A stretch of DNA of 64,000 bases. Origin: Fuerstiella marisgermanici. Its GTDB lineage: Bacteria; Planctomycetota; Planctomycetia; Planctomycetales; Planctomycetaceae. This document shows positions 1 to 64,000 of this stretch, in pieces (position 1 is the stretch's first letter; every line of letters starts with the position of its first letter). The translations under genes were made by a program, and so were the position numbers. The stretch spans positions 496,001 through 560,000 of the forward strand of contig NZ_CP017641.1 of the NCBI RefSeq assembly GCF_001983935.1, written 5' to 3'. Under the pieces are notes generated by a model. The model did no database searches, was not told where the DNA came from, and was given only the letters and a program-made list of their open reading frames with translations.

Positions 1-9
1 TACCGTCGG

Positions 10-1143
10 TCATCGTGCGAAGCGGAAGAACGATAGCAGTCGAGTCCCAAGGCGTTGAACCGTTTCCATCATGCGTTCCAACGAGCGACCGCGAAGACCG
101 ACGGCGCCCAGGATCAGGCTTGCCATCGCCGCGTCCGCTCCGACGCTGTGCTCGCCATCCTGACCAGCGTCAGATTGCGCGACGTGGCGCAGTTCGACGG
201 CTGTCAGCATCGTGGTGTGAGATGATTCTTCAAACGGATTGAATCTCCCCAGCCCTGCTTTCAGACTGGTTGCCATGTTGGCCGAACGGTGGGATCCGGC
301 GATGCCAACGGCTGCTTGAAGTTCGTCAAGGTCCGCGTTGACAAAACCACCCTCCGACTGCTGGTTGAAGAACGCCATCGCTGCATTGATGGCAGAATCA
401 TCGTCGTCGGTCGTGCTGTCCTCATTATCCCTCGACATGTCGAAGAATGGTGTGTGAAGCTTCGAAGGGCCCTCCGCATCATCGCAGTTCAGGCTGTCCT
501 GCAACAGGCCCCCGAAACTGGAAGCAGGCGGCCCGCTGCGCGGGATTTCTACGAACCCATCGGCAAGTAGCAAAGAGGCTTCGTCGCTGTTGCTGTCATG
601 CGATTGTTCAACAGGCGGTAACGGTTGGACGTCAGCCTCGACCGGAATCGGCTGTTCGCCAGCATCATCCGCGTTCTCAAAAGCACTGTCCGTTGCGGCG
701 GCAGTCGCTGAATTCCAAAACGGCGGGTGACGTCGACGTAGTTGATCCATCTGCGGACCGTCGCCTGCGCGGGGCTGGTCAGCCCAAAAAGCGTCGAATG
801 CACCCGCCGGAAATATGCCGGGATTCCAATTGCTGTCCTGCTGCGCGCCAGCCCCAAACGCAGGATTTTCCTGTGGTGGGGGAACCGCACCGTCCTGAGG
901 TGCGAAAATGTTCGCAGTGACAAATTCCGCGACTGCAAGCGATTCCGCGACATCATTAGATACGGATGCGGACGAAGTGTTGTCAGCATCCACCGGTGAC
1001 TCTTCAATGAGGCTCACTGCGTTGACGGCAGACAGCACGAGACGTGTTTCGAAGGTTTCGCAGGAGACGTGGCGACTCCGCAGCTGGTGTCGGCGCTGTG
1101 GGCGTGACATCGAGCGTTGCAGAGCTTGCAGAAAGTGGAACAT
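10..1143 (-). CDS. LEPR-XLL leader protein of unknown function
   Basis: 377 residues. The N-terminus is basic and runs into FETRLVLSAV at about residues 31-40, a variant of the planctomycete LEPR-XLL leader (family consensus LExRxLLSA) found on secreted or surface proteins. The rest is low-complexity, acidic and rich in Asp, Ser and Ala, with no enzyme motif that I recognise. The last 40 residues are a basic, Leu/Met/Phe-rich amphipathic stretch. It lies 52 bp downstream of the RsbW-like ATPase gene and reads the same way, so it may share that transcript. Start chosen at the ATG that keeps the leader intact. Function unknown. Confidence 0.7.
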   Translation of the reverse strand: MFHFLQALQRSMSRPQRRHQLRSRHVSCETFETRLVLSAVNAVSLIEESPVDADNTSSASVSNDVAESLAVAEFVTANIFAPQDGAVPPPQENPAFGAGAQQDSNWNPGIFPAGAFDAFWADQPRAGDGPQMDQLRRRHPPFWNSATAAATDSAFENADDAGEQPIPVEADVQPLPPVEQSHDSNSDEASLLLADGFVEIPRSGPPASSFGGLLQDSLNCDDAEGPSKLHTPFFDMSRDNEDSTTDDDDSAINAAMAFFNQQSEGGFVNADLDELQAAVGIAGSHRSANMATSLKAGLGRFNPFEESSHTTMLTAVELRHVAQSDAGQDGEHSVGADAAMASLILGAVGLRGRSLERMMETVQRLGTRLLSFFRFAR

Positions 1144-1195
1144 TGTTTGACTCCCGATTAAAGGCTGTTGGTGAATACGCTTCGCACAATTTTGC

Positions 1196-1621
1196 TCAGA
1201 CTTTTTTCGATGATCGGACTTTCTCCATCACGACCAAGCGGCCACCGTTCGAATGCAAAACGCGGGTCATGTAGTTTCGCATCAGGTACAGCCCGCGGCC
1301 GTGGAAGCGGCCCACTCCTTTGGGCGTTGTCGGATCGGGAACTTCGCTGGGGTTGAATCCCAGGCCTTCGTCTTCCACTTCCACCACCAGGCGGACCGGT
1401 GTGACCACGCATTGCAGCCGCACGGTTTTCTGTGCATCAAAAGAATTGCCGTGTTTCATGGCGTTTATAAGTGCTTCTTCAAGGCTAAGTCGCACTGCAA
1501 ATCGATCACGATTTCCGTACCTGTGTTCGATCATCATGTCGTCGACTCGCGTCTGAACGGACACAATCCGCGTGGGATCCGTTGGCAACTTCAGGTTCAG
1601 AAAATAATCAAGCATCATCAT
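1196..1621 (-). CDS. RsbW-like anti-sigma / GHKL ATPase domain protein
   Basis: 141 residues, the usual size of stand-alone anti-sigma-factor Ser/Thr kinases. The GHKL ATPase motifs are visible: N box EEALINAMKHGN near residue 49, G1 box DEGLGFNP near 87, and G2 box GRGLYLM near 110. Family members phosphorylate anti-anti-sigma proteins or hold sigma factors; which partner applies here is not shown. The gene overlaps the end of the kinase/TPR gene by 14 bp with three successive ATG codons, so translational coupling is likely. No STAS-domain partner was found in the window. Confidence 0.85.
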   Translation of the reverse strand: MMMLDYFLNLKLPTDPTRIVSVQTRVDDMMIEHRYGNRDRFAVRLSLEEALINAMKHGNSFDAQKTVRLQCVVTPVRLVVEVEDEGLGFNPSEVPDPTTPKGVGRFHGRGLYLMRNYMTRVLHSNGGRLVVMEKVRSSKKV

Positions 1622-4292
1622 TGTTGGTCCCCCTTTGCAGATCGTTGAGTACGGCGCTAGCTTCCGAGGCTTTGCCCTGGCGTTTTAGAACCCGAGCAAG
1701 GTTCGCACCTGCTCGGTTGAGTGTGGCACGTTGACTTTCTGACGAAGTGCTTTCGTCGAACGCGGCCTGTAGTTTTTCGACGGCGAGGCGATACGCGTTT
1801 TCGGCGGCGATGAGATCGCCATTTCCTTCGGATGCAAAACCGTAGTTGTTCCAGATCCCGCCAAGCGTCCAGACATCCTGTGGATTATTAGCAGTGATGT
1901 CACAAACCGGTTGCTGCGACTTCAATGAATTGCCAAGGGCATGGATGGCGGCCGACACGTGGCCAAGTCGAGCCAGCGATTGTCCCAGGCGATTGCTGCT
2001 CCACGCCAACTGCCGCAGCACGATCGGAGAACCGGGCGACGTCGTTAACAGCTGTTGCTGAATGTCCGCTGCGGTTGCGAAGGCTTTGGCAGCATCTGAC
2101 TGTTCCTTCATGTTTGCCAGCAGGACGCCAAAACTGTCATAGCAGATGGCAAGTTCCTGTCGAAAATCCACGCGGTCTGGATGAGCGTCTGCCAATTGCT
2201 GCTGCAACCGAATGGCGTCTGCGTGTGCTGCTCGGGCTCGCTGCGGCGAAATGGTTCGATGGGCAGCGCCGAGGTTTTCGAAGGTGGCCGCGAGATAGCG
2301 TTGAGCCAACTCATCACCGGGATCGCTGTCCGTGATCGCAAACAGAATCGCCTGCGCTTCCGACAAACTCTTCAGCGCTTTCTCGGATTCATTTCGCTCG
2401 ACATACATGAGTCCGACATTGTTCAGCGTTTGGCCGAGTGCTCGCCGGGAAGTTGAATCCGTGCTGTCAGCCTCAACAAGCTTTCGTAGTGAAGTCTGAG
2501 CAGCCGTATAGCGTTCCTCAGCGGCCGGGAAGTTTCCGCTTTTGGCGTACAGCAATCCGATGTTGTTATCGCACAGTGCGAGCTGCACGGCCCATTCTGA
2601 GTTGTTCGGATCGCTTGCCACAATCTGGTCGAACGCTCGCCACGCATCAACATGAGCCGCCAAAGCTTCCTCGGGCGTGCCTGCCCGTTCGGTCAGCGAT
2701 GCCACCTTGTTCAGTGTCACGGCCAGATGCTCCGTGAATCCGCCGCTTTCCTGTGAGCGGTTGATGAAGCTCCGGTAATGCTGAATGACGTCGTTAAGAA
2801 CTCGTCGGCGCAGATGATCGGTGCCTTCGATCAGCGATAATTCGTTGTCCAACTGCAGGCCGAAGCGATCGACCACACTTTGAGTTTCCTCAAAATTTGC
2901 CTCCGCCAGTTCACGCGCGGCTTCGGTTTTGGTCATTTCGTTGTAGACCAAAGCTGTCGTAATCAGCGAGCCCGCAAACGTCATCGCGGCGAAACCAGCG
3001 ATGGCAGCGACCGTGCGACGGCGACGGCCCATCCACCGCGCGGCTCGTTCTGAAAGCTTCGGTGCCCGCGCGGTTGTTGTTTCTCCGGCGAGGAACCGTT
3101 CCAGGTCCTGAGCCATCTGCTCTGCAGTTTCGTAGCGTTGGTCCGGCGTTTTCGAGGTTGCCTTCAGGATGATGTGTTGCAGATCGCGTGGAAACTCAGG
3201 GTTCAGTTTTCGCGGCAGGACAAGGTCCTGAGACTCGATGCGATACAGGATCTCACAGGGTTCCCCTTCAAATGCCGCTCGCCCCGTTGTCAGTTCATAA
3301 AGCGTGATCCCCAGCGAATAGACGTCAGACCGCGCATCGACGAGATTCCGGTTGCCGCGAGCCTGCTCGGGACTCATGTATCGCACCGTTCCCAGCAGGT
3401 CGCCTGTGCGAGTCATCGATTCGTTGTCGCGAGTCAACGCCAGCCCAAAGTCTGTGACCCAAATGTGGCCATCTTCATCCAGCATCAGATTCGATGGCTC
3501 GACGTTGCGATGCACGACGCCGCATTCGTGCGCAGCATGGAGTGCTCGGGCCGCATCGACGCAAATCGACGCGATGAACTGCAGACGTTCGGTGGGGTCA
3601 ACCGGCAGAAGATGTTGAATCGACATCGGAACGTCGTGCCGATGTTGCACCGATTCATCGCTCGTCGGTACATCGAAGCCTTCAATGACGGTGGGAGTAT
3701 CAACGTCGATGAGTTCATCGTCGCTTGAAGCGGCAGTACGGTGGCTTTCAATGGTGACAACATCATCCAGCGGAGCGCCATCGATCAGCTTCATTGCCAG
3801 AAATCGGGAACCATCATGTTCGCCAACATCGTAGACGGGAACGATGTGCGGATGATCGAGCTGGGCCAGTACCTGAGCTTCGTTCTGGAATCGCAGAACG
3901 CTGATCGCCTTCAACCCGGACGCGAATGGCAGAACTTTGAGCGCGACGCGTCGGCCGAGCTTCGAATCTTTGGCTTCATAGACCACTGCCATTCCGCCAC
4001 GGCCGAGTTCACTGTGGATTTCATAGTTGCCAATTTGTCGTGGAGTCTGCATGGAACTGGCGTCATCGCGTTGCTTAGCTCGGACTTGTTCGAGTGCTAC
4101 GAAGGACGGCATCACTTCACGAATAAGCTCCGCAATTTTCGGAAACATGACTTCATAGTGCTGAAGCGGCCGTTCTTTGCCGGCACGAAGATCAGCCTTC
4201 ACTGTATCCAGTGCTTCCTCCAGCTGCTCGCTGTTCTTAAAGGAAGTCAGCGAATCGCGGGCGGCGGCTTCGTTGTCGATTCTCATCAGCAT
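1608..4292 (-). CDS. Ser/Thr kinase-like membrane protein with TPR domain (catalytic loop altered)
   Basis: 894 residues. The order is: N-terminal region 1-85, Pkn2-type kinase fold about 88-400, one membrane segment about 427-449 after an Arg-rich stretch, and TPR-type helices about 480-880, presumably outside the membrane. Present are the glycine loop (GRGGMAVVYEA), ATP-binding K119, DFG at 281-283 and MSPEQARG. An insert of about 50 residues rich in Asp/Ser lies between about 175 and 230. The catalytic loop reads HRNVEPSN at 261-268 instead of the family HRDxKPxN, so the catalytic Asp is Asn263 and the Lys is Glu265. The fold is certain; kinase activity is doubtful. Overlaps the downstream RsbW-like gene. 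Confidence 0.9.
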   Translation of the reverse strand: MLMRIDNEAAARDSLTSFKNSEQLEEALDTVKADLRAGKERPLQHYEVMFPKIAELIREVMPSFVALEQVRAKQRDDASSMQTPRQIGNYEIHSELGRGGMAVVYEAKDSKLGRRVALKVLPFASGLKAISVLRFQNEAQVLAQLDHPHIVPVYDVGEHDGSRFLAMKLIDGAPLDDVVTIESHRTAASSDDELIDVDTPTVIEGFDVPTSDESVQHRHDVPMSIQHLLPVDPTERLQFIASICVDAARALHAAHECGVVHRNVEPSNLMLDEDGHIWVTDFGLALTRDNESMTRTGDLLGTVRYMSPEQARGNRNLVDARSDVYSLGITLYELTTGRAAFEGEPCEILYRIESQDLVLPRKLNPEFPRDLQHIILKATSKTPDQRYETAEQMAQDLERFLAGETTTARAPKLSERAARWMGRRRRTVAAIAGFAAMTFAGSLITTALVYNEMTKTEAARELAEANFEETQSVVDRFGLQLDNELSLIEGTDHLRRRVLNDVIQHYRSFINRSQESGGFTEHLAVTLNKVASLTERAGTPEEALAAHVDAWRAFDQIVASDPNNSEWAVQLALCDNNIGLLYAKSGNFPAAEERYTAAQTSLRKLVEADSTDSTSRRALGQTLNNVGLMYVERNESEKALKSLSEAQAILFAITDSDPGDELAQRYLAATFENLGAAHRTISPQRARAAHADAIRLQQQLADAHPDRVDFRQELAICYDSFGVLLANMKEQSDAAKAFATAADIQQQLLTTSPGSPIVLRQLAWSSNRLGQSLARLGHVSAAIHALGNSLKSQQPVCDITANNPQDVWTLGGIWNNYGFASEGNGDLIAAENAYRLAVEKLQAAFDESTSSESQRATLNRAGANLARVLKRQGKASEASAVLNDLQRGTNNDDA

Positions 4293-4631
4293 CAGTCATG
4301 GCCTCTTGTGAAACACTCGTCTTCAACAGTGAAAACGCGGAACGATTGCCGGCGCTACTGAAAAAAGTGTGAATTGCGAAATGTTTCTCAACGCTGACTC
4401 GTGGGGTGAATCGCGGTTCCCAACTTAAAAAGAATTTTGCTTGATGTTTCCGCAGGCAGCACGTTTTAAGTGGAAGGGCATGTGTACTTCGGCCTTCGCC
4501 GAATTCACCTGGACCGTTCGGTCAGATCTCCCCCACTTCTCACATTTTTGCCTTTCACCAGTTCGGCGGTGCACCCGTTCGCCCGATTGGGCTGCGCGCT
4601 TTCTTCGCCGACAGAAGCAGGAGAGCTAATC
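4293..4631. other. Divergent intergenic region
   Basis: This stretch separates the kinase-like gene (leftward) from the double peroxidase gene (rightward). It carries no convincing gene. The reading frame open from a GTG at 4470 into the peroxidase gene has no leader-like sequence and begins directly after a promoter-like box, so I treat it as 5' leader. The only signal I can support is the promoter candidate at 4441-4469. Confidence 0.5.
4441..4469 (+). promoter_or_regulatory. Possible sigma70-type promoter for the double peroxidase gene
   Basis: TTGATG at 4441-4446 and TTTTAA at 4464-4469 are separated by exactly 17 bp. Transcription from here would give a leader of about 155 nt before the ATG at 4632 and would exclude the upstream GTG at 4470 as a start. 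This is a match by eye only. Confidence 0.3.
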
Positions 4632-7600
4632 ATGCTGTTTCGAAAACCAAACCGTCGTCGCAAAATGAACAAGAAGGCATCAGGGGTTTCGGCTGTGGAG
4701 TCGGTTGAAGATCGGCTGCTGCTGTCCGCGGGTTCGCTGCTCATGCCTGACGCCCCCCCCGAAGCCCGAATTGCACCCCAGCCAGATGCAGGCTTGAATG
4801 AGGACAACAACTCTGAAGAACCCGGTCGTGAACGGCGGCGGCATCACGATCACCGAGGTCCAAACCGCGGCGCGGATCGTGTACGTCGGGACGAGGCCCC
4901 GGAAAACAACAACGGGTCCGGCGTCGGGACCGTCGAAGAAGAAAGCGAAGCTGTCGATGAGAATGTCGATGCGACGGAGACCGAAGACAACTCAACGTTG
5001 GAAACTGGTGACACCGACACTCAGAATTCAACAGACGATGCTGTCGATGAGGCGGCCGTAGAACCCGAGGCTGTTACGGTCACTGAAACAGAAATGATTA
5101 TGACGTCGGTCGATGCGACGGACGTCGACAATGTCGATGCCGAAGATTCGATCGCTGCGGAAAGCGACGTTGTTCTGCAGTGGAATAATCTCTTCGGCGA
5201 CTTACTGATCGCCGACAACATTAATCAGAATCCCGGCTACGCGTCGCGATCGATGGCCATGTTGAATGTGGCGATCTACGACGCTGTCTCCATCGCGGCG
5301 GGAAACCCTGACAGCATTTTCTATGATTACGACAGCGATATCCTGAACACGTCTGGAAGCGTTTCGGCCGATGTCGTCGCGTCTCAAGCGGCTCACACAG
5401 TGCTCAGTTCGCTCTACCCGAATCAGCAGGCCATGATCGACGCGTTTCTTGACAGTGTCATCGCGGAAAACCCCGACGCGGATGCCAGCATCGCTTTGGG
5501 AACTGCAATTGGCAACAGCATTGTCGCGACTCGAGCCGACGACGGTTGGGATGCGACGGACGTCTACGTGGGCACGGACGCTGTCGGATCTTTTCAGGTG
5601 GATCCGCTGAATCCCGACGTTCCGGTTTGGGGGCCTGTCTGGGGCGAACTTGAAACGTTTGCGATTTCATCCACGGATGACTTCGCTCCGCACACAACTC
5701 CACCGCTGTCCAGTGAAGATTACGCTGATTCGTACAACGAAGTTTTGGAACTTGGCTCTGTCGACAGTACCGTACGCACGGCGGACCAGACTGAGGCTGG
5801 ACTTTTCTGGGCCTACGATCGCGAGGGACTGGGGACGCCGCTATCACTGTACAACGACGTGCTGATACAGATCGCCAGTCAGGAAGGCAATAGCTTTGAG
5901 CAAAACGCCGCTTTGTTCGCTCGGGCTTCGGTCGCCATGGCTGACGCCGCCATTGTGGCCTGGGACACGAAGTTCAGCGAAGAGTTCTGGCGTCCAATTA
6001 CGGCCATCCATGCCGGTGACAACGACGGTAACCCGCTGACCGAAGGCGACACCGAATGGACCGCTTTGGGGGCTCCCGATGGCGATAGCGATATCGTTGG
6101 GTTCACTCCTCAGTTTCCGACTTATATTTCCGGCCATGCCACCTTTGGCGGAGCGTTGTTCGGGACGCTTCAGGATTTCTATGGAACGGATGACATTTCC
6201 TTTGAGCTGACCTCCACCGAATTGGAAATCCTGCTTGCAGATCCCGATCTGCAGGCCGCTTATGGACTGGATCTGGACGACGCGACTCGGTCTTTTGATT
6301 CGTTCAGCGAAGCGATGGCGGAAAACGGACGTAGCCGAGTTTACCTGGGTATTCACTTCGACTTCGATGACCTTGTCGGTCAGGAAGTTGGTCAGTCTGT
6401 TGCCGCTGCCGTCGCTGCTGAATTCGATGCACTTGGTGTCGCATCCCCAGTTACGGGTGCGAGTGAGTTTGCATCGATTGATGGCACAGGCAACAACATC
6501 GACAACCCGGAACTCGGCAGCACCAACACCCAGTTGCTGAGGCTGGCTGACGCAGACTACGGCGACGGTGTGTCGAGTCCCGCCGGAGAAGATCGGCCGA
6601 GTGCTCGCGAAGTCAGTAACGTGATCGCTGCCGCAGAAACATCCGAAACGAACGATCGATACCTGACAGATATTTTCTGGGTGTGGGGCCAGTTCATCGA
6701 TCACGACATCGATCTGACCGGAACCGCGTTGGATGATGAGGGGAATCCAGAGCAATCGATTCCGATTGAAGTGCCAGCCGGAGATGTGTTCTTCGACCCT
6801 ACTGCGACTGGTGAGGCCGTGATCGACTTCAGCCGCTCTGCTTATGTTGAAGGGGATGACGGCGTTCGCGAGCAGGTGAATCAGATTACCGCGTTTATTG
6901 ACGGCTCAGTGATCTACGGTTCTGATGAAGAGCGGGCTGCCGAGCTGCGAACATTCGAAGGCGGACTGCTGAAGACCAGCGAAGGCGATCTACTGCCCTA
7001 CAACGAAGCAGGACTCGACAACGCGGGTGGCCCTTTTGATTCGCTGTTTTTGGCCGGTGACGTTAGAGCCAACGAAAACGTCGCTCTCACCGCCATGCAG
7101 ACGATCTGGGTGCGCGAACACAATCGCATTGCCACAGAGTTGGCCGCCGAGAACCCGGATCTGACCGACGAAGAACTGTACCAACAGGCACGGCAGATCG
7201 TCAGCGCTGAGTTGCAGGCGATTACCTTTAATGAATTCCTGCCAGCACTGTTCGGAACCGACGCCATCAGCAACTACGCAGGCTACGATTCCACGGTCGA
7301 TCCAAGTATCGCGAATGAATTTTCAACAGCAGCATATCGTTTTGGGCACACGCTGTTGTCTTCTGAATTGCTGCGGCTTGACGAAAACGGCGACGTGGCC
7401 GACGAAGGCAATCTTGCCCTGTTGAACGCGTTCTTCAATCCAGGCGAACTGGAAGAAAACGGAATTGATTCGCTTCTGCGTGGAGCAACAGTAAACGTCG
7501 CTCAGGAACTGGACAACGAAGTCGTGGATGACATTCGCAACTTCCTGTTCGGTGCACCGGGATCGGGCGGATTCGACCTGGCGTCGCTAAATATCCAACG

Positions 7601-8708
7601 CGGCCGCGACCACGGCTTGGCCGACTACAATTCCACCCGAGTTGCGTTGGGGCTGGATGCTGTGGAAAGCTTTTCTGACATCTCGTCCGACCCGGAAGTC
7701 GCTGCGAAGCTGGAAGACCTGTACGGCACGGTCGACAACATCGACCTGTGGGTGGGCGGTCTTGCCGAAGATCATTTGCCGGGATCCAGCATGGGGGAAA
7801 CATTCTCGATGATCATCATTGATCAGTTCGAACGGCTCCGCGATGGCGATCGATTCTGGTACGAGAACGTGTTCTCAGGCGACGAGCTGGCCGAAATCGA
7901 TGGTACGACTCTGGCTGATGTGATCGAACGCAACACGAATATCACCGGCCTGCAGGACACCGTGTTTTTTGCCCCGACTGTGGCCCGTCTGGACCTCGCC
8001 GAAATAGGGTCTGACGACGTCACGATTCAAGCTGTCGATGGCAACCTTGAAGTCGTTGATAATCAATCCCAGACAGTGGTCAGTAGTCAGTCACTGGCCG
8101 ATATGGAACGCATCATGGTGGTGGGCTTGAACGGTCAGGCCGACCGGATTGTGGTCGAAGGTCTGACTGCGGCCGACTTGCCTGGTGGGATCTCGATCGA
8201 AAGTGGCGACGATGCAGGTGACACGCTTGTTGTTGGCGGCACGGCGAATACCGATCACATTGCCATCAGCAGCGAACTCATTGACGTCAACGGGCTGGCC
8301 ATGGAAATGACGGGGGCCTGGCGAGTTGTCATAGTGGCCACCGACAGTGTAGGCAACGTGCACGTCTCGGATGATGTGAACTTCCGAGTGGATATCGTCG
8401 ATGGCACTGGCGACGACCATGACGACCATTCGCGGGAAGACCATCGGCCGGATGATCGTCGTGAGAGGGAAATCGCGAAACGCGAGAAGTTTGGCCGTGC
8501 CGTTCGTGTGCCGTCGGCCCGTGAAGAGTGTGAATCGGCTCAGCCCCCCGAAACTCCAAAGCGGATTGCACAACGCGCTCAGCGGCGATCAGTGCCGACT
8601 GCTGCTGCCGAAGAGAATTCTGTGCAATCGATGAGTGCCCTCGATCCGTTTTTCGCCGCTGGTAACCTCGACGATCTATCGGGCAATGCTGAACAACGAC
8701 GCAGGTAG
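4632..8708 (+). CDS. Secreted fusion of vanadium-haloperoxidase-like and animal-type haem peroxidase domains
   Basis: 1358 residues from the ATG at 4632, which has AGGAGAG just upstream. The leader is LEPR-XLL type (ESVEDRLLLSAG, about residues 25-36), followed by an acidic linker to about 175. Domain 1 (about 180-600) has the vanadate/phosphate pocket of the PAP2/vanadium haloperoxidase superfamily: K447...R454-P, SGH at 500-502, and SR...H with R569 and H575. Domain 2 (about 640-1115) is an animal haem peroxidase: distal D690-H691 in GQFIDHD, R812 and E815 in RANEN, REHNR after it, proximal H906 in YRFGHTLL, and NIQRGRDHGL. A beta-rich region and a His/Asp/Arg-rich tail close the protein. 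Both active sites look complete. Likely role: extracellular halide or peroxide chemistry. Substrates unknown. Confidence 0.88.
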   Translation: MLFRKPNRRRKMNKKASGVSAVESVEDRLLLSAGSLLMPDAPPEARIAPQPDAGLNEDNNSEEPGRERRRHHDHRGPNRGADRVRRDEAPENNNGSGVGTVEEESEAVDENVDATETEDNSTLETGDTDTQNSTDDAVDEAAVEPEAVTVTETEMIMTSVDATDVDNVDAEDSIAAESDVVLQWNNLFGDLLIADNINQNPGYASRSMAMLNVAIYDAVSIAAGNPDSIFYDYDSDILNTSGSVSADVVASQAAHTVLSSLYPNQQAMIDAFLDSVIAENPDADASIALGTAIGNSIVATRADDGWDATDVYVGTDAVGSFQVDPLNPDVPVWGPVWGELETFAISSTDDFAPHTTPPLSSEDYADSYNEVLELGSVDSTVRTADQTEAGLFWAYDREGLGTPLSLYNDVLIQIASQEGNSFEQNAALFARASVAMADAAIVAWDTKFSEEFWRPITAIHAGDNDGNPLTEGDTEWTALGAPDGDSDIVGFTPQFPTYISGHATFGGALFGTLQDFYGTDDISFELTSTELEILLADPDLQAAYGLDLDDATRSFDSFSEAMAENGRSRVYLGIHFDFDDLVGQEVGQSVAAAVAAEFDALGVASPVTGASEFASIDGTGNNIDNPELGSTNTQLLRLADADYGDGVSSPAGEDRPSAREVSNVIAAAETSETNDRYLTDIFWVWGQFIDHDIDLTGTALDDEGNPEQSIPIEVPAGDVFFDPTATGEAVIDFSRSAYVEGDDGVREQVNQITAFIDGSVIYGSDEERAAELRTFEGGLLKTSEGDLLPYNEAGLDNAGGPFDSLFLAGDVRANENVALTAMQTIWVREHNRIATELAAENPDLTDEELYQQARQIVSAELQAITFNEFLPALFGTDAISNYAGYDSTVDPSIANEFSTAAYRFGHTLLSSELLRLDENGDVADEGNLALLNAFFNPGELEENGIDSLLRGATVNVAQELDNEVVDDIRNFLFGAPGSGGFDLASLNIQRGRDHGLADYNSTRVALGLDAVESFSDISSDPEVAAKLEDLYGTVDNIDLWVGGLAEDHLPGSSMGETFSMIIIDQFERLRDGDRFWYENVFSGDELAEIDGTTLADVIERNTNITGLQDTVFFAPTVARLDLAEIGSDDVTIQAVDGNLEVVDNQSQTVVSSQSLADMERIMVVGLNGQADRIVVEGLTAADLPGGISIESGDDAGDTLVVGGTANTDHIAISSELIDVNGLAMEMTGAWRVVIVATDSVGNVHVSDDVNFRVDIVDGTGDDHDDHSREDHRPDDRREREIAKREKFGRAVRVPSAREECESAQPPETPKRIAQRAQRRSVPTAAAEENSVQSMSALDPFFAAGNLDDLSGNAEQRRR

Positions 8709-8765
8709 TCAGCCCTGATTCGTTTCGTTCCGTTGCCAGGTAGGGCATCGGTCCGGAATCACCAC

Positions 8766-8852
8766 GAAGACAATAAGGGGACAGAAGACAATAAAAAGCA
8801 ATAAGAAAACGTTCTACGTTTCTTGATAAGTACAATGTCCTCTCTTCTGCTT
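8766..8852 (+). repeat. Flanking repeat, left copy (REP-like)
   Basis: This copy starts GAAGACAATAAGGGGACA and ends near TTGATAAGTACAATGTCC; both blocks recur exactly at 15027-15101 in the same orientation. The outer GGGGACA and TGTCC.CT blocks are inverted relative to each other, so the RNA or single strand could fold back. The GGGGACA core resembles REP-type sequences linked to TnpA/RAYT transposases in other bacteria (resemblance only). It lies between the peroxidase gene and the CHAT operon. Confidence 0.7.
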
Positions 8853-8942
8853 CATGGCCCACCTCGCGTCCCCAGATAAATGTGCGTTGACCCCACTTGC
8901 CAACAGGTTGCCCCTGTGTGGTTTGATGGTTAGCATTGGAGC

Positions 8943-11900
8943 ATGCCAAACCTTGCCATTACGATCAGCCCGAACCAGGCTGTTGCCGCTTCAGATGAAA
9001 ACGACACTTCAACGCCGCACGATGCACCGTGGCTGGCCGAGTGGTCCGTTGACGGAAGTTCCGTCGGTCAAGCAATCGAACTGCAGGCGGATGCGGTCAA
9101 GTCGGTCCGAGACTTCGCGAAGCAGTTCGAACGTGTCTTTGGCCGCACGACGGCCGATGGTTTTGGCGTCCGTCCATTATTTCCCAACGGGGTTCTCAAC
9201 GACCTGGGAAATCGACTGCTGGACATTGCCGGGGGCGATCTGCGAGACCAGTTGAACGCACACTTGGACGAGTCAGTAGACGCGGACCGCCGATTGGTCA
9301 TTCGTTCTGAACAGTCCGAAGCTTTGAATCTGCCGTGGGAACTGCTTCCTTTGGGCAACGGCGGTACAGCAGTTGGCTGCGACAAACGCTGGGCCGTTTA
9401 TCGGACTCCGATCGGCGAATCTGCTGTTCCGGAACCGTCACCAGCGGGGCCACTGCGAATTTTATTCATGGCCGCATCGCCAATTGATCAAAAGCCGCTG
9501 GACTACGAAAAAGAAGAAGACACCATTCTGACCGCCGTAACCACGCTGGAGGGAGCTCGCATCTTTGTCGGCGAAATGGGCAGTCTGGAAGAACTCAAGT
9601 CACTGATTAAGCAGGTTAAACCGCAGATCGTGCATCTGTCGGGGCACGGCAAACTTCAGGACAACGGTATAGGCACGTTTTGTTTCGAAGGCGAACGAGG
9701 CGAAACCGATCCCAGGTCGGCGGCTGATCTGGTGCCGATTCTGAAACAAAGCGGCGTGCAGTGCGTCTTTCTGAATGCCTGCGAGACCGCTCAGGCAGAC
9801 GTCGCAGGTTTCTGCCAGTCGCTGGTGAAAGCGGGATTGCCACTGGCCGTTGGCTGGGCGGCTCCGGTGGCTGACGATCTGGCGACAGTGTTTGCCGAAA
9901 CCTTTTATCGAGAAATCCTAGGCGGCGAAGCCATTCCGGCGGCAATGGCGTTGGCTCGGTTGAAGATCGAACGCGAAGGTCGCCGATCTGCCACCGCACA
10001 AGAACCGGAATCTCAGGATGCCACCTTCGTGCTGCCGCAGTTGTATTGTGCCACACCCGGTGAAAATCCCCCCATTGATCGGCTGTTTGATGCCAGCCTG
10101 CCAGAAAAAGACTATCGCGGCCCCGAAACACGTTACGAAACACTGCCCAACGGCGTGATCGGACTGCGACATGGATTCATCGGCCGTCGACGCGAACAGC
10201 AGACGTTGATTCCGCCACTTCGAGACGGAAACATCACCGTGGTGCTGCTGACGGGCATTGGCGGCCAGGGCAAAAGCACGCTGTGTACTCGAGTGGCCAA
10301 TCGATTGGAATCCACCGGCTTCCACATCGTGTCTGTCAAGTTCGAACGGCAAAAGGCTCGTGGGGTTGAAGAAACAGCGGCCGACTGTGGTGCTCGCGTG
10401 GTGCAGACACTGTTGAACGATCTGCGTCTGGCATTCCTTGCGGGCGGTGCCTTATCCAAAGACAAGGCGACCGAGATTTTTAACGATCCCGATCTGGACG
10501 ACGGCACCAAACTGCAGATGGCGGTTGTGTGGCTGAATGATCGCCAGTGTGATTCAAAACTGCTGATCGTGCTGGACAACCTGGAAGACGTGCTGGACTT
10601 CGACACCCTGCAGATTGTCGATCCGGCTTTGGCGGCTTTTTACCAAAAACTCACGTCTGGTTTGCGGCGAGGTTCGCGAGCGTTCATCACATCACGATAC
10701 ATTCCCGATGACACACCACGGAATGATCAGAGTGTTCGCATCACCGAAGGACTGGGTGATTTTGAAGAGCATCAGATTCTGAAATTCTTCAACCGAGATG
10801 CCACGGTTGCGAAACGCATTCGCAATGGCGAATTGCCCATGAGTCTGGTGCGGAAGGCGGCTCCTTTGGTCAGCGGGACGCCTCGGTTTCTGGATGTGGT
10901 CCGCGGACTCCTGAAAAAGTTCACCGCTGCAGAACTGAATGTCGAGCTGGAATCCCTGGCCGCAGGTTTCGCTCAACATCCGGACCATGCACCCGGCCAA
11001 TTAGAAGCGGAACGCGACAAATATTTGACCGACATTCTGGGGCCAACACTGTTCGACCGCATGTCCGACGGTGCTCGCACACTGCTGTGTCGACTATCAG
11101 TAAGCCAACTGCCATTGCCACTGGACGGACTGGAATTGCTGCTGGGTGATCAATCGGCAGCATTGGACGATGCGATTTCCCTGGCGGAAGACTATGGGCT
11201 GCTAACTCAGTTGCCGGACGCTGACGGGCCCACGCTGTACCACACACCCTCCCTGTGGCACGGTTGGCTGACACACCCCGACCGTCTTTCTGCCACAGAC
11301 ACCACTGCTGTCCACCTTTCACTGGCCGAATTTTGGCAGGACGCCTACAAACGAGACCGCGAACCCGAGCTGCGAGTGTCCATAACCGCAGAACTGGAAT
11401 CGTGCCGCCACCACGCAGCCGCGGCTGATGCGGTGGAGTTGTGCCGCTGGTCGAGTCTGCATCTCTCACGGCAGCACTATCGCGTGTCAAGCTTTAAAGA
11501 AGCCCGCCGCATCATGCTGCAGGTCCGCGAATTCATCGAAACCCGCGGTTTGCCGAAAACCGAGTTCAACGCAGAATGCCTTCATCATCTCGCCAACGTT
11601 GAGGAATCGCTGTCCAACTGGAAGGAAGCCCGGCAGTTGTACGAAGATGCACTGGCGTGCGAATTCAGTGATTCAGGAGCGGACCAGAAAGAACATGCAT
11701 CCGTGTTGGCAAACCTCGCCTGTGTGGAGATGAATGAAGGAGAGTACTCGGGCGCGCGGAAGAAATATGCCCGAGCCCAAGGGATTTTGCAGCAAATCGG
11801 AGACCGCGCCGGCGAGGCCGGGACGTGGCATCAATTGGCGAGCATCGACCTCAACGAAGGCGATTACGCGGGTGCCCGCGAGAAGTTTGGTAGATCACTC

Positions 11901-12674
11901 GACATCAGGCAGCAAATCGGAGACCGCTCCGGCGAGGCCGCGACGTGGCATGGGTTGGCGTCCATCGACGTGAACGAAGGCGATTACGCGGGTGCCCGCG
12001 AGAACTTTGGTAGATCACTCGAAATTAATCAGCAAATCGGAAACCGCGTTGGCGAGGCCGGAACGTGGCATCAGTTGGCGAGCATCGACCTCAACGAAGG
12101 TGATTACGCGGGTGCCCGCGAGAAGTTTGGCCGATCACTCGAAATCGAGCAGCAAATCGGAAACCGCGCCGGCGAGGCCGCGACGTGGCATGGGTTGGCG
12201 ACCATCGACCTTCGCGAAGACGATTACGCGGGTGCCCGGGAGAAGTTTGGCCGATCACTCGAAATCGAGCAGCAAATCGGAGACCGCTCCGGCGAGGCCG
12301 GAACGTGGCATCAGTTGGCGACCATCGACCTGAAAGAAGGCGATTACGCGAGTGCCCGCGAGAAGTGTGTCCGATCACTTGAAATCGAGCAGCAAATCGG
12401 AAACCGCGCTGGCGAGGCTGCGACGATCTATCAGATCGGTGCAACTGCCTGGGGGCGTGAGAAGCATCGGACAGCCGTGCTGCTAATGAGCATTGCCTAT
12501 CAAATTCTGGCAGCGATCGGATCTGCCTATGCAAAACCTGTCATGAAAAATTTGTCGTTTGCCTCTCAACAACTGCGGCTCGATCAAGCAGGCTTCGATC
12601 AACTCATGCTGGAAGCCGCCGCTGAATTTAAACGTGATCGCTGCAAATCACTGATTGACGATGTGTTTTCTTGA
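8943..12674 (+). CDS. CHAT protease - STAND ATPase - TPR protein
   Basis: 1243 residues. About 1-370 is a CHAT (caspase-like) domain: LPWELLPL near 137, catalytic His235 in HLSGHG, and catalytic Cys280 in LNACETA. About 405-700 is a STAND/NB-ARC type NTPase: GFIGRRREQ entry motif, P-loop GIGGQGKST with K444, Walker B LLIVLDNLED, and an arginine-containing TSRY strand. A winged-helix-like region follows, then helical repeats from about 870. Five 40-residue TPR units at about 960-1160 are nearly identical. STAND proteins usually oligomerise on sensing a ligand and then activate the attached effector, here a Cys protease. The downstream genes at 12823 and 13293 read the same way. No signal peptide, so presumably cytoplasmic. 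Ligand and protease target unknown. Confidence 0.9.
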   Translation: MPNLAITISPNQAVAASDENDTSTPHDAPWLAEWSVDGSSVGQAIELQADAVKSVRDFAKQFERVFGRTTADGFGVRPLFPNGVLNDLGNRLLDIAGGDLRDQLNAHLDESVDADRRLVIRSEQSEALNLPWELLPLGNGGTAVGCDKRWAVYRTPIGESAVPEPSPAGPLRILFMAASPIDQKPLDYEKEEDTILTAVTTLEGARIFVGEMGSLEELKSLIKQVKPQIVHLSGHGKLQDNGIGTFCFEGERGETDPRSAADLVPILKQSGVQCVFLNACETAQADVAGFCQSLVKAGLPLAVGWAAPVADDLATVFAETFYREILGGEAIPAAMALARLKIEREGRRSATAQEPESQDATFVLPQLYCATPGENPPIDRLFDASLPEKDYRGPETRYETLPNGVIGLRHGFIGRRREQQTLIPPLRDGNITVVLLTGIGGQGKSTLCTRVANRLESTGFHIVSVKFERQKARGVEETAADCGARVVQTLLNDLRLAFLAGGALSKDKATEIFNDPDLDDGTKLQMAVVWLNDRQCDSKLLIVLDNLEDVLDFDTLQIVDPALAAFYQKLTSGLRRGSRAFITSRYIPDDTPRNDQSVRITEGLGDFEEHQILKFFNRDATVAKRIRNGELPMSLVRKAAPLVSGTPRFLDVVRGLLKKFTAAELNVELESLAAGFAQHPDHAPGQLEAERDKYLTDILGPTLFDRMSDGARTLLCRLSVSQLPLPLDGLELLLGDQSAALDDAISLAEDYGLLTQLPDADGPTLYHTPSLWHGWLTHPDRLSATDTTAVHLSLAEFWQDAYKRDREPELRVSITAELESCRHHAAAADAVELCRWSSLHLSRQHYRVSSFKEARRIMLQVREFIETRGLPKTEFNAECLHHLANVEESLSNWKEARQLYEDALACEFSDSGADQKEHASVLANLACVEMNEGEYSGARKKYARAQGILQQIGDRAGEAGTWHQLASIDLNEGDYAGAREKFGRSLDIRQQIGDRSGEAATWHGLASIDVNEGDYAGARENFGRSLEINQQIGNRVGEAGTWHQLASIDLNEGDYAGAREKFGRSLEIEQQIGNRAGEAATWHGLATIDLREDDYAGAREKFGRSLEIEQQIGDRSGEAGTWHQLATIDLKEGDYASAREKCVRSLEIEQQIGNRAGEAATIYQIGATAWGREKHRTAVLLMSIAYQILAAIGSAYAKPVMKNLSFASQQLRLDQAGFDQLMLEAAAEFKRDRCKSLIDDVFS
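11821..12420 (+). repeat. Five in-frame 120-bp tandem repeats encoding TPR units
   Basis: Five units start at 11821, 11941, 12061, 12181 and 12301, exactly 120 bp apart, each coding for one 40-residue TPR-like unit. A diverged sixth copy precedes them (11701-11820). Units alternate between two types at the start, GTWHQLA (1, 3, 5) and ATWHGLA (2, 4), which implies expansion in 240-bp steps. The reading frame stays open throughout. Confidence 0.95.
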
Positions 12675-12822
12675 GGGGCGCTGACGGCAGAATCTCTTTC
12701 GCAGAATACCCAAGCCTGTTGGAATTGTGGTGATCCACGCTCTACCGGCAAACGTTGTTGACAGCCCGACTTCACCTGCGAACAATGAGGATGTTGTTTT
12801 CTTCTGCCGTGAGGAGTTGCTT

Positions 12823-13293
12823 ATGTCTCATCCATGTCTTCTGGACCCGATCCTGTCTGTCGTCGATCACCATCTTGACGACCTGCGAAAATGGAACCTA
12901 GGCGGACTCCAACGCGAACTTAACACACTGCAAACAACACTCACCGAACGCCCCCCAAAACAACAAACGGCTGCTTGGCTGGACACGCTGGCCAGTCGCG
13001 ATCACTCCCTGGTCGATTTCCTGCTGTCGCCTCAGATTACGTATGTCCCCGAGGTGGCTGAGGAGGTTCGGAAGATTCTTAGCACAAGTCCGACCGCCGA
13101 GGTCGACCGCGGGCCGTCGTTTGGACAGGTTGCGGCGGACGTGGAACTGGATGGGCAGGTCGTTAATTCGACCGTTCCCAGACTCCGCCAACGCATTCAG
13201 GCACTGACCGCCGCACTCGTACCGGAAACGCCGGACGAATCTAAGGTTGCCGAGACACTGCAATCCATCAACAAGCCGACAACTCAGGTCTGA
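12823..13293 (+). CDS. Small conserved-context protein of the CHAT operon, unknown function
   Basis: 156 residues from the ATG at 12823, preceded by GAGGAG at a good distance; an upstream in-frame GTG at 12727 lacks such a site. Predicted mostly helical and soluble: an N-terminal helical half (LSVVDHHLDDLRKW, LQRELNTLQTTL), a short beta-like GQVAADVELDGQVVNS segment near 105, then LRQRIQALTAAL. I recognise no family. The stop codon overlaps the ATG of the next gene by one base (TGATG), so the two proteins are probably made together. An adaptor or regulator in the CHAT system is a guess from position. Confidence 0.75.
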   Translation: MSHPCLLDPILSVVDHHLDDLRKWNLGGLQRELNTLQTTLTERPPKQQTAAWLDTLASRDHSLVDFLLSPQITYVPEVAEEVRKILSTSPTAEVDRGPSFGQVAADVELDGQVVNSTVPRLRQRIQALTAALVPETPDESKVAETLQSINKPTTQV

Positions 13294-14684
13294 TGCCGAC
13301 CAACGCTCAACTGACAACGTCGCACGTAACCTTCGTAAACCCCACTCGTTACGTGTGGTTCTACTTCAAAGTTCCCAATCTACGAGACACCGGACCAACG
13401 CTGGCGGAACTGCAGCAGCAATTCGACACCGTGCTGAAGGTTTATCAGGAAAAGTGCAACACGGGGACAAACAAAACGGTCACCCTGCAGCCGGGCACGT
13501 CGTTCGACAGCCATCGCCTGCTGCACATGCCTCGCAAACGACGGGGCAAGCTAAATATCGAGCTTGAAATTCGTCATCTGCTGGACGTGTTTGTTCTGGC
13601 GATTAATGTGGAAGCTCCCGGCGAATTTTCCGTGAGTAATCTGCCAGACTTCACCGATTTACAGTTCGGTCAACATGGCGTTTCAAACTATTTGGGTTCA
13701 TTCACTGTTGTGCAGGCGGAAACAAAGGGAAGCTACGGCTGTCTAATGACCGTCGCTCAAGTGTTGCACAACCACTATCTGCGGCAGTTCGGAGAACCAC
13801 TTCCTGCCATCGACACAGGGCACGCCATGTTTCTGCCGGGACCACTGGCCAATGGAATGCAAGCCGCCACGCTGGGAGCTGCCTTTGTCTACCCGGTGCA
13901 AACGGATGCAGATCGCGTTCAGCACCAGGATGGTTCGACGTTAAGCTCGCCGGAAGAGCAGCTTCTGATGCACTTGCCGCTGATCGGTTTGTGTCACCTG
14001 AAAGCCGTCAATTCCAGTAAACGCCTGAAAGAAGACCTGTCACCATCGGTACAAGCTCACGACTTTGAACTACAGCATCTGCTGGCCGGAGAACTTCCCA
14101 CAGCCACAACAGAATTTTCCGCCGAAAAGAAACGCATTGAACGCATCAACCGACGGCTGAAGGCACGAAAACTTACGCAGCTGCGACTGGAAGAATTGCG
14201 AACCGTCAGTGACAAACTGACGGACGGGCGGTCATCATTGACTGAAAAGACAGAAGAAACCCGACGGGAAGTTCACACGATTTCGATCAACCGAAGGAAC
14301 CTGATTGCGGCGACAAAAACGTGGCCGCAGGGTGCTGATGACATTGTGGAATTGCTTTATGATCGCATCGCGAACAGCCCCGTCGCTCAGGCAGAAAGTG
14401 ATCAGGACTACGCTGCATCCACGCTAAAACGAGCCGACGTATTTTTCGAAAGCATCGAAGCGTCCGCTCGCTGCCACGAAGTGCAGGAAACTCGCTGGGT
14501 CACGCACGTGATGGTGATTCTGGGAGCCTTCGCTGCCGCCGATCTGGTTCCCTCATTGGTCGGCAGTGACGCATTTAATCAGTTGTCATGGGGCATGCGA
14601 CTGCTGATTGAATTTGCCGTGTTCGCAGCGACGGTACTGGCCGCGATTGCATTACTCACGTTCAGACGGTCCAAATCAAAGTAG
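13293..14684 (+). CDS. Two-TM membrane protein of the CHAT operon, unknown function
   Basis: 463 residues. About 1-260 is a mixed alpha/beta soluble region without a motif I can name. About 265-340 is highly charged and probably coiled coil (EKKRIERINRRLKARK, then EELRTVSDKL and EKTEETRREV). Two membrane segments lie at the C-terminus, about 405-426 and 437-457, followed by RRSKSK. The layout of a long helical stalk with two terminal TM helices suits a membrane-anchored effector or a target cleaved by the CHAT protease; this is inference. Translationally coupled to the preceding gene. Confidence 0.8.
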   Translation: MPTNAQLTTSHVTFVNPTRYVWFYFKVPNLRDTGPTLAELQQQFDTVLKVYQEKCNTGTNKTVTLQPGTSFDSHRLLHMPRKRRGKLNIELEIRHLLDVFVLAINVEAPGEFSVSNLPDFTDLQFGQHGVSNYLGSFTVVQAETKGSYGCLMTVAQVLHNHYLRQFGEPLPAIDTGHAMFLPGPLANGMQAATLGAAFVYPVQTDADRVQHQDGSTLSSPEEQLLMHLPLIGLCHLKAVNSSKRLKEDLSPSVQAHDFELQHLLAGELPTATTEFSAEKKRIERINRRLKARKLTQLRLEELRTVSDKLTDGRSSLTEKTEETRREVHTISINRRNLIAATKTWPQGADDIVELLYDRIANSPVAQAESDQDYAASTLKRADVFFESIEASARCHEVQETRWVTHVMVILGAFAAADLVPSLVGSDAFNQLSWGMRLLIEFAVFAATVLAAIALLTFRRSKSK

Positions 14685-14709
14685 GCACCGGACGCAAGTC
14701 TGAAACGGA

Positions 14710-14731
14710 CGTTCTGCTTTATCGCAGGACG
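14710..14731 (+). terminator. Possible hairpin terminator of the CHAT operon
   Basis: CGTTCTGC (14710-14717) pairs with GCAGGACG (14724-14731), with one G-T pair and a 6-base loop, 25 bp after the last stop codon of the operon. There is no T run after it, so it may only be a 3' end stabiliser or chance. Confidence 0.25.
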
Positions 14732-15026
14732 AATCTAAGACATAAGAAAGTAACAGTTTAGTTCGTCGGTGTTGATTTATACGATTGATTTTGGCGGGTC
14801 TGAAATTTGATTCTTCTGTGGAGCTGAAGGCAGGTGTGACAGAAGAGCGTGATTGTTCTGGGAACAGAAGGCCGTCGTGATGGGGCGGCCGAGTTGGACT
14901 GTTCAGCGCGCCACGCTAAGGAACTTCCGACTTCTTCGTCGCGAGCGTTAATGGCAAGTGAAGCGGGCTCTGATAAGTACGCAGATGCGTCAATGCTGAC
15001 GCGGCGAATAACGTTTCAGCGCCGCT

Positions 15027-15101
15027 GAAGACAATAAGGGGACAAAGACAATAAGAGGCCATTCTACTTTATTGATAAGTACAATGTCCGCTTTTCTGCT
15101 C
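15027..15101 (+). repeat. Flanking repeat, right copy (REP-like)
   Basis: Second copy of the element at 8766-8852, same orientation. It shares an identical 18-base start (GAAGACAATAAGGGGACA) and an identical 18-base block TTGATAAGTACAATGTCC near its end, with a shorter middle. The pair encloses about 6.2 kb containing exactly the three-gene CHAT operon. Confidence 0.7.
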
Positions 15102-15431
15102 CGCGGCTAAGAAGGCCAGCAGGCTTCCCGCAGGGACGCTGTTCACTGCCGTTACTCTTGTCTGAACTCAAATACACTCCCTCAAACGCAAACAATACTA
15201 CGCACCGCGCCCAACTTCGAAAGGAGGGCGGCCCTGCCCAACGGTCCACGGCGCCGTGGGCGGCGCGGTCGATAGATTCAGCCGCCGAAATGTTGATAAT
15301 CGCCGTCACGTTGGAAGAACCACCCATCGGCCGGCTCAACTTGTCCAAAGCTTCGGCAACCTTTGTTGTGTTGAACGTTGTGGAGGCAATCGTGACCGCT
15401 GGCCAAACCATTTCCCACCTGAAACAACCCC

Positions 15432-18400
15432 ATGAAACGTACCGCTGCGCTGACCGCTTTGTTTCTCGCTATGACAGCCGGGATCTCGCAAGCTGAAGAT
15501 AAAAAGGAAACGCCTGAGCAGGCCGCCGTTCGCATTGCGAAGATGGAGAAGGTTGCCGACCACGCGCTTGTGCCGCCGGTGGTGAATACTTCGCCGCTGC
15601 CGGAGTACGACTACGATAAGCTCGATTATGGCATGACCATCGGCATCGAACGCACGCCGGGCGGGAGGCTGTGGTCCTGTTGGGTTGCGGGCGGTGACAG
15701 CCCGGACGCATTCTTCATCCTCGCTTCCAGCGACGACGACGGTGAAACGTGGTCGAGCCCTCGCGCGGTGCTCAATTCTCATGCGCAGGGGCTCGGCGCA
15801 AAACGGAGCATCCTTGTTGGCAATCTCTGGACCGATCCCCAAGGTCGGCTGTGGCTGATCTTTGATCAATCGATGGATATGTACGATGGCCGCGCCGGCG
15901 TGTGGGCGACCGTTTGCGCGAACCCCGACGCTGATGCGCCGGTGTGGTCCGAACCACGCCGCATCTGGCACGGCGTGACGTTGAACAAACCGACTGTCCT
16001 CTCCACTGGCGAATGGATGCTGCCGATCTCGCTTGACCAACGCCCTGGCTTTCGAGAGTTCCGTGGCTGCTTCCGCGAACTCGACCCGCTGCGCGGCGCG
16101 AACGTCTTCGTTTCGAATGATGAGGGGGCGACATGGGCACGGCGTGGCGTCAGGACGTTTCCTGATCCTGATTGGCATGAGCACATGATCGTGGAACGCG
16201 ACGACAATTCGCTCTGGATGCTGGCTCGCACGCGCAAGGGCATCATGGAATCGGAATCGACCGACGCAGGTCGCACGTGGTCGGAGCCAGTTGCTTCGAA
16301 GATTAATCATCCGGTCGCACGGTTCCACATTCGACGTCTGGCTTCGAACCGCCTTCTGCTCGTGAAGCACGGAGCCAGAATCGACACGCACGAAGGGCGC
16401 AGTCTTCTTACGGCGTGGCTCAGTGACGACGATGGCAAAACCTGGCGCGGCAGCTTAATGCTCGATGAGCGGACTGGTGTGTCATACCCCGATGGCTTTC
16501 AGGCTCCTGATGGCACGATCTACATTTCATGGGACCGAAACCGCGCGACGGACGGCGAAATCCTGATGGCTCGTTTCACCGAAGATGACGTCCTCGCCAA
16601 AGAATTCAACGGGCCGAAGTCGAAGACGAAAATGCTCATCAGCCGTCCACTCGCGCGTGAAGTGGCAAAGCTTCCTGCGTTCAGTGGCCCGACACCCGAA
16701 GTGAGCCGCGAGATCGACATGCCGCTTGTCGATCTTTCACAGGACAAAGATCGCCACTCCGTTGTCGCTGCGGGCACGACGTCGGTTTATCAGGGTCACT
16801 GCGACACGGTTCTGTTGCTGGACGGCAAAACGATGTTCACCGCCTGGTGTCTCGGCCACGCACAATGGATTGGCCCGATCGCAAAAAGTACAGACGCGGG
16901 ACTCACCTGGAGCAAGCCGCTGAATGTGCCGGCGAACTGGAAGGAAACCTCAAACACGCCCGCGTTACATCGCCTTATCGGGCCAGACGGCACCGCGCGA
17001 CTCTTCTGTTTTGCAGATGGTCTTGATTGGAGCCGTCAGGGGAAACCGCCCTACCCGATGCATCAATCGTATTCCGAAGACGGTGGCGAAACCTGGACCC
17101 CCATGGTGCCGAACGGCGTTGAGGGAGAAGTTCCTCCGAAGCCGATCCTTAGTTTTGATGACGGCAAGCGGCACGTGATGTGGAGCGATCTTCCGGGCTA
17201 CGTCGTCCAAAGCGATTCGATCGACGGTGGTCTGACCTGGAGTCCCAGTCGTCGCATCCTCCGCGTTCCGCAACGATGGAGTCAGCCGTGCGTGATCTGT
17301 TCGGCCGATGGCAAAACGCACCTGATGCTGCTTCGAGAAAACAGCCGCAAACACCAGTCGATGTTCTCCGTCAGCCGCGACGGTGCGAAGACCTGGACCG
17401 CACCGAAGGAGCTGCCTGCCGCACTCACGGGCGATCGCCATGTTGCCAAATTTGCTCCCGACGGACGTTTGGTGATCGCGTTTCGCGACGTGGCCACCAG
17501 CAGTGCAACATACGGCCACTATGTTGGTTGGGTCGGGCGTTTCGAAGATATACTCAAAGGCAAACCGGGCGACTACCGCGTCAAACTTTTCCACAACACG
17601 ATCCGTAAAGAATCTGACAAGCCCGGTCAGGGCAACGCCGATTGCGGCTACTCCGACCTCGAAGTACTGCCAGACGGTACCATCATCGCGACAACGTACC
17701 TGAAATACGCCGATGGTCCTGAAAAGCATTCCGTCATGAACACGCGTTTCACGCTGGCGGAAACGGATGCGTTGGCGGAACAAGTCGCGTTTACCAGCCT
17801 GTTCGATGGCAGGAGCTTTTCTGGTTGGGAGCACGCTGGCAACTGGAGCATCGAAGACGGTGCCTTTGCCCGCAAACAGGCAGGCGGACCACTCACGTAC
17901 ACCGACGCTCTTGTGCCGGACGACTTTGAACTGCGTTTTGAATGGAAAGTGTCGAAGGGGTGCAACTCCGGCGTCTACTATCGCCCGGCCCAGTACGAGT
18001 ACCAGATTCTCGACAACGTCCACAGTCCCTACGGCAAAAACGCTCGCCAATCAGCCGGTTCGCTTTTCTTCTGCATGGCACCGTCCAAAGACGCGACCAG
18101 ACCGTTGGGCGAATGGAACAGCGGCCGGGTGAAATGCAAAGGCTCGGTCATCGAACATTGGGTCAACGGTGAGCGGGTGTTGTCCTTCGACTACACAGAT
18201 CCGAAGTGGGCGAAGCAGGTCGAACTGCTGAAGATTCGCGGTGCGGATTTGACGGCACGCGGTGGACGGTTGTGGCTTCAGGACCACGGACAGGATGTCT
18301 GGTTCCGCAACCTACGCTGGCGTGAGATCCCTCATGACGAGCAACTTACGGCCGATCCGGATTTCATTCCGATGCCAGTCACAGGAGAAGCACTGAAGCA

Positions 18401-18449
18401 GGAACAGGACCGCGTAAAACGCATGCTGGAAGCGCAGGAAAAGAAGTAA
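15432..18449 (+). CDS. Exported sialidase-like BNR protein with C-terminal DUF1080 domain
   Basis: 1005 residues with a signal peptide (residues 1-21, MKRTAALTALFLAM...SQA). Two tandem sialidase-type six-bladed propeller regions, about 40-410 and 440-735, are marked by repeated Asp-box motifs: SDDDGETW, SNDEGATW, STDAGRTW, SDDDGKTW, STDAGLTW, SEDGGETW, SIDGGLTW and SRDGAKTW. About 785-975 is a DUF1080 (3-keto-glucoside/disaccharide hydrolase, concanavalin-like) domain starting FTSLFDGRSFSGW. A role in periplasmic or external breakdown of sugar polymers is likely; true sialidase activity cannot be inferred from Asp boxes alone. The start gives the only good signal peptide. No strong ribosome-binding site is seen. 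Confidence 0.85.
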   Translation: MKRTAALTALFLAMTAGISQAEDKKETPEQAAVRIAKMEKVADHALVPPVVNTSPLPEYDYDKLDYGMTIGIERTPGGRLWSCWVAGGDSPDAFFILASSDDDGETWSSPRAVLNSHAQGLGAKRSILVGNLWTDPQGRLWLIFDQSMDMYDGRAGVWATVCANPDADAPVWSEPRRIWHGVTLNKPTVLSTGEWMLPISLDQRPGFREFRGCFRELDPLRGANVFVSNDEGATWARRGVRTFPDPDWHEHMIVERDDNSLWMLARTRKGIMESESTDAGRTWSEPVASKINHPVARFHIRRLASNRLLLVKHGARIDTHEGRSLLTAWLSDDDGKTWRGSLMLDERTGVSYPDGFQAPDGTIYISWDRNRATDGEILMARFTEDDVLAKEFNGPKSKTKMLISRPLAREVAKLPAFSGPTPEVSREIDMPLVDLSQDKDRHSVVAAGTTSVYQGHCDTVLLLDGKTMFTAWCLGHAQWIGPIAKSTDAGLTWSKPLNVPANWKETSNTPALHRLIGPDGTARLFCFADGLDWSRQGKPPYPMHQSYSEDGGETWTPMVPNGVEGEVPPKPILSFDDGKRHVMWSDLPGYVVQSDSIDGGLTWSPSRRILRVPQRWSQPCVICSADGKTHLMLLRENSRKHQSMFSVSRDGAKTWTAPKELPAALTGDRHVAKFAPDGRLVIAFRDVATSSATYGHYVGWVGRFEDILKGKPGDYRVKLFHNTIRKESDKPGQGNADCGYSDLEVLPDGTIIATTYLKYADGPEKHSVMNTRFTLAETDALAEQVAFTSLFDGRSFSGWEHAGNWSIEDGAFARKQAGGPLTYTDALVPDDFELRFEWKVSKGCNSGVYYRPAQYEYQILDNVHSPYGKNARQSAGSLFFCMAPSKDATRPLGEWNSGRVKCKGSVIEHWVNGERVLSFDYTDPKWAKQVELLKIRGADLTARGGRLWLQDHGQDVWFRNLRWREIPHDEQLTADPDFIPMPVTGEALKQEQDRVKRMLEAQEKK

Positions 18450-18497
18450 CAAAGCTGCGCGGCAGCCTGCGAACGTGGACGCGTCGCGACCTCCCGG

Positions 18498-19424
18498 TCA
18501 ATCTGCGTAGCGTACCTGACTCCAGTCTTTGGCCAGTTCGCACAGCTGCTGGTTCACGCTGGCGTATTCACTGCATGCTACGACTCCGGGAAAACGCAGC
18601 ATGTCGGCTCGATCGTCCATCCATAGTTCTCTGTAGTGGACAGGCTTGCCGTTGTGAGCCCAAACAGCGTCACCGCCCAGCAACCGAGCGATGTGCATCG
18701 ACACGGGAAAGTCGTAGATGTTGGGCGAATGAATTAGGGAGCCGGCGTATTCGCCAGTGGCCATCAGCGGATAAATACTGCCCGCCATTTCGCTCGACGT
18801 ACGACCCATGAGACCAAGCTCGTCGACCATGCGAGCGCATTCGGCATCGCGTTCCTGAAAGCCGATCAGGTAGATTCCTTTTGCGTCGGCGTTGCGTGCG
18901 TTTCTCAGGTCGGGAAGGTCGTCCAGCACCTGTCGTGCCGTGCGAGTTGTGTCATCTTCGCCGCAACGAAGGCGGTCCGGACCCACTTCGACCCATGTTC
19001 CGGATTCGCCCATTTCCGGAGCGAACACCAACGAATAGTAAGGCGTTTCATCGTCGTGCAGATGAGCGATAATTGAGTAGCCGTTGCCGGAACGGTCGCG
19101 GTACTGCTTGGTGCCGTCGATGGGATCCAACGCGATCGATAGCTTCGCGTCTTTGGAAAACAGATCCATGTCGCCCGTGGATTCTTCGCCTTCAATGCGG
19201 CAGGATTTCAGAATCGGGTCTGCGTCTCGCAGTGCCGCGACCAGAAACTCCTGCACGGATAAGTCGGCCAGCGTCAAAGCATCCGTGTTGGAATTCCCGG
19301 AAGACTTCCCTTCGACAGCGATGTTGAATTGGCGAAGTCGTTTCGCCACCGCACCACTCCATCGCATCACGGGCGGCAGAGCTTCTGCCAAAGCGGCGAT
19401 GATTGGCTTAAGATTCTCATGCAT
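18498..19424 (-). CDS. Inositol monophosphatase family protein (CysQ-like)
   Basis: 308 residues. The metal-binding signature of the Mg-dependent, Li-sensitive phosphatases is present: EGEESTGD near residue 79, DPIDGT near 98, and a C-terminal YDFPVSMHIARLLGGD in the place of the usual WDxAAG motif. Family substrates are inositol phosphates, 3'-phosphoadenosine phosphates or sugar bisphosphates; the sequence does not decide. It starts one base after the stop of the RimK-like ATP-grasp gene, which itself follows mch. It could therefore act in tetrahydromethanopterin-related metabolism, but this is only context. Confidence 0.85.
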   Translation of the reverse strand: MHENLKPIIAALAEALPPVMRWSGAVAKRLRQFNIAVEGKSSGNSNTDALTLADLSVQEFLVAALRDADPILKSCRIEGEESTGDMDLFSKDAKLSIALDPIDGTKQYRDRSGNGYSIIAHLHDDETPYYSLVFAPEMGESGTWVEVGPDRLRCGEDDTTRTARQVLDDLPDLRNARNADAKGIYLIGFQERDAECARMVDELGLMGRTSSEMAGSIYPLMATGEYAGSLIHSPNIYDFPVSMHIARLLGGDAVWAHNGKPVHYRELWMDDRADMLRFPGVVACSEYASVNQQLCELAKDWSQVRYAD

Positions 19425-19425
19425 A

Positions 19426-20313
19426 TCAATTTCCCTGAAGTTCTATCCACGTCAAGAGGCGATCCGGCACGTTGACGCCGCAGGTCTTTTGCAGCGTTCG
19501 CCAACCGGGGACCGCGTTGACTTCGATTACGACGGCTTCTCCCGCGGCGTTATACATCAGGTCCACGCCGGAAAAAACGCAGCCAGTCACGCCGGCGGCC
19601 GCCAGAGCAAGATTCATTTCGTCTGGTGTCGGTTGATGTGGCACTGCTGTGCCGTGCTGAGCCGCGTTCGCGCGAAAATCTCCGCTGGCTGGCGTTCGCT
19701 TCATTGACGCGACCAGCTCGCCGTCCAGCAGAAGTATTCGAATGTCTTCCAGAGGGCCCGTTAAAAACTGTTGTTGATAGATCGTGGCGTTTAGTCGTTC
19801 CAGAGTTCGGAAAACTCGCAACGCCATTTCCGGATGGTTCACTCGCAAAATGCCACGGCCTTCGGCTCCGAAAAGTGGCTTGACGACGACATCGCCGCCA
19901 AGTCGTTCAAACGCCTCTATTGCCGCATCGCTGTTCTCGCAGACGATCGTGTCAGGGACGGGCAGCCCTGCGAATGCCAGCTTTTGAGTCGTCAGGTATT
20001 TGTCGACCGCGCATTCGATGGCTTTGGGCGAATTGACGACAAGCCCGCCGCTGTCCGCGATTCCAGCCAGAAAATCCATCCGCGATACAACCTGCTCAAG
20101 CGACCCAGGCGGCATCGTACGGACCAGCAACGCGTCCAGACCGTGCAGATCTACGCCGTCAATCTCCAGGCCGACTACGCCGTCTCGGACTGATGCCGTC
20201 AGGTTCGGAAACTGCAATTCGAAGGCTTCATGACCGCGTTGATTGATGTTGAAACAAAGCTGATTGACGTACCAACTTCCCGCATTGCCCAGCACACCGA
20301 TTCGCATTGGCAC
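19426..20313 (-). CDS. RimK-like ATP-grasp ligase
   Basis: 295 residues. It has an N-terminal pre-ATP-grasp fold (MRIGVLGNAGSWYV) to about 95, then an ATP-grasp domain: VVKPLFGAEGRGI near 143 (ATP-binding Lys and Gly-rich loop) and VIEVNAVPGWR near 265 with the metal-binding Glu/Asn. It resembles RimK-type ligases that add amino acids to a carboxylate. RimK-like genes accompany mch in the H4MPT one-carbon clusters of methylotrophs and planctomycetes, and an archaeal relative (MptN) adds glutamate to tetrahydromethanopterin. A cofactor-glutamylating role is therefore plausible but unproven. Confidence 0.85.
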   Translation of the reverse strand: MPMRIGVLGNAGSWYVNQLCFNINQRGHEAFELQFPNLTASVRDGVVGLEIDGVDLHGLDALLVRTMPPGSLEQVVSRMDFLAGIADSGGLVVNSPKAIECAVDKYLTTQKLAFAGLPVPDTIVCENSDAAIEAFERLGGDVVVKPLFGAEGRGILRVNHPEMALRVFRTLERLNATIYQQQFLTGPLEDIRILLLDGELVASMKRTPASGDFRANAAQHGTAVPHQPTPDEMNLALAAAGVTGCVFSGVDLMYNAAGEAVVIEVNAVPGWRTLQKTCGVNVPDRLLTWIELQGN

Positions 20314-20417
20314 CTTTCGCTAACACCTACCAAAATTCCTGCCGTCTTGATCAGAACGACTTTGGCAAAGCGACTCCGAACGATCGTTTGATCTGGAGTG
20401 CGGCTAAGCCTTGTCAG

Positions 20418-21359
20418 CTACATCCCAAACGAACGATGAAGCAATTCGGGCATCAGCGTCCCGAATCGCAAACTGCGACCAGATGTGAGGTTATGGAAGA
20501 TCACCACTGCCGGACTAAACAGCGCTTTGTCCAGAGCATAGAAATCGTGGTTCGCTTCTTTGAACAGCTTCAGGAACGATTGCCCGTGCGAACTGCTGGA
20601 ATTGGAAGGTGTCTGAGGTCCGATCTCTTCGATCAATTCGTCTTCGCACCGGACCCAAAGGTTGACGACGCTGCCGTACAGGATTGAATCGTTCGTGCGG
20701 CCAATGCCGGCCAGATCATCATTGGCCACCGGTGGCAGCGGAGCGGTCCCCGTCCCGCTGACGATAACGTCCACTGGAAATTTCAGTTCGTGAAGTTTGT
20801 GCATCGCCGTTTCTACAGACCTCGCCACAACCTGAATGTTACCGGCCTGAGATGCTGTAGGGGCGACAGCAAGAAATAGTTCTGCGTGTTTGGTGAGTTT
20901 CTCCCGGACGGTCTGTATGGCAGCTTCCGTTGGCAGAGATCCCGCTTCGAGAACTCCCACGCAAACGGGCCCGTCTTCCTGCGCGGGGAATTCGTCGAAC
21001 AATTCCTCGGAAGCGGCGGCGGCTCGCATTGGTCCGGAACCCATTGCGAAGAAATCGTCTGTGGCAATCTTCCAGCCCGCGTACTGCGATTGCAGGCAGG
21101 CGGCTAACGGGTGGTCGGTTCGCACGAAGACCTGCGGCACGTCGATTAACGAACCAGCAGCGTGAAGATCGACGTGTCCCAGTCCGGCCATGCAGGTTCG
21201 CGCCAGAACGAGGCCTGCTTCTATGCCGCCCGGCGATTTCACGCCAAAGTCCAACACCTTTGCTTGTGCTAATTGTGAGACCTCGATGCGGAGATCGTCG
21301 GCATTCGATACGGCGTTCTGCAGGATTCTGGCGGAACGTTCGTTGAGCTGATTCAACAT
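20418..21359 (-). CDS. mch: Methenyl-tetrahydromethanopterin cyclohydrolase
   Basis: 313 residues, close to the family length. The N-terminus LNERSARILQNAV and the segments KVLDFGVKSPGGIEAG and CMAGLGHVDL match the Mch family well. Mch interconverts methenyl- and formyl-tetrahydromethanopterin in the H4MPT-linked C1 pathway known from methanogens, methylotrophs and planctomycetes, where it is thought to serve formaldehyde oxidation or detoxification. It is soluble and has no signal peptide. First gene of a three-gene minus-strand set with the ATP-grasp ligase and the phosphatase. No fae, mtdB or fhc genes lie in this window. Confidence 0.92.
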   Translation of the reverse strand: MLNQLNERSARILQNAVSNADDLRIEVSQLAQAKVLDFGVKSPGGIEAGLVLARTCMAGLGHVDLHAAGSLIDVPQVFVRTDHPLAACLQSQYAGWKIATDDFFAMGSGPMRAAAASEELFDEFPAQEDGPVCVGVLEAGSLPTEAAIQTVREKLTKHAELFLAVAPTASQAGNIQVVARSVETAMHKLHELKFPVDVIVSGTGTAPLPPVANDDLAGIGRTNDSILYGSVVNLWVRCEDELIEEIGPQTPSNSSSSHGQSFLKLFKEANHDFYALDKALFSPAVVIFHNLTSGRSLRFGTLMPELLHRSFGM

Positions 21360-21510
21360 AAAGATCGGGTACTACGTGGCTGAATTTGTTTGCGATTGCC
21401 GCAGGGTGTCCAGAATAGCAAGCCAAATTGCAGCGGCCAGCGGCGGAAAATTGTTCCCGATTCCGGTATGCTAACCTTAACTTTCACACCACGCGCTCTG
21501 GAGATCTCAC

Positions 21511-21993
21511 GTGACCGACCACCCCGAACTGTTAAACCTCCGAAACTTCAGCGGTCGCGTCGAATGGATTGGAACCACCTCAACAAAAAGTGGCCCGCTG
21601 GCGGCTCGGGACAAAATTGAACTTGTCGCTAATTGCGGAATCGTGGGCGAACACCATTTTCGTGAGAACAGTCAGTCGCATCGTCAAGTGACCCTGATTC
21701 AGAAAGAGCACCTGAGCGTCATTGCAGAACTGCTGGAAGTTGAAACCGTCGATCCGGCGGACCTTCGTCGGAATATCGTGGTGTCCGGCATCAATCTTGC
21801 TGCACTGGATGGCAGAGAGTTCCGAATCGGCAGCGCCGTCCTGAAGGGGACCGGCGATTGTCCTCCCTGCAATCGCATGGAGAAAAACCTGGGGCAAGGC
21901 GGCTATGAAGCCATGGTTGGCCACGGCGGACTGACATGCTTAGTCGTAGAAGGCGGCGAAATAGCGTGCGGGGATGCTGTGACCAGTTCTTAG
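21511..21993 (+). CDS. MOSC domain protein
   Basis: 160 residues, essentially one MOSC domain. The typical features are IVGEHHF near 44, LRRNIVVSGINLAAL near 85, and the conserved cysteine in CPPCNRME near 117, which in the family (molybdenum-cofactor sulfurase C-terminus, YiiM, MOSC-only proteins) is thought to bind sulfur or metal. The start is GTG at 21511, preceded by GGAG at 7 bases. It is divergent from mch with about 150 bp between. Substrate unknown. Confidence 0.85.
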   Translation: MTDHPELLNLRNFSGRVEWIGTTSTKSGPLAARDKIELVANCGIVGEHHFRENSQSHRQVTLIQKEHLSVIAELLEVETVDPADLRRNIVVSGINLAALDGREFRIGSAVLKGTGDCPPCNRMEKNLGQGGYEAMVGHGGLTCLVVEGGEIACGDAVTSS

Positions 21994-22252
21994 TTGACGT
22001 CTGTACAGTGTTCTGCCGATGTGTTGGTTTTGTGGCGTAGCTGCGTCTGTTGAAACGTTCACGCGCTGTTCGATTTTGCGGAAGAATGCTGGAAAATCGA
22101 ACTTGTCGTCCGAAGATGGGACAGGGAAACGGGTTAACTAATAACAACCGACCCATCATTGAATTCACGCAGGAAGCGGAATTCGGGCGTAGAGTGACAG
22201 GGAAGTCGTTTGATGTTTCTCAGTCGTTCCGGTCCCGATGTAAAGCTCTGGA

Positions 22253-24610
22253 ATGCTTCTAAGTCACCTTCGCAGTCAATTGAAATGCAACGCTTCGCGC
22301 CGCAATTCCCGTGCTGCGCAGCGTCCGGCAGCCGCCGAATTGCTGGAAACCCGGCAGCTGCTTAGCGCCGTGACATTGCAGGTCGGTGCGTCGCAGGACA
22401 CCACAATTTACGCCAGCGATGTCGACGCCAGTAACGGCAGTGGTGAGTTCCTTTTGGCGGGCAGTGGAACTCGCAGCCTGGTCAAATTCGATGTCGGAGG
22501 AGCCTCGATCCCGGAAGGCTCCACAATTATTGACGCCGTATTGGTATTGAATGTGGCCGCCTCAACCGGCGGTTCGGCCAGTGTGTCCGTGCATCGAGTC
22601 ACTTCGTCATGGGGCGAGGCCGGATCAAATGCTCCAGGCGACGAAACCACTGGCGCCCCTGCCCAGAAGTTCGATGCGACGTGGTTGTATTCTTCATTCG
22701 ACGGCGAGCTGTGGAACAACGAAGGTGGCGACTTTGGTGGCGCATCCGGATCGACGACAGTTGGCGAAGCGGGGGCTTATGAATGGATCGGCGGCGGCCT
22801 GATCGACGACGTTCAAGCGTGGATTGACGACGCTTCCACGAACTTCGGCTGGCTGATTCAGGCGGCGGCCAGCGGCGTAAAATCATTCGTCAGCAATAAC
22901 GCTCCGGACGCCGGGCTAGCGCCGACCTTAGAAATCACATACGAAGAACCACCGCTGCCGCCCGCGATTGTGGAAGGTCGCATTTGGAACGACCTGAACG
23001 GCGATGGCATCCAGACGGATGCGCTGCTTTCTGATTTGCAGCTTTCAATCGTGAATGGCAACACCTACTTCGATGGGTTTGGCGGCGGCGAGCATTGGTT
23101 TAAGTCGACAGGCTCTGGTCGCTGGTACTTTCTGACGGAAGACGGCACGTTAACGAAGTGGTCAGGAGTTGGTGGAGCGTTAACAGGTACGGTCGTTGGC
23201 AAGGTCGATCCGAAGTTCTACCTTGAACCAGGTTTGGTCGAAACCAGCATTGGCGATCCCGAACCGTGGCTGGACGGCTGGACTGTCGAATTGATTGGTC
23301 CCGATGGGACGGTCGTGCAAACGACGGTGTCTGGTGGCCGCGATTCCAATGGCGATGATGCCATCGACAGTGTCACGGAAGGCGGCTGGTATCGGTTTGA
23401 AGTCGAACAAGGCGTTTCCTGCACCGTGCGTCAGGTGGTTCCAGACGGCTGGCACGAAAACGCAAAAATCACCTTCGATACGTCAGACTCTTCGACGCAG
23501 GCCATCAATTCGCTGGATCTGAAGCAGCAGAGTTCCTACTACGAAGATCTGGGCGGACTTGGTGAGAAGTGGTTGTTCGGCGACCAATCGGGCTGGCACT
23601 ATATTCTTCCTTCCGGCGACTTGTACCGCTGGGATGCGAAGCCAATTACCAGTCAAAATCCGCTAAACGGGGAGTACGTGGCTTCGCCCGGCAAAGCCTA
23701 TTTTGATGATCCCGGACTGCTGGCCAACGGCGGCTATAATTCAGATCCCAATATTACGAACAGTGACTTCCGTACCGACTTCGGCAACGTCCGCGAAACG
23801 ATTGCCAAAGGTCGAGCGTGGTTGGATGTGCGACCAGATGGCTTTCGGAATGAGGATCTTGAGCTTGAGCCGATGCCGCCGCTGGTCGAGCTTGGTGATG
23901 GCGAGGCGTGGTTGTTTGATTTCGAGCGGGACGCATGGTTCATCATCGATACCGACGGACAGCCAACCTACTGGGGCAACTCAGCAGATGCAGCGGGGAC
24001 CCAGGGATCTATCGATTCTGCACCATCGCCAGGCCCCCAGTTGACCGTAGAACCGTGGTTGAATGGACGCACAATTGAGTTGCGAGACGAGGATGGAGCG
24101 GTTGTCGCGACGACGACAACGGAGAGCATCGACTGGAACGAAGACGGTGAGATCGACTTCGAAACAGAGCGTGGCTGGTACGTTTTCGAAAACATCCCAC
24201 TCGGCGCGTATACGGTTCATCAGGTGGTCGATTCCGGCTGGCGGCAGACAGCTCCGCACAGCATCGATCAAAGCCTGGCCACACAACTGGATGCTGAGTT
24301 CGGCTTTAGCACGACAACCAGCGACTTTCGCAACTGGGGTGGCCGCAACGAACGCTGGGTGATCGACCGAGACAACCGCTGGTATTTCATGCTGGAAGAC
24401 GGCAGTCTGCACCGATGGGAAGTCGGCACCACGGCGGCCGGCGGCGGTTTGAAGGGGGAATTCATCGCCAAACTGTCAGCTCGCCATTACCTCGACCTGG
24501 AACTGCTGACAAATCCCGATACGTCCGGAGTGGCTATCGAGGTGGATGGCGAAAGAGACGCACTGCAAATTCTGTTTGGCAACTACAACCTGCTCGACGA
24601 CGAGCTGTAA
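22253..24610 (+). CDS. LEPR-XLL surface protein with DNRLRE domain and Trp-rich repeats
   Basis: 785 residues. The leader AELLETRQLLSAV (about 28-40) is LEPR-XLL type. About 42-225 is a DNRLRE-like beta domain (VGASQDTTIYASD...SLVKFDV), common on bacterial surface proteins. After it come modules resembling SdrD B-type beta domains: IVEGRIWNDLNGDGIQ near 240, EPWLDGWTVELIGPDG near 340 and EPWLNGRTIELRDEDG near 600. Four copies of a Trp-containing unit of the type xExW...W.f...dG.l.rW sit at about 277, 436, 549 and 697. There are no catalytic motifs; a structural or adhesive role is likely. A strong terminator follows. Confidence 0.8.
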   Translation: MLLSHLRSQLKCNASRRNSRAAQRPAAAELLETRQLLSAVTLQVGASQDTTIYASDVDASNGSGEFLLAGSGTRSLVKFDVGGASIPEGSTIIDAVLVLNVAASTGGSASVSVHRVTSSWGEAGSNAPGDETTGAPAQKFDATWLYSSFDGELWNNEGGDFGGASGSTTVGEAGAYEWIGGGLIDDVQAWIDDASTNFGWLIQAAASGVKSFVSNNAPDAGLAPTLEITYEEPPLPPAIVEGRIWNDLNGDGIQTDALLSDLQLSIVNGNTYFDGFGGGEHWFKSTGSGRWYFLTEDGTLTKWSGVGGALTGTVVGKVDPKFYLEPGLVETSIGDPEPWLDGWTVELIGPDGTVVQTTVSGGRDSNGDDAIDSVTEGGWYRFEVEQGVSCTVRQVVPDGWHENAKITFDTSDSSTQAINSLDLKQQSSYYEDLGGLGEKWLFGDQSGWHYILPSGDLYRWDAKPITSQNPLNGEYVASPGKAYFDDPGLLANGGYNSDPNITNSDFRTDFGNVRETIAKGRAWLDVRPDGFRNEDLELEPMPPLVELGDGEAWLFDFERDAWFIIDTDGQPTYWGNSADAAGTQGSIDSAPSPGPQLTVEPWLNGRTIELRDEDGAVVATTTTESIDWNEDGEIDFETERGWYVFENIPLGAYTVHQVVDSGWRQTAPHSIDQSLATQLDAEFGFSTTTSDFRNWGGRNERWVIDRDNRWYFMLEDGSLHRWEVGTTAAGGGLKGEFIAKLSARHYLDLELLTNPDTSGVAIEVDGERDALQILFGNYNLLDDEL

Positions 24611-24653
24611 GACGTGTCTTCTGCGGTCGTTTTCAACCGTACAAAACGAAAGA

Positions 24654-24685
24654 AGCCCGGTTCAAAAGATGAGCCGGGCTTTTTT
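24654..24685 (+). terminator. Rho-independent terminator
   Basis: AGCCCGGTTC (24654-24663) pairs with GAGCCGGGCT (24671-24680) over ten positions with one G-T pair and a 7-base loop, followed by six T. It stands 44 bp after the stop of the surface-protein gene. The minus-strand cyclophilin gene ends at 24713, so the hairpin could serve both directions, although only the plus side has the T run. Confidence 0.85.
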
Positions 24686-24712
24686 GCGTACTGGTGTGGT
24701 GATGATTTCAGG

Positions 24713-25252
24713 CTATCCAACTGGCGTCGCAATCACCTTCGCTGATTCAATCGTCGCTGGTGATTTCGGACGATCGCCTGCGTCCGTTGGGAGTGCTCCC
24801 AGTTTTCGCACGACATCCATGCTGGCGTCGTCGGCCGTTCGACCGAAGGCCGTGTATTGATTGTCCAGATGCGTGTGAGCACCCAGGCAGATGAAAAACT
24901 GTGACCCGGCAGAATTGGGATCGCTTGTGCGGGCCATCGACAGCACGCCTTCGACGTGTGGCGTGTCATTGAATTCGGCATCGATGTTGTAACCTGGTCC
25001 GCCGGTGCCAGTTCCCTGAGGGCATCCGCCCTGGATCATGAATCCGCCGATGATGCGATGAAACGACTGGCCGTCGTAGTAGCCGATTTTCGCCAGCCCA
25101 ATCATGTTTGCGCAGTGTCCGGGTGCCACGTCGGGCATGAGATCCAGCAGAATCCGGCCGTGGTTGGTGTTGAGTTCGATTTGGTAAGTGTTGGCGTCGA
25201 AGTCAATTTCCTTCTGAGCTTCGCTGACTTTCGGCTGGTAGTTCGTGGCCAT
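24713..25252 (-). CDS. Cyclophilin-type peptidyl-prolyl cis-trans isomerase
   Basis: 179 residues from the ATG at 25252, which has AGGA shortly upstream; a longer frame to 25483 adds 77 residues that look non-coding. Cyclophilin signatures are clear: FHRIIGGFMIQGG (catalytic Arg in FHR), GTGGPGYNIDAEF, SMARTSDPNSAGSQFFI, and HLDNQYTAFG with the proline-pocket residues. It has no signal peptide, so it is probably a cytoplasmic folding helper. The neighbour upstream on the same strand is an HtrA-like protease. Confidence 0.92.
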   Translation of the reverse strand: MATNYQPKVSEAQKEIDFDANTYQIELNTNHGRILLDLMPDVAPGHCANMIGLAKIGYYDGQSFHRIIGGFMIQGGCPQGTGTGGPGYNIDAEFNDTPHVEGVLSMARTSDPNSAGSQFFICLGAHTHLDNQYTAFGRTADDASMDVVRKLGALPTDAGDRPKSPATIESAKVIATPVG

Positions 25253-25523
25253 GATGTCCTGATGACTGGTGTGAAATAGAAATAGTGAGATCTCGTGATC
25301 AGGCGAAGCGTCGTTGATGGAGCAGAATTTGGCAAGCCACCGCGACCCGGCACACTCATTAATAAGCGTAGTTGCGGATTTCCGCGGAACCACATTCCTG
25401 TGGGATCCACGGTCCTCGTTCAGGCGGAACCAGTTGAGGGCCTGCTGAAGCAAATCGCCATGCCAGAGCTTGCTGCTCGGCAATTTTGCCGCATGAGACT
25501 GCGTATCGGATTGTGCCGCGAAG

Positions 25524-26711
25524 CTACCGCCCTAATGTCACTTTTACGCTAAACGGTTTGCCGTCGCGGATGACGTTCACTGTAATTGTGTCGCCTGGGT
25601 GGTGGCTCTCGACTTCAGACAGGAATTCATCCACCTTCAGAGTTTTCTTGCCGTTCACACCGACGATCAGATCGGCCACGCTGCGGTCTTCCACCTCAAA
25701 CACGACGAAGCCGCTCTTGCGACGTCGTAGCTGAGGCCCTTTCAGGCCGGCGCGAGCCGCCGGGCCGTCTGGATCCATTCTCAGGATTCTTAGTCCGGCT
25801 TCTGTCTTCAGTACTTGCGAAATACCGATGTCCGGACGAATCACACGACCATGCTCAATCAGTTCCGGAATCACTCGCGAGATCAGGTTGGACGGGATGG
25901 CAAAACCGATGCCGGAGTTCTGGCCCGTACGACTGGCGATAGCAGTGTTCATGCCGATCAAACGCCCGTGAGCGTCAAGCAGGGGACCGCCGGAGTTGCC
26001 GGGATTGATCGCCGCGTCAATTTGAATGACTGACTTAATCGAACGAGCACGCGTGACGGGCAGCGTGCGATTCAGACTGGAAATGATGCCGGTCGTCATC
26101 GTGCGTTCCAGGCCAAATGGGTTGCCGATGGCAAAGACCTTCATACCGACTTTCAGAACGCTGGAATCCGCAATCGTCACAGGCACCAACAGTTCGGCAG
26201 GCGCATCGACTCGGATCACTGCGATGTCATTCACTGCGTCTCCACCTACCGTTTCGGCTTCATAAGTTTCACCATCAAACAGAGTCACCAGAATGCGCTG
26301 AGCTCCTTCGACCACGTGGAAGTTGGTGAGAATGTGCCCGGCTTTGTCGATCACGAATCCGGAGCCAGCGTCTTCCGTTGGGTTTTCGCGAAACAAAAAT
26401 CGTTCGCCGCCAATTCGAGTCGCAATGTTGGCGACGCTGCGGTTATTCGATTCGTAGACGAAAGCTGCCGCCGCTTCATCCGGCGTTAATCCATCGGCAT
26501 CGTAAGCTCGTGGCTCGGCCGTCTGATAAGCCGGTGACTGCGGCCGATTGCATGCCGGCGTGGGGATGTTTACGGGCGGGATTTGCAGGCCGGTGTCGTC
26601 TGCTGCCTGCTGCCCGCTTGCGGCTGGAAGACTGCTGGTCGGCGTCAGTAACCACGAGCCGAACACCATGCCAGCGGCGGCAGAGAAGAAGCAAATGGCA
26701 ATCTGTTTCAT
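25524..26711 (-). CDS. HtrA/DegP-like serine protease with one PDZ domain
   Basis: 395 residues. There is an N-terminal signal or anchor segment (about 3-22) and a variable linker to about 85. The trypsin-like domain follows: catalytic His in LTNFHVVEGA near 136, Asp in NDIAVIRVD near 165, and Ser in NPGNSGGPLL near 240. One PDZ domain lies at about 290-390 (GLRILRMDPDGPAARAGL). This is the layout of envelope quality-control proteases of the DegS/HtrA type with a single PDZ. Likely anchored in the inner membrane with the protease outside. Confidence 0.9.
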   Translation of the reverse strand: MKQIAICFFSAAAGMVFGSWLLTPTSSLPAASGQQAADDTGLQIPPVNIPTPACNRPQSPAYQTAEPRAYDADGLTPDEAAAAFVYESNNRSVANIATRIGGERFLFRENPTEDAGSGFVIDKAGHILTNFHVVEGAQRILVTLFDGETYEAETVGGDAVNDIAVIRVDAPAELLVPVTIADSSVLKVGMKVFAIGNPFGLERTMTTGIISSLNRTLPVTRARSIKSVIQIDAAINPGNSGGPLLDAHGRLIGMNTAIASRTGQNSGIGFAIPSNLISRVIPELIEHGRVIRPDIGISQVLKTEAGLRILRMDPDGPAARAGLKGPQLRRRKSGFVVFEVEDRSVADLIVGVNGKKTLKVDEFLSEVESHHPGDTITVNVIRDGKPFSVKVTLGR

Positions 26712-26807
26712 AGCGGACTCCGTTCGTTTTCGGCGTGGAAATTCGCGTGCTTATGAGCGTGGAAGTGGCTTGCTCCGTTGCGGCCATTTTAACGCAAGTT
26801 AGGCGTA

Positions 26808-27647
26808 CTACGTAGGCGTCTTTTTGGCGGCCGCTGCCTGTACCGCAAGCAGTTTTTTCTGGTATCGCCCCTGAACAAGGTCTACCAAAATCAGGACGGC
26901 CAGCACAAAGTAGAAGGTGCTTTTCGCCATAGGTTCGACAGCGTATCCGAACAGTTTTAGATGAGCCAAGTGGCCACCTTCAGACACCAGCATAATGCCC
27001 ACGATGAACAGGATGAACAATCCCAGCACTTCATACATACGATTCTTCTGCAGAAAATCACTGACTCGGTCAGACAACCAAATCATCAGCACGCCGCTGA
27101 AAATGACGGCCAGTGACATGATGATCATTCCGCCGGTTTCGATCGTCTGAGCTCTCACGCCGTCGACTTCACTGGGTGTCGACGCGAGTGCGATGGCGCT
27201 GAGAATCGAATCAAAGCTGAAGACCAGGTTCATGGTGATAATCCAGAACAAGGCGCTTCCGACTGACCGTTTTTCGTCCGTATTTGTGGCGGCCGTAAGA
27301 TCGTGGTCCGCCAGCATGTGGCTGATTTCTTTGATCGCCGTGTAGATAATAAACGCGCCGCCAATCAGTACGATCAGCGCGTGGACGTTCAGGTCGTAGC
27401 TGATGGCGTCCCAGTGCAGTTCTGTAAACGGATCCTGGAAGTGCTGGATGGCCTGAGTGACCACAATTAGCAACAGGATTCGCAGGATAATGGCCAGCCC
27501 GATGCCCCACTTGCGAACGAAAGACTGTTTGTCAGCCTCCACCCGTTTTGATTCGATAGAAATATATAAGAGGTTGTCGAAACCCAGCACAGCCTGCAGC
27601 AGCGTGAGCATCAGCAGGGTCATGATGTGAGCAACAATCGTATCCAT
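26808..27647 (-). CDS. TerC family integral membrane protein
   Basis: 279 residues from the ATG at 27647, with GGA about 8 bases upstream; the frame to 27728 adds an unlikely N-terminus. Six to seven hydrophobic segments are visible. The family motif GFDNLLYIS at about 20-28 carries the conserved acidic residue in the first membrane helix, and NLVFSFDSILSAIA provides the second. TerC/Alx-type proteins have been linked to metal (for example Mn) export and tellurite resistance; which ion applies here is unknown. Genes downstream on the same strand are HtrA and cyclophilin. Confidence 0.88.
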   Translation of the reverse strand: MDTIVAHIMTLLMLTLLQAVLGFDNLLYISIESKRVEADKQSFVRKWGIGLAIILRILLLIVVTQAIQHFQDPFTELHWDAISYDLNVHALIVLIGGAFIIYTAIKEISHMLADHDLTAATNTDEKRSVGSALFWIITMNLVFSFDSILSAIALASTPSEVDGVRAQTIETGGMIIMSLAVIFSGVLMIWLSDRVSDFLQKNRMYEVLGLFILFIVGIMLVSEGGHLAHLKLFGYAVEPMAKSTFYFVLAVLILVDLVQGRYQKKLLAVQAAAAKKTPT

Positions 27648-27900
27648 GGTGTTTTCCAGCGTTTGAAGCTTCTGGCAATGGGCCGTTTTGCGAAGGGCAA
27701 CGTTGGCGGACTGTAGTGGATTTCGCAAGCCGAATTCAATTGGGCCGTGAATTGTGCTGCGGAATCGAGTGGAGCTTGGTTTGCCGAACAGAACTTGTAG
27801 ACTTCGCCCGGCGAAGCCAACTGGACTTTGATGCCAACGGGCCGGCGCCGACTACACCGCGGCAATTTTTGTGCGAACGCGAAACACATAGAGAACTCAC

Positions 27901-28806
27901 ATGGCCGATTGCAATTCGGACACACTGACCGCCGCTGACGCTTTAATCGACCTGGCACTGGCGGAAGACCTTCAGCAACTTGGCGACCTGACGAGTCAGG
28001 CAACCGTGCCAGCCGACCGTGACGCCAGCGTTGACGTTGTCGCGCGGGAAAGCGGGCGGCTTAGTGGTGTGGTGCTGATGGAGCGAGTGTATGCAGCACT
28101 CTGCCGCCGCGAAGGGCGCGATGAAGGTGTGGTTCGTGTTGCTGTTCATGTCGAAGACGGCAGCTTGCTGGAACCAGGCACCATTGTCGCCACCGTGACG
28201 GGACCGATTCAATTGCTGCTCACCGGAGAACGAATTGCCCTCAACTTTTTGATCCACCTTAGCGGCATTGCGTCAAAGACGGCCGAATTTGTGAAGCGTT
28301 CCGAAGGCAGCGGCGCCGTGATTCTGGACACTCGTAAAACGCTGCCCGGCTATCGACTTCTGCACAAGTACGCCGTGCGGTGCGGAGGCGGCGTCAATCA
28401 TCGGATGGGCCTGTTTGACGGCATGCTGATCAAAGACAACCATCTTGCTGCGCGAGGTAACTCATCGGTGGCCGATGCCGTTATTGCGGCGCGAGAATTT
28501 CTGGCGGCGAAGTCGTTGGACCTGCCGGTGGAGGTTGAAGTCGACACACTGGAGCAATTGCGTGACGCATTGGCGGCAAAGCCGGAAATCGTGCTGCTGG
28601 ACAACATGAAGCCGTCACAATTACAGGCTGCAGTCGCCCTGCGGAATGATCTGGCACCGGAAACTCGCTTGGAGGCGTCGGGCGGCGTGAATCTGGAAAC
28701 CATTAGTTGCATCGCCGGCACCGGGGTGGACCGCGTCAGCATCGGAGCGATCACGCATTCGGCTCCGGCGCTGGATTTGGGTTATGACTGGCCTTGGAAA
28801 AAGTGA
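27901..28806 (+). CDS. nadC: Nicotinate-nucleotide diphosphorylase (carboxylating)
   Basis: 301 residues, full length. It shows the quinolinate phosphoribosyltransferase signature ILDTRKTLPGYRLLHKYAV followed by CGGGVNHRMGLFDGMLIKDNH, and the C-terminal barrel motifs EVEVDTLEQL, VLLDNMKP and LEASGGVNLETI. It makes nicotinate mononucleotide from quinolinate and PRPP in NAD synthesis. No nadA or nadB is adjacent. Convergent with comF, with 57 bp between stops. Confidence 0.95.
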   Translation: MADCNSDTLTAADALIDLALAEDLQQLGDLTSQATVPADRDASVDVVARESGRLSGVVLMERVYAALCRREGRDEGVVRVAVHVEDGSLLEPGTIVATVTGPIQLLLTGERIALNFLIHLSGIASKTAEFVKRSEGSGAVILDTRKTLPGYRLLHKYAVRCGGGVNHRMGLFDGMLIKDNHLAARGNSSVADAVIAAREFLAAKSLDLPVEVEVDTLEQLRDALAAKPEIVLLDNMKPSQLQAAVALRNDLAPETRLEASGGVNLETISCIAGTGVDRVSIGAITHSAPALDLGYDWPWKK

Positions 28807-28863
28807 GCAGTGACTCACGAATCGGTAGTCTGAGATTTTTAGATTTGACACTGCCGGAGAATT

Positions 28864-29649
28864 TCAGCTCGGGTTCAACACCCGCGCCAGCACTGCCACT
28901 CGACACGCAGTTGCTCCGTTGGCTTTTAGCAGGCGAGCCGCTTCGCTGCATGTGGCTCCCGTGGTGACCACGTCATCGACGAGCAGCACGCGCTTACCGG
29001 CAATCATGTGAGCGTCCCGGATACGGAAGCCATCCTTCTGGTTCTCGAAACGCTGCTGAATTGAAACTCGTTTTTGCGGACGCGTGTTCCGGCTGCGGCG
29101 AAGGACGTGAAGGTCGGACTTTACTTTCAACGAACGCGACAACGCTGCTGCCACGATCGCTGCGGAATTGAACCGACGGGTGAGCCGAGCGGCCCAGCCC
29201 TGCGGAATCGGAATGATGATTTCCGGATCAAAATCGCGAAGTTGCGCACCTCGGTTGTCAGTCAGCAGATCCGTGAGCGATTCCAGCATCACGGTGGAAA
29301 ACGACCACTTGGCGGACAGAATGGCATGCCGCAGAGATTCGTCGTACATGCCCAGACAGCTTAGCGAATCAAACCGGATCGGCTTGCCGCGACAGTGAAC
29401 GCAGCCGTTGTCAGTCGTCACGAATGGGCCGACTTCCGCACCACAGCGGTCACACGTATACGGCAACTCGGGACTCAGTGCATTGCGACAAGTCTGACAG
29501 AACGCGGATCCGCCCGCTGCGTTCGTTACTCGGTCGGCCGTCGAGTGACACAGCAGACACGACCACGGAAACACAACATCCAGCCCCGACTGCAGAAAGC
29601 TCGCCACGGATTCTTTCAGTTTTGTAGTTCGGCCGCCGTTGCTCTGCAT
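28864..29649 (-). CDS. ComF family phosphoribosyltransferase-like protein
   Basis: 261 residues. It has an N-terminal zinc-ribbon-like cysteine set (CLLC, CQTC, CDRC, CVHC) over about 27-92 and a C-terminal PRTase domain with the PRPP-binding VLLVDDVVTTGATC near 220. ComF/GntX proteins are tied to DNA uptake or carbon use in other bacteria; the actual reaction is unknown. It begins 7 bp after the ThiE gene ends, so the two are probably co-transcribed. Confidence 0.9.
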   Translation of the reverse strand: MQSNGGRTTKLKESVASFLQSGLDVVFPWSCLLCHSTADRVTNAAGGSAFCQTCRNALSPELPYTCDRCGAEVGPFVTTDNGCVHCRGKPIRFDSLSCLGMYDESLRHAILSAKWSFSTVMLESLTDLLTDNRGAQLRDFDPEIIIPIPQGWAARLTRRFNSAAIVAAALSRSLKVKSDLHVLRRSRNTRPQKRVSIQQRFENQKDGFRIRDAHMIAGKRVLLVDDVVTTGATCSEAARLLKANGATACRVAVLARVLNPS

Positions 29650-29656
29650 AGGCTCG

Positions 29657-31456
29657 TTACCCTCGACGTATCTTCAGGCTGGCAGGACGATCGTCGTCCT
29701 CGACCAACATCGCCGCACGCAGGTCCCGCACCGCAGACTCGGGATCTTCGCTGCCGATGACGGCGTGAGAAACCGCGATGCGATTCGCTCCACTTAGACG
29801 AACCAGCGAGACCGTATCGATGTTGATACCACCGATCGCGAACCACGGAACGAGTGAGCTTTCCGTAACAGCTTCTTTGGCGGCGTCCTTGACGAATTCG
29901 ATACCCGGAAAACCGTCGAACTGTTTTGTGGACGACGGAAAGACGGGCCCGACTCCCAGATAGTCGGCTCCGCTGTTGCAGGCTGTCCGAATCTGGTTTA
30001 GGTCGTGAGTTGAAACGCCCAGCAACTGGTCGTCGCGTAACATGCTGCGTGCTGATGCGACTGAGCCATCGTCCTGCCCGACATGCACGCCGTGGGCTTC
30101 CGCTAATCTGGCGAGGTCACTGCGGTCGTTCAGAATAAACAGTGCTCCGGCCGCTTCGCAGGCTTGCGCCAGCCATCGACCGCGCGAGATGAGTTCATCA
30201 TCGGCCAGGTGTTTTTCGCGAAGTTGGATCACATCCGCTCCGCCAGCCAACGCGGCTTCCGCTGTTTGCTGCCAATCCAGTCGACACAAGTCTTCCGTTA
30301 ACAGCACGTAAACGATGGCCTGCTGCAGGCGATCAATTCGTTCCATGCGCGATGAAGGAACTGACACGTCGCCAGCGTCTGACATGTCTATCACCGACTG
30401 CAGGTATAACTGTTGTTCAAGCGAATAGGTTTGATAACGCATCTGTTTGATCATCGCCGCGAACGGCCCGCTGACTGTCTTACCGAATTCTTCGAGGCTT
30501 CTTAATGATTCCTGAACTCGACGAGCGTTCGCAGCAACCAAATCGGCAACTGACTCGCGGCGCTGTTCCTGTTCTGTGGTCAGCGATGTGCCCACATCAT
30601 GCTCGACAGCTCGCTGAAGCAGCGGCGACACGCCTGCCGACTGAAGCAGTTGCTCGGCGGCAACCAGCTGATGTCGCAGCCGCTTGAGTTCTTCGGTGGC
30701 AGCGGCATCGCGCGAAACAAACCGCGCGAAATCTTCCAGCACACGCAGTCCTTCTCGGGTGCGATTCAGGTTGGCATCCAACACGGCAACAATTCGCTGT
30801 GATGCGTCGGTTTCCGAAACGAAAATGGAAGCGGTATCGCAGTCCTCATCTTCGTCTGTAAAAAGTCCCGGGGCCAGATCCAGATCGACGGCCAACACCG
30901 GCAGCGCTTCCGGTTCGCCGGATAATTGTAGTTCGACGTTTGCTGCCGTGATCCCAAGCGGCTCCAGCTGTGACTTCGCCGGTCCGTCCAGTTCAACCAT
31001 GGCCTGCACCAAATGCTGGCTGCGCACCAGCGTCGCATCGTCACTGCGGCGGCAGATCAAGCGAGCTCGATCCAACAGTCCGGTCAACCACATTTGGTCG
31101 CCCGCTTTCGGGCCAAGGCCTGCCGACGGGAGATCGGGTGTTTCATCGGCAAGGATGACCTCTGCCGCATCCCCGTCAGATTGGCATTCAGTCAACGTCC
31201 GACAAGTTGCCGCCACGACCTCGCCAAAGCAGCCGTTTTCAATTTTGTGCAGCGTTAAACCGAGATTCTGCAGGCAGGTTCCGCCAAGCGATTCTTCCAG
31301 CAGAATGACGAGGACCAGATGTCCAACGTCAGCTGACGAATCACCCACGGCAATCGCATCAAATCGTCGACGGATGCGTTCGCACGAAGGAGTCGCCGCA
31401 ATTTGTTGAAACGAATGATCCACTTGAACTCCTGAGGTGATGCATTTACCCATCAA
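29657..31456 (-). CDS. thiE: Thiamine-phosphate synthase with ThiD2 and Clp-N-like N-terminal domains
   Basis: 599 residues, against about 210 for simple ThiE. The C-terminal 220 residues are a complete ThiE barrel: ADVIQLREKH, GALFILNDRSDLA, HVGQDD, YLGVGPVFPS and WFAIGGIN. About 225-365 is a ThiD2-type helical domain (VLDANLNRTREGLRVLEDFARF), known in front of ThiE in some phyla. About 15-180 appears to be two degenerate Clp-N repeats: ERIRRRFDAIAVG...GHLVLVILLEE...LQNLGL, and LLDRARLICRRS...SQHLVQAMVELDG...LEPLGI. clpC is the divergent neighbour. ThiE joins the pyrimidine and thiazole halves of thiamine; the Clp-N part suggests handling by, or mimicry of, the Clp system. Confidence 0.85.
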   Translation of the reverse strand: MMGKCITSGVQVDHSFQQIAATPSCERIRRRFDAIAVGDSSADVGHLVLVILLEESLGGTCLQNLGLTLHKIENGCFGEVVAATCRTLTECQSDGDAAEVILADETPDLPSAGLGPKAGDQMWLTGLLDRARLICRRSDDATLVRSQHLVQAMVELDGPAKSQLEPLGITAANVELQLSGEPEALPVLAVDLDLAPGLFTDEDEDCDTASIFVSETDASQRIVAVLDANLNRTREGLRVLEDFARFVSRDAAATEELKRLRHQLVAAEQLLQSAGVSPLLQRAVEHDVGTSLTTEQEQRRESVADLVAANARRVQESLRSLEEFGKTVSGPFAAMIKQMRYQTYSLEQQLYLQSVIDMSDAGDVSVPSSRMERIDRLQQAIVYVLLTEDLCRLDWQQTAEAALAGGADVIQLREKHLADDELISRGRWLAQACEAAGALFILNDRSDLARLAEAHGVHVGQDDGSVASARSMLRDDQLLGVSTHDLNQIRTACNSGADYLGVGPVFPSSTKQFDGFPGIEFVKDAAKEAVTESSLVPWFAIGGINIDTVSLVRLSGANRIAVSHAVIGSEDPESAVRDLRAAMLVEDDDRPASLKIRRG

Positions 31457-32090
31457 TTACGCGATCCGGCGCCGTTCGGATCATTGTTATTACCGCGATT
31501 CCTGCCAGTTCGCGGAATGCGGATTGCCGTATCCTGCCAGTTTTTTCCGAGAAGTTCGTTTTTAATCGAACCTTGCGCTGAAGTTTTCCGTGTTTATGGT
31601 GCCAGTTCGGTATTTGGCAAGCCAGGTTTAGCTGAACAAGCGTTTCGGAGATCGGCGTTGCGACGGTGATTTGGAAAACCCTTTAACGAGCTGTCTTGTC
31701 GCCGAATCGACTGCGACCTAGAATCCGGCATGACATTCGCTTGGAAGGTCATGCACGGAGCAACACTGTCAAAGTGGCGTGTTCAGGAGGCTGATTGGAT
31801 ATTCGTGTTTTGTGAACGGCAGGGCGTTAGCCGTCAGTCCTGCGGGAATTGTTTCTGCGGTTATCGCCCTGCGGTTCACTTGCATCGTTATCTGGCCAGC
31901 CTGCGAAGGGAACGGACTCAAATTGATTCGATGAGTGAAATCAGATGAACGGTGGTATGGCCGGTGAACCTCGGGCCAGGGCCGAATTTTGAATTTTGAC
32001 GGTAGCTGGCAAGAAGCCGGTAAGTTCAGCAGTCTTTGAAGAAGCTGTTGTGACCGACTTTCAGACACACAAACGGAAAAGAGAAATCAC
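31457..32090. other. Divergent intergenic region thiE / clpC
   Basis: 634 bp with no supported gene. It must hold the promoters of both thiE and clpC. I do not see a CIRCE-type or CtsR-type repeat upstream of clpC. GGAAAAGAGA a few bases before the clpC ATG can serve as ribosome-binding site. The one clear structure is the hairpin at 31812-31879. Confidence 0.5.
31812..31879. repeat. Long imperfect hairpin (intergenic palindrome)
   Basis: GTGAACGGCAGGGCG (31812-31826) is the reverse complement of CGCCCTGCGGTTCAC (31865-31879) with one mismatch. Pairing continues inward (TTAGCCGTCAG against CTGCGGTTAT), giving arms of about 25 bases around a short loop. It sits in the thiE/clpC spacer, about 210 bp before clpC. 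It may be a REP-like palindrome or an RNA structure in the clpC leader. Confidence 0.65.
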
Positions 32091-34661
32091 ATGTACGAAC
32101 GCTTCACTGATCGAGCCCGCAAGGTGATGCAACTCGCCAACCAGGAAGCTCAACGATTTAATCACGAGTACATCGGGACTGAACACGTCCTCCTAGGCCT
32201 CGTGAAGGAAGGTTCCGGCGTTGCTGCCAACGTGCTGAAGAACCTCGATGTCGACTTGCGAAAAATTCGTATCGAAGTCGAAAAGATTGTCCAGACCGGT
32301 CCAGACATGGTCACGATGGGCAAGCTGCCTCAAACGCCGCGCGCGAAAAAGGTTATCGAGTACGCGATGGAGGAAGCTCGCAATTTAAATCATAACTACG
32401 TCGGCACCGAACACCTGCTGCTGGGGCTGTTGCGTGAACAGGAAGGTGTGGCGGCTCAGGTTTTGATGAATCTGGGCATGAAGCTGGACGACGTCCGCGA
32501 CGAAGTCTTGAACCTGCTGGGTCATGGTTTGGAATCTGCAGAAGGCGCCGGAGCCAGCGAGCGAAGCGAAGGTGGTTCACAGCGCAGCGGTTCACGCAGC
32601 AAGACACCTGCGTTGGACAGCTTTGGACGCGACCTGACAGAACTGGCCCGCCAGAAAAAGCTGGACCCAGTCATCGGCCGCGAACGAGAAATTGAACGAG
32701 TCGTCCAAATTCTGTGCCGTCGTCAGAAGAACAACCCTGTTCTGCTGGGCGAAGCTGGAGTTGGTAAGACGGCGATCGTCGAAGGTTTCGCGCAGATGGT
32801 CGTCGATAACCTCGTGCCGGACCTGTTGGCCGATCGACGCATCATTGTGCTCGACCTCGCAATGATGGTTGCCGGCACGAAGTACCGTGGTCAGTTCGAA
32901 GAGCGGATCAAGGCGGTCATGAACGAAGTTCGGCGAGCCAAGAACACAATTCTGTTCATCGACGAACTTCACACTCTGGTTGGTGCCGGTGGTGCCGAAG
33001 GTGCGATCGACGCTTCCAACGTTCTGAAGCCGGCACTTAGCCGTGGCGAGCTGCAGGTGATCGGTGCGACAACTCTGGACGAGTATCGTAAGTACATCGA
33101 AAAAGACAGTGCTCTGGAACGACGCTTCCAGACGGTTGTTGTGAATCCACCATCGCCATCTCAGGCTGTAGAAATCCTGAAGGGGTTGCGAGAACGCTAC
33201 GAAGAGCATCACCGCGTGCAAATCACGGATGACGCTTTGGAAGCGGCGGTTGAGATGTCAAACCGCTACATTTCGTCTCGCTGTCTGCCAGACAAGGCAA
33301 TCGACGTGATCGACGAATCGGGCGCTCGCGTGCGTCTGAAGTCGATGGTGCGACCGCCAGACCTGAAGGAAATCGAGGACGAGATCCAACGGTTGAATCA
33401 GGCCAAAGAAGATGCAGTTGCTGAGCAGCAGTTTGAAAAGGCTGCGTCTCTGCGAGATCAAGCGGACAAACTTCGCAAGAAGAAGGACGAACTCACCGAG
33501 GAATGGCGTGAGAAATCAAAGCAGACCGACGGAGTCGTCGACGCAGAAGTTGTTGCCGAAGTTGTCGCCAAGATCACTGGCATTCCACTAACGCGACTTT
33601 CCAGCGAAGACACAGTCCGTCTGCTGCAGATGGAAGACGAACTGCACAAGAAAGTCATCAGTCAGCATGAAGCGATTACTCAGATCTGCAAAGCGGTTCG
33701 CCGCAGTCGCAGTGGTTTGAAGGATCCAAAACGGCCAACTGGTGCGTTTTTGTTCTCCGGCCCAACAGGTGTTGGTAAAACTTTGCTGGCGAAGACGCTT
33801 GCTGAGTTCATGTTCGGCGAAGAGGACAGTCTGATTCAGTTGGACATGTCTGAGTACATGGAGAAGCACAACGTCAGCCGACTGGTCGGTGCACCTCCAG
33901 GCTATGTTGGCTACGAAGAAGGCGGTCAATTGACGGAGAAGATTCGCCGCCGACCGTATGCTGTGGTGTTGCTGGACGAAATTGAAAAGGCCCACCCAGA
34001 CGTCTTCAACATGTTGCTGCAGATCATGGAAGAAGGTCACTTGACCGACAGCTTTGGTCGTACAGTGGACTTCAAAAACGTCGTGCTGATTATGACTACG
34101 AACGCGGGGGCCAATAAGATGGCTCACGGTGGTAGCATGGGACTTCACACGCTTCGTGAAACCGACGACAAGCGGTCTTACGATGAAATGAAGACGAATC
34201 TGATGCACGAACTTCAAAAACAGTTTAAGCCGGAGTTCCTCGGCCGACTGGACGAAGTGGTTGTGTTCCGCAAACTGACCCGTACAGAACTGATGGATAT
34301 CGTGGACATCGAACTGAAGAAGGTTTACGACCGCCTTCAGGACAAGGGACTGAAGATGATCCTGTCAAACGATGCTCGCGAATTCATCATCGACAAGGGC
34401 GAAACGAACGATGGCCTGGACTACGGTGCTCGCCCGCTTCGCCGCAGCGTAGAACGCTTCATCGAAGATCCGTTGTCTGAAGAACTTCTGCGTGGGACGT
34501 TCGAAGGTAAGAACGTCATCAACGTGGAAGTCACCGAAGTCGGCGATCAGAAGCAGCTGAGATTCGTCAGCGAGTACCAGGAAGAGCCTGCTGGCGAGCC
34601 AGAAGGTGAACCTGTCGGCGTTGGCTCCAGTGACGAAGCTTCGGAGTCATCTGACGGATAA
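32091..34661 (+). CDS. clpC: ATP-dependent Clp protease ATPase subunit ClpC
   Basis: 856 residues, full length. Two Clp-N repeats (about 1-145: [12 protein letters not shown] and [12 protein letters not shown]) are followed by AAA domain 1 with [13 protein letters not shown] and [12 protein letters not shown]. The UVR motif in the middle region is [24 protein letters not shown] domain 2 has [17 protein letters not shown] and [14 protein letters not shown] ClpP-binding tripeptide region precedes the end, and a Glu/Ser-rich tail (about 830-856) closes it. It unfolds proteins for ClpP, which is not in this window. Monocistronic by position: the next feature is a strong terminator. Confidence 0.97.
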
Positions 34662-34983
34662 GTTCAACCTGCGTGGTTGGAAGGATAACTAAGGCCGGTG
34701 CATTCGTATGAGTGCACCGGCTTTTCTTTTGCGCGGCAGGTCGTCATCGGTTCGCATTCGGATAAAACCCCTGTTGCCGGTACTTCAGTCGGGCGGCGCC
34801 CGTCGGCCGTGCCGGAATGAGTTCGCGCGAGACGTGTTTGTCCGTCAATTGTCGAATTCAGCGCAGCGAAACGAGCCGTTGAATTGCAGTCGGTGGTCGT
34901 GATCAATAAATTCGTGGAAATTTTGCGCAGCGAATCCCATTTGCTGCGGCTTCGACGGACTCCGACCGACAGCAGCCAGCGTA
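34662..34983. other. Intergenic region clpC / pyrB
   Basis: 322 bp. It begins with the clpC terminator (34694-34730). The remaining 250 bp before pyrB contain no gene that I can support. I looked for a pyrimidine-responsive PyrR-type RNA structure and saw no convincing one. Confidence 0.5.
34694..34730 (+). terminator. Rho-independent terminator of clpC
   Basis: GCCGGTGCA (34694-34702) pairs perfectly with TGCACCGGC (34713-34721) around a 10-base loop. A T-rich run follows to 34730. It lies 32 bp past the clpC stop codon. Confidence 0.92.
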
Positions 34984-35943
34984 ATGACGGAAACAATGGA
35001 CGACATCAGCATCACCGCTCCGTGGCAGGAGCGGCATTTGCTGGGGCTGGAACATCTTTCGGCCGAAGAAATTGCCACCATTCTGGATCTTGCGGATCAG
35101 TTTCAGACGCTGACCGAAGGCGGGTCTAAAAAACTGACCGTGCTGAATGGCACCGTGGTCGCCAACCTGTTTTTCGAAAATTCAACACGCACCAAAACCA
35201 GCTTCAACATCGCCGCGCGACGTTTGGGAGCCGACACTGTCGACTTTTCGGCCAGCGGCAGCAGTCTGTCGAAGGGAGAAACTTTCGTCGACACGGCTCT
35301 GACAATTGAAGCTATGGGCGTCGACCTTGTGGTGTGTCGTCATCGTACGCCTGGTGCTCCTCACCTGCTGGCACGGCATCTGAAAGCCGGCGTCATCAAC
35401 GCGGGTGATGGCACGCACGAACATCCGACCCAGGCATTGCTGGACATGCTGACGATTCGGCAGAAGCTGGGCCGAATCGAAGGATTGACGGTGGCTCTCG
35501 TCGGCGACATTCGACATAGCCGAGTCGCTCGGTCGAACATCCACGGCCTGTTGAAACTGGGCGCGCGTGTGATTGTCTGCGGACCTGCCACGCTGGTTCC
35601 TCGCACGATTACTCAACTGGGCGTGGAGGTGGCTTACAACCTTGACGAGATTCTTCCTCAGGTTGATTGTGTGAATCTGTTGCGAGTTCAGTTCGAACGC
35701 CAGCGAGGCGCCTTCTTCCCATCCATTGCGGAGTACGCTCACTTGTTCGGCATGAACGGCGATCGCATTCGAAAAGCCAAAGACGGCCTGCTGGTACTCG
35801 CCCCCGGCCCGATTAATCGTGGCGTGGAACTCACTCCGGAAGTTGCTGATGGGCCACATTCCGTCATTCTGAATCAGGTTTCGAACGGGCTGCTGATTCG
35901 CATGGCCTGTCTGTACCTGCTGGCAAAGAAAGCAGGCAAGTAA
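34984..35943 (+). CDS. pyrB: Aspartate carbamoyltransferase catalytic chain
   Basis: 319 residues. The carbamoyl-phosphate loop [20 protein letters not shown] (near 59-78), the SLSKGET loop with the family Lys, [25 protein letters not shown] and the C-terminal [11 protein letters not shown] are all in place. It makes carbamoyl-aspartate in pyrimidine synthesis. No pyrI regulatory-chain gene follows. Instead it runs, with one base between stop and start, into a pyrC-like gene whose product lacks metal ligands. That is the arrangement in which pyrC' serves as a structural partner (PyrB-PyrC' enzymes of Pseudomonas). A second ATG at 34996 is an alternative start. Confidence 0.95.
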
Positions 35944-35944
35944 C

Positions 35945-37228
35945 ATGCGAACGCTCATCCAAAATGGAACGATCGTCGATCCCGCCAATGGCATCGAAGC
36001 TCGTCGCGAGCTGCTGATTGCAGACGGCAAGGTTGTCGAAGTGCTTCCTCAGGGCCAGCAGCCAGATGCCGACAGAGTGATTGATGCGACAGGGCTGCTG
36101 GTCTGCCCCGGCTTCATTGACGTTCACGTCGGAGTGCGAGAACCCGGTTTCGACGAAGACGAAACAATCGCGTCGGCGACAGCGGCTGCCTTGGCCGGCG
36201 GCTTCACGAGTATCGCGGCACTGCCGGACACCAACCCCGTCGTCGATAATCGAGGCTCAGCAGAATTCGTTAAGCGACAGGCAGAACGAGCCAACAATTG
36301 CCGCGTGTTTCCGTTGGGAGCCGTCACAAAAGGAACGCGCGGCGAAGAACTGGCTGAGATTGGGCAACTTGTGGAAGCGGACGCGGTCGCCTTCACAGAC
36401 GCCAAGTCACCAATCGCGAATGCAGAAGTGATGCGGCGAGCGCTGGAATATACGGGGATGTTCGACCGCCCAATTCTGCATCATTCGATGGTACCGGAAT
36501 TGTCTGACACCGGAGTCATGCACGAAGGCTTCCAGTCAACGCGACTGGGCCTGCGTGGGATTCCGGCCGCCGCGAACGACATCATGACCGGTCGCGACAT
36601 CGCTTTGGCAGAACTCACTGGCGGTCGCGTTCATATCATGTGCGTGAATACCCAGGAAACGGTCGAACGTATTCGCCTGGCTCAGGGACGCACTGTCGCA
36701 GTGTCGGCCGACGTCACGCCGCATCACCTGCTGCTAACGGACGAAGTGATGGATTCGTTCGACACGCTTTTCAAATGCAACCCGCCGTTGCGTTCGCAGG
36801 AACACATCGACGCCTTGATCGAAGGCCTGAAAGACGGCACGATCGCCGTGATCAGTTCGGACCACCAACCGCTGGCGATCGAAAAGAAGGACGTAGACCT
36901 CGACAGCGCGCCGTTTGGTATCTGCGGGTTAGAAACAACATTGGCCCTCTGCGTGAAAGCCTTGATTCAGCCGGCACATCTTAGTTGGTCGCAGCTTGTC
37001 GCCTGCCTGACCACCGGTCCAGCGGCGTTGCTGGGTATCCCGCACGGAACGCTGTCTCCGGACGTGGCAGCGGACGTGACGCTTGTCGATCCAATTGAAG
37101 AATGGACCATCGACGCAGCAAGTTTCCGATCGCGCAGTCGCAACACCCCATTCAACGGATGGAAGGTTACGGGCCGAGTTGTCACGACTATAGTAAACGG
37201 CGAGGTTCGCCATTCGACGCGAGCATAG
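35945..37228 (+). CDS. pyrC: Dihydroorotase-like protein PyrC', probably non-catalytic
   Basis: 427 residues, the length and fold of type I dihydroorotase. The metal site is incomplete. The HxH motif of DxHxHxREPG reads His61-Val-Gly63; the His of the usual HxxHVST motif is Cys233 (HIMCVNT); the FSDDG Asp pair reads D152-A153; and the TDHAPH motif reads SDHQPL. His180 and Asp306 remain. Such loss is known in the PyrC' chains of Pseudomonas-type aspartate carbamoyltransferase, which have no dihydroorotase activity but are needed for assembly. An active dihydroorotase should be encoded elsewhere. Starts one base after the pyrB stop. Confidence 0.9.
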   Translation: MRTLIQNGTIVDPANGIEARRELLIADGKVVEVLPQGQQPDADRVIDATGLLVCPGFIDVHVGVREPGFDEDETIASATAAALAGGFTSIAALPDTNPVVDNRGSAEFVKRQAERANNCRVFPLGAVTKGTRGEELAEIGQLVEADAVAFTDAKSPIANAEVMRRALEYTGMFDRPILHHSMVPELSDTGVMHEGFQSTRLGLRGIPAAANDIMTGRDIALAELTGGRVHIMCVNTQETVERIRLAQGRTVAVSADVTPHHLLLTDEVMDSFDTLFKCNPPLRSQEHIDALIEGLKDGTIAVISSDHQPLAIEKKDVDLDSAPFGICGLETTLALCVKALIQPAHLSWSQLVACLTTGPAALLGIPHGTLSPDVAADVTLVDPIEEWTIDAASFRSRSRNTPFNGWKVTGRVVTTIVNGEVRHSTRA

Positions 37229-37239
37229 TGGCGCCGTCG

Positions 37240-37929
37240 TTACTTCGCCACGCGGCCGATAAACATCAGCTTGCCCCAGCCAATCTGCTGCTGCTCCATT
37301 TCGAAATGAGAATGCAACAGATCGAGTATCTGCTGCGGTCGACTTAGCCAGTTTTCGTAGGTGTCTCGTTCGCGTTCCGTCATGCGAGCCAAAGCGTCGC
37401 CTCGGCGGTAGAACATTCGTACCAGGCGTCGATCAGTTATGGCATGAGCGACCTTCAAAAACGGAGTCGACCACGGTTCCACCAGAACAATGCGGCCACC
37501 CGGATTCAACACGCGGCGGATTTCCTGAAGCACTTTCCCCAGATCATCGGGAAGTGTCGGTAAATGATGCAGCCCGCCCTGCACAACGATGACGTCTTTG
37601 TGGTTGTCGGGCCAATGCAGATCGCGGCAATCACCCACGTACAACGGTACATCGCCGTCAAACTCCCTCAGCAGACGCGGCGACAGGTCGACGCCTTCAA
37701 GGTTCTGAAAACCAAGGTGTCGCAGAGTTGTCAGGCCGTTGCCTCGACCGCAGAACAACTCAGCAACTGCCAGCTTCTTGTCCCAGCGGTCGACGCCCAG
37801 TTGTCGGTACCTCGCCACAAACTTCGATCGTTCTTCGGCAGGCGACTCGAAGTCCAGATACGCCTGCTCCCAGGCTTCGTCACAACACGAATCGTCAGCG
37901 ACCCAATAAGTGATGTTGCCGTCCGTCAT
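37240..37929 (-). CDS. SAM-dependent methyltransferase (class I)
   Basis: 229 residues from the ATG at 37929, which overlaps the stop of the GT2 gene as ATGA; the longer frame to 38187 lies inside that gene. SAM-binding motif I is AELFCGRGNGLTTLRHLG near 60; the acidic motif II is EGVDLSPRLL, followed by VVQGGLHHLPT and LNPGGRIVLVEPW. It resembles the UbiE/methyltransferase 11 group. As the last gene of a four-gene unit with two glycosyltransferase-type proteins and an esterase, it probably methylates a sugar or lipid intermediate. The substrate is not readable. Confidence 0.85.
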   Translation of the reverse strand: MTDGNITYWVADDSCCDEAWEQAYLDFESPAEERSKFVARYRQLGVDRWDKKLAVAELFCGRGNGLTTLRHLGFQNLEGVDLSPRLLREFDGDVPLYVGDCRDLHWPDNHKDVIVVQGGLHHLPTLPDDLGKVLQEIRRVLNPGGRIVLVEPWSTPFLKVAHAITDRRLVRMFYRRGDALARMTERERDTYENWLSRPQQILDLLHSHFEMEQQQIGWGKLMFIGRVAK

Positions 37930-39149
37930 TGTGACTCGCCCATGCTCGAAGACGGTTGGTGGTGCATCCGAAGAATGCCCAGAAACAGCGACGCGAGCGC
38001 GGTCTGCACGGCCAACGCAGTCAGAGTCACTCCTGGAATTACCCATCGCATCGTCACCGCGTAGTCCAATCGACCGAACTCGGCGCGGTACCATTGCAGC
38101 ACCGCGCACAGTAATAGGCCAGTTCCCATCAAACCGACGATCGCGGCACCAATTAGCATTCGTTCCAGTGTGGCCACATTTATCCATTGCGTCAGCCCAC
38201 GATGAACGGGCAGCATGCCGCTGTCAGTGCCGTATACCTGAGCCAGCACGGCAAAAATGACGGATTGAAACCCGACAATCGCAGATAACGAAGCGAACAG
38301 CAACGTGTGAGCGTCAAACGTTGCTCCACCAATTGTGACACCTGGCAAAGCGACCGCGTATCCAAGCACTCCCAGCAAGATCATCAACAGCCCTGGCAGA
38401 AAGAATGTCCACCGTGGTGAGTACAGCATGAAGAAGCGAACGGTTCTCCAACCATCGCGAAACGTTCGAAGATGGGGCGGGTGAGCCTTCCGGCCGTCTG
38501 GATGCAGAGTGATCGGCACTTCCGAAATACGGCCCTCAACCAGCGTACTTTTGACGATCATTTCTGTCGCGAATTCCATCCCTGTGCAACGTTGATTTAA
38601 CGATTCGTAGAAGTCGCGACGAAAGCCACGCAGGCCGCAATAGATGTCGTGAATAGGGACTCGAAAAAACACGGCCGCCATTCGAGACAGCATCGGGTTG
38701 CCCAGCCAACGATGCAGAAACGGCATAGCGCCAGGAAGAATTTGCCCCCCACCAGAAGGCAGTCGGCACCCCTGAACCAGGTCGCTGCCTGCTCGCAACG
38801 CGTCGACGAACTTTGGGATCTCAAGAAATTCGTAGCTATCATCCGCGTCCCCCATAATGACAAATTCACCGCGAGCGGCAGCGATGCCCCCCATCAACGC
38901 GCTTCCGTAGCCTCGCTGAGGAACGTCGACAACGCGAGCACCCAAATCGATTGCCAGTTTCTGCGATCCGTCATCGCTGCCGTTGTCGCCGATGACGACT
39001 TCGCCATTGATGCCGTGAGCTGCGAAGGCCTGTTGAGCTTTCCGGATACACGTTTCGATCGTATCCGCTTCATTCAGGCAGGGCATGACGACACTGACTT
39101 CGACGTCATAGGTGTTAGGCGGTGATTCTGTATCGGACAATTCTGTCAT
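37926..39149 (-). CDS. Family 2 glycosyltransferase with C-terminal membrane helices
   Basis: 407 residues from the ATG at 39149, which overlaps the stop of the preceding gene (ATGA). The GT-A domain spans about 15-240: SVVMPCLNEADTIETC, GDNGSDDGS, FVIMGDADDSYEF (metal-binding DAD), and HDIYCGLRGFRR. Four or so hydrophobic segments follow (about 255-390). It resembles polyprenyl-phosphate sugar transferases of the dolichol-phosphate mannose synthase type. It probably loads a sugar on a lipid carrier for the GT39-like protein encoded just upstream. Confidence 0.88.
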   Translation of the reverse strand: MTELSDTESPPNTYDVEVSVVMPCLNEADTIETCIRKAQQAFAAHGINGEVVIGDNGSDDGSQKLAIDLGARVVDVPQRGYGSALMGGIAAARGEFVIMGDADDSYEFLEIPKFVDALRAGSDLVQGCRLPSGGGQILPGAMPFLHRWLGNPMLSRMAAVFFRVPIHDIYCGLRGFRRDFYESLNQRCTGMEFATEMIVKSTLVEGRISEVPITLHPDGRKAHPPHLRTFRDGWRTVRFFMLYSPRWTFFLPGLLMILLGVLGYAVALPGVTIGGATFDAHTLLFASLSAIVGFQSVIFAVLAQVYGTDSGMLPVHRGLTQWINVATLERMLIGAAIVGLMGTGLLLCAVLQWYRAEFGRLDYAVTMRWVIPGVTLTALAVQTALASLFLGILRMHHQPSSSMGESQ

Positions 39150-40486
39150 GAGACTTTCGCGCAACGAGAACTGGCACCGCAGCACAATGCGACTACCATC
39201 AGCGGCTCAAGCACCAGGCGATAGCGAACGTTTGGGATTTCCACCAGTGCTGTCAGGCCGGACATCATGCCAAAAAACAGCAACAATGAAACTCCAAACC
39301 ATCTTGTGTCGGGACGCACGATCATCATGCTGGTTCCTGTCAGCACCAGCATTGCTACGAACGCGTTCCACTTTAAACTGCGCTGTGGCACCAATTGATA
39401 GATCGACGTTTCCAGATCCGTCAACGTTGCGTTGCTCCAACCCACCTGGCCAGCCGGTGGCGGGCCGTTGGGGCCTGCGATGTAAGGATAGGGATCGGGG
39501 ACGCACCGCCAAAAGTTCACAAGTCGCCGAAATGCGGCCTTCCCGAATTTAATCGGACCAGCGCGAATTGCATCGAAGCATACTCGCTTCATCAGTCGGT
39601 CGATATCATCGTCCGGCATTCCTGTCTCCGCAAGGCGGTCTGAGACGCTCCACGTGGCTCGCAGTTCTGGATTGTGGACTGGCCATTCCGTGGTGCTAAG
39701 TAGTTGCTGACCGGCCTCTGTTTGAGGGATCTCAAGCCCAGCGCCGGAGCCGTCCTGGAAGGTGACAATCCACAGGTTGCGCCCCACAAACTGCGTCAGA
39801 AAGTATTCGCCAAAGACTGCACGGTTGCGCACAAACCAAGGCATCACGATCACAGACATCACCACGACGCCGACAGTGCTAGCTCGAAGTCTGCTCCTAA
39901 CGCTGCCACTGGTCCCTGCAATCGTGATCAACGCAAACGCAGGGAGCCACCACAGTTGAACGACCGGGCGGACCAGAATACTCAGCCCCAACGTCGCGCC
40001 AACTGCAGCGCACCGGCGGACTGTCGTGCGGTTCAGGCATGCCCACAAACAGGCCACGTGCAACGTGATGACGAATATGAATAGCGTCTCGGTCAACAAC
40101 GTTTGAGCGAACCACGCACGCACCATTCCAAGTGCAGCCACCGTGTAAGCAGCCATCGCCCAACGTTCTGAATGCGTAATTCGCCAGACTAACCACGCCG
40201 TGATTACGGTCGTCAGCACCAGCAATACGTGCTGGACGATGACAGTCACCAGCCACGCCTGGCTACCGGCCACCGCCTGCCACAGACCGAGAAATGCAGG
40301 GTAGCCCGGAGTACGATAGGCGATCGGATCGTTTGCCCAGGCAAAATTGCCGTCAGCGCAGAGCTGCCCCAGTTTCCAGTAGCCAGCGGCATCCATCACC
40401 ACGTCGGCCGGGCCGGACAACACCAAGGCAGCCAGCATGCTAACGTGAAGGCAGAGCAGTAGAGCCCAGCGGCTGCGGCTATTCAT
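39146..40486 (-). CDS. GT39-like multi-pass membrane glycosyltransferase
   Basis: 446 residues from the ATG at 40486, which overlaps the esterase gene by 8 bp. It has an N-terminal helix, a loop with DAAGYWKLG and YRTPGYPAFLGLWQ, then about nine further hydrophobic segments. A long soluble loop (about 250-350) precedes the last helices. This matches the layout of PMT/ArnT-type (GT39) enzymes, which use lipid-linked sugars on the outer face of the membrane. A GT2 partner follows directly. Acceptor unknown. Confidence 0.8.
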   Translation of the reverse strand: MNSRSRWALLLCLHVSMLAALVLSGPADVVMDAAGYWKLGQLCADGNFAWANDPIAYRTPGYPAFLGLWQAVAGSQAWLVTVIVQHVLLVLTTVITAWLVWRITHSERWAMAAYTVAALGMVRAWFAQTLLTETLFIFVITLHVACLWACLNRTTVRRCAAVGATLGLSILVRPVVQLWWLPAFALITIAGTSGSVRSRLRASTVGVVVMSVIVMPWFVRNRAVFGEYFLTQFVGRNLWIVTFQDGSGAGLEIPQTEAGQQLLSTTEWPVHNPELRATWSVSDRLAETGMPDDDIDRLMKRVCFDAIRAGPIKFGKAAFRRLVNFWRCVPDPYPYIAGPNGPPPAGQVGWSNATLTDLETSIYQLVPQRSLKWNAFVAMLVLTGTSMMIVRPDTRWFGVSLLLFFGMMSGLTALVEIPNVRYRLVLEPLMVVALCCGASSRCAKVS

Positions 40487-42554
40487 CGCCCGACGCGCCT
40501 GCCGCCCGAGTTGGTTGTGCAAACAAGTTGGTACTTAGCTTGGGATACGCTTTCATCACCGACTGTAGTTCAGTCCTGCAACGATCTGAGGCGTCCACAA
40601 ATTGCACGCGGTCCGGTCCCGCCAACAGCACCAGTTCTGGAATGTCGAACTGCTCGAGTAACCCAAAACACAATGACTCTGGCACCTTGTCCATGCCTTT
40701 GTTTTGTTCGAGTAACTCACGCAAACTGCCCAGTGAACCTCGAAGCTGCAGCGTTTCGAACTGGTCACCCGAAGCGGCCGCGACAAGTGATATCAGCGAC
40801 GTCCGAGGTCCGGCCGCTACCAGTTTGACATGTTCACACCCAAATTCTTCGCGTGCCCACTTCGCGGCAGCCTGAAGTTGTCCGGCCTGAATTCCAATCG
40901 GGCGATCACCGAGACTGGATACCAGAATCGCGTACAGAAAGTCGTGTTTGGTAATCTTTGATTCACCAAAGTAAAACGGATCGATCGCCAGCACGCGATA
41001 TCCATCGTTTAGCAAATGCTGAGTTTCCCCGGTCAGGCTGGATCCCCGGTCATCCGCGACAACGATCGCCAACTTTTTGCTCTTGCTGCCGGGGACGGAC
41101 AGTTCAACCGCTGGCACCGTCCAGTCGCCGCCGAATCGCAGCCACCAGAACGATGCTGACAGATTTTCGGAGTTTCGCTGCGACTGCTGAATCGCCAGTG
41201 TGTGGAACGCTTTCAACTTCACAATGTCGTGTAGCTTCGGTCGCTGCTGGGTCTGCCACGCAGATAACTCGCCCGCACCCGCTGGTTGTGAATGAGACAG
41301 CCCGTCGGAAAGCTGCAAGGCCAGGGAGTTGAAGTCCAGGTTGCCTTCCGGCAGCTTCACGTGAAGTTGGTCTTTGGTCTTCAGTTCGTCCTCACTGGCG
41401 ATCTCCTTTGCGGCGTTCTTGTCGAGGTTGCCCAGAAAGAATTCTTCCAGCATCCCGTACAACTGCTGTCGGTTGTCAACCAGGAAATTGTGAGTCCCGG
41501 GATCATTGTTGATATGGTATCTCAGGTTCGTTGGTTTGTTATAAAGTTTGTAGATCGGTTGAGCTGCTTCAAGTAGCGGCGGCAGCGCGTGTTCTGCCTT
41601 GAAGCAGCAATTGTCTTCCGCATTATTCGTCAGCAATGCGGGGCGCGGAGCCAACATGGCGGTCAACTGAGCATAGTCAGTGACCGACGCCAGGTCGCAC
41701 GGCGTTTGTTCTGAATCGCCGAGGTCGCTTTGGTAGCGGGCTCGCGTTTTGAAACTGGAATAGCCCGCAACCGGATTGCACAGCGTCACGCGAGTGTCCA
41801 GCGAACTAATGAAGATCGTCTGCCAACCGCCGCCTGACAGCCCGGCCACAGCCACTCTTGCAGGGTCTGCGTTTTCATGTTGCAGCAGGATGTCCAGCCC
41901 GCGACTCATCGCCAGGTAAAAAGGTGCCAGCCCGCTGGTGCCGCACAAGTTCACTTGATTCATGCTGTAGTGATTGAAGCCGGGGGTGGCAAGTTGCCCC
42001 ATGCCGAGCCATTCCAGATTCAATGCGATCATGCCGCGTTTGGCCTGGTTGATACATCGCATTTGCTTATAGTCGGCCGCCATGCCGTCCGGGCGATCGT
42101 GCCCGTTGACGTTCATGACGACAGGCACTTTGCCGGACAGTTTTTCGGGTTCGTATAGCAATCCCGCCGTCCACATTCCGGGAACGACTTCGTATCTCAG
42201 CTTGCGAATGCGGTAACCGGGGCCGCCTTCAATTTCACCCTGCCATTCCACTTTCGTGGGCAGCGTTCTCCACTTCGCCGCTTCGCCTCGAAACACGACT
42301 TTCTTCAAAACGTCTTCTCGCACCTTTTTTGCATACGTCTCCCATTCGCCGACTGTGGTCACTTCGGGCATCGGCAGGATGTGAGACTCGGTGTACGCTT
42401 CAATTTCGGATTGAGGCAAGTCGGGATTAATCAGCCGCTGCGCCAACGCGGATTCGATGGTGAGTGGAGCGTTCCTGCCATCATCGGCCGATGTGTCGAG
42501 AGCGATAAGCAGCCAACCGATCAAAGGCGGCATGACGAGTCGTTGAACGGACAT
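40479..42554 (-). CDS. Exported acetylxylan-esterase-like protein with two alpha/beta-hydrolase domains
   Basis: 691 residues from the ATG at 42554, which places a signal peptide at the N-terminus (LVMPPLIGWLLIALDTSA). The frame to 42767 is longer but adds an Arg-rich unlikely start. Domain 1 (about 40-375) is an alpha/beta-hydrolase with oxyanion strand VVMNVNGHD, nucleophile elbow GLSGGGWQ, and candidate His in DPGTHNF. Domain 2 (about 460-680) repeats the fold (LAIVVADDRGSS, VLAIDPFYFGES), but the elbow reads AAGPRTS, so its nucleophile seems lost. Probably deacetylates or de-esterifies an extracellular polymer. First gene of the glycan unit. Confidence 0.82.
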   Translation of the reverse strand: MSVQRLVMPPLIGWLLIALDTSADDGRNAPLTIESALAQRLINPDLPQSEIEAYTESHILPMPEVTTVGEWETYAKKVREDVLKKVVFRGEAAKWRTLPTKVEWQGEIEGGPGYRIRKLRYEVVPGMWTAGLLYEPEKLSGKVPVVMNVNGHDRPDGMAADYKQMRCINQAKRGMIALNLEWLGMGQLATPGFNHYSMNQVNLCGTSGLAPFYLAMSRGLDILLQHENADPARVAVAGLSGGGWQTIFISSLDTRVTLCNPVAGYSSFKTRARYQSDLGDSEQTPCDLASVTDYAQLTAMLAPRPALLTNNAEDNCCFKAEHALPPLLEAAQPIYKLYNKPTNLRYHINNDPGTHNFLVDNRQQLYGMLEEFFLGNLDKNAAKEIASEDELKTKDQLHVKLPEGNLDFNSLALQLSDGLSHSQPAGAGELSAWQTQQRPKLHDIVKLKAFHTLAIQQSQRNSENLSASFWWLRFGGDWTVPAVELSVPGSKSKKLAIVVADDRGSSLTGETQHLLNDGYRVLAIDPFYFGESKITKHDFLYAILVSSLGDRPIGIQAGQLQAAAKWAREEFGCEHVKLVAAGPRTSLISLVAAASGDQFETLQLRGSLGSLRELLEQNKGMDKVPESLCFGLLEQFDIPELVLLAGPDRVQFVDASDRCRTELQSVMKAYPKLSTNLFAQPTRAAGASGDE

Positions 42555-42976
42555 GGATGGGGTTTCCGTTGCGGGGCGGAAGGGCAGGCAAGAGTCATTA
42601 TGGTATCGCCGCCACGGATTTTTGCCACGTTGCTGGCGCCAGGGACGAGCAAATATGCTCGTCGATCGACTTCGCCGGGAGTAGGTGCTGATCGATCTAC
42701 GGCGACCAGCGCATCTGCAGGTAAGGATTCCTGCCAGGTAAATAAGTTTGCCACCCGCTTGGGGCAAAAATTCCGCCGAAAGCGGGACGAAACCGCAGTC
42801 GTTGGTCGCATGGGGCTGACCGGTACTCTTGTATTAGCTGATGGCCGTTCGCTCCGTGATTTGGTCGCAACTAGTTTTCTCCAGGCGTTGAATTTCCTGC
42901 TTTGGTTTCCTACCGTGCTTCGTCGTAAACCACCACTCAAATGCCCCGCCCTACCCCACTTCGGAGCCCTCCACAA
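42555..42976. other. Divergent intergenic region esterase / DUF1080 protein
   Basis: 422 bp, no supported gene. A weak promoter-like pair, TTGAAT (42888) and TACCGT (42911) with 17 bp between, points toward the DUF1080 gene; the second box is poor. No repeat or clear operator seen. Confidence 0.35.
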
Positions 42977-44425
42977 ATGAAGATGTTCACCCGCTTGACC
43001 GCGCTGCTGGCGCTGGTCGCCACTGCCTCTCCGTTCTCTGCTGCTCAAAATGCGAAACCTGATGCCAACGTCGACGCTGGCGCGAGAGCTTTGCAGATTC
43101 TGGAATCTGCTGCATGGGCGGACATTTTCAACGGGAAGGACCTGGCTGGTTGGACGGGCGACACCCAAAACTACTTGGTTGAAGACGGAGTTCTGGTCTG
43201 CAAAAAAGGGGGCCACAATCTCGTCAGCGAAAAACAATATGGCGACTTCGCCTTTCAGTTCGAATTTAAACTGGAGGAAAGTGGCAACAACGGAGTCGGC
43301 ATTCGAGTATCGGAAGGTGGGCATGCCGCGACCGATGGTATGGAGATTCAAATACTGGACCACCACGGCAGCCGCTACGGTGGTGAAGCCATCATGGAGA
43401 ACGGCAAGAAGCGGAAGCTAAGCTGGCTGAAGCCGTGGCAGTATCATGGATCGATTTACGGCGTTTATCCTTCGAGAATTGGGTACCTGAAACCGGTCGG
43501 CGAGTGGAATTCTGAAACCATCGTCGCGATCGATGATCACATCCTGGTCATTCTTAACGGTGCCGTGATCATGGACGTGTGTCTGGATGACGTCACTCCG
43601 GTCGACGGCAACCCTCATCCGGGTATGCACAACAAGTCGGGCCACCTGATGCTGGCCGGACACAATGATCGTGTGGAATTCCGGAACCTGAAGCTGGCGG
43701 ACTATTCGCCAGCACCCAGCACGCCAAAGACAGACAAGCACAACACGCCACCGGAAGGTTTTTCGGCGTTGTTCAACGGGAAGGACCTGACCGGTTGGAA
43801 AGGACTCGCTCACCGCAATGCCAACGAACGTCGGGCGCTGAAAGGCGATGACTTGAAGGCAGCTCAGGCGACCGCCGATGAAAGTATGAATCAGCACTGG
43901 AGCGTTTCTGACGGCGTGCTGACTTACGACGGCAAAGGTCAGAGTCTCTGCACAGCCAATGACTACGGCGATTTCGAGTTCTACTGCGAATGGAAGATTC
44001 CGCCGGGCGCGGATTCGGGCATTTATTTACGAGGCACGCCGCAGGTGCAAATCTGGGATCCCTGGCGTACTCAGTCAAAAGAAGAGCACACCGTACCGGA
44101 TTCGTCAGAGGAATGGGTTGAGCGGTACCGACACGGCCAGCAGCTTGGATCTGGCGGACTGTGGAATAACCGCCGCTGGCGGAATTCGCCGTTGGTTCTG
44201 GCGGACAAGAAGGCTGGCGAATGGAACAACTTCCTGATTCGTATGGTGGGCGACAAAGTTACGATCTGGCTGAATGACAAGTTAGTTGTCGACCGGGTGA
44301 GGCTCGAAAACTTCTGGGACAAAGCACGCCTTATGCCTCTGCCTCGAGCCGACCAAATTGAATTGCAGCACCACGGCAGTGAATTGTTCTTCCGCAACCT
44401 GTACATTCGCGAGTTGCCGTATTAA
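42977..44425 (+). CDS. Exported protein with two DUF1080 (3-keto-disaccharide hydrolase) domains
   Basis: 482 residues from the ATG at 42977, which exposes a signal peptide (MKMFTRLTALLALVATASPFSA). Domain 1 (about 45-255) begins with FNGKDLAGW, contains FEFKLEESGNNGVGIRV and ends in VEFRNLKL. Domain 2 (about 270-480) begins with LFNGKDLTGW and has CEWKIPPGADSGIYLRG and LFFRNLYIREL. The fold is concanavalin-like; characterised members cleave 3-keto-glucosides or related sugars. Tandem copies are common in planctomycetes. The sialidase-like gene at 15432 carries a third copy. Confidence 0.88.
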   Translation: MKMFTRLTALLALVATASPFSAAQNAKPDANVDAGARALQILESAAWADIFNGKDLAGWTGDTQNYLVEDGVLVCKKGGHNLVSEKQYGDFAFQFEFKLEESGNNGVGIRVSEGGHAATDGMEIQILDHHGSRYGGEAIMENGKKRKLSWLKPWQYHGSIYGVYPSRIGYLKPVGEWNSETIVAIDDHILVILNGAVIMDVCLDDVTPVDGNPHPGMHNKSGHLMLAGHNDRVEFRNLKLADYSPAPSTPKTDKHNTPPEGFSALFNGKDLTGWKGLAHRNANERRALKGDDLKAAQATADESMNQHWSVSDGVLTYDGKGQSLCTANDYGDFEFYCEWKIPPGADSGIYLRGTPQVQIWDPWRTQSKEEHTVPDSSEEWVERYRHGQQLGSGGLWNNRRWRNSPLVLADKKAGEWNNFLIRMVGDKVTIWLNDKLVVDRVRLENFWDKARLMPLPRADQIELQHHGSELFFRNLYIRELPY

Positions 44426-44491
44426 TCACTCGTTGCGGGTGCGCAATGGGCGGTCGGTCATGAGTTATTGTTTTCCAACGGAGTTTCCCGC

Positions 44492-46252
44492 GTGCCACGG
44501 AAATGGTCCTTTCATCCGCATGACGAACCGTCCATCAGTCGACTCAGTAAAGCCTTGAAGGTGACGCCGCTTGTCGCGCAGGTGCTGATCGCCCGGGGGT
44601 ACGAGACTGCTGATGCTGCCAAAGGGTATCTCGAACCGAAGCTAAGCAACCTCCACGACCCTAATCTGCTGCCCGGTGTAGCGGATGCGGCGGCTCGCAT
44701 CGTGGCAGCTGTCAAAGACAAACGCCGCATCACCATTTACGGTGACTACGATGTTGATGGAGTAACATCGACGGCCGTATTGTGGCATTGCCTGAAACTT
44801 CAGGGTGCGAGTGTCGACTATTACATCCCTTGTCGTATCGAAGAAGGTTATGGCCTAAACGAGTCTGCGATTCGGCAACTACATGAAGACGACCCTCAGC
44901 GCCTGCTGGTTTCCGTCGACTGTGGGATCGCCAGCGTTCAGGAAGCGGCGGTGGCCAAAGACATTGGTCTGGAACTAATTATCACGGACCATCACCACAT
45001 CGGTTCAGAACTCCCTGATGCCGCCGTGCTGGTGCATCCGCGGTTGCCGGGGACCGAGTATCCCTTCGGTGAATTGTGTGGGGTTGGTGTGGCGTTTAAG
45101 CTGGCGTGGGCAATCTGCCAACTAACGGGCGACGGCACCAGAGCCAGCCCACGCATGCGGGAGTTTCTAAAATCAGCGGTGGGGCTGACGGCGATTGGAA
45201 CGGTTGCCGATGTCGTTCCACTGGTCGATGAAAATCGCGTGATCGTGCGTTACGGACTACACAGTCTGAAGGAAAATCCCTCGCCCGGTCTGCAGGCGCT
45301 GTTGCGAGTTTCGAATCTGCACGACAAGGCTCAACTGTCGTCAGAAGATATCGGGTTCGGCATAGCGCCGCGGATTAACGCGGCCGGGCGTCTGGGACAG
45401 GCGCGTTTGGCGGTAGAAATGCTGACAACGGATAACGTCGAACGCGCGATCCAGTTGGGGGCGTACGTGGACGAACTGAACAAGAACAGAAAAACGGTCG
45501 AACGCCGAATTCTGAAAGAAGCGAAGGAGCTGGTTGAAGCAAATCCCGAATGGTTGCAGCACGGAACGCTGGTGTTGGCTCACCACGACTGGCATCCCGG
45601 CGTGATCGGCATTGTCGCCAGTCGCATTTGTGAAACATACGAAAAACCTACCGTCATGATCTCTCTGAAGGATGACGGCACCGGGGTGGGAAGTGCCCGA
45701 TCATATGCCGGGTTTGATATGTACGCGGGACTGGAAGCAAGCCAGGAATGTTTGCTTGGGTTCGGTGGTCACAAAGCAGCGGCGGGTGTTCAGGTTGAAG
45801 CTGCTCGAGTTGATGAACTGCGTACGGCACTGGCAAACTGGTCGGCGCTGAACTTCGCTCCAACAGACGACGACACAGCATTGCGAGTCGACGCGGAAGT
45901 CCATCTGTCGGAGGTGACTCGGCGAGCCGTCATGGAATTACAGCATTTGGGCCCGTTCGGCGAAGCCAACCCCAAACCCCGTTTTGCAGCACGGCGAGTC
46001 GACTTGGCGGAACCGCCGAAAACAATGGGGGAAGGCGATCGGCATCTAGCGATCAAGGTCCGGCAACACAGCACAAATCTGCGAGCGGTCGCGTTTGGAC
46101 GGGGCGAATGGGCGGCCGAGTTGGCAGCGATCACAGGACCACTGTCAATCAGCTTCGCACCGCAAATCAATTCGTTCCGCGGCTACGACCGCGTCGAATT
46201 GCAACTACACGACTGGCAGCCGCCGGACGATGGCACGAATCCCGCGAAGTAA
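44492..46252 (+). CDS. recJ: Single-stranded-DNA exonuclease RecJ
   Basis: 586 residues from GTG at 44492, with CGGAG 8 bases upstream; the TTG at 44468 is less likely. DHH-family motifs: YGDYDVDGVTSTAVLW (about 83-98), SVDCGIAS, and ITDHHHIGSELP. The DHHA1 part has GFGGHKAAAGVQVE, and an OB-like end closes the protein. RecJ degrades single-stranded DNA 5' to 3' in recombination and repair. Stands between unrelated genes. Confidence 0.95.
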   Translation: MPRKWSFHPHDEPSISRLSKALKVTPLVAQVLIARGYETADAAKGYLEPKLSNLHDPNLLPGVADAAARIVAAVKDKRRITIYGDYDVDGVTSTAVLWHCLKLQGASVDYYIPCRIEEGYGLNESAIRQLHEDDPQRLLVSVDCGIASVQEAAVAKDIGLELIITDHHHIGSELPDAAVLVHPRLPGTEYPFGELCGVGVAFKLAWAICQLTGDGTRASPRMREFLKSAVGLTAIGTVADVVPLVDENRVIVRYGLHSLKENPSPGLQALLRVSNLHDKAQLSSEDIGFGIAPRINAAGRLGQARLAVEMLTTDNVERAIQLGAYVDELNKNRKTVERRILKEAKELVEANPEWLQHGTLVLAHHDWHPGVIGIVASRICETYEKPTVMISLKDDGTGVGSARSYAGFDMYAGLEASQECLLGFGGHKAAAGVQVEAARVDELRTALANWSALNFAPTDDDTALRVDAEVHLSEVTRRAVMELQHLGPFGEANPKPRFAARRVDLAEPPKTMGEGDRHLAIKVRQHSTNLRAVAFGRGEWAAELAAITGPLSISFAPQINSFRGYDRVELQLHDWQPPDDGTNPAK

Positions 46253-46451
46253 AGGTAACGTGCTGCGTCCCCGTGTAGCGTTGCTCCGCACGCCGCAGTG
46301 CAGTGGTAATTGAAGCAAGCCTTGATCGTTGGAAGGTTCGCCGTACCTCATACAATCACCTGATATCTGTCGCGGCAACTCATCAGCTGCGACTGTTTTT
46401 GCTCGTCGCCGAACGCGGTGCAGCAAGGGATGCGGCGGCGGGCGTGGTCGA

Positions 46452-47929
46452 TTACGTCAGAATGTCGGTGATGATGTTGCCATGAACGTCGGTGAGTCGG
46501 AAGTCGCGACCCTGGAAGCGGTATGTGAGACGCTCGTGATCGACACCCAGTTGCTGAAGGATGGTGGCGTTCAGGTCATGGATGTGGACGGGATTCTCAG
46601 TGATGTTATAGCTGAAATCGTCCGTCGCACCGTAAACCAGGCCTGGCTTAATGCCCGCTCCGGCCATCCAGATGCTAAAGCAACGAGGGTGATGGTCCCG
46701 GCCGTAGTTTTCTTTTGACAAGCTGCCCTGACTGTAGACCGTGCGGCCAAATTCGCCGCCCCAAATCACCAGAGTGTCTTCCAGAAGTCCGCGTTCCTTC
46801 AGATCCTGAACCAGAGCGTACGAAGGCTGATCGACATCTTTGCATTGCGACGGCAGGTCTCCCGCAACATTTCCGTGTTGGTCCCAGCCTCGATGAAAGA
46901 TCTGCACGAACCGAACGTCTCGTTCCAGCATTCGGCGAGCTAACAGGCAGCTTGCCGCATATGTGCCGGGAGTCGTTACGTCCGGCCCATACATGTCCAG
47001 CACGGATTTTGATTCGCCATCGATGTTGACCAGGTCCGGCATCGATGATTGCATCTTGAATGCCATTTCGTACTGAGCGATTCGGGCCTGAGTTTCCGGG
47101 TCGCCGATACGATCGAGTGTTCGCTGGTTCATTTCGCTTAGCCGATCCAGCATACGTCGCCGAGCTGTGGTTGACACGCCATCCGGATTGGACAGGTACA
47201 GCACCGGATCGCCCTGCCGCCGCAACGATACGCCGGAGTAGCGGCTGGGCAAAAAGCCGGCTCCCCACAGCCGGTTGTACAATGCCTGAGCCTGCTTGCG
47301 GCCGGTCCATGTGGGCGTCATCACCATAAAGGCGGGGACATCTTTGTTTTCCGATCCCAGCCCGTAACTCAGCCATGATCCGAGACTCGGACGACCAGGA
47401 AGCTGGTCACCGGTGCAGATGTATGTGATCGCCGGGTCGTGGTTAATCGCTTCCGTATGCATCGAACGTACGATGCAGATATCGTCTACCATTTTTGCCG
47501 TGTGCGGCAGCAGTTCGCTGATCCAGGCTCCTGACTTACCGTACTGTTCGAACTTAAACTTCGAAGGTGCGATCGGAAACCGTTTTTGACCGGACGTCAT
47601 CGTGGTCAGTCGCTGGCCATTGCGCACCGATTCCGGGAGGTCTTTGTCAAACATCGCCTCCATCTTTGGCTTGTAGTCGAAGGTGTCCTGCTGACAGGGG
47701 GCTCCGGCCATAAACAGATAGATGGCTCGCTTAGCCTTCGGCGCATACTTCTTCAGGTAATCTGGTACTTCGCCGCTGCTTAAGCTATCAGTCGGCGCAA
47801 CCGCGTCACCATTGCCGGCCATTGCTGAAGACTGCAGCAGCGATGCTAGAGCCGCCGTCCCCAGTCCGGTCGCTCCCCTGGCGAAAAAGTGCCGTCGTGT
47901 TTCGGACAGCATATGTTGATGAATTGGGT

Positions 47930-47933
<4 letters not shown>
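46452..47933 (-). CDS. DUF1501 protein, Tat-exported
   Basis: 493 residues. A twin-arginine signal ([21 protein letters not shown], residues 13-33) leads into the DUF1501 fold, a sulfatase/alkaline-phosphatase-like superfamily: [20 protein letters not shown] near 70, [19 protein letters not shown], and [14 protein letters not shown] with [15 protein letters not shown]. Its start overlaps the stop of the PSD1 gene (ATGA), the usual planctomycete pairing. Biochemical role unknown. The pair probably works on the outer side of the cytoplasmic membrane. Confidence 0.92.
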
Positions 47934-51049
<3,116 letters not shown>

Positions 51050-51209
51050 GATGTGCAGGGCCGGAGGGAAGAAACAGTGGCGGGCAGTGAGCGGTTTGCC
51101 GGGTTTCGCCGTCGAAGGGATTCGTCAACCGCTGTGCCTATTGTATCTGGATTGAGCGTTGGTTCGCCACAAAAGTAGCGGATTTTTGCACGTATCGAGC
51201 TGTCAGACG

Positions 51210-52190
51210 CTAGTTGTTGCCTGTTGTCACGGCTTCATCCTCAATGTGCACGCGGATAATCTCTTCAAACGACGTTTCCGCCTGAAAACCAAGCCGTGCG
51301 GCTCGCGTTGCGTCGAAATTCTGAGGCCAGCCAGCCACCATTTTGATGATCGCCTCGTCCGGTTCGCGACGGATTAGGCTCACGGTGTCGGCCCCGGCGA
51401 TTTTTTCTAAGGCCGCAATCTGTTCGCCCACCGTGACAGAAATACCGGGCATGGTGAGATTACGGCGAGGGCCGATCGTGCTTGAATCGATTGTGGCAGC
51501 GTGTAGCAGAAAACCCACAGCGGCTCGCGGCGAGGCGTGCCAATGTCGCACGTCCTCCGATACCGGCAACACAGCCTCCAGGCCGGCCAATGGTTCTCGA
51601 ATAATGTTCGAAAAGAACCCCGACGCTGCTTTGTTCGGTTTGCCTGGTCGCACGCAAATGGTCGGGAGGCGAATGCCGACTCCATCCATGAAACCGCGCC
51701 GCGAAAAGTCGCTTAGCAGCAATTCACCGATGGCTTTCTGAGTGCCATAGGACGTGAGCGGTGTGGTGTGGAAGTCGTCGCCAATAGCGTCGGGGAACGG
51801 AGCACCAAATACGGCGATTGAGCTGGTGAAGACGACTCGCGGCCAGTAGTCCGGCATCTGGCAGATCGCTTCGAACAGGTAGCGAGTGCCATCCAGATTA
51901 ATGCGATAGCCTTTTTCAAAATCGGCCTCCGCTTCGCCGGACACGATCGCGGCCAGGTGAAAGATCACGGCGGGGCGGTCGCTTAATAGTTCCCCGGCAA
52001 CAGATTGAGACGACAGGTCACCTTCACGAACATTCACTGGAATGACAGCGTTCGCGGGCACGGGGGCCGGAACCACGTCGAATAGTTCCAGGCGAGTGAC
52101 GTCGTTCGCTCCGATCCGGCCGGTTGCCGCCAGGTTTTGAGCCAGTTTCTGGCCCACCATTCCCGCTCCGCCGATGATGAGTACCTTCAT
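51210..52190 (-). CDS. NAD-dependent epimerase/dehydratase, D-erythronate dehydrogenase-like
   Basis: 326 residues, short-chain extended fold. Dinucleotide motif GGAGMVG at 8-14, VIFHLAAIVSGEAEADFEKGY near 75, catalytic Ser in FTSSIAVFG, and the Y-x3-K pair in SYGTQKAIGE near 150. The HLAAIVSGEAEADFE and IRLPTICVRPGKPNKAASGF segments resemble DenD, which oxidises D-erythronate in acid-sugar breakdown. No denK-type or isomerase genes are next to it, so the substrate call is tentative. Confidence 0.85.
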   Translation of the reverse strand: MKVLIIGGAGMVGQKLAQNLAATGRIGANDVTRLELFDVVPAPVPANAVIPVNVREGDLSSQSVAGELLSDRPAVIFHLAAIVSGEAEADFEKGYRINLDGTRYLFEAICQMPDYWPRVVFTSSIAVFGAPFPDAIGDDFHTTPLTSYGTQKAIGELLLSDFSRRGFMDGVGIRLPTICVRPGKPNKAASGFFSNIIREPLAGLEAVLPVSEDVRHWHASPRAAVGFLLHAATIDSSTIGPRRNLTMPGISVTVGEQIAALEKIAGADTVSLIRREPDEAIIKMVAGWPQNFDATRAARLGFQAETSFEEIIRVHIEDEAVTTGNN

Positions 52191-52371
52191 TGAGTTCTAT
52201 TTTCTATGGATGGATGGTTTGCATTTTCACAGGCCGGTTCGATCCTGCGGTTGTGTTTCCAGGCCGGCAATAACAGCGTTCAACATCGCGGATGAATACT
52301 TCGCTTCGCCACGATACAATTGCTTCGCACTTATACTGATCCACTCACCGATCCTCAACTCGCTCCGAAGC

Positions 52372-55300
52372 ATGAAGACAATCCCAACAGTCGCCGTCAT
52401 CACGCTGGTTACCGTCGCAATTGGTCTGCAACGGTCGGGCGCGGATGACGATGTCAAAGTCGACTTCACGCGAGACGTGCGGCCCATTCTGTCTAATGCC
52501 TGTTTTCATTGCCACGGACCTGACCAGGACACTCGCGAGGCTGATCTGCGACTGGATCAGCACGCCGGCCTGTTTGATGATCGAGGCGGGTACGTGGCCG
52601 TGAAACCCGGCGACGTCAGCAACAGCGAACTCGTGCGACGCCTTCTGTCTGACGACCCGGACGAAGTTATGCCGCCGCCGCAGTCAAACAAGAAGCTGAC
52701 GCAACAGCAGCGAGCCACGTTGGTGAAATGGGTCGAACAGGGAGCTGCCTGGGAGAAGCATTGGTCGTTCGAACAACCGGTGAAACCGAACGTGCCTCAA
52801 TCGACGGATGACAACTGGTCGCGCAACGAGATCGATCGCTTCATTGTTGCTCGCCTGCGCGCGGCCGGACTTCAGCCATCCCCGGAAGCAGACGTTTACA
52901 CACTGGTGCGACGTCTGTATCTGGATTTGATCGGCCTGCCACCAACACCGGCCGAAGCGGACACATGGGTTGCGAAACTGCAAGCTGGTGATGGGGAGCC
53001 GGTTAATGAAGCAGCGTTCCAGGAATTGGTAACTCATCTGTTGGCATCGCCTCACTACGGCGAACGCTGGGCGCGGCGGTGGCTGGACCTGGCTCGCTAT
53101 GCCGACACAAATGGCTACGAAAAGGACCGCGAACGCAGTATCTGGCCGTATCGAGATTGGGTTGTCAATGCGATCAATTCCGACATGCCCTTCGACCGTT
53201 TCACGATCGAACAACTTGCCGGTGACATGCTTCCAGACGCAACCATCGACCAGAAAATTGCGACCGGTTTTCATCGCAACACGATGCTAAACGAAGAAGG
53301 CGGCATCGATCCGTTGGAATTTCGTTACCACGCGATGACCGATCGGAACGCCACCACGGGCACCACGTGGCTGGGTTTAACGATCGGGTGTTGTCAGTGT
53401 CACACGCACAAATACGATCCCATTTCGCATCATGAATATTTTCAACTGATGGCGTTTCTGAACAATGCCGACGAGCCTCGATTGGCGCTGCCGGATGCAG
53501 GTTTGGATCGGCAGTGGAAACAGAATCGGGCGAAAGCGGATGAACTGGTGGCTCAACTTGCGAACGAGTGGCCGGTTGAAGCGGCGGATCAGTTAAGTGA
53601 ATCTGAAGTCGCGGCGAAGCGTGAGTCTGCGGTTGAAGCTGCATTTGAGGAATGGCTTGCGGCCGAACAACCGAACGCCGTGGAGTGGGTGGAACTGCAG
53701 CCGACGGAGGCTACGTCGAATCTGCCCATCCTTACGATCCAACCAGACAACTCAATATTCGCCAGCGGCGACACTGCTAAACGCGACGACTACTTCGTCA
53801 CCTTCGCGCCGTCCAGCCAACCGATTACCGCTCTGCGGTTGGAAGCACTGCCAGACGAACGGCTGCCCAGCGGCGGGCCAGGATCGACGTACTACGAAGG
53901 CCCATTGGGCGATTTCTTTTTAAACGAATTGAAAGCCTCATCCGGCGAATCTGAGTTTGCGTTCGCATCTGCGTCGCAAACGTATGCCAAAAATCGGTTC
54001 GGCAATAGCCCCGCGACCGCAGCACTCGCGATCGATGGCGACGTGCAAACAGGGTGGTCCGTTTACGAGCGACCGGGGGAGCGTCACGTCGCAGTGTATC
54101 AGCTGCGGCAACCGATCCCCGCGGGAACGCCGCTCCGATTGCAGATGACGTTTGGTCGCCACTTCGCCAGTTCGCTGGGGCGCTTTCGTTGGTCGGCTTG
54201 TGAATCTGAAAGTGCGCCGCAGGCCAGAACTTACGGCGACGACATTGCGTCCTCCCTGCGACAGCCACGTGCGGCTCTCGATGAAGCCCGGAAGAAGCGA
54301 CTGTTCGAAACCTTTCTGCTGAATGCAGAACCGCTGACAGGTAAGGCGGAAGAAATTCGTAAGCTGCGGAAGCGGCCTGAGGCAACCACGTCGCTGGTGA
54401 TGGCCGAGCGGCCTACCGAACATCCTCGGCCAACCTTCCGCCATCATCGCGGCGAATATCTTCAGCCAAAGGACCAGGTCACTGCTGGTCTGCCGGAAGT
54501 GCTGTCGGCAGATGGCAGTGCGCGGCCACGCAATCGCCTTGAGTTCGCACAATGGCTGGTGTCGGACGCGAATCCGCTCACGGCACGTGTTGTCGTCAAT
54601 CGGCATTGGGCCACCTTGTTTGGGACCGGAATCGTACGAACCGTTGACGATTTCGGATTGCAGGGCGAATCGCCTTCGCATCCCAAGCTGCTGGACTGGC
54701 TGGCGGTGACATTTCGCGAGGATGACGGCTGGTCGCTGAAAAATCTGCACCGTCGTATTGTGAGTTCGGCCACCTACCGTCAGGCATCGATCCCTGGTCC
54801 GGATGCAGCAGCCATCGATCCAGACAATCGACTGCTCAGTTTCCTGCCGCGACTACGTCTGGAAGCTGAGATTTTGCGTGACCAGTTGCTGGTCGCGGCC
54901 GGCGTACTGTCGGATAAAATCGGCGGTCCGCCCGTTCGGCCACCACAACCCGCCGGAGTGACGGAATCGGCGTACGGCAAGCCGAGTTGGGATGCCAGCA
55001 CGGGCGAAGACCGCTACCGCCGCAGTCTGTACACATTTTCGAAACGGACGGCGCCGTTCGCCATGTTCACCACATTCGACGCGCCAACAGGAGAAGCGTG
55101 CATCGCCGTTCGCGACCGCAGCAATAGCCCACTGCAGGCACTCACGCTACTGAACGACGTGATGACGGTCGACCTTGCTCGACAAGCAGGCTGCCGCGCT
55201 GCCGCTGCGTCGGCGGAAAGTGATACGGCAGAGCAGATGAATTCGCTGTTTCGCCGAGTTTTAGTGCGTCCGCCCGGCGAAGCTGAGCAGCAGTCTTTGG

Positions 55301-55476
55301 CCGCGTTTTGGGAGCAGCGGCGGGATCACTTCGTGGCGAATACGGCAGAAGCCCGGGAGTTCATGCAGGTTGGTGATAGCGACGAGGTAACGCCACTGAT
55401 GCTTGCGGAACAGGCGGCGTGGACTGCAACTGCTCGGGCCATTTTCGGTCTGGATGAAGCTTTGAATCGCGAGTAG
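52372..55476 (+). CDS. PSD1 / DUF1549 / DUF1553 protein, second copy
   Basis: 1034 residues from the ATG at 52372, which gives a signal peptide (MKTIPTVAVITLVTVAIGLQ); the frame open to 52174 overlaps the DenD gene and has no leader. PSCyt1 with CFHCHG near 43, DUF1549 with RRLYLDLIGLPPTPAEADTW and a second CxxCH (CCQCHTHKYDP), a long variable middle (about 380-680), and DUF1553 with VVNRHWATLFGTGIVRTVDDFG and RSNSPLQALTLLND. Unlike the copy at 47930, no DUF1501 gene follows. A strong hairpin lies after the stop. Confidence 0.92.
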   Translation: MKTIPTVAVITLVTVAIGLQRSGADDDVKVDFTRDVRPILSNACFHCHGPDQDTREADLRLDQHAGLFDDRGGYVAVKPGDVSNSELVRRLLSDDPDEVMPPPQSNKKLTQQQRATLVKWVEQGAAWEKHWSFEQPVKPNVPQSTDDNWSRNEIDRFIVARLRAAGLQPSPEADVYTLVRRLYLDLIGLPPTPAEADTWVAKLQAGDGEPVNEAAFQELVTHLLASPHYGERWARRWLDLARYADTNGYEKDRERSIWPYRDWVVNAINSDMPFDRFTIEQLAGDMLPDATIDQKIATGFHRNTMLNEEGGIDPLEFRYHAMTDRNATTGTTWLGLTIGCCQCHTHKYDPISHHEYFQLMAFLNNADEPRLALPDAGLDRQWKQNRAKADELVAQLANEWPVEAADQLSESEVAAKRESAVEAAFEEWLAAEQPNAVEWVELQPTEATSNLPILTIQPDNSIFASGDTAKRDDYFVTFAPSSQPITALRLEALPDERLPSGGPGSTYYEGPLGDFFLNELKASSGESEFAFASASQTYAKNRFGNSPATAALAIDGDVQTGWSVYERPGERHVAVYQLRQPIPAGTPLRLQMTFGRHFASSLGRFRWSACESESAPQARTYGDDIASSLRQPRAALDEARKKRLFETFLLNAEPLTGKAEEIRKLRKRPEATTSLVMAERPTEHPRPTFRHHRGEYLQPKDQVTAGLPEVLSADGSARPRNRLEFAQWLVSDANPLTARVVVNRHWATLFGTGIVRTVDDFGLQGESPSHPKLLDWLAVTFREDDGWSLKNLHRRIVSSATYRQASIPGPDAAAIDPDNRLLSFLPRLRLEAEILRDQLLVAAGVLSDKIGGPPVRPPQPAGVTESAYGKPSWDASTGEDRYRRSLYTFSKRTAPFAMFTTFDAPTGEACIAVRDRSNSPLQALTLLNDVMTVDLARQAGCRAAAASAESDTAEQMNSLFRRVLVRPPGEAEQQSLAAFWEQRRDHFVANTAEAREFMQVGDSDEVTPLMLAEQAAWTATARAIFGLDEALNRE

Positions 55477-55497
55477 TCTGGCCCCTCAACGCAATAA

Positions 55498-55525
55498 CCC
55501 CTCCCGCAATTTTTTACGGGAGGGG
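55498..55525 (+). terminator. Hairpin after the second PSD1 gene
   Basis: CCCCTCCCG (55498-55506) pairs perfectly with CGGGAGGGG (55517-55525); the 10-base loop holds six T. It is 22 bp after the stop codon. No T run follows on either strand, so it is a likely but not classical terminator. It may also protect the 3' ends of the two convergent transcripts. Confidence 0.55.
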
Positions 55526-55745
55526 CCATTGAGGGATTCAACATCTGGCGGATGGACGCTGGTGCGTGGCTGAGATACTTTCGTTGGTTCACGGCGTGCT
55601 TCTGCTTGTCACGTGCACCGCTGCCACCAGAAGTTTTTCGAGTCCACGGCGAATCTCGCTGACTTGTGGCTACGGAACAGGCGTTTCGGGTGATAAAGGC
55701 TGTTTCCCACGAGCCCGCACCGTCTGCGACAAAAGGGAAACTGCT

Positions 55746-56252
55746 TTAGCCACCCACGGCTTCACGGAACAGGAAGGCGTCAATGGGGCGAACTTCCAGC
55801 ATCGCAGCGGCGCCGCGACCGGAGGGCCGTGCAAAGCTGTAGGCGATGACCTTACCAGACGTGAGTTCACCAATATAAAGCAGTCCGTTCGCTGGTGGCG
55901 TTCCGCCGCTGGCTCGCATCTGAGCCGGTCCGCTGACGATCACGTATTTGGGCTCCGGCGTCGCAGGGTTGACTGCGAAGTCCAGCGCAACGTTTCTCGC
56001 GTAACCGTGGCTAAAACCTCCGGTCGTGCTGTTCAGATAGCCGCCGCGAAGAACGCCAGTCAGGTGGTCGAGCACAAAGATAGCATCGGTTTCGGCCAGG
56101 GTCGTGATGGGCACCGTGCACATTGAAAATTTGTCGTTCCCGTGAGCCGACGTTGCCTTTAATTCCTGTTGAGGCGTCAGAAACGTGATTCCGGCACCGA
56201 GGACGCAGCCAACGACCAGTGTGAGGACTGTCGAACGAGTGGATTGATTCAT
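55746..56252 (-). CDS. Small exported or anchored protein of unknown function
   Basis: 168 residues from the ATG at 56252; the frame to 56339 is longer without leader features. The N-terminus MNQSTRSTVLTLVVGCVLGAGI is a signal or anchor helix. The rest is a compact beta-rich domain with TDAIFVLDHLTGVLRGGYLN, PKYVIVSGPAQM, LLYIGELTSGKVIAYSF and a C-terminal MLEVRPIDAFLFREAV. This pattern suggests a small propeller-like fragment of the kind seen in planctomycete hypothetical proteins. I do not recognise a named family. Confidence 0.7.
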   Translation of the reverse strand: MNQSTRSTVLTLVVGCVLGAGITFLTPQQELKATSAHGNDKFSMCTVPITTLAETDAIFVLDHLTGVLRGGYLNSTTGGFSHGYARNVALDFAVNPATPEPKYVIVSGPAQMRASGGTPPANGLLYIGELTSGKVIAYSFARPSGRGAAAMLEVRPIDAFLFREAVGG

Positions 56253-56581
56253 GGGGGGACCTTTTTCTTTCTGAAATTCCGATGTGACGACGAACCGATG
56301 GCATCTGGCACGCGTCAGACAACCGCAGAGCCATTTCAATGGCAGGAACGGGAAACGGAGGCAACGATCCGTCGAATTCTATGCGTCTGCTCTTGATTTC
56401 GCCATAATGCGGCTGATGATCTGCCAATTCCTCCAACTTCCGCCCGTCAGAATCGGCCGGTTTTCCGTGAATTTCGTAACGAGAAAAGTCGTCGTCTTGT
56501 CTGCAGTGCATGAGGAAATAGCTCAACTGGGGCTGCTGGGGAGTTGGCACACAACAGCGACTTCAACCACGAAACATTTTG
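56253..56581. other. Divergent intergenic region
   Basis: 329 bp between the small exported protein (leftward) and serine acetyltransferase (rightward). No gene, repeat or riboswitch-like fold stands out. Short frames on both strands here lack start signals. Confidence 0.4.
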
Positions 56582-57388
56582 ATGACCACTGCCATTGCTG
56601 AAGTGACTCCACCGGAAATCTGCGTTTGGAGTTCGATCAGGGAAGTCGCGGAAAAGCACACTGCCAACCAGCCGGAATTGGCCAGCTTTCTGCACGCCAC
56701 TTTGTTAAATCACGACCGGTTTGAAGATGCGGTCAGCTATCACCTCGCCGGCAAGCTGGGCGGCGCTTCGTTATCGGCTATGCAGTTGCGCGAAATCTTT
56801 GACAATGCGCTGACGAACGATCCGAGTATCAGCGAAGCGATCAAGGCCGACATCTTCTGTGTTCGCGAACGAGACCCGGCCGTCAACTGCTGCATGGTGC
56901 CACTGTTGTACCTGAAGGGCGTGCATGCGTTGATTAGTTACCGAGTGGCTCATTGGTTGTGGAAAAATGGTCAGACGTTGCTGGCTCTGCATCTGCAGAA
57001 TCGGATTTCTGAAGCTTTCACGGTCGACATTCATCCGGCTGCGAGGATCGGGAAGGGCATTTTGATGGACCACGCCACTTCGATCGTGATTGGCGAAACG
57101 GCCGTCGTGGAAGACAACGTTTCGATGCTGCACGAAGTGACGCTGGGCGGGACAGGCAAAGAGATCGGTGACCGGCACCCCAAAGTGCGACGCAACGTGT
57201 TAATTGGTGCTGGTGCAAAAATTCTGGGCAACGTTGAAGTCGGCGAAGGTGCGAAGATCGGCGCGGGCAGCGTGGTACTGACCAACATTCCGCCGCATTG
57301 CACGTTCGCGGGTGTTCCTGCGGTGATGGTCGGCGGACCGCTTACCGGTGAACCGTCACTGGAAATGAATCACGGCATCAACATTTAG
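56582..57388 (+). CDS. cysE: Serine O-acetyltransferase
   Basis: 268 residues from the ATG at 56582 (a TTG immediately before it is the alternative). The N-terminal helical SAT domain (about 15-150, ending in YRVAHWLWKNGQTLLALHLQNRISEAF) leads to a left-handed beta helix of hexapeptide repeats: DIHPAARIGKGILMDHATSIVIGE, LGGTGKEIGDRHP, and IGAGAKILGNVEVGEGAKIG. The catalytic His are in DIHP and DHAT. It makes O-acetylserine for cysteine synthesis. It precedes a transsulfuration-type gene by 107 bp on the same strand. Confidence 0.93.
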   Translation: MTTAIAEVTPPEICVWSSIREVAEKHTANQPELASFLHATLLNHDRFEDAVSYHLAGKLGGASLSAMQLREIFDNALTNDPSISEAIKADIFCVRERDPAVNCCMVPLLYLKGVHALISYRVAHWLWKNGQTLLALHLQNRISEAFTVDIHPAARIGKGILMDHATSIVIGETAVVEDNVSMLHEVTLGGTGKEIGDRHPKVRRNVLIGAGAKILGNVEVGEGAKIGAGSVVLTNIPPHCTFAGVPAVMVGGPLTGEPSLEMNHGINI

Positions 57389-57495
57389 TGACGTCGCTGT
57401 AGTTCTCTGTTTGTAATGAAGTTGACGGAGTCGCCAGGCCCGGAAAATCGCACCTGTCACATTCATTCTGCTTTCGCGTCCCTTGTCCTTGATTT

Positions 57496-58998
57496 ATGCC
57501 GCACGTCTCCAGCATGCCCGCTAATCTTATCACTTCACCGCACTGCCACGCCGATCAACTTGGCTTGCCAATGCCGGACGATGTCCACGCTGTGTCAGCC
57601 TGTTTGCCGCTGTGGCAGCACAACATCGGCTATGAAGAAGGCGATGCCTCTGTCCACGATCGATTGCAGGCGGCGTACCCTCGATTCTGTTTCCATCCGC
57701 TGGTGAATCAGCTTGCGGATCGTTTTTTGAATTCCGGCAATCGCCGTGGCCTACCCTTCGTTTCCAGGCGTTCGGCTCAACGTGCGGCCGATTTTGTGCA
57801 GCATGCGACGGGCGAAGTGGCGGAGTTGGTTGCTTTTGACGGACATCAGGCATGCGGCGTGGTAGTCGGCAGCGACCAATTCAAGACCTTAAAACAGTAT
57901 TGGCAGCACGCTGGCGAAAACGTGTCGTCTCGCGTCGCTCAACAATTGCTGGCCGGACATTCGACCGCATGTTCCGACACGGCCGTTCGAACGGTCGTAC
58001 GTGAACGAGTGGCCGCGTTTCAAAACGTGGAACCGAATCATGTTTTTCTATATCCGTCCGGAATGGCGGCGGTCGCCAGCGCGTGGCGAACGGTTCAGGC
58101 ACTTCGTCCCGGTAGCACATGTCAGTTTGGCTTTCCGTATGTGGATACGCTGAAAATTCAACAGCGGTTTCCCGACGCGTCGCACACGTTTCTGCCTGTG
58201 GGAGGCCCGTCGGATTTGAAATTGTTGGAAGCACAATGCGAGGTTCAGCCGCCGACGGCTGTGATCTGCGAAGCTCCAACAAACCCGCTGCTGGTCACTC
58301 CCGATTTGCGGCGACTGCGCGAGCTTGCTGATCAGCACGACTTTCTGCTAATCGTTGATGACACTTTAACAGCGTGTGGCAATCTCAACACAACAGCGTT
58401 GGCCGATATAGCCGTCACCAGCCTGACGAAGTACTTCAGCGGCTACGGAAACGTGTTGGCGGGGGCGATGACAATCAACCCAAATGGCCGCCACGCTGCT
58501 CGGCTGCTGGAACTGGTTCGCTCGGCTTTCGAAGAAACGCTAAGCGACGTGGATGTGGAAGTGCTGGCCAACAATTCTCGGGACATGCCGGAACGAGTGG
58601 CGACGATTAACTCCAACGCGGCCGCACTGGCTGATTTTCTGCGTTCGCATGCCAGCGTGCAGTCGGTCTATTATCCCTCAGCCGACGATGCGAATTACAC
58701 CGCGATCCAGGCCGCCAATGGCGGCTACGGTGGGCTAATTTCGATTGTACTGCGAAAACCGGAAACCACGACGCCCCCGTTCTTCGATGGTCTGGAAGTT
58801 TGCAAGGGGCCAAACCTGGGCACAAACTTCACGTTGTGCTGCCCGTACACAATTCTGGCTCACTATGACGAGCTCGATTTTGTCGAAACCTGCGGCGTGT
58901 CTCGATGGCTGCTGCGGATCAGTGTTGGCGTTGAGCCCATCGGTGAGTTGCGAAGTCGATTTGAACGCGCACTAAACGGGATCATGCTTCACACATAA
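57496..58998 (+). CDS. Cystathionine gamma-synthase-like PLP enzyme with long N-terminal region
   Basis: 500 residues, about 100 more than bacterial MetB. The Cys/Met-metabolism PLP fold is seen from about 165: FLYPSGMAAVASAWR (phosphate-binding loop), FGFPYVDTLKIQQRF, CEAPTNPLLVTPDL, LIVDDTLTACGN (PLP ring Asp) and TSLTKYFSGYGNVLAG with Schiff-base Lys312. The N-terminal 160 residues form an extra region, recalling the extended fungal Str2-type enzymes. It probably makes cystathionine or a related thioether. Location between cysE and an MFS carrier supports sulfur amino acid metabolism. The next gene overlaps its stop by one base. Confidence 0.85.
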   Translation: MPHVSSMPANLITSPHCHADQLGLPMPDDVHAVSACLPLWQHNIGYEEGDASVHDRLQAAYPRFCFHPLVNQLADRFLNSGNRRGLPFVSRRSAQRAADFVQHATGEVAELVAFDGHQACGVVVGSDQFKTLKQYWQHAGENVSSRVAQQLLAGHSTACSDTAVRTVVRERVAAFQNVEPNHVFLYPSGMAAVASAWRTVQALRPGSTCQFGFPYVDTLKIQQRFPDASHTFLPVGGPSDLKLLEAQCEVQPPTAVICEAPTNPLLVTPDLRRLRELADQHDFLLIVDDTLTACGNLNTTALADIAVTSLTKYFSGYGNVLAGAMTINPNGRHAARLLELVRSAFEETLSDVDVEVLANNSRDMPERVATINSNAAALADFLRSHASVQSVYYPSADDANYTAIQAANGGYGGLISIVLRKPETTTPPFFDGLEVCKGPNLGTNFTLCCPYTILAHYDELDFVETCGVSRWLLRISVGVEPIGELRSRFERALNGIMLHT

Positions 58999-60302
58999 TG
59001 TCTGCTTCTGATCCTCAACAACCGTCGCCGCCCGCTGAAGATTCTGTTGCGATCGACGATGCTCAGAACGCTTCGAACGTTGAAGAACACAACGTCATCA
59101 CGCTGGTGATGCATCAAATTTGCTTTCGCACGGCATGGATCTTCAAAACCGAAAGCGTGATCATGCCCGCGTTTTTGGACACAATCAGCGGCGCCGGGTG
59201 GGTGCGGGGCATGTTGCCGCCGCTAAATCGGTTCGGTCAGTCAGTGGCACCGTTGCTATTGTCGTATCGCCTTAGCCGCGCGAGCGTGAAGTCTGATTGG
59301 TTGGCTAAGTCCACCATGTTGATGGGGCTGCCGTTTCTGTCGATTGGTGCCATGCTGTTGCTGGTCCAGAAGAATTCTTCAGCCCTAGTGGTATTCTTTC
59401 TGGTGAGTTATCTGGTGTTCTTCTGCCTGAACGGAGTTACTCAGGCAGCATTCAATACGGTGCAGGGCAAATTAATTAAGCCGCACCGTCGAGGTCGGCT
59501 AATGGCGTTCGCTGGCTATATTGGTTCGCCAGTTGCGGTTGTCATGGCGTGGTTCCTGCTGCGTCCATGGACGCAGGCTCAGCCACCAAAATACGCCTAC
59601 ATCTTTCTGTTTACCGGCGGCATGTTTTTGCTGGCCAGCTTGACGCTGCGACGGTTGAAGGAAACACCAGATCCCGTGGCTGCTCGATCTGCCATCGATG
59701 TACGCCGTCGTTTTTTGGATGCAGGAGCCGCGTTAAAAAACGATCGCCATTTGCGACGACTGTGCCTTCTTGCCAGTTTGTTTGTGTGTTCGCAACTGTT
59801 GTTTCCTCACTACCAGCGACTGGGGCAATCGTTGGAAGGATTTGAAGGACAGTTGTTGATGGTGTGGGTGGTGGCTCAAAACCTATCGGCTGCTGGCTTC
59901 AGCTGGATTAGTGGTCGGCTCGCCGACGCCAACGGAACTCGCAGCGCCCTGCGATGGATGTCGTTCTGCTCACTGTTTGCGCCGTTGCTGGCGTTGCTGC
60001 TGGGAGAAATTGCTGGAGCGAACCTGTACTGGCTCACATTCGCACTGCTGGGAGCTGTGCCCGTAACGTATCGAATGTTCCTGAACTACGCTCTGGAACT
60101 GACCGACCGGTCTCAGCATCCGATCTACGTCAGCACCGTTGTGCTGTGCATGGCGCCGCCGATCGTACTGTCGCCATTGGTAGGAGAACTGGTCGACGCC
60201 AGAGGCTATGTCGCTCCGTTTATCGCGATTTCTGCTATCGTGGCTGGTGCGTGGATCATGACACTGTCAATCGTTGAACCTCGCAATGAGACACTCTCGT
60301 AG
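58998..60302 (+). CDS. MFS transporter
   Basis: 434 residues, about eleven to twelve hydrophobic segments after a polar N-terminus of about 50 residues. An MFS-type basic loop sits between helices 2 and 3 (SYRLSRASVKSDWLAKS), and KPHRRGRLMAFAGYIGSP follows later. Substrate cannot be read. Its start overlaps the stop of the cystathionine-synthase-like gene by one base (TAATG), so the two are made together. It may move a sulfur compound or amino acid. In the inner membrane. Confidence 0.85.
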   Translation: MSASDPQQPSPPAEDSVAIDDAQNASNVEEHNVITLVMHQICFRTAWIFKTESVIMPAFLDTISGAGWVRGMLPPLNRFGQSVAPLLLSYRLSRASVKSDWLAKSTMLMGLPFLSIGAMLLLVQKNSSALVVFFLVSYLVFFCLNGVTQAAFNTVQGKLIKPHRRGRLMAFAGYIGSPVAVVMAWFLLRPWTQAQPPKYAYIFLFTGGMFLLASLTLRRLKETPDPVAARSAIDVRRRFLDAGAALKNDRHLRRLCLLASLFVCSQLLFPHYQRLGQSLEGFEGQLLMVWVVAQNLSAAGFSWISGRLADANGTRSALRWMSFCSLFAPLLALLLGEIAGANLYWLTFALLGAVPVTYRMFLNYALELTDRSQHPIYVSTVVLCMAPPIVLSPLVGELVDARGYVAPFIAISAIVAGAWIMTLSIVEPRNETLS

Positions 60303-60430
60303 TCTGGCTTTGGGGCGTGTCGAAACTGGCGAGCACCTTTGCACGTGACTCAATAGCCCTGATCGTGTCGCTGAACCATTTGACAAAGCGTGATCCATAG
60401 CTCGCGGGATTGCGCATCTGAGCCCCTTCA

Positions 60431-61471
60431 CTATTGCATCGAATAGTCGAACGAAAACTGATGATGCTGTTCATCAGGAACCAGTTTGGTCTTTCGAGTC
60501 AGGTCGTTCTGCTTCGTGTTGTACGTGATTGCATCCACTCGGTTTTCCTGCGGAACGAACCGGTACAGCCGCACGGAACCATCACTTCCGTAATCCGACA
60601 GGCACGAATGCACAACATTTCCATGATCGCCTGTTGCGGTAATATGCATGGCCTGAGTCCGGCTTTGGTCGCCGGAACAAATCAGAAACAGATTCGGGTG
60701 TCGCTTGAAGCACTTCTTCCACGTCTGCACGGGGGAATTACCTCGCTTCGTATGACATTTGCTCCATTCCATGCGGCCTTTCGGATCATCGATGTAACCC
60801 TGATTCGACTTGGGGCGTTGAATAGGGCCAAGATCCATGTGAGTGGTGACAACGATTCGGTGCATCGGGTGTTTGCCAATAAGTTCGTTGGCCCACTCCA
60901 GCACGTCATCCGGAGCATTACATTCCAAATGCAGGAACAGGAAGTCGAGGTTCTGAGCCTGGAATGTCTGATAGCTATTGGCGTTGTCACCTGAGACTGT
61001 CGGTTCTGGACGGTCTGGCTGAAACGTGCCGCCATACCAATCAAAGTTTTTGAAACGCGATTCCGGGAAGTAAGTTTGAAACAGCGACGAGTCTCCGGAT
61101 GCCCGCATGTCGTGATTGCCCACGGTCAGACCATACGGGATGACTCCGTGAATCCGATCCATACATTGGCGCGCCACGTCCCATTGTTCAGGCACGTTCT
61201 TGTCGACGATGTCGCCGACGTGACTGACGAAGACGATGTTCTGCTGTTCGCGGTTCTTTGCGATCCAGTCCGTGATCGTTTGAAAGACTTCGTTGCGAAC
61301 TGCTTTGTCGCTGTCTGGTTCCGCCTTGGTGTTTCGCCCTCGATACGCCTGGGTATCCGGGATGACGGCAATTGTGAACGAGCCCGCCGGAGCACTGGCG
61401 AATTCAGTATCGTCCGCCGAGGCGAATGCTGAGCAGCAGGCGAGCAAAATGGACGTTGCAATTTTTTTCAT
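60431..61471 (-). CDS. Exported calcineurin-like metallophosphoesterase
   Basis: 346 residues from the ATG at 61471, which begins a signal peptide (MKKIATSILLACCSAFASA); an ATG at 61492 would add seven residues. The two-metal phosphoesterase motifs are in order: AVIPDTQAY near 34, VSHVGDIVDK near 83, TVGNHDM near 115, and VTTHMDLGP near 210. The last canonical GHxH-type motif is not evident; SGDQSRTQ lies in that place. Substrate unknown. Convergent with the MFS gene. Confidence 0.88.
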   Translation of the reverse strand: MKKIATSILLACCSAFASADDTEFASAPAGSFTIAVIPDTQAYRGRNTKAEPDSDKAVRNEVFQTITDWIAKNREQQNIVFVSHVGDIVDKNVPEQWDVARQCMDRIHGVIPYGLTVGNHDMRASGDSSLFQTYFPESRFKNFDWYGGTFQPDRPEPTVSGDNANSYQTFQAQNLDFLFLHLECNAPDDVLEWANELIGKHPMHRIVVTTHMDLGPIQRPKSNQGYIDDPKGRMEWSKCHTKRGNSPVQTWKKCFKRHPNLFLICSGDQSRTQAMHITATGDHGNVVHSCLSDYGSDGSVRLYRFVPQENRVDAITYNTKQNDLTRKTKLVPDEQHHQFSFDYSMQ

Positions 61472-61499
61472 AGTTGTTTGGCAGGACTTCAAGGATATC

Positions 61500-61709
61500 T
61501 CAGACGACTTGGTTCAGGTAAGAATAAACAATCTTCGGCGACGGCCCCGTGCAGACGATCACCAAACTTGCCGAATGCAATGCCCAGTCCAGAGCACCCT
61601 TGGCTGAGTCACGTTTCACAGCGGGAACGGTCAGTGGCACGGTGCGTTTCTGTTCGTTGACTTTGTAAGTCAGTTTTGGGGCCGATCCCAATACAGGAAA
61701 TGGAGCCAT
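61500..61709 (-). CDS. Doubtful small ORF
   Basis: 69 residues between the metallophosphoesterase and MoaD/ThiS genes on the same strand. It fills a gap that no other gene covers and has a short GAG before its ATG. The product (PKLTYKVNEQKRTVPLTV, then LVIVCTGPSPKIVYSYL) looks like a possible beta-rich domain but matches nothing that I know. Could be chance. Confidence 0.3.
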   Translation of the reverse strand: MAPFPVLGSAPKLTYKVNEQKRTVPLTVPAVKRDSAKGALDWALHSASLVIVCTGPSPKIVYSYLNQVV

Positions 61710-61762
61710 GCACTCAGGTTGTGGGAAGCGGTTGAGCTTACTGCGAAATCTAATGCCGGACT

Positions 61763-62047
61763 TCAGCCGCCGGAAATGGGCGGTAGCAGCAGGATTGAAT
61801 CGCCGTCCTGGACCGACTGCTGCGGCACGGCGTCGGCAGCGACGGCCTGTTCGCCGATGAAGACCAGGATGCCCGGCTGAAGGCCGCCTTCCGGCGACAA
61901 CAGCTTCGCGCCAAACTCCGAACCGCCTTCTTCTGCCGCTCGTCGCAACACGTCCAGCAACGTGGAATCTTCGGCCATTTCAAAGTGCATTGATGGCGCA
62001 CCGGCCAACTGGCGTAGTTGAGCTTCGTACAAAACTTCAATCTTCAT
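61763..62047 (-). CDS. MoaD/ThiS family sulfur-carrier protein
   Basis: 94 residues of ubiquitin-like beta-grasp type, ending in the required Gly-Gly (LLLPPISGG). It has the family EVLYEAQLRQLAG start and the STLLDVLRRAAE helix. The carrier is normally adenylated and thiocarboxylated by a MoeB/ThiF enzyme, which is not in this window. It could serve molybdopterin synthesis or another thiolation route. Its start lies inside the end of the UvrA gene (11-bp overlap), an unusual pairing. Confidence 0.88.
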   Translation of the reverse strand: MKIEVLYEAQLRQLAGAPSMHFEMAEDSTLLDVLRRAAEEGGSEFGAKLLSPEGGLQPGILVFIGEQAVAADAVPQQSVQDGDSILLLPPISGG

Positions 62048-64000
62048 GACGTGACTCCACTTGTGTTTGTTGCGTTATCCGGCCTCCAAGACGGCCGGCT
62101 CCTGGTCCCATTTCGATCACATGGTCGACATGCCGGATCACAGCGGCATCGTGTTCAATCACGATGATCGAATGACCGATCTCCACCAAATGATTCAGGC
62201 ACTTCATCAACGCGGCAATGTCCTGTCCGTGCAAACCTGTTGACGGTTCGTCCAGTATGAACAACGTGCGGCCTTGTTCTGATGAGGCAGTTTTTGTCGC
62301 CTGTCGGTTGGCGGTTGGCGGTTCTCCGGAATCGAAATCCACACCGGCCAACAGCGCGGCGATTCGCAGTCGCTGGCATTCGCCTCCTGACAACGTGGCC
62401 ACCGGTCGTCCCAAACGAATATAGCCCAGCCCGGCTTGCCGAAGCGCGTTGAGTCGCTGCTGAATGCGGCGGTGCCCGTTGAAAAACGTGAACGCTTCCT
62501 CGGCCGTCATTTGCAAAATGTCGTGAATGCTGCGATCGCGGTATCGCACGTCAAGAACTTCAGGCCGAAAGCGTCGCCCCGCGCAGGCTTCGCATGTGGT
62601 CTGAATGTCGGCGAGGAACTGCATTTCGATCGTGACCACGCCGTGACCGTCGCACACCTCGCAGCGGCCGCCTTTTGACGAATTGAAGCTGAACATGCCC
62701 GGCTTATAGTTTCGCTTCTTTGCTTCGTGAGTTTCCGACATCACTTTGCGAATGTCGTCGAAGCACCCCATCACCGTCGCCGGGATGGAACGTCGTGAAC
62801 GTGGCAACGGGCTTTGATCCAGCAGCACCACGTTGGAAATCGCATCGACGCCACTCAGAGATTCAATGCGGCCATGGTCTTCAGAATCCAGCGGCAATCC
62901 CAGCGATTTTCGCAGTGCCGGATACAACGAATCGACCACCAGTGAGCTCTTCCCACTCCCGCTGACGCCAGTCACAGCGCAGATGACGCCCAACGGAATT
63001 CGGCCGGTCAGGTCCTGAATGTTGTGGCATGTGAGCCCGCTGAAATTCAGCCATTGTTCTGCAACGCGTCGTGTCGTGCGACGATTATCTTCTGGCAAAG
63101 CAGCATCAGCGTCTAAGGTAAGAAGTCGTCCGGTCGCGGTGTTGCCGTCTTCCACCAGTGCGGCGGGCGTCCCCTGGAAAACGACTTCGCCGCCCGCCTC
63201 GCCTGCTCCCGGCCCGATCTCGACGATCTGGTCGGCGGCCTGGATGAAGTCGCAATCGTGTTCGACAACCACGACCGTATTTCCTGCCCGCTGCAGGTTC
63301 TTTGTCGCCGTGATGATTTTTGCGGTGTCGTCTGCGTGCAGGCCGCTGGTTGGTTCATCCAAAACGTAGAGCGTGTTAATCAAACCGGAGCCCAGCGCCG
63401 CGGTCAAGACGACTCGCTGAGCTTCACCGCCAGACAACGTTGCCATAGAGCGTGCTAGTGACAGGTAGCCGAGGCCGCTGTCGATCAGAAACTGCAGGCG
63501 TGTGCGAAGCTGACGAATCACGGCTGACAGTGACGACTGCAAATCGGAGGACACAGCCGCCAGTGATTCGTCCAGCCATGCTGCAAGTTCGTCTAATTCC
63601 AGTTCCCCGGCTTCGGTAATCGTTCTGTCGCCAAATTGCACGGTTGCGGCGTTTATAGATAGGCGACTTCCCTGGCAGTCGGGGCACGTCAACCATGAAC
63701 GCCACCGATTCAAAAATACGGATACGCCCTGCTTGTATCGATGCCGTACCAGCCACCTGTGAAAGCCCACAAGTCCTCCAAAGTCCCGCTCCGGTACTCC
63801 GTCGTGAATCACTTGCCGATGTCTGTCGGTCAGTTCGGAAAATGGAACGTCACACGGGATGTCAAACGCCGAAGCCAGCTCCAGCAGTTCGTCCAGTTCG
63901 TGCCGATATGCAGGCGTGGTCCATGGTTGAATCGCACCGTCCCGCAGGCTGAGCGACGTGTCCGGAACGACTTTCTCAAACGTTAGCCCGGATATCTGCC
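62037..64000 (-). CDS. uvrA: Excinuclease ABC subunit A-like ATPase (partial, N-terminus beyond window)
   Basis: The frame stays open to the window edge, so at least 654 residues are visible and the N-terminal ATPase part is missing. Seen are: the part before the first signature (SLSLRDGAIQPW), CPDCQGSRL, ABC signature LSGGEAQRVVL with YVLDEPTSGLHADD, second P-loop GVSGSGKSSLV, zinc module CEVCDGHG...CEACAGRRF, second signature LSGGECQRLRIA and FILDEPSTGLHGQD. About 25 extra residues lie between the second signature and Walker B. UvrA finds bulky DNA damage. Whether this is the main copy or a paralogue cannot be decided here. The gene overlaps a MoaD/ThiS gene at its 3' end. Confidence 0.9.
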   Translation of the reverse strand, partial: QISGLTFEKVVPDTSLSLRDGAIQPWTTPAYRHELDELLELASAFDIPCDVPFSELTDRHRQVIHDGVPERDFGGLVGFHRWLVRHRYKQGVSVFLNRWRSWLTCPDCQGSRLSINAATVQFGDRTITEAGELELDELAAWLDESLAAVSSDLQSSLSAVIRQLRTRLQFLIDSGLGYLSLARSMATLSGGEAQRVVLTAALGSGLINTLYVLDEPTSGLHADDTAKIITATKNLQRAGNTVVVVEHDCDFIQAADQIVEIGPGAGEAGGEVVFQGTPAALVEDGNTATGRLLTLDADAALPEDNRRTTRRVAEQWLNFSGLTCHNIQDLTGRIPLGVICAVTGVSGSGKSSLVVDSLYPALRKSLGLPLDSEDHGRIESLSGVDAISNVVLLDQSPLPRSRRSIPATVMGCFDDIRKVMSETHEAKKRNYKPGMFSFNSSKGGRCEVCDGHGVVTIEMQFLADIQTTCEACAGRRFRPEVLDVRYRDRSIHDILQMTAEEAFTFFNGHRRIQQRLNALRQAGLGYIRLGRPVATLSGGECQRLRIAALLAGVDFDSGEPPTANRQATKTASSEQGRTLFILDEPSTGLHGQDIAALMKCLNHLVEIGHSIIVIEHDAAVIRHVDHVIEMGPGAGRLGGRITQQTQVESRHED

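Follow-up and report, generated by a model that had tools for sequence, protein, structure and literature searches.

The genes at positions 8766 to 15107 of the window (the whole 64,000-nucleotide stretch of DNA analysed here, whose home is a single-contig genome of 8.92 Mb) raise the question of whether a predicted receptor-protease and the two genes behind it form a conflict or cell-suicide system, and how such a system would relate to those already named. The first gene (8943..12674, plus strand) encodes P1, a protein of 1243 residues that was analysed as an open reading frame and by Pfam, alignment and an AlphaFold2 model. It carries a CHAT domain (residues 95-348; 9225..9986, plus strand; PF12770, E 1.1e-22, 81.3 bits against a cut-off of 24 in Pfam), followed by the core of a STAND NTPase (AAA_16, residues 412-558; 10176..10616, plus strand; 34.2 bits against a cut-off of 32.6) and, from residue ~877 onward, by matches to several TPR models of Pfam. 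In a four-row alignment H235 and C280 of the CHAT domain and K444 of the STAND core are all invariant; in a 36-row alignment this still holds for C280 and K444, while H235 is conserved in at least 90%. With the predicted catalytic His and Cys in place, P1 is assigned by sequence to the CHAT peptidases (PF12770), and the P-loop together with the modelled NOD fold identifies it as a predicted STAND NTPase.

Residues 1-860 of P1 were modelled by AlphaFold2 with the 36-row alignment (pLDDT 84.5, pTM 0.86), and a Foldseek search with this model placed Apaf-1 at the top, followed by CED-4, the STAND-TPR protein 6mfv (which we take to be PH0952) and a SAVED-CHAT filament, with Csx29/TPR-CHAT and separase lower in the ranking. 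Since the TM-scores, normalised by query length, are only ~0.2-0.33, these are matches at the level of domains, and together they point to a predicted order of caspase-like protease, apoptosome-like switch and repeat sensor. The likeness to the top matches, Apaf-1, CED-4 and 6mfv, lies in a STAND core that is followed by a repeat sensor, whereas P1 differs from them in having the caspase-like protease fused in the same chain. Hence Pfam, the alignments and the AlphaFold2 and Foldseek results uphold the CHAT (H235, C280), STAND (K444) and TPR assignments of the original prediction, and the protease-receptor half of its interpretation, in which an Apaf-1-like STAND core is joined with CHAT and a TPR sensor in one protein, is well supported.

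The TPR array includes five near-identical units of 40 residues (11853..12452, plus strand; comparison of the units as DNA and protein), in which column 19 of the unit varies. They were compared with the units of L040, a P1 homologue that is ~80% identical; its contig of 4769 bases belongs to a MAG named Candidatus Kuenenia stuttgartiensis and may be misbinned. Of the 15 pairs that the six units of P1 form, 14 agree at 73-91% of their DNA and one at 64%, and for the pairs among the six L040 units (L040:3243-3962) the figure is 80-95%. Across 11 units (five of the six in P1, the divergent first unit being left out, and all six in L040), column 19 holds seven amino acids from eight codons and columns 20-23 are invariant. 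First-base diversity at column 19 reaches 0.73, whereas four-fold sites average 0.18 with a maximum of 0.64, the codon counts covering columns 1-30. The signal is strongest in L040 and weak in P1 alone (0.6, tied with four other codons), and in a third array (L059) the equivalent column (18 in its own register, matched by eye) reaches 0.53 and is among the six most variable listed, not first. Passages on fungal NLRs describe highly conserved repeats that carry hypervariable codons and, for one fungal TPR locus, map these codons to the concave side (PMC4986451). The TPR units of P1 resemble such repeats in being near-identical with a highly variable codon, a likeness for which the close comparison covers P1 and L040 only.

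The two genes behind P1 had been described as tightly linked to it and to each other. All three open reading frames do lie on the plus strand, and P2 and P3 have one base in common (13293), but the linkage is looser between P1 and P2. The frame of P2 opens at GTG 12727, and its start is probably ATG 12823, which is preceded by GAGGAG, the extension 12727-12822 being weak in coding signal. With this start P2 has 156 residues (12823..13293, plus strand) and the gap behind P1 is ~148 bp, so that tight coupling would be limited to P2 and P3. A promoter-like site lies ahead of P2 (12758-12786), such sites being no commoner than in shuffles, and the counts from promoter and terminator scans were likewise no higher than in shuffles. 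Codon use in P2 and P3 is coding-like in their own frames. P3 (463 residues; 13293..14684, plus strand) consists of an N-terminal region, a helical middle and two C-terminal TM helices predicted from hydropathy (residues 406-424 and 437-455; 14508..14657, plus strand). The helices thus agree with the expected coiled-coil protein with a C-terminal membrane anchor of two helices, and the coiled coil itself is a sequence pattern only; a single-sequence model of P3 (pLDDT 36) is uninformative on its fold.

That neither partner belongs to a recognisable family was confirmed, as searches with P2 and P3 against Pfam, PADLOC, NCBIfam, PHROGs and PDB gave nothing beyond noise. P3 is an orphan, with no relative in the 57 other related genomes searched or in genome contigs, the scan of the latter being a single-protein pattern scan that reaches close relatives only. 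A search of 392 genomes of the phylum, in which four candidates were scored per genome and to whose sensitivity the absence applies, gave partial matches at E<=0.1 (best 9.9e-4) in 20 genomes besides this one; their frames were read in every case, and none held a protein built like P3. An assignment of P3 to plasmid, phage or viral-contig proteins was rejected, there being no match in any of the three, as was one of P2 to viral-contig or plasmid proteins, for the same reason; the scans of viral contigs with P3 and P2 were likewise pattern scans at the level of close relatives.

The system had also been called undescribed, and this is doubtful: its gene order and architecture resemble those of the named CATRA systems, although the family models do not match. 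CATRA systems, for which the original paper is reportedly that of Burroughs and Aravind in 2020, are a described family of predicted conflict systems, named as such in excerpts that give no tested example. The family has three Pfam models (CATRA-N, CATRA-C and CATASP; accessions PF20269, PF20270 and PF20271), and the examples considered here were obtained by searching actinobacteria and actinobacterial plasmids. Within one class, 27 of 345 genomes had CATRA-N; within one order, 3 of 150 had it above the cut-off, and a further 13 genomes had none. Like the CATRA clusters, the window has a CHAT protease, a small protein and a larger partner side by side with a gene overlap, and P1 provides the caspase or CHAT protein with TPRs that is expected in such a cluster. 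The order of CHAT, small protein and TM partner is that of the actinobacterial locus L146, where genes for a CHAT protein (1264 residues), CATASP and a CATRA protein with TM helices follow one another with an overlap, the parts being confirmed by Pfam; CATASP and CATRA genes overlap in L144 and NZ_CP108308 as well. CATASP lies within 400 bp of 21 of the 37 CATRA proteins fetched (counted among frames of at least 100 residues, shorter ones being missed). Two hydrophobic stretches were flagged in 6 of the 37 and, by inspection, stand directly after CATRA-C in three (L144, L145, L146). The proteases differ, in that CHAT stands first in P1 and is joined to a STAND core, whereas among seven neighbours of CATRA genes scanned it was found in six, always C-terminal and with no STAND at E<=0.001, and one matched nothing.

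In sequence, the likeness of P3 to CATRA stays below threshold. Against three CATRA profiles, HMMER without filters gave E values of 8.4e-4, 2.5e-4 and 2.2e-4, each for a single comparison, and residues 298-394 (14184..14474, plus strand; HMMER and hhalign) align collinearly to 297-387 of the first profile as a sub-threshold match to CATRA-C. The HMMER score of P3 was matched by 16, 19 and 31 of 2000 shuffles in one set of tests and by 2-18 of 2000 in another, depending on the profile and the type of shuffle. Reversed P3 scored 3.6 bits against 4.5 forward with one profile, and -2.4 and 1.3 with two others. Natural ORFs scored at least as high as P3 in 13/4092, 7/3916 and 4/4495 cases for the three profiles, these totals being the ORFs reported by HMMER out of 5302. 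By hhalign the match of P3 was not significant (E 0.098, 0.029 and 0.33, probability at most 1.7%), and its score was beaten by 1 of 60 shuffles. In Pfam, P3 matched neither CATRA-C nor, at E<=1, CATRA-N (its first 220 residues not even at E<=10), and P2 did not match CATASP, for which 645 of 2000 shuffles scored equally well. No CATRA likeness was seen in the N-terminal half of P3, where 222/300 and 246/300 shuffles were equally good. When this genome was searched with CATRA-C at E<=10, six places were listed, P3 not among them, and a 29-row CATRA profile matched nothing in this genome (4 of 44 candidates scored). Elsewhere in this genome, a frame of 1350 residues has a CATRA-C match (L027, G000:C1:4534385-4534612) whose 24.6 bits equal the Pfam cut-off, and which could be a chance helical match. 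In the phylum, CATRA-like partial matches at E<=0.01 were found in 2 of 392 genomes (four candidates scored per genome). Semi-global profile alignment of P3 and CATRA was discarded as uninformative, with 268 of 318 natural decoys scoring equally well.

Because the Pfam models are unmatched, the hhalign result is not significant and the HMMER match is sub-threshold, CATRA membership is not claimed. The reading that we favour, with a probability of about 0.45, is that P1, P2 and P3 form an operon for conflict or cell suicide, working in the manner of a CATRA system, and P2 and P3 might be linked to CATASP and CATRA in evolution. STAND proteins are described as ADP-bound at rest and multimerising upon induction (PMC6468293). 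In the operon, a ligand would bind the TPR array of P1, ADP would be exchanged for ATP in the STAND core, which would then oligomerise, and the clustered CHAT domains would become active. The active protease would cut P3, or P2 if this restrains P3, and the two-helix membrane module of P3 would damage or remodel the inner membrane. CHAT substrates are said to be commonly encoded near the protease (PMC9729208), and we infer that the membrane protein P3 could be cleaved by P1. If the reading is true, a single bacterial protein would unite the receptor, switch and protease of an apoptosome, with a membrane executioner encoded beside it. The variable residue of each TPR unit would then give direct access to the ligands that these receptors recognise, and the neighbours, which change from relative to relative, would reveal how one CHAT receptor is coupled to different outputs. 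Such a CHAT-STAND variant, paired with a membrane protein, would also be a tractable test case for CATRA-type conflict systems.

Two other groups show similar parts. Bacterial gasdermin operons are described as having a caspase-like protease beside a membrane effector (PMC9612521), much as the caspase-like P1 adjoins the candidate membrane effector P3, but P3 gave no gasdermin match in family searches and carries a pair of hydrophobic helices at its C-terminus. In Craspase, the CHAT protease is described as answering an immune signal (PMC9729208). The CHAT folds of the Craspase TPR-CHAT protein (Csx29) and of SAVED-CHAT match P1, but P1 has no SAVED or gRAMP match and P2 and P3 match no family. 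No title on the P1-P2-P3 operon was found in the open literature searched, most subscription papers lying outside that search.

Relatives of P1 were found at 66 loci in a scan of genome contigs, including Planctomycetota, ANME-1 and Methanotrichaceae archaea, Verrucomicrobiaceae and Acetobacteraceae; single-protein pattern scans reach close relatives only. Neighbours were listed for the best-scoring 30 of the 66 loci. In three Planctomycetota loci a sigma-70-like gene lies 3' of the CHAT frame, at 9 bp (L052:13541-14233), 12 bp (L068:13520-14203) and 477 bp (L039:3973-4662), with Pfam matches that exceed the cut-offs in L068 and L039 and fall below them in L052. These genes recall the RpoE of type III-E CRISPR loci. 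Other neighbours are a Nal1_C/trypsin-like protein (L047) and, below threshold, a winged helix (L048). On an Azospirillum plasmid, a relative with 34% identity is followed by a small gene that overlaps the CHAT-STAND-TPR gene (L209:9387-9764), and in a planctomycete a small gene stands upstream of the CHAT gene (L037:5169-5627). Both products have a hydrophobic segment and they are 45% alike over 82 residues (E 1e-17), and the Azospirillum protein shows no likeness to P2 (E 0.99). A Verrucomicrobial locus (L043:6318-13796) has two CHAT genes, with membrane coiled-coil-like proteins around a P1 relative. Such variety is as expected of a receptor with swappable clients. A bolder form of the favoured reading, which we hold doubtful, would make P1 a one-chain apoptosome, in which a CHAT caspase, an Apaf-1-like NOD and a TPR sensor diversifying mainly at one residue per repeat drive a fast-evolving CATRA-like membrane executioner. 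The receptor-protease would then have been rewired across lineages to different plug-in effectors, among them a membrane protein, a sigma factor, a trypsin-like protein and a small hydrophobic protein.

The conserved linkage of the two downstream genes to CHAT proteins that the original prediction looked for was not found: phmmer, run on the ORFs of 66 CHAT loci, detected no relative of either P2 or P3, and in L040 the 585 bp between the P1 homologue and the end of its contig contain no P2. These absences, together with the gap of ~148 bp from ATG 12823 and the promoter-like site inside it, argue that P1 may be a self-standing receptor-protease with an unrelated membrane gene pair lying downstream by chance. 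We regard this as unlikely on balance, given the same strand, the common bracketing by a unique repeat pair and a gene order like that of CATRA operons; moreover, because the L040 contig ends where it does, a pair further away is possible there. It is decidedly improbable, in our estimate, that the protease is a signalling device and not a killer, the CHAT domain cutting a membrane-tethered partner and thereby altering gene expression or envelope state. The sigma-70-like genes behind the CHAT frame in the three Planctomycetota loci are consistent with this, as is the type III-E TPR-CHAT protein, described as cleaving Csx30 bound to RpoE (PMC9729208), but in Pfam neither P2 nor P3 matched a sigma factor or a DNA-binding domain.

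The bracketing repeats bear on whether the cluster, or 8766-15107 as a whole, is a horizontally acquired cassette, with the repeats as attachment or target-site scars and a function that may serve a mobile element. The operon had been placed exactly between two same-orientation copies of a GGGGACA-type repeat. The pair is real and unique and does bracket the genes, but not exactly: the left copy (8766..8860, plus strand) begins 177 bp 5' of P1, and the right copy (15027..15107, plus strand) lies 343 bp 3' of the P3 stop. The 15-mer GACAATAAGGGGACA occurs at exactly two places in the 8.92 Mb genome, 8769 and 15030, and a dispersed GGGGACA repeat family was rejected on this count. For a left stretch of 111 bases there is a single real second copy (79% alike, E 1.5e-13), three further matches being of 16-17 bases with E 0.86 or worse, and none of 100 window shuffles reached three repeat matches within two mismatches. 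The repeat TTGATAAGTACAATGTCC, with at most one mismatch, was found in 0 of 57 other relatives searched. A structured element was rejected, as the repeats fold little better than shuffles (z -0.88 and 0.28), and Rfam at the gathering threshold and tRNA scans gave no matches. The two copies may be the scar of an insertion or may serve as a common regulatory element, the latter because both lie 5' of a gene, P1 on the left and a BNR gene at 15432 on the right. A cassette would fit the uniqueness of the pair in the genome, the occurrence of P3 in 0 of 57 other relatives and the Azospirillum plasmid, where the P1 relative adjoins TniQ, TniB, a Mu-type transposase and a recombinase. It is nevertheless the least probable of these explanations, and a very improbable one, given that no recombinase was recognised between the repeats (ORFs, Pfam), the base composition resembles the surroundings, the copies are only ~79% alike and the pair may be regulatory. 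An empty site was not found in six regions, chosen from BNR matches in 19 of 29 genomes, because these regions are not syntenic.

The favoured reading of a CATRA-like operon finds no defence island around it in the scanned part of the window, which comprised 13 proteins for PADLOC and 8 others for Pfam. Pfam recognised no defence family in the 8, and PADLOC gave a generic TPR match of P1 and a partial mad2 match at 37240-38187 (E 3.2e-14). Just upstream of the operon, 4470-8708 of the window encodes a protein of 1412 residues with an animal haem peroxidase domain (Pfam) and a sub-threshold vanadium chloroperoxidase/PAP2-like region.
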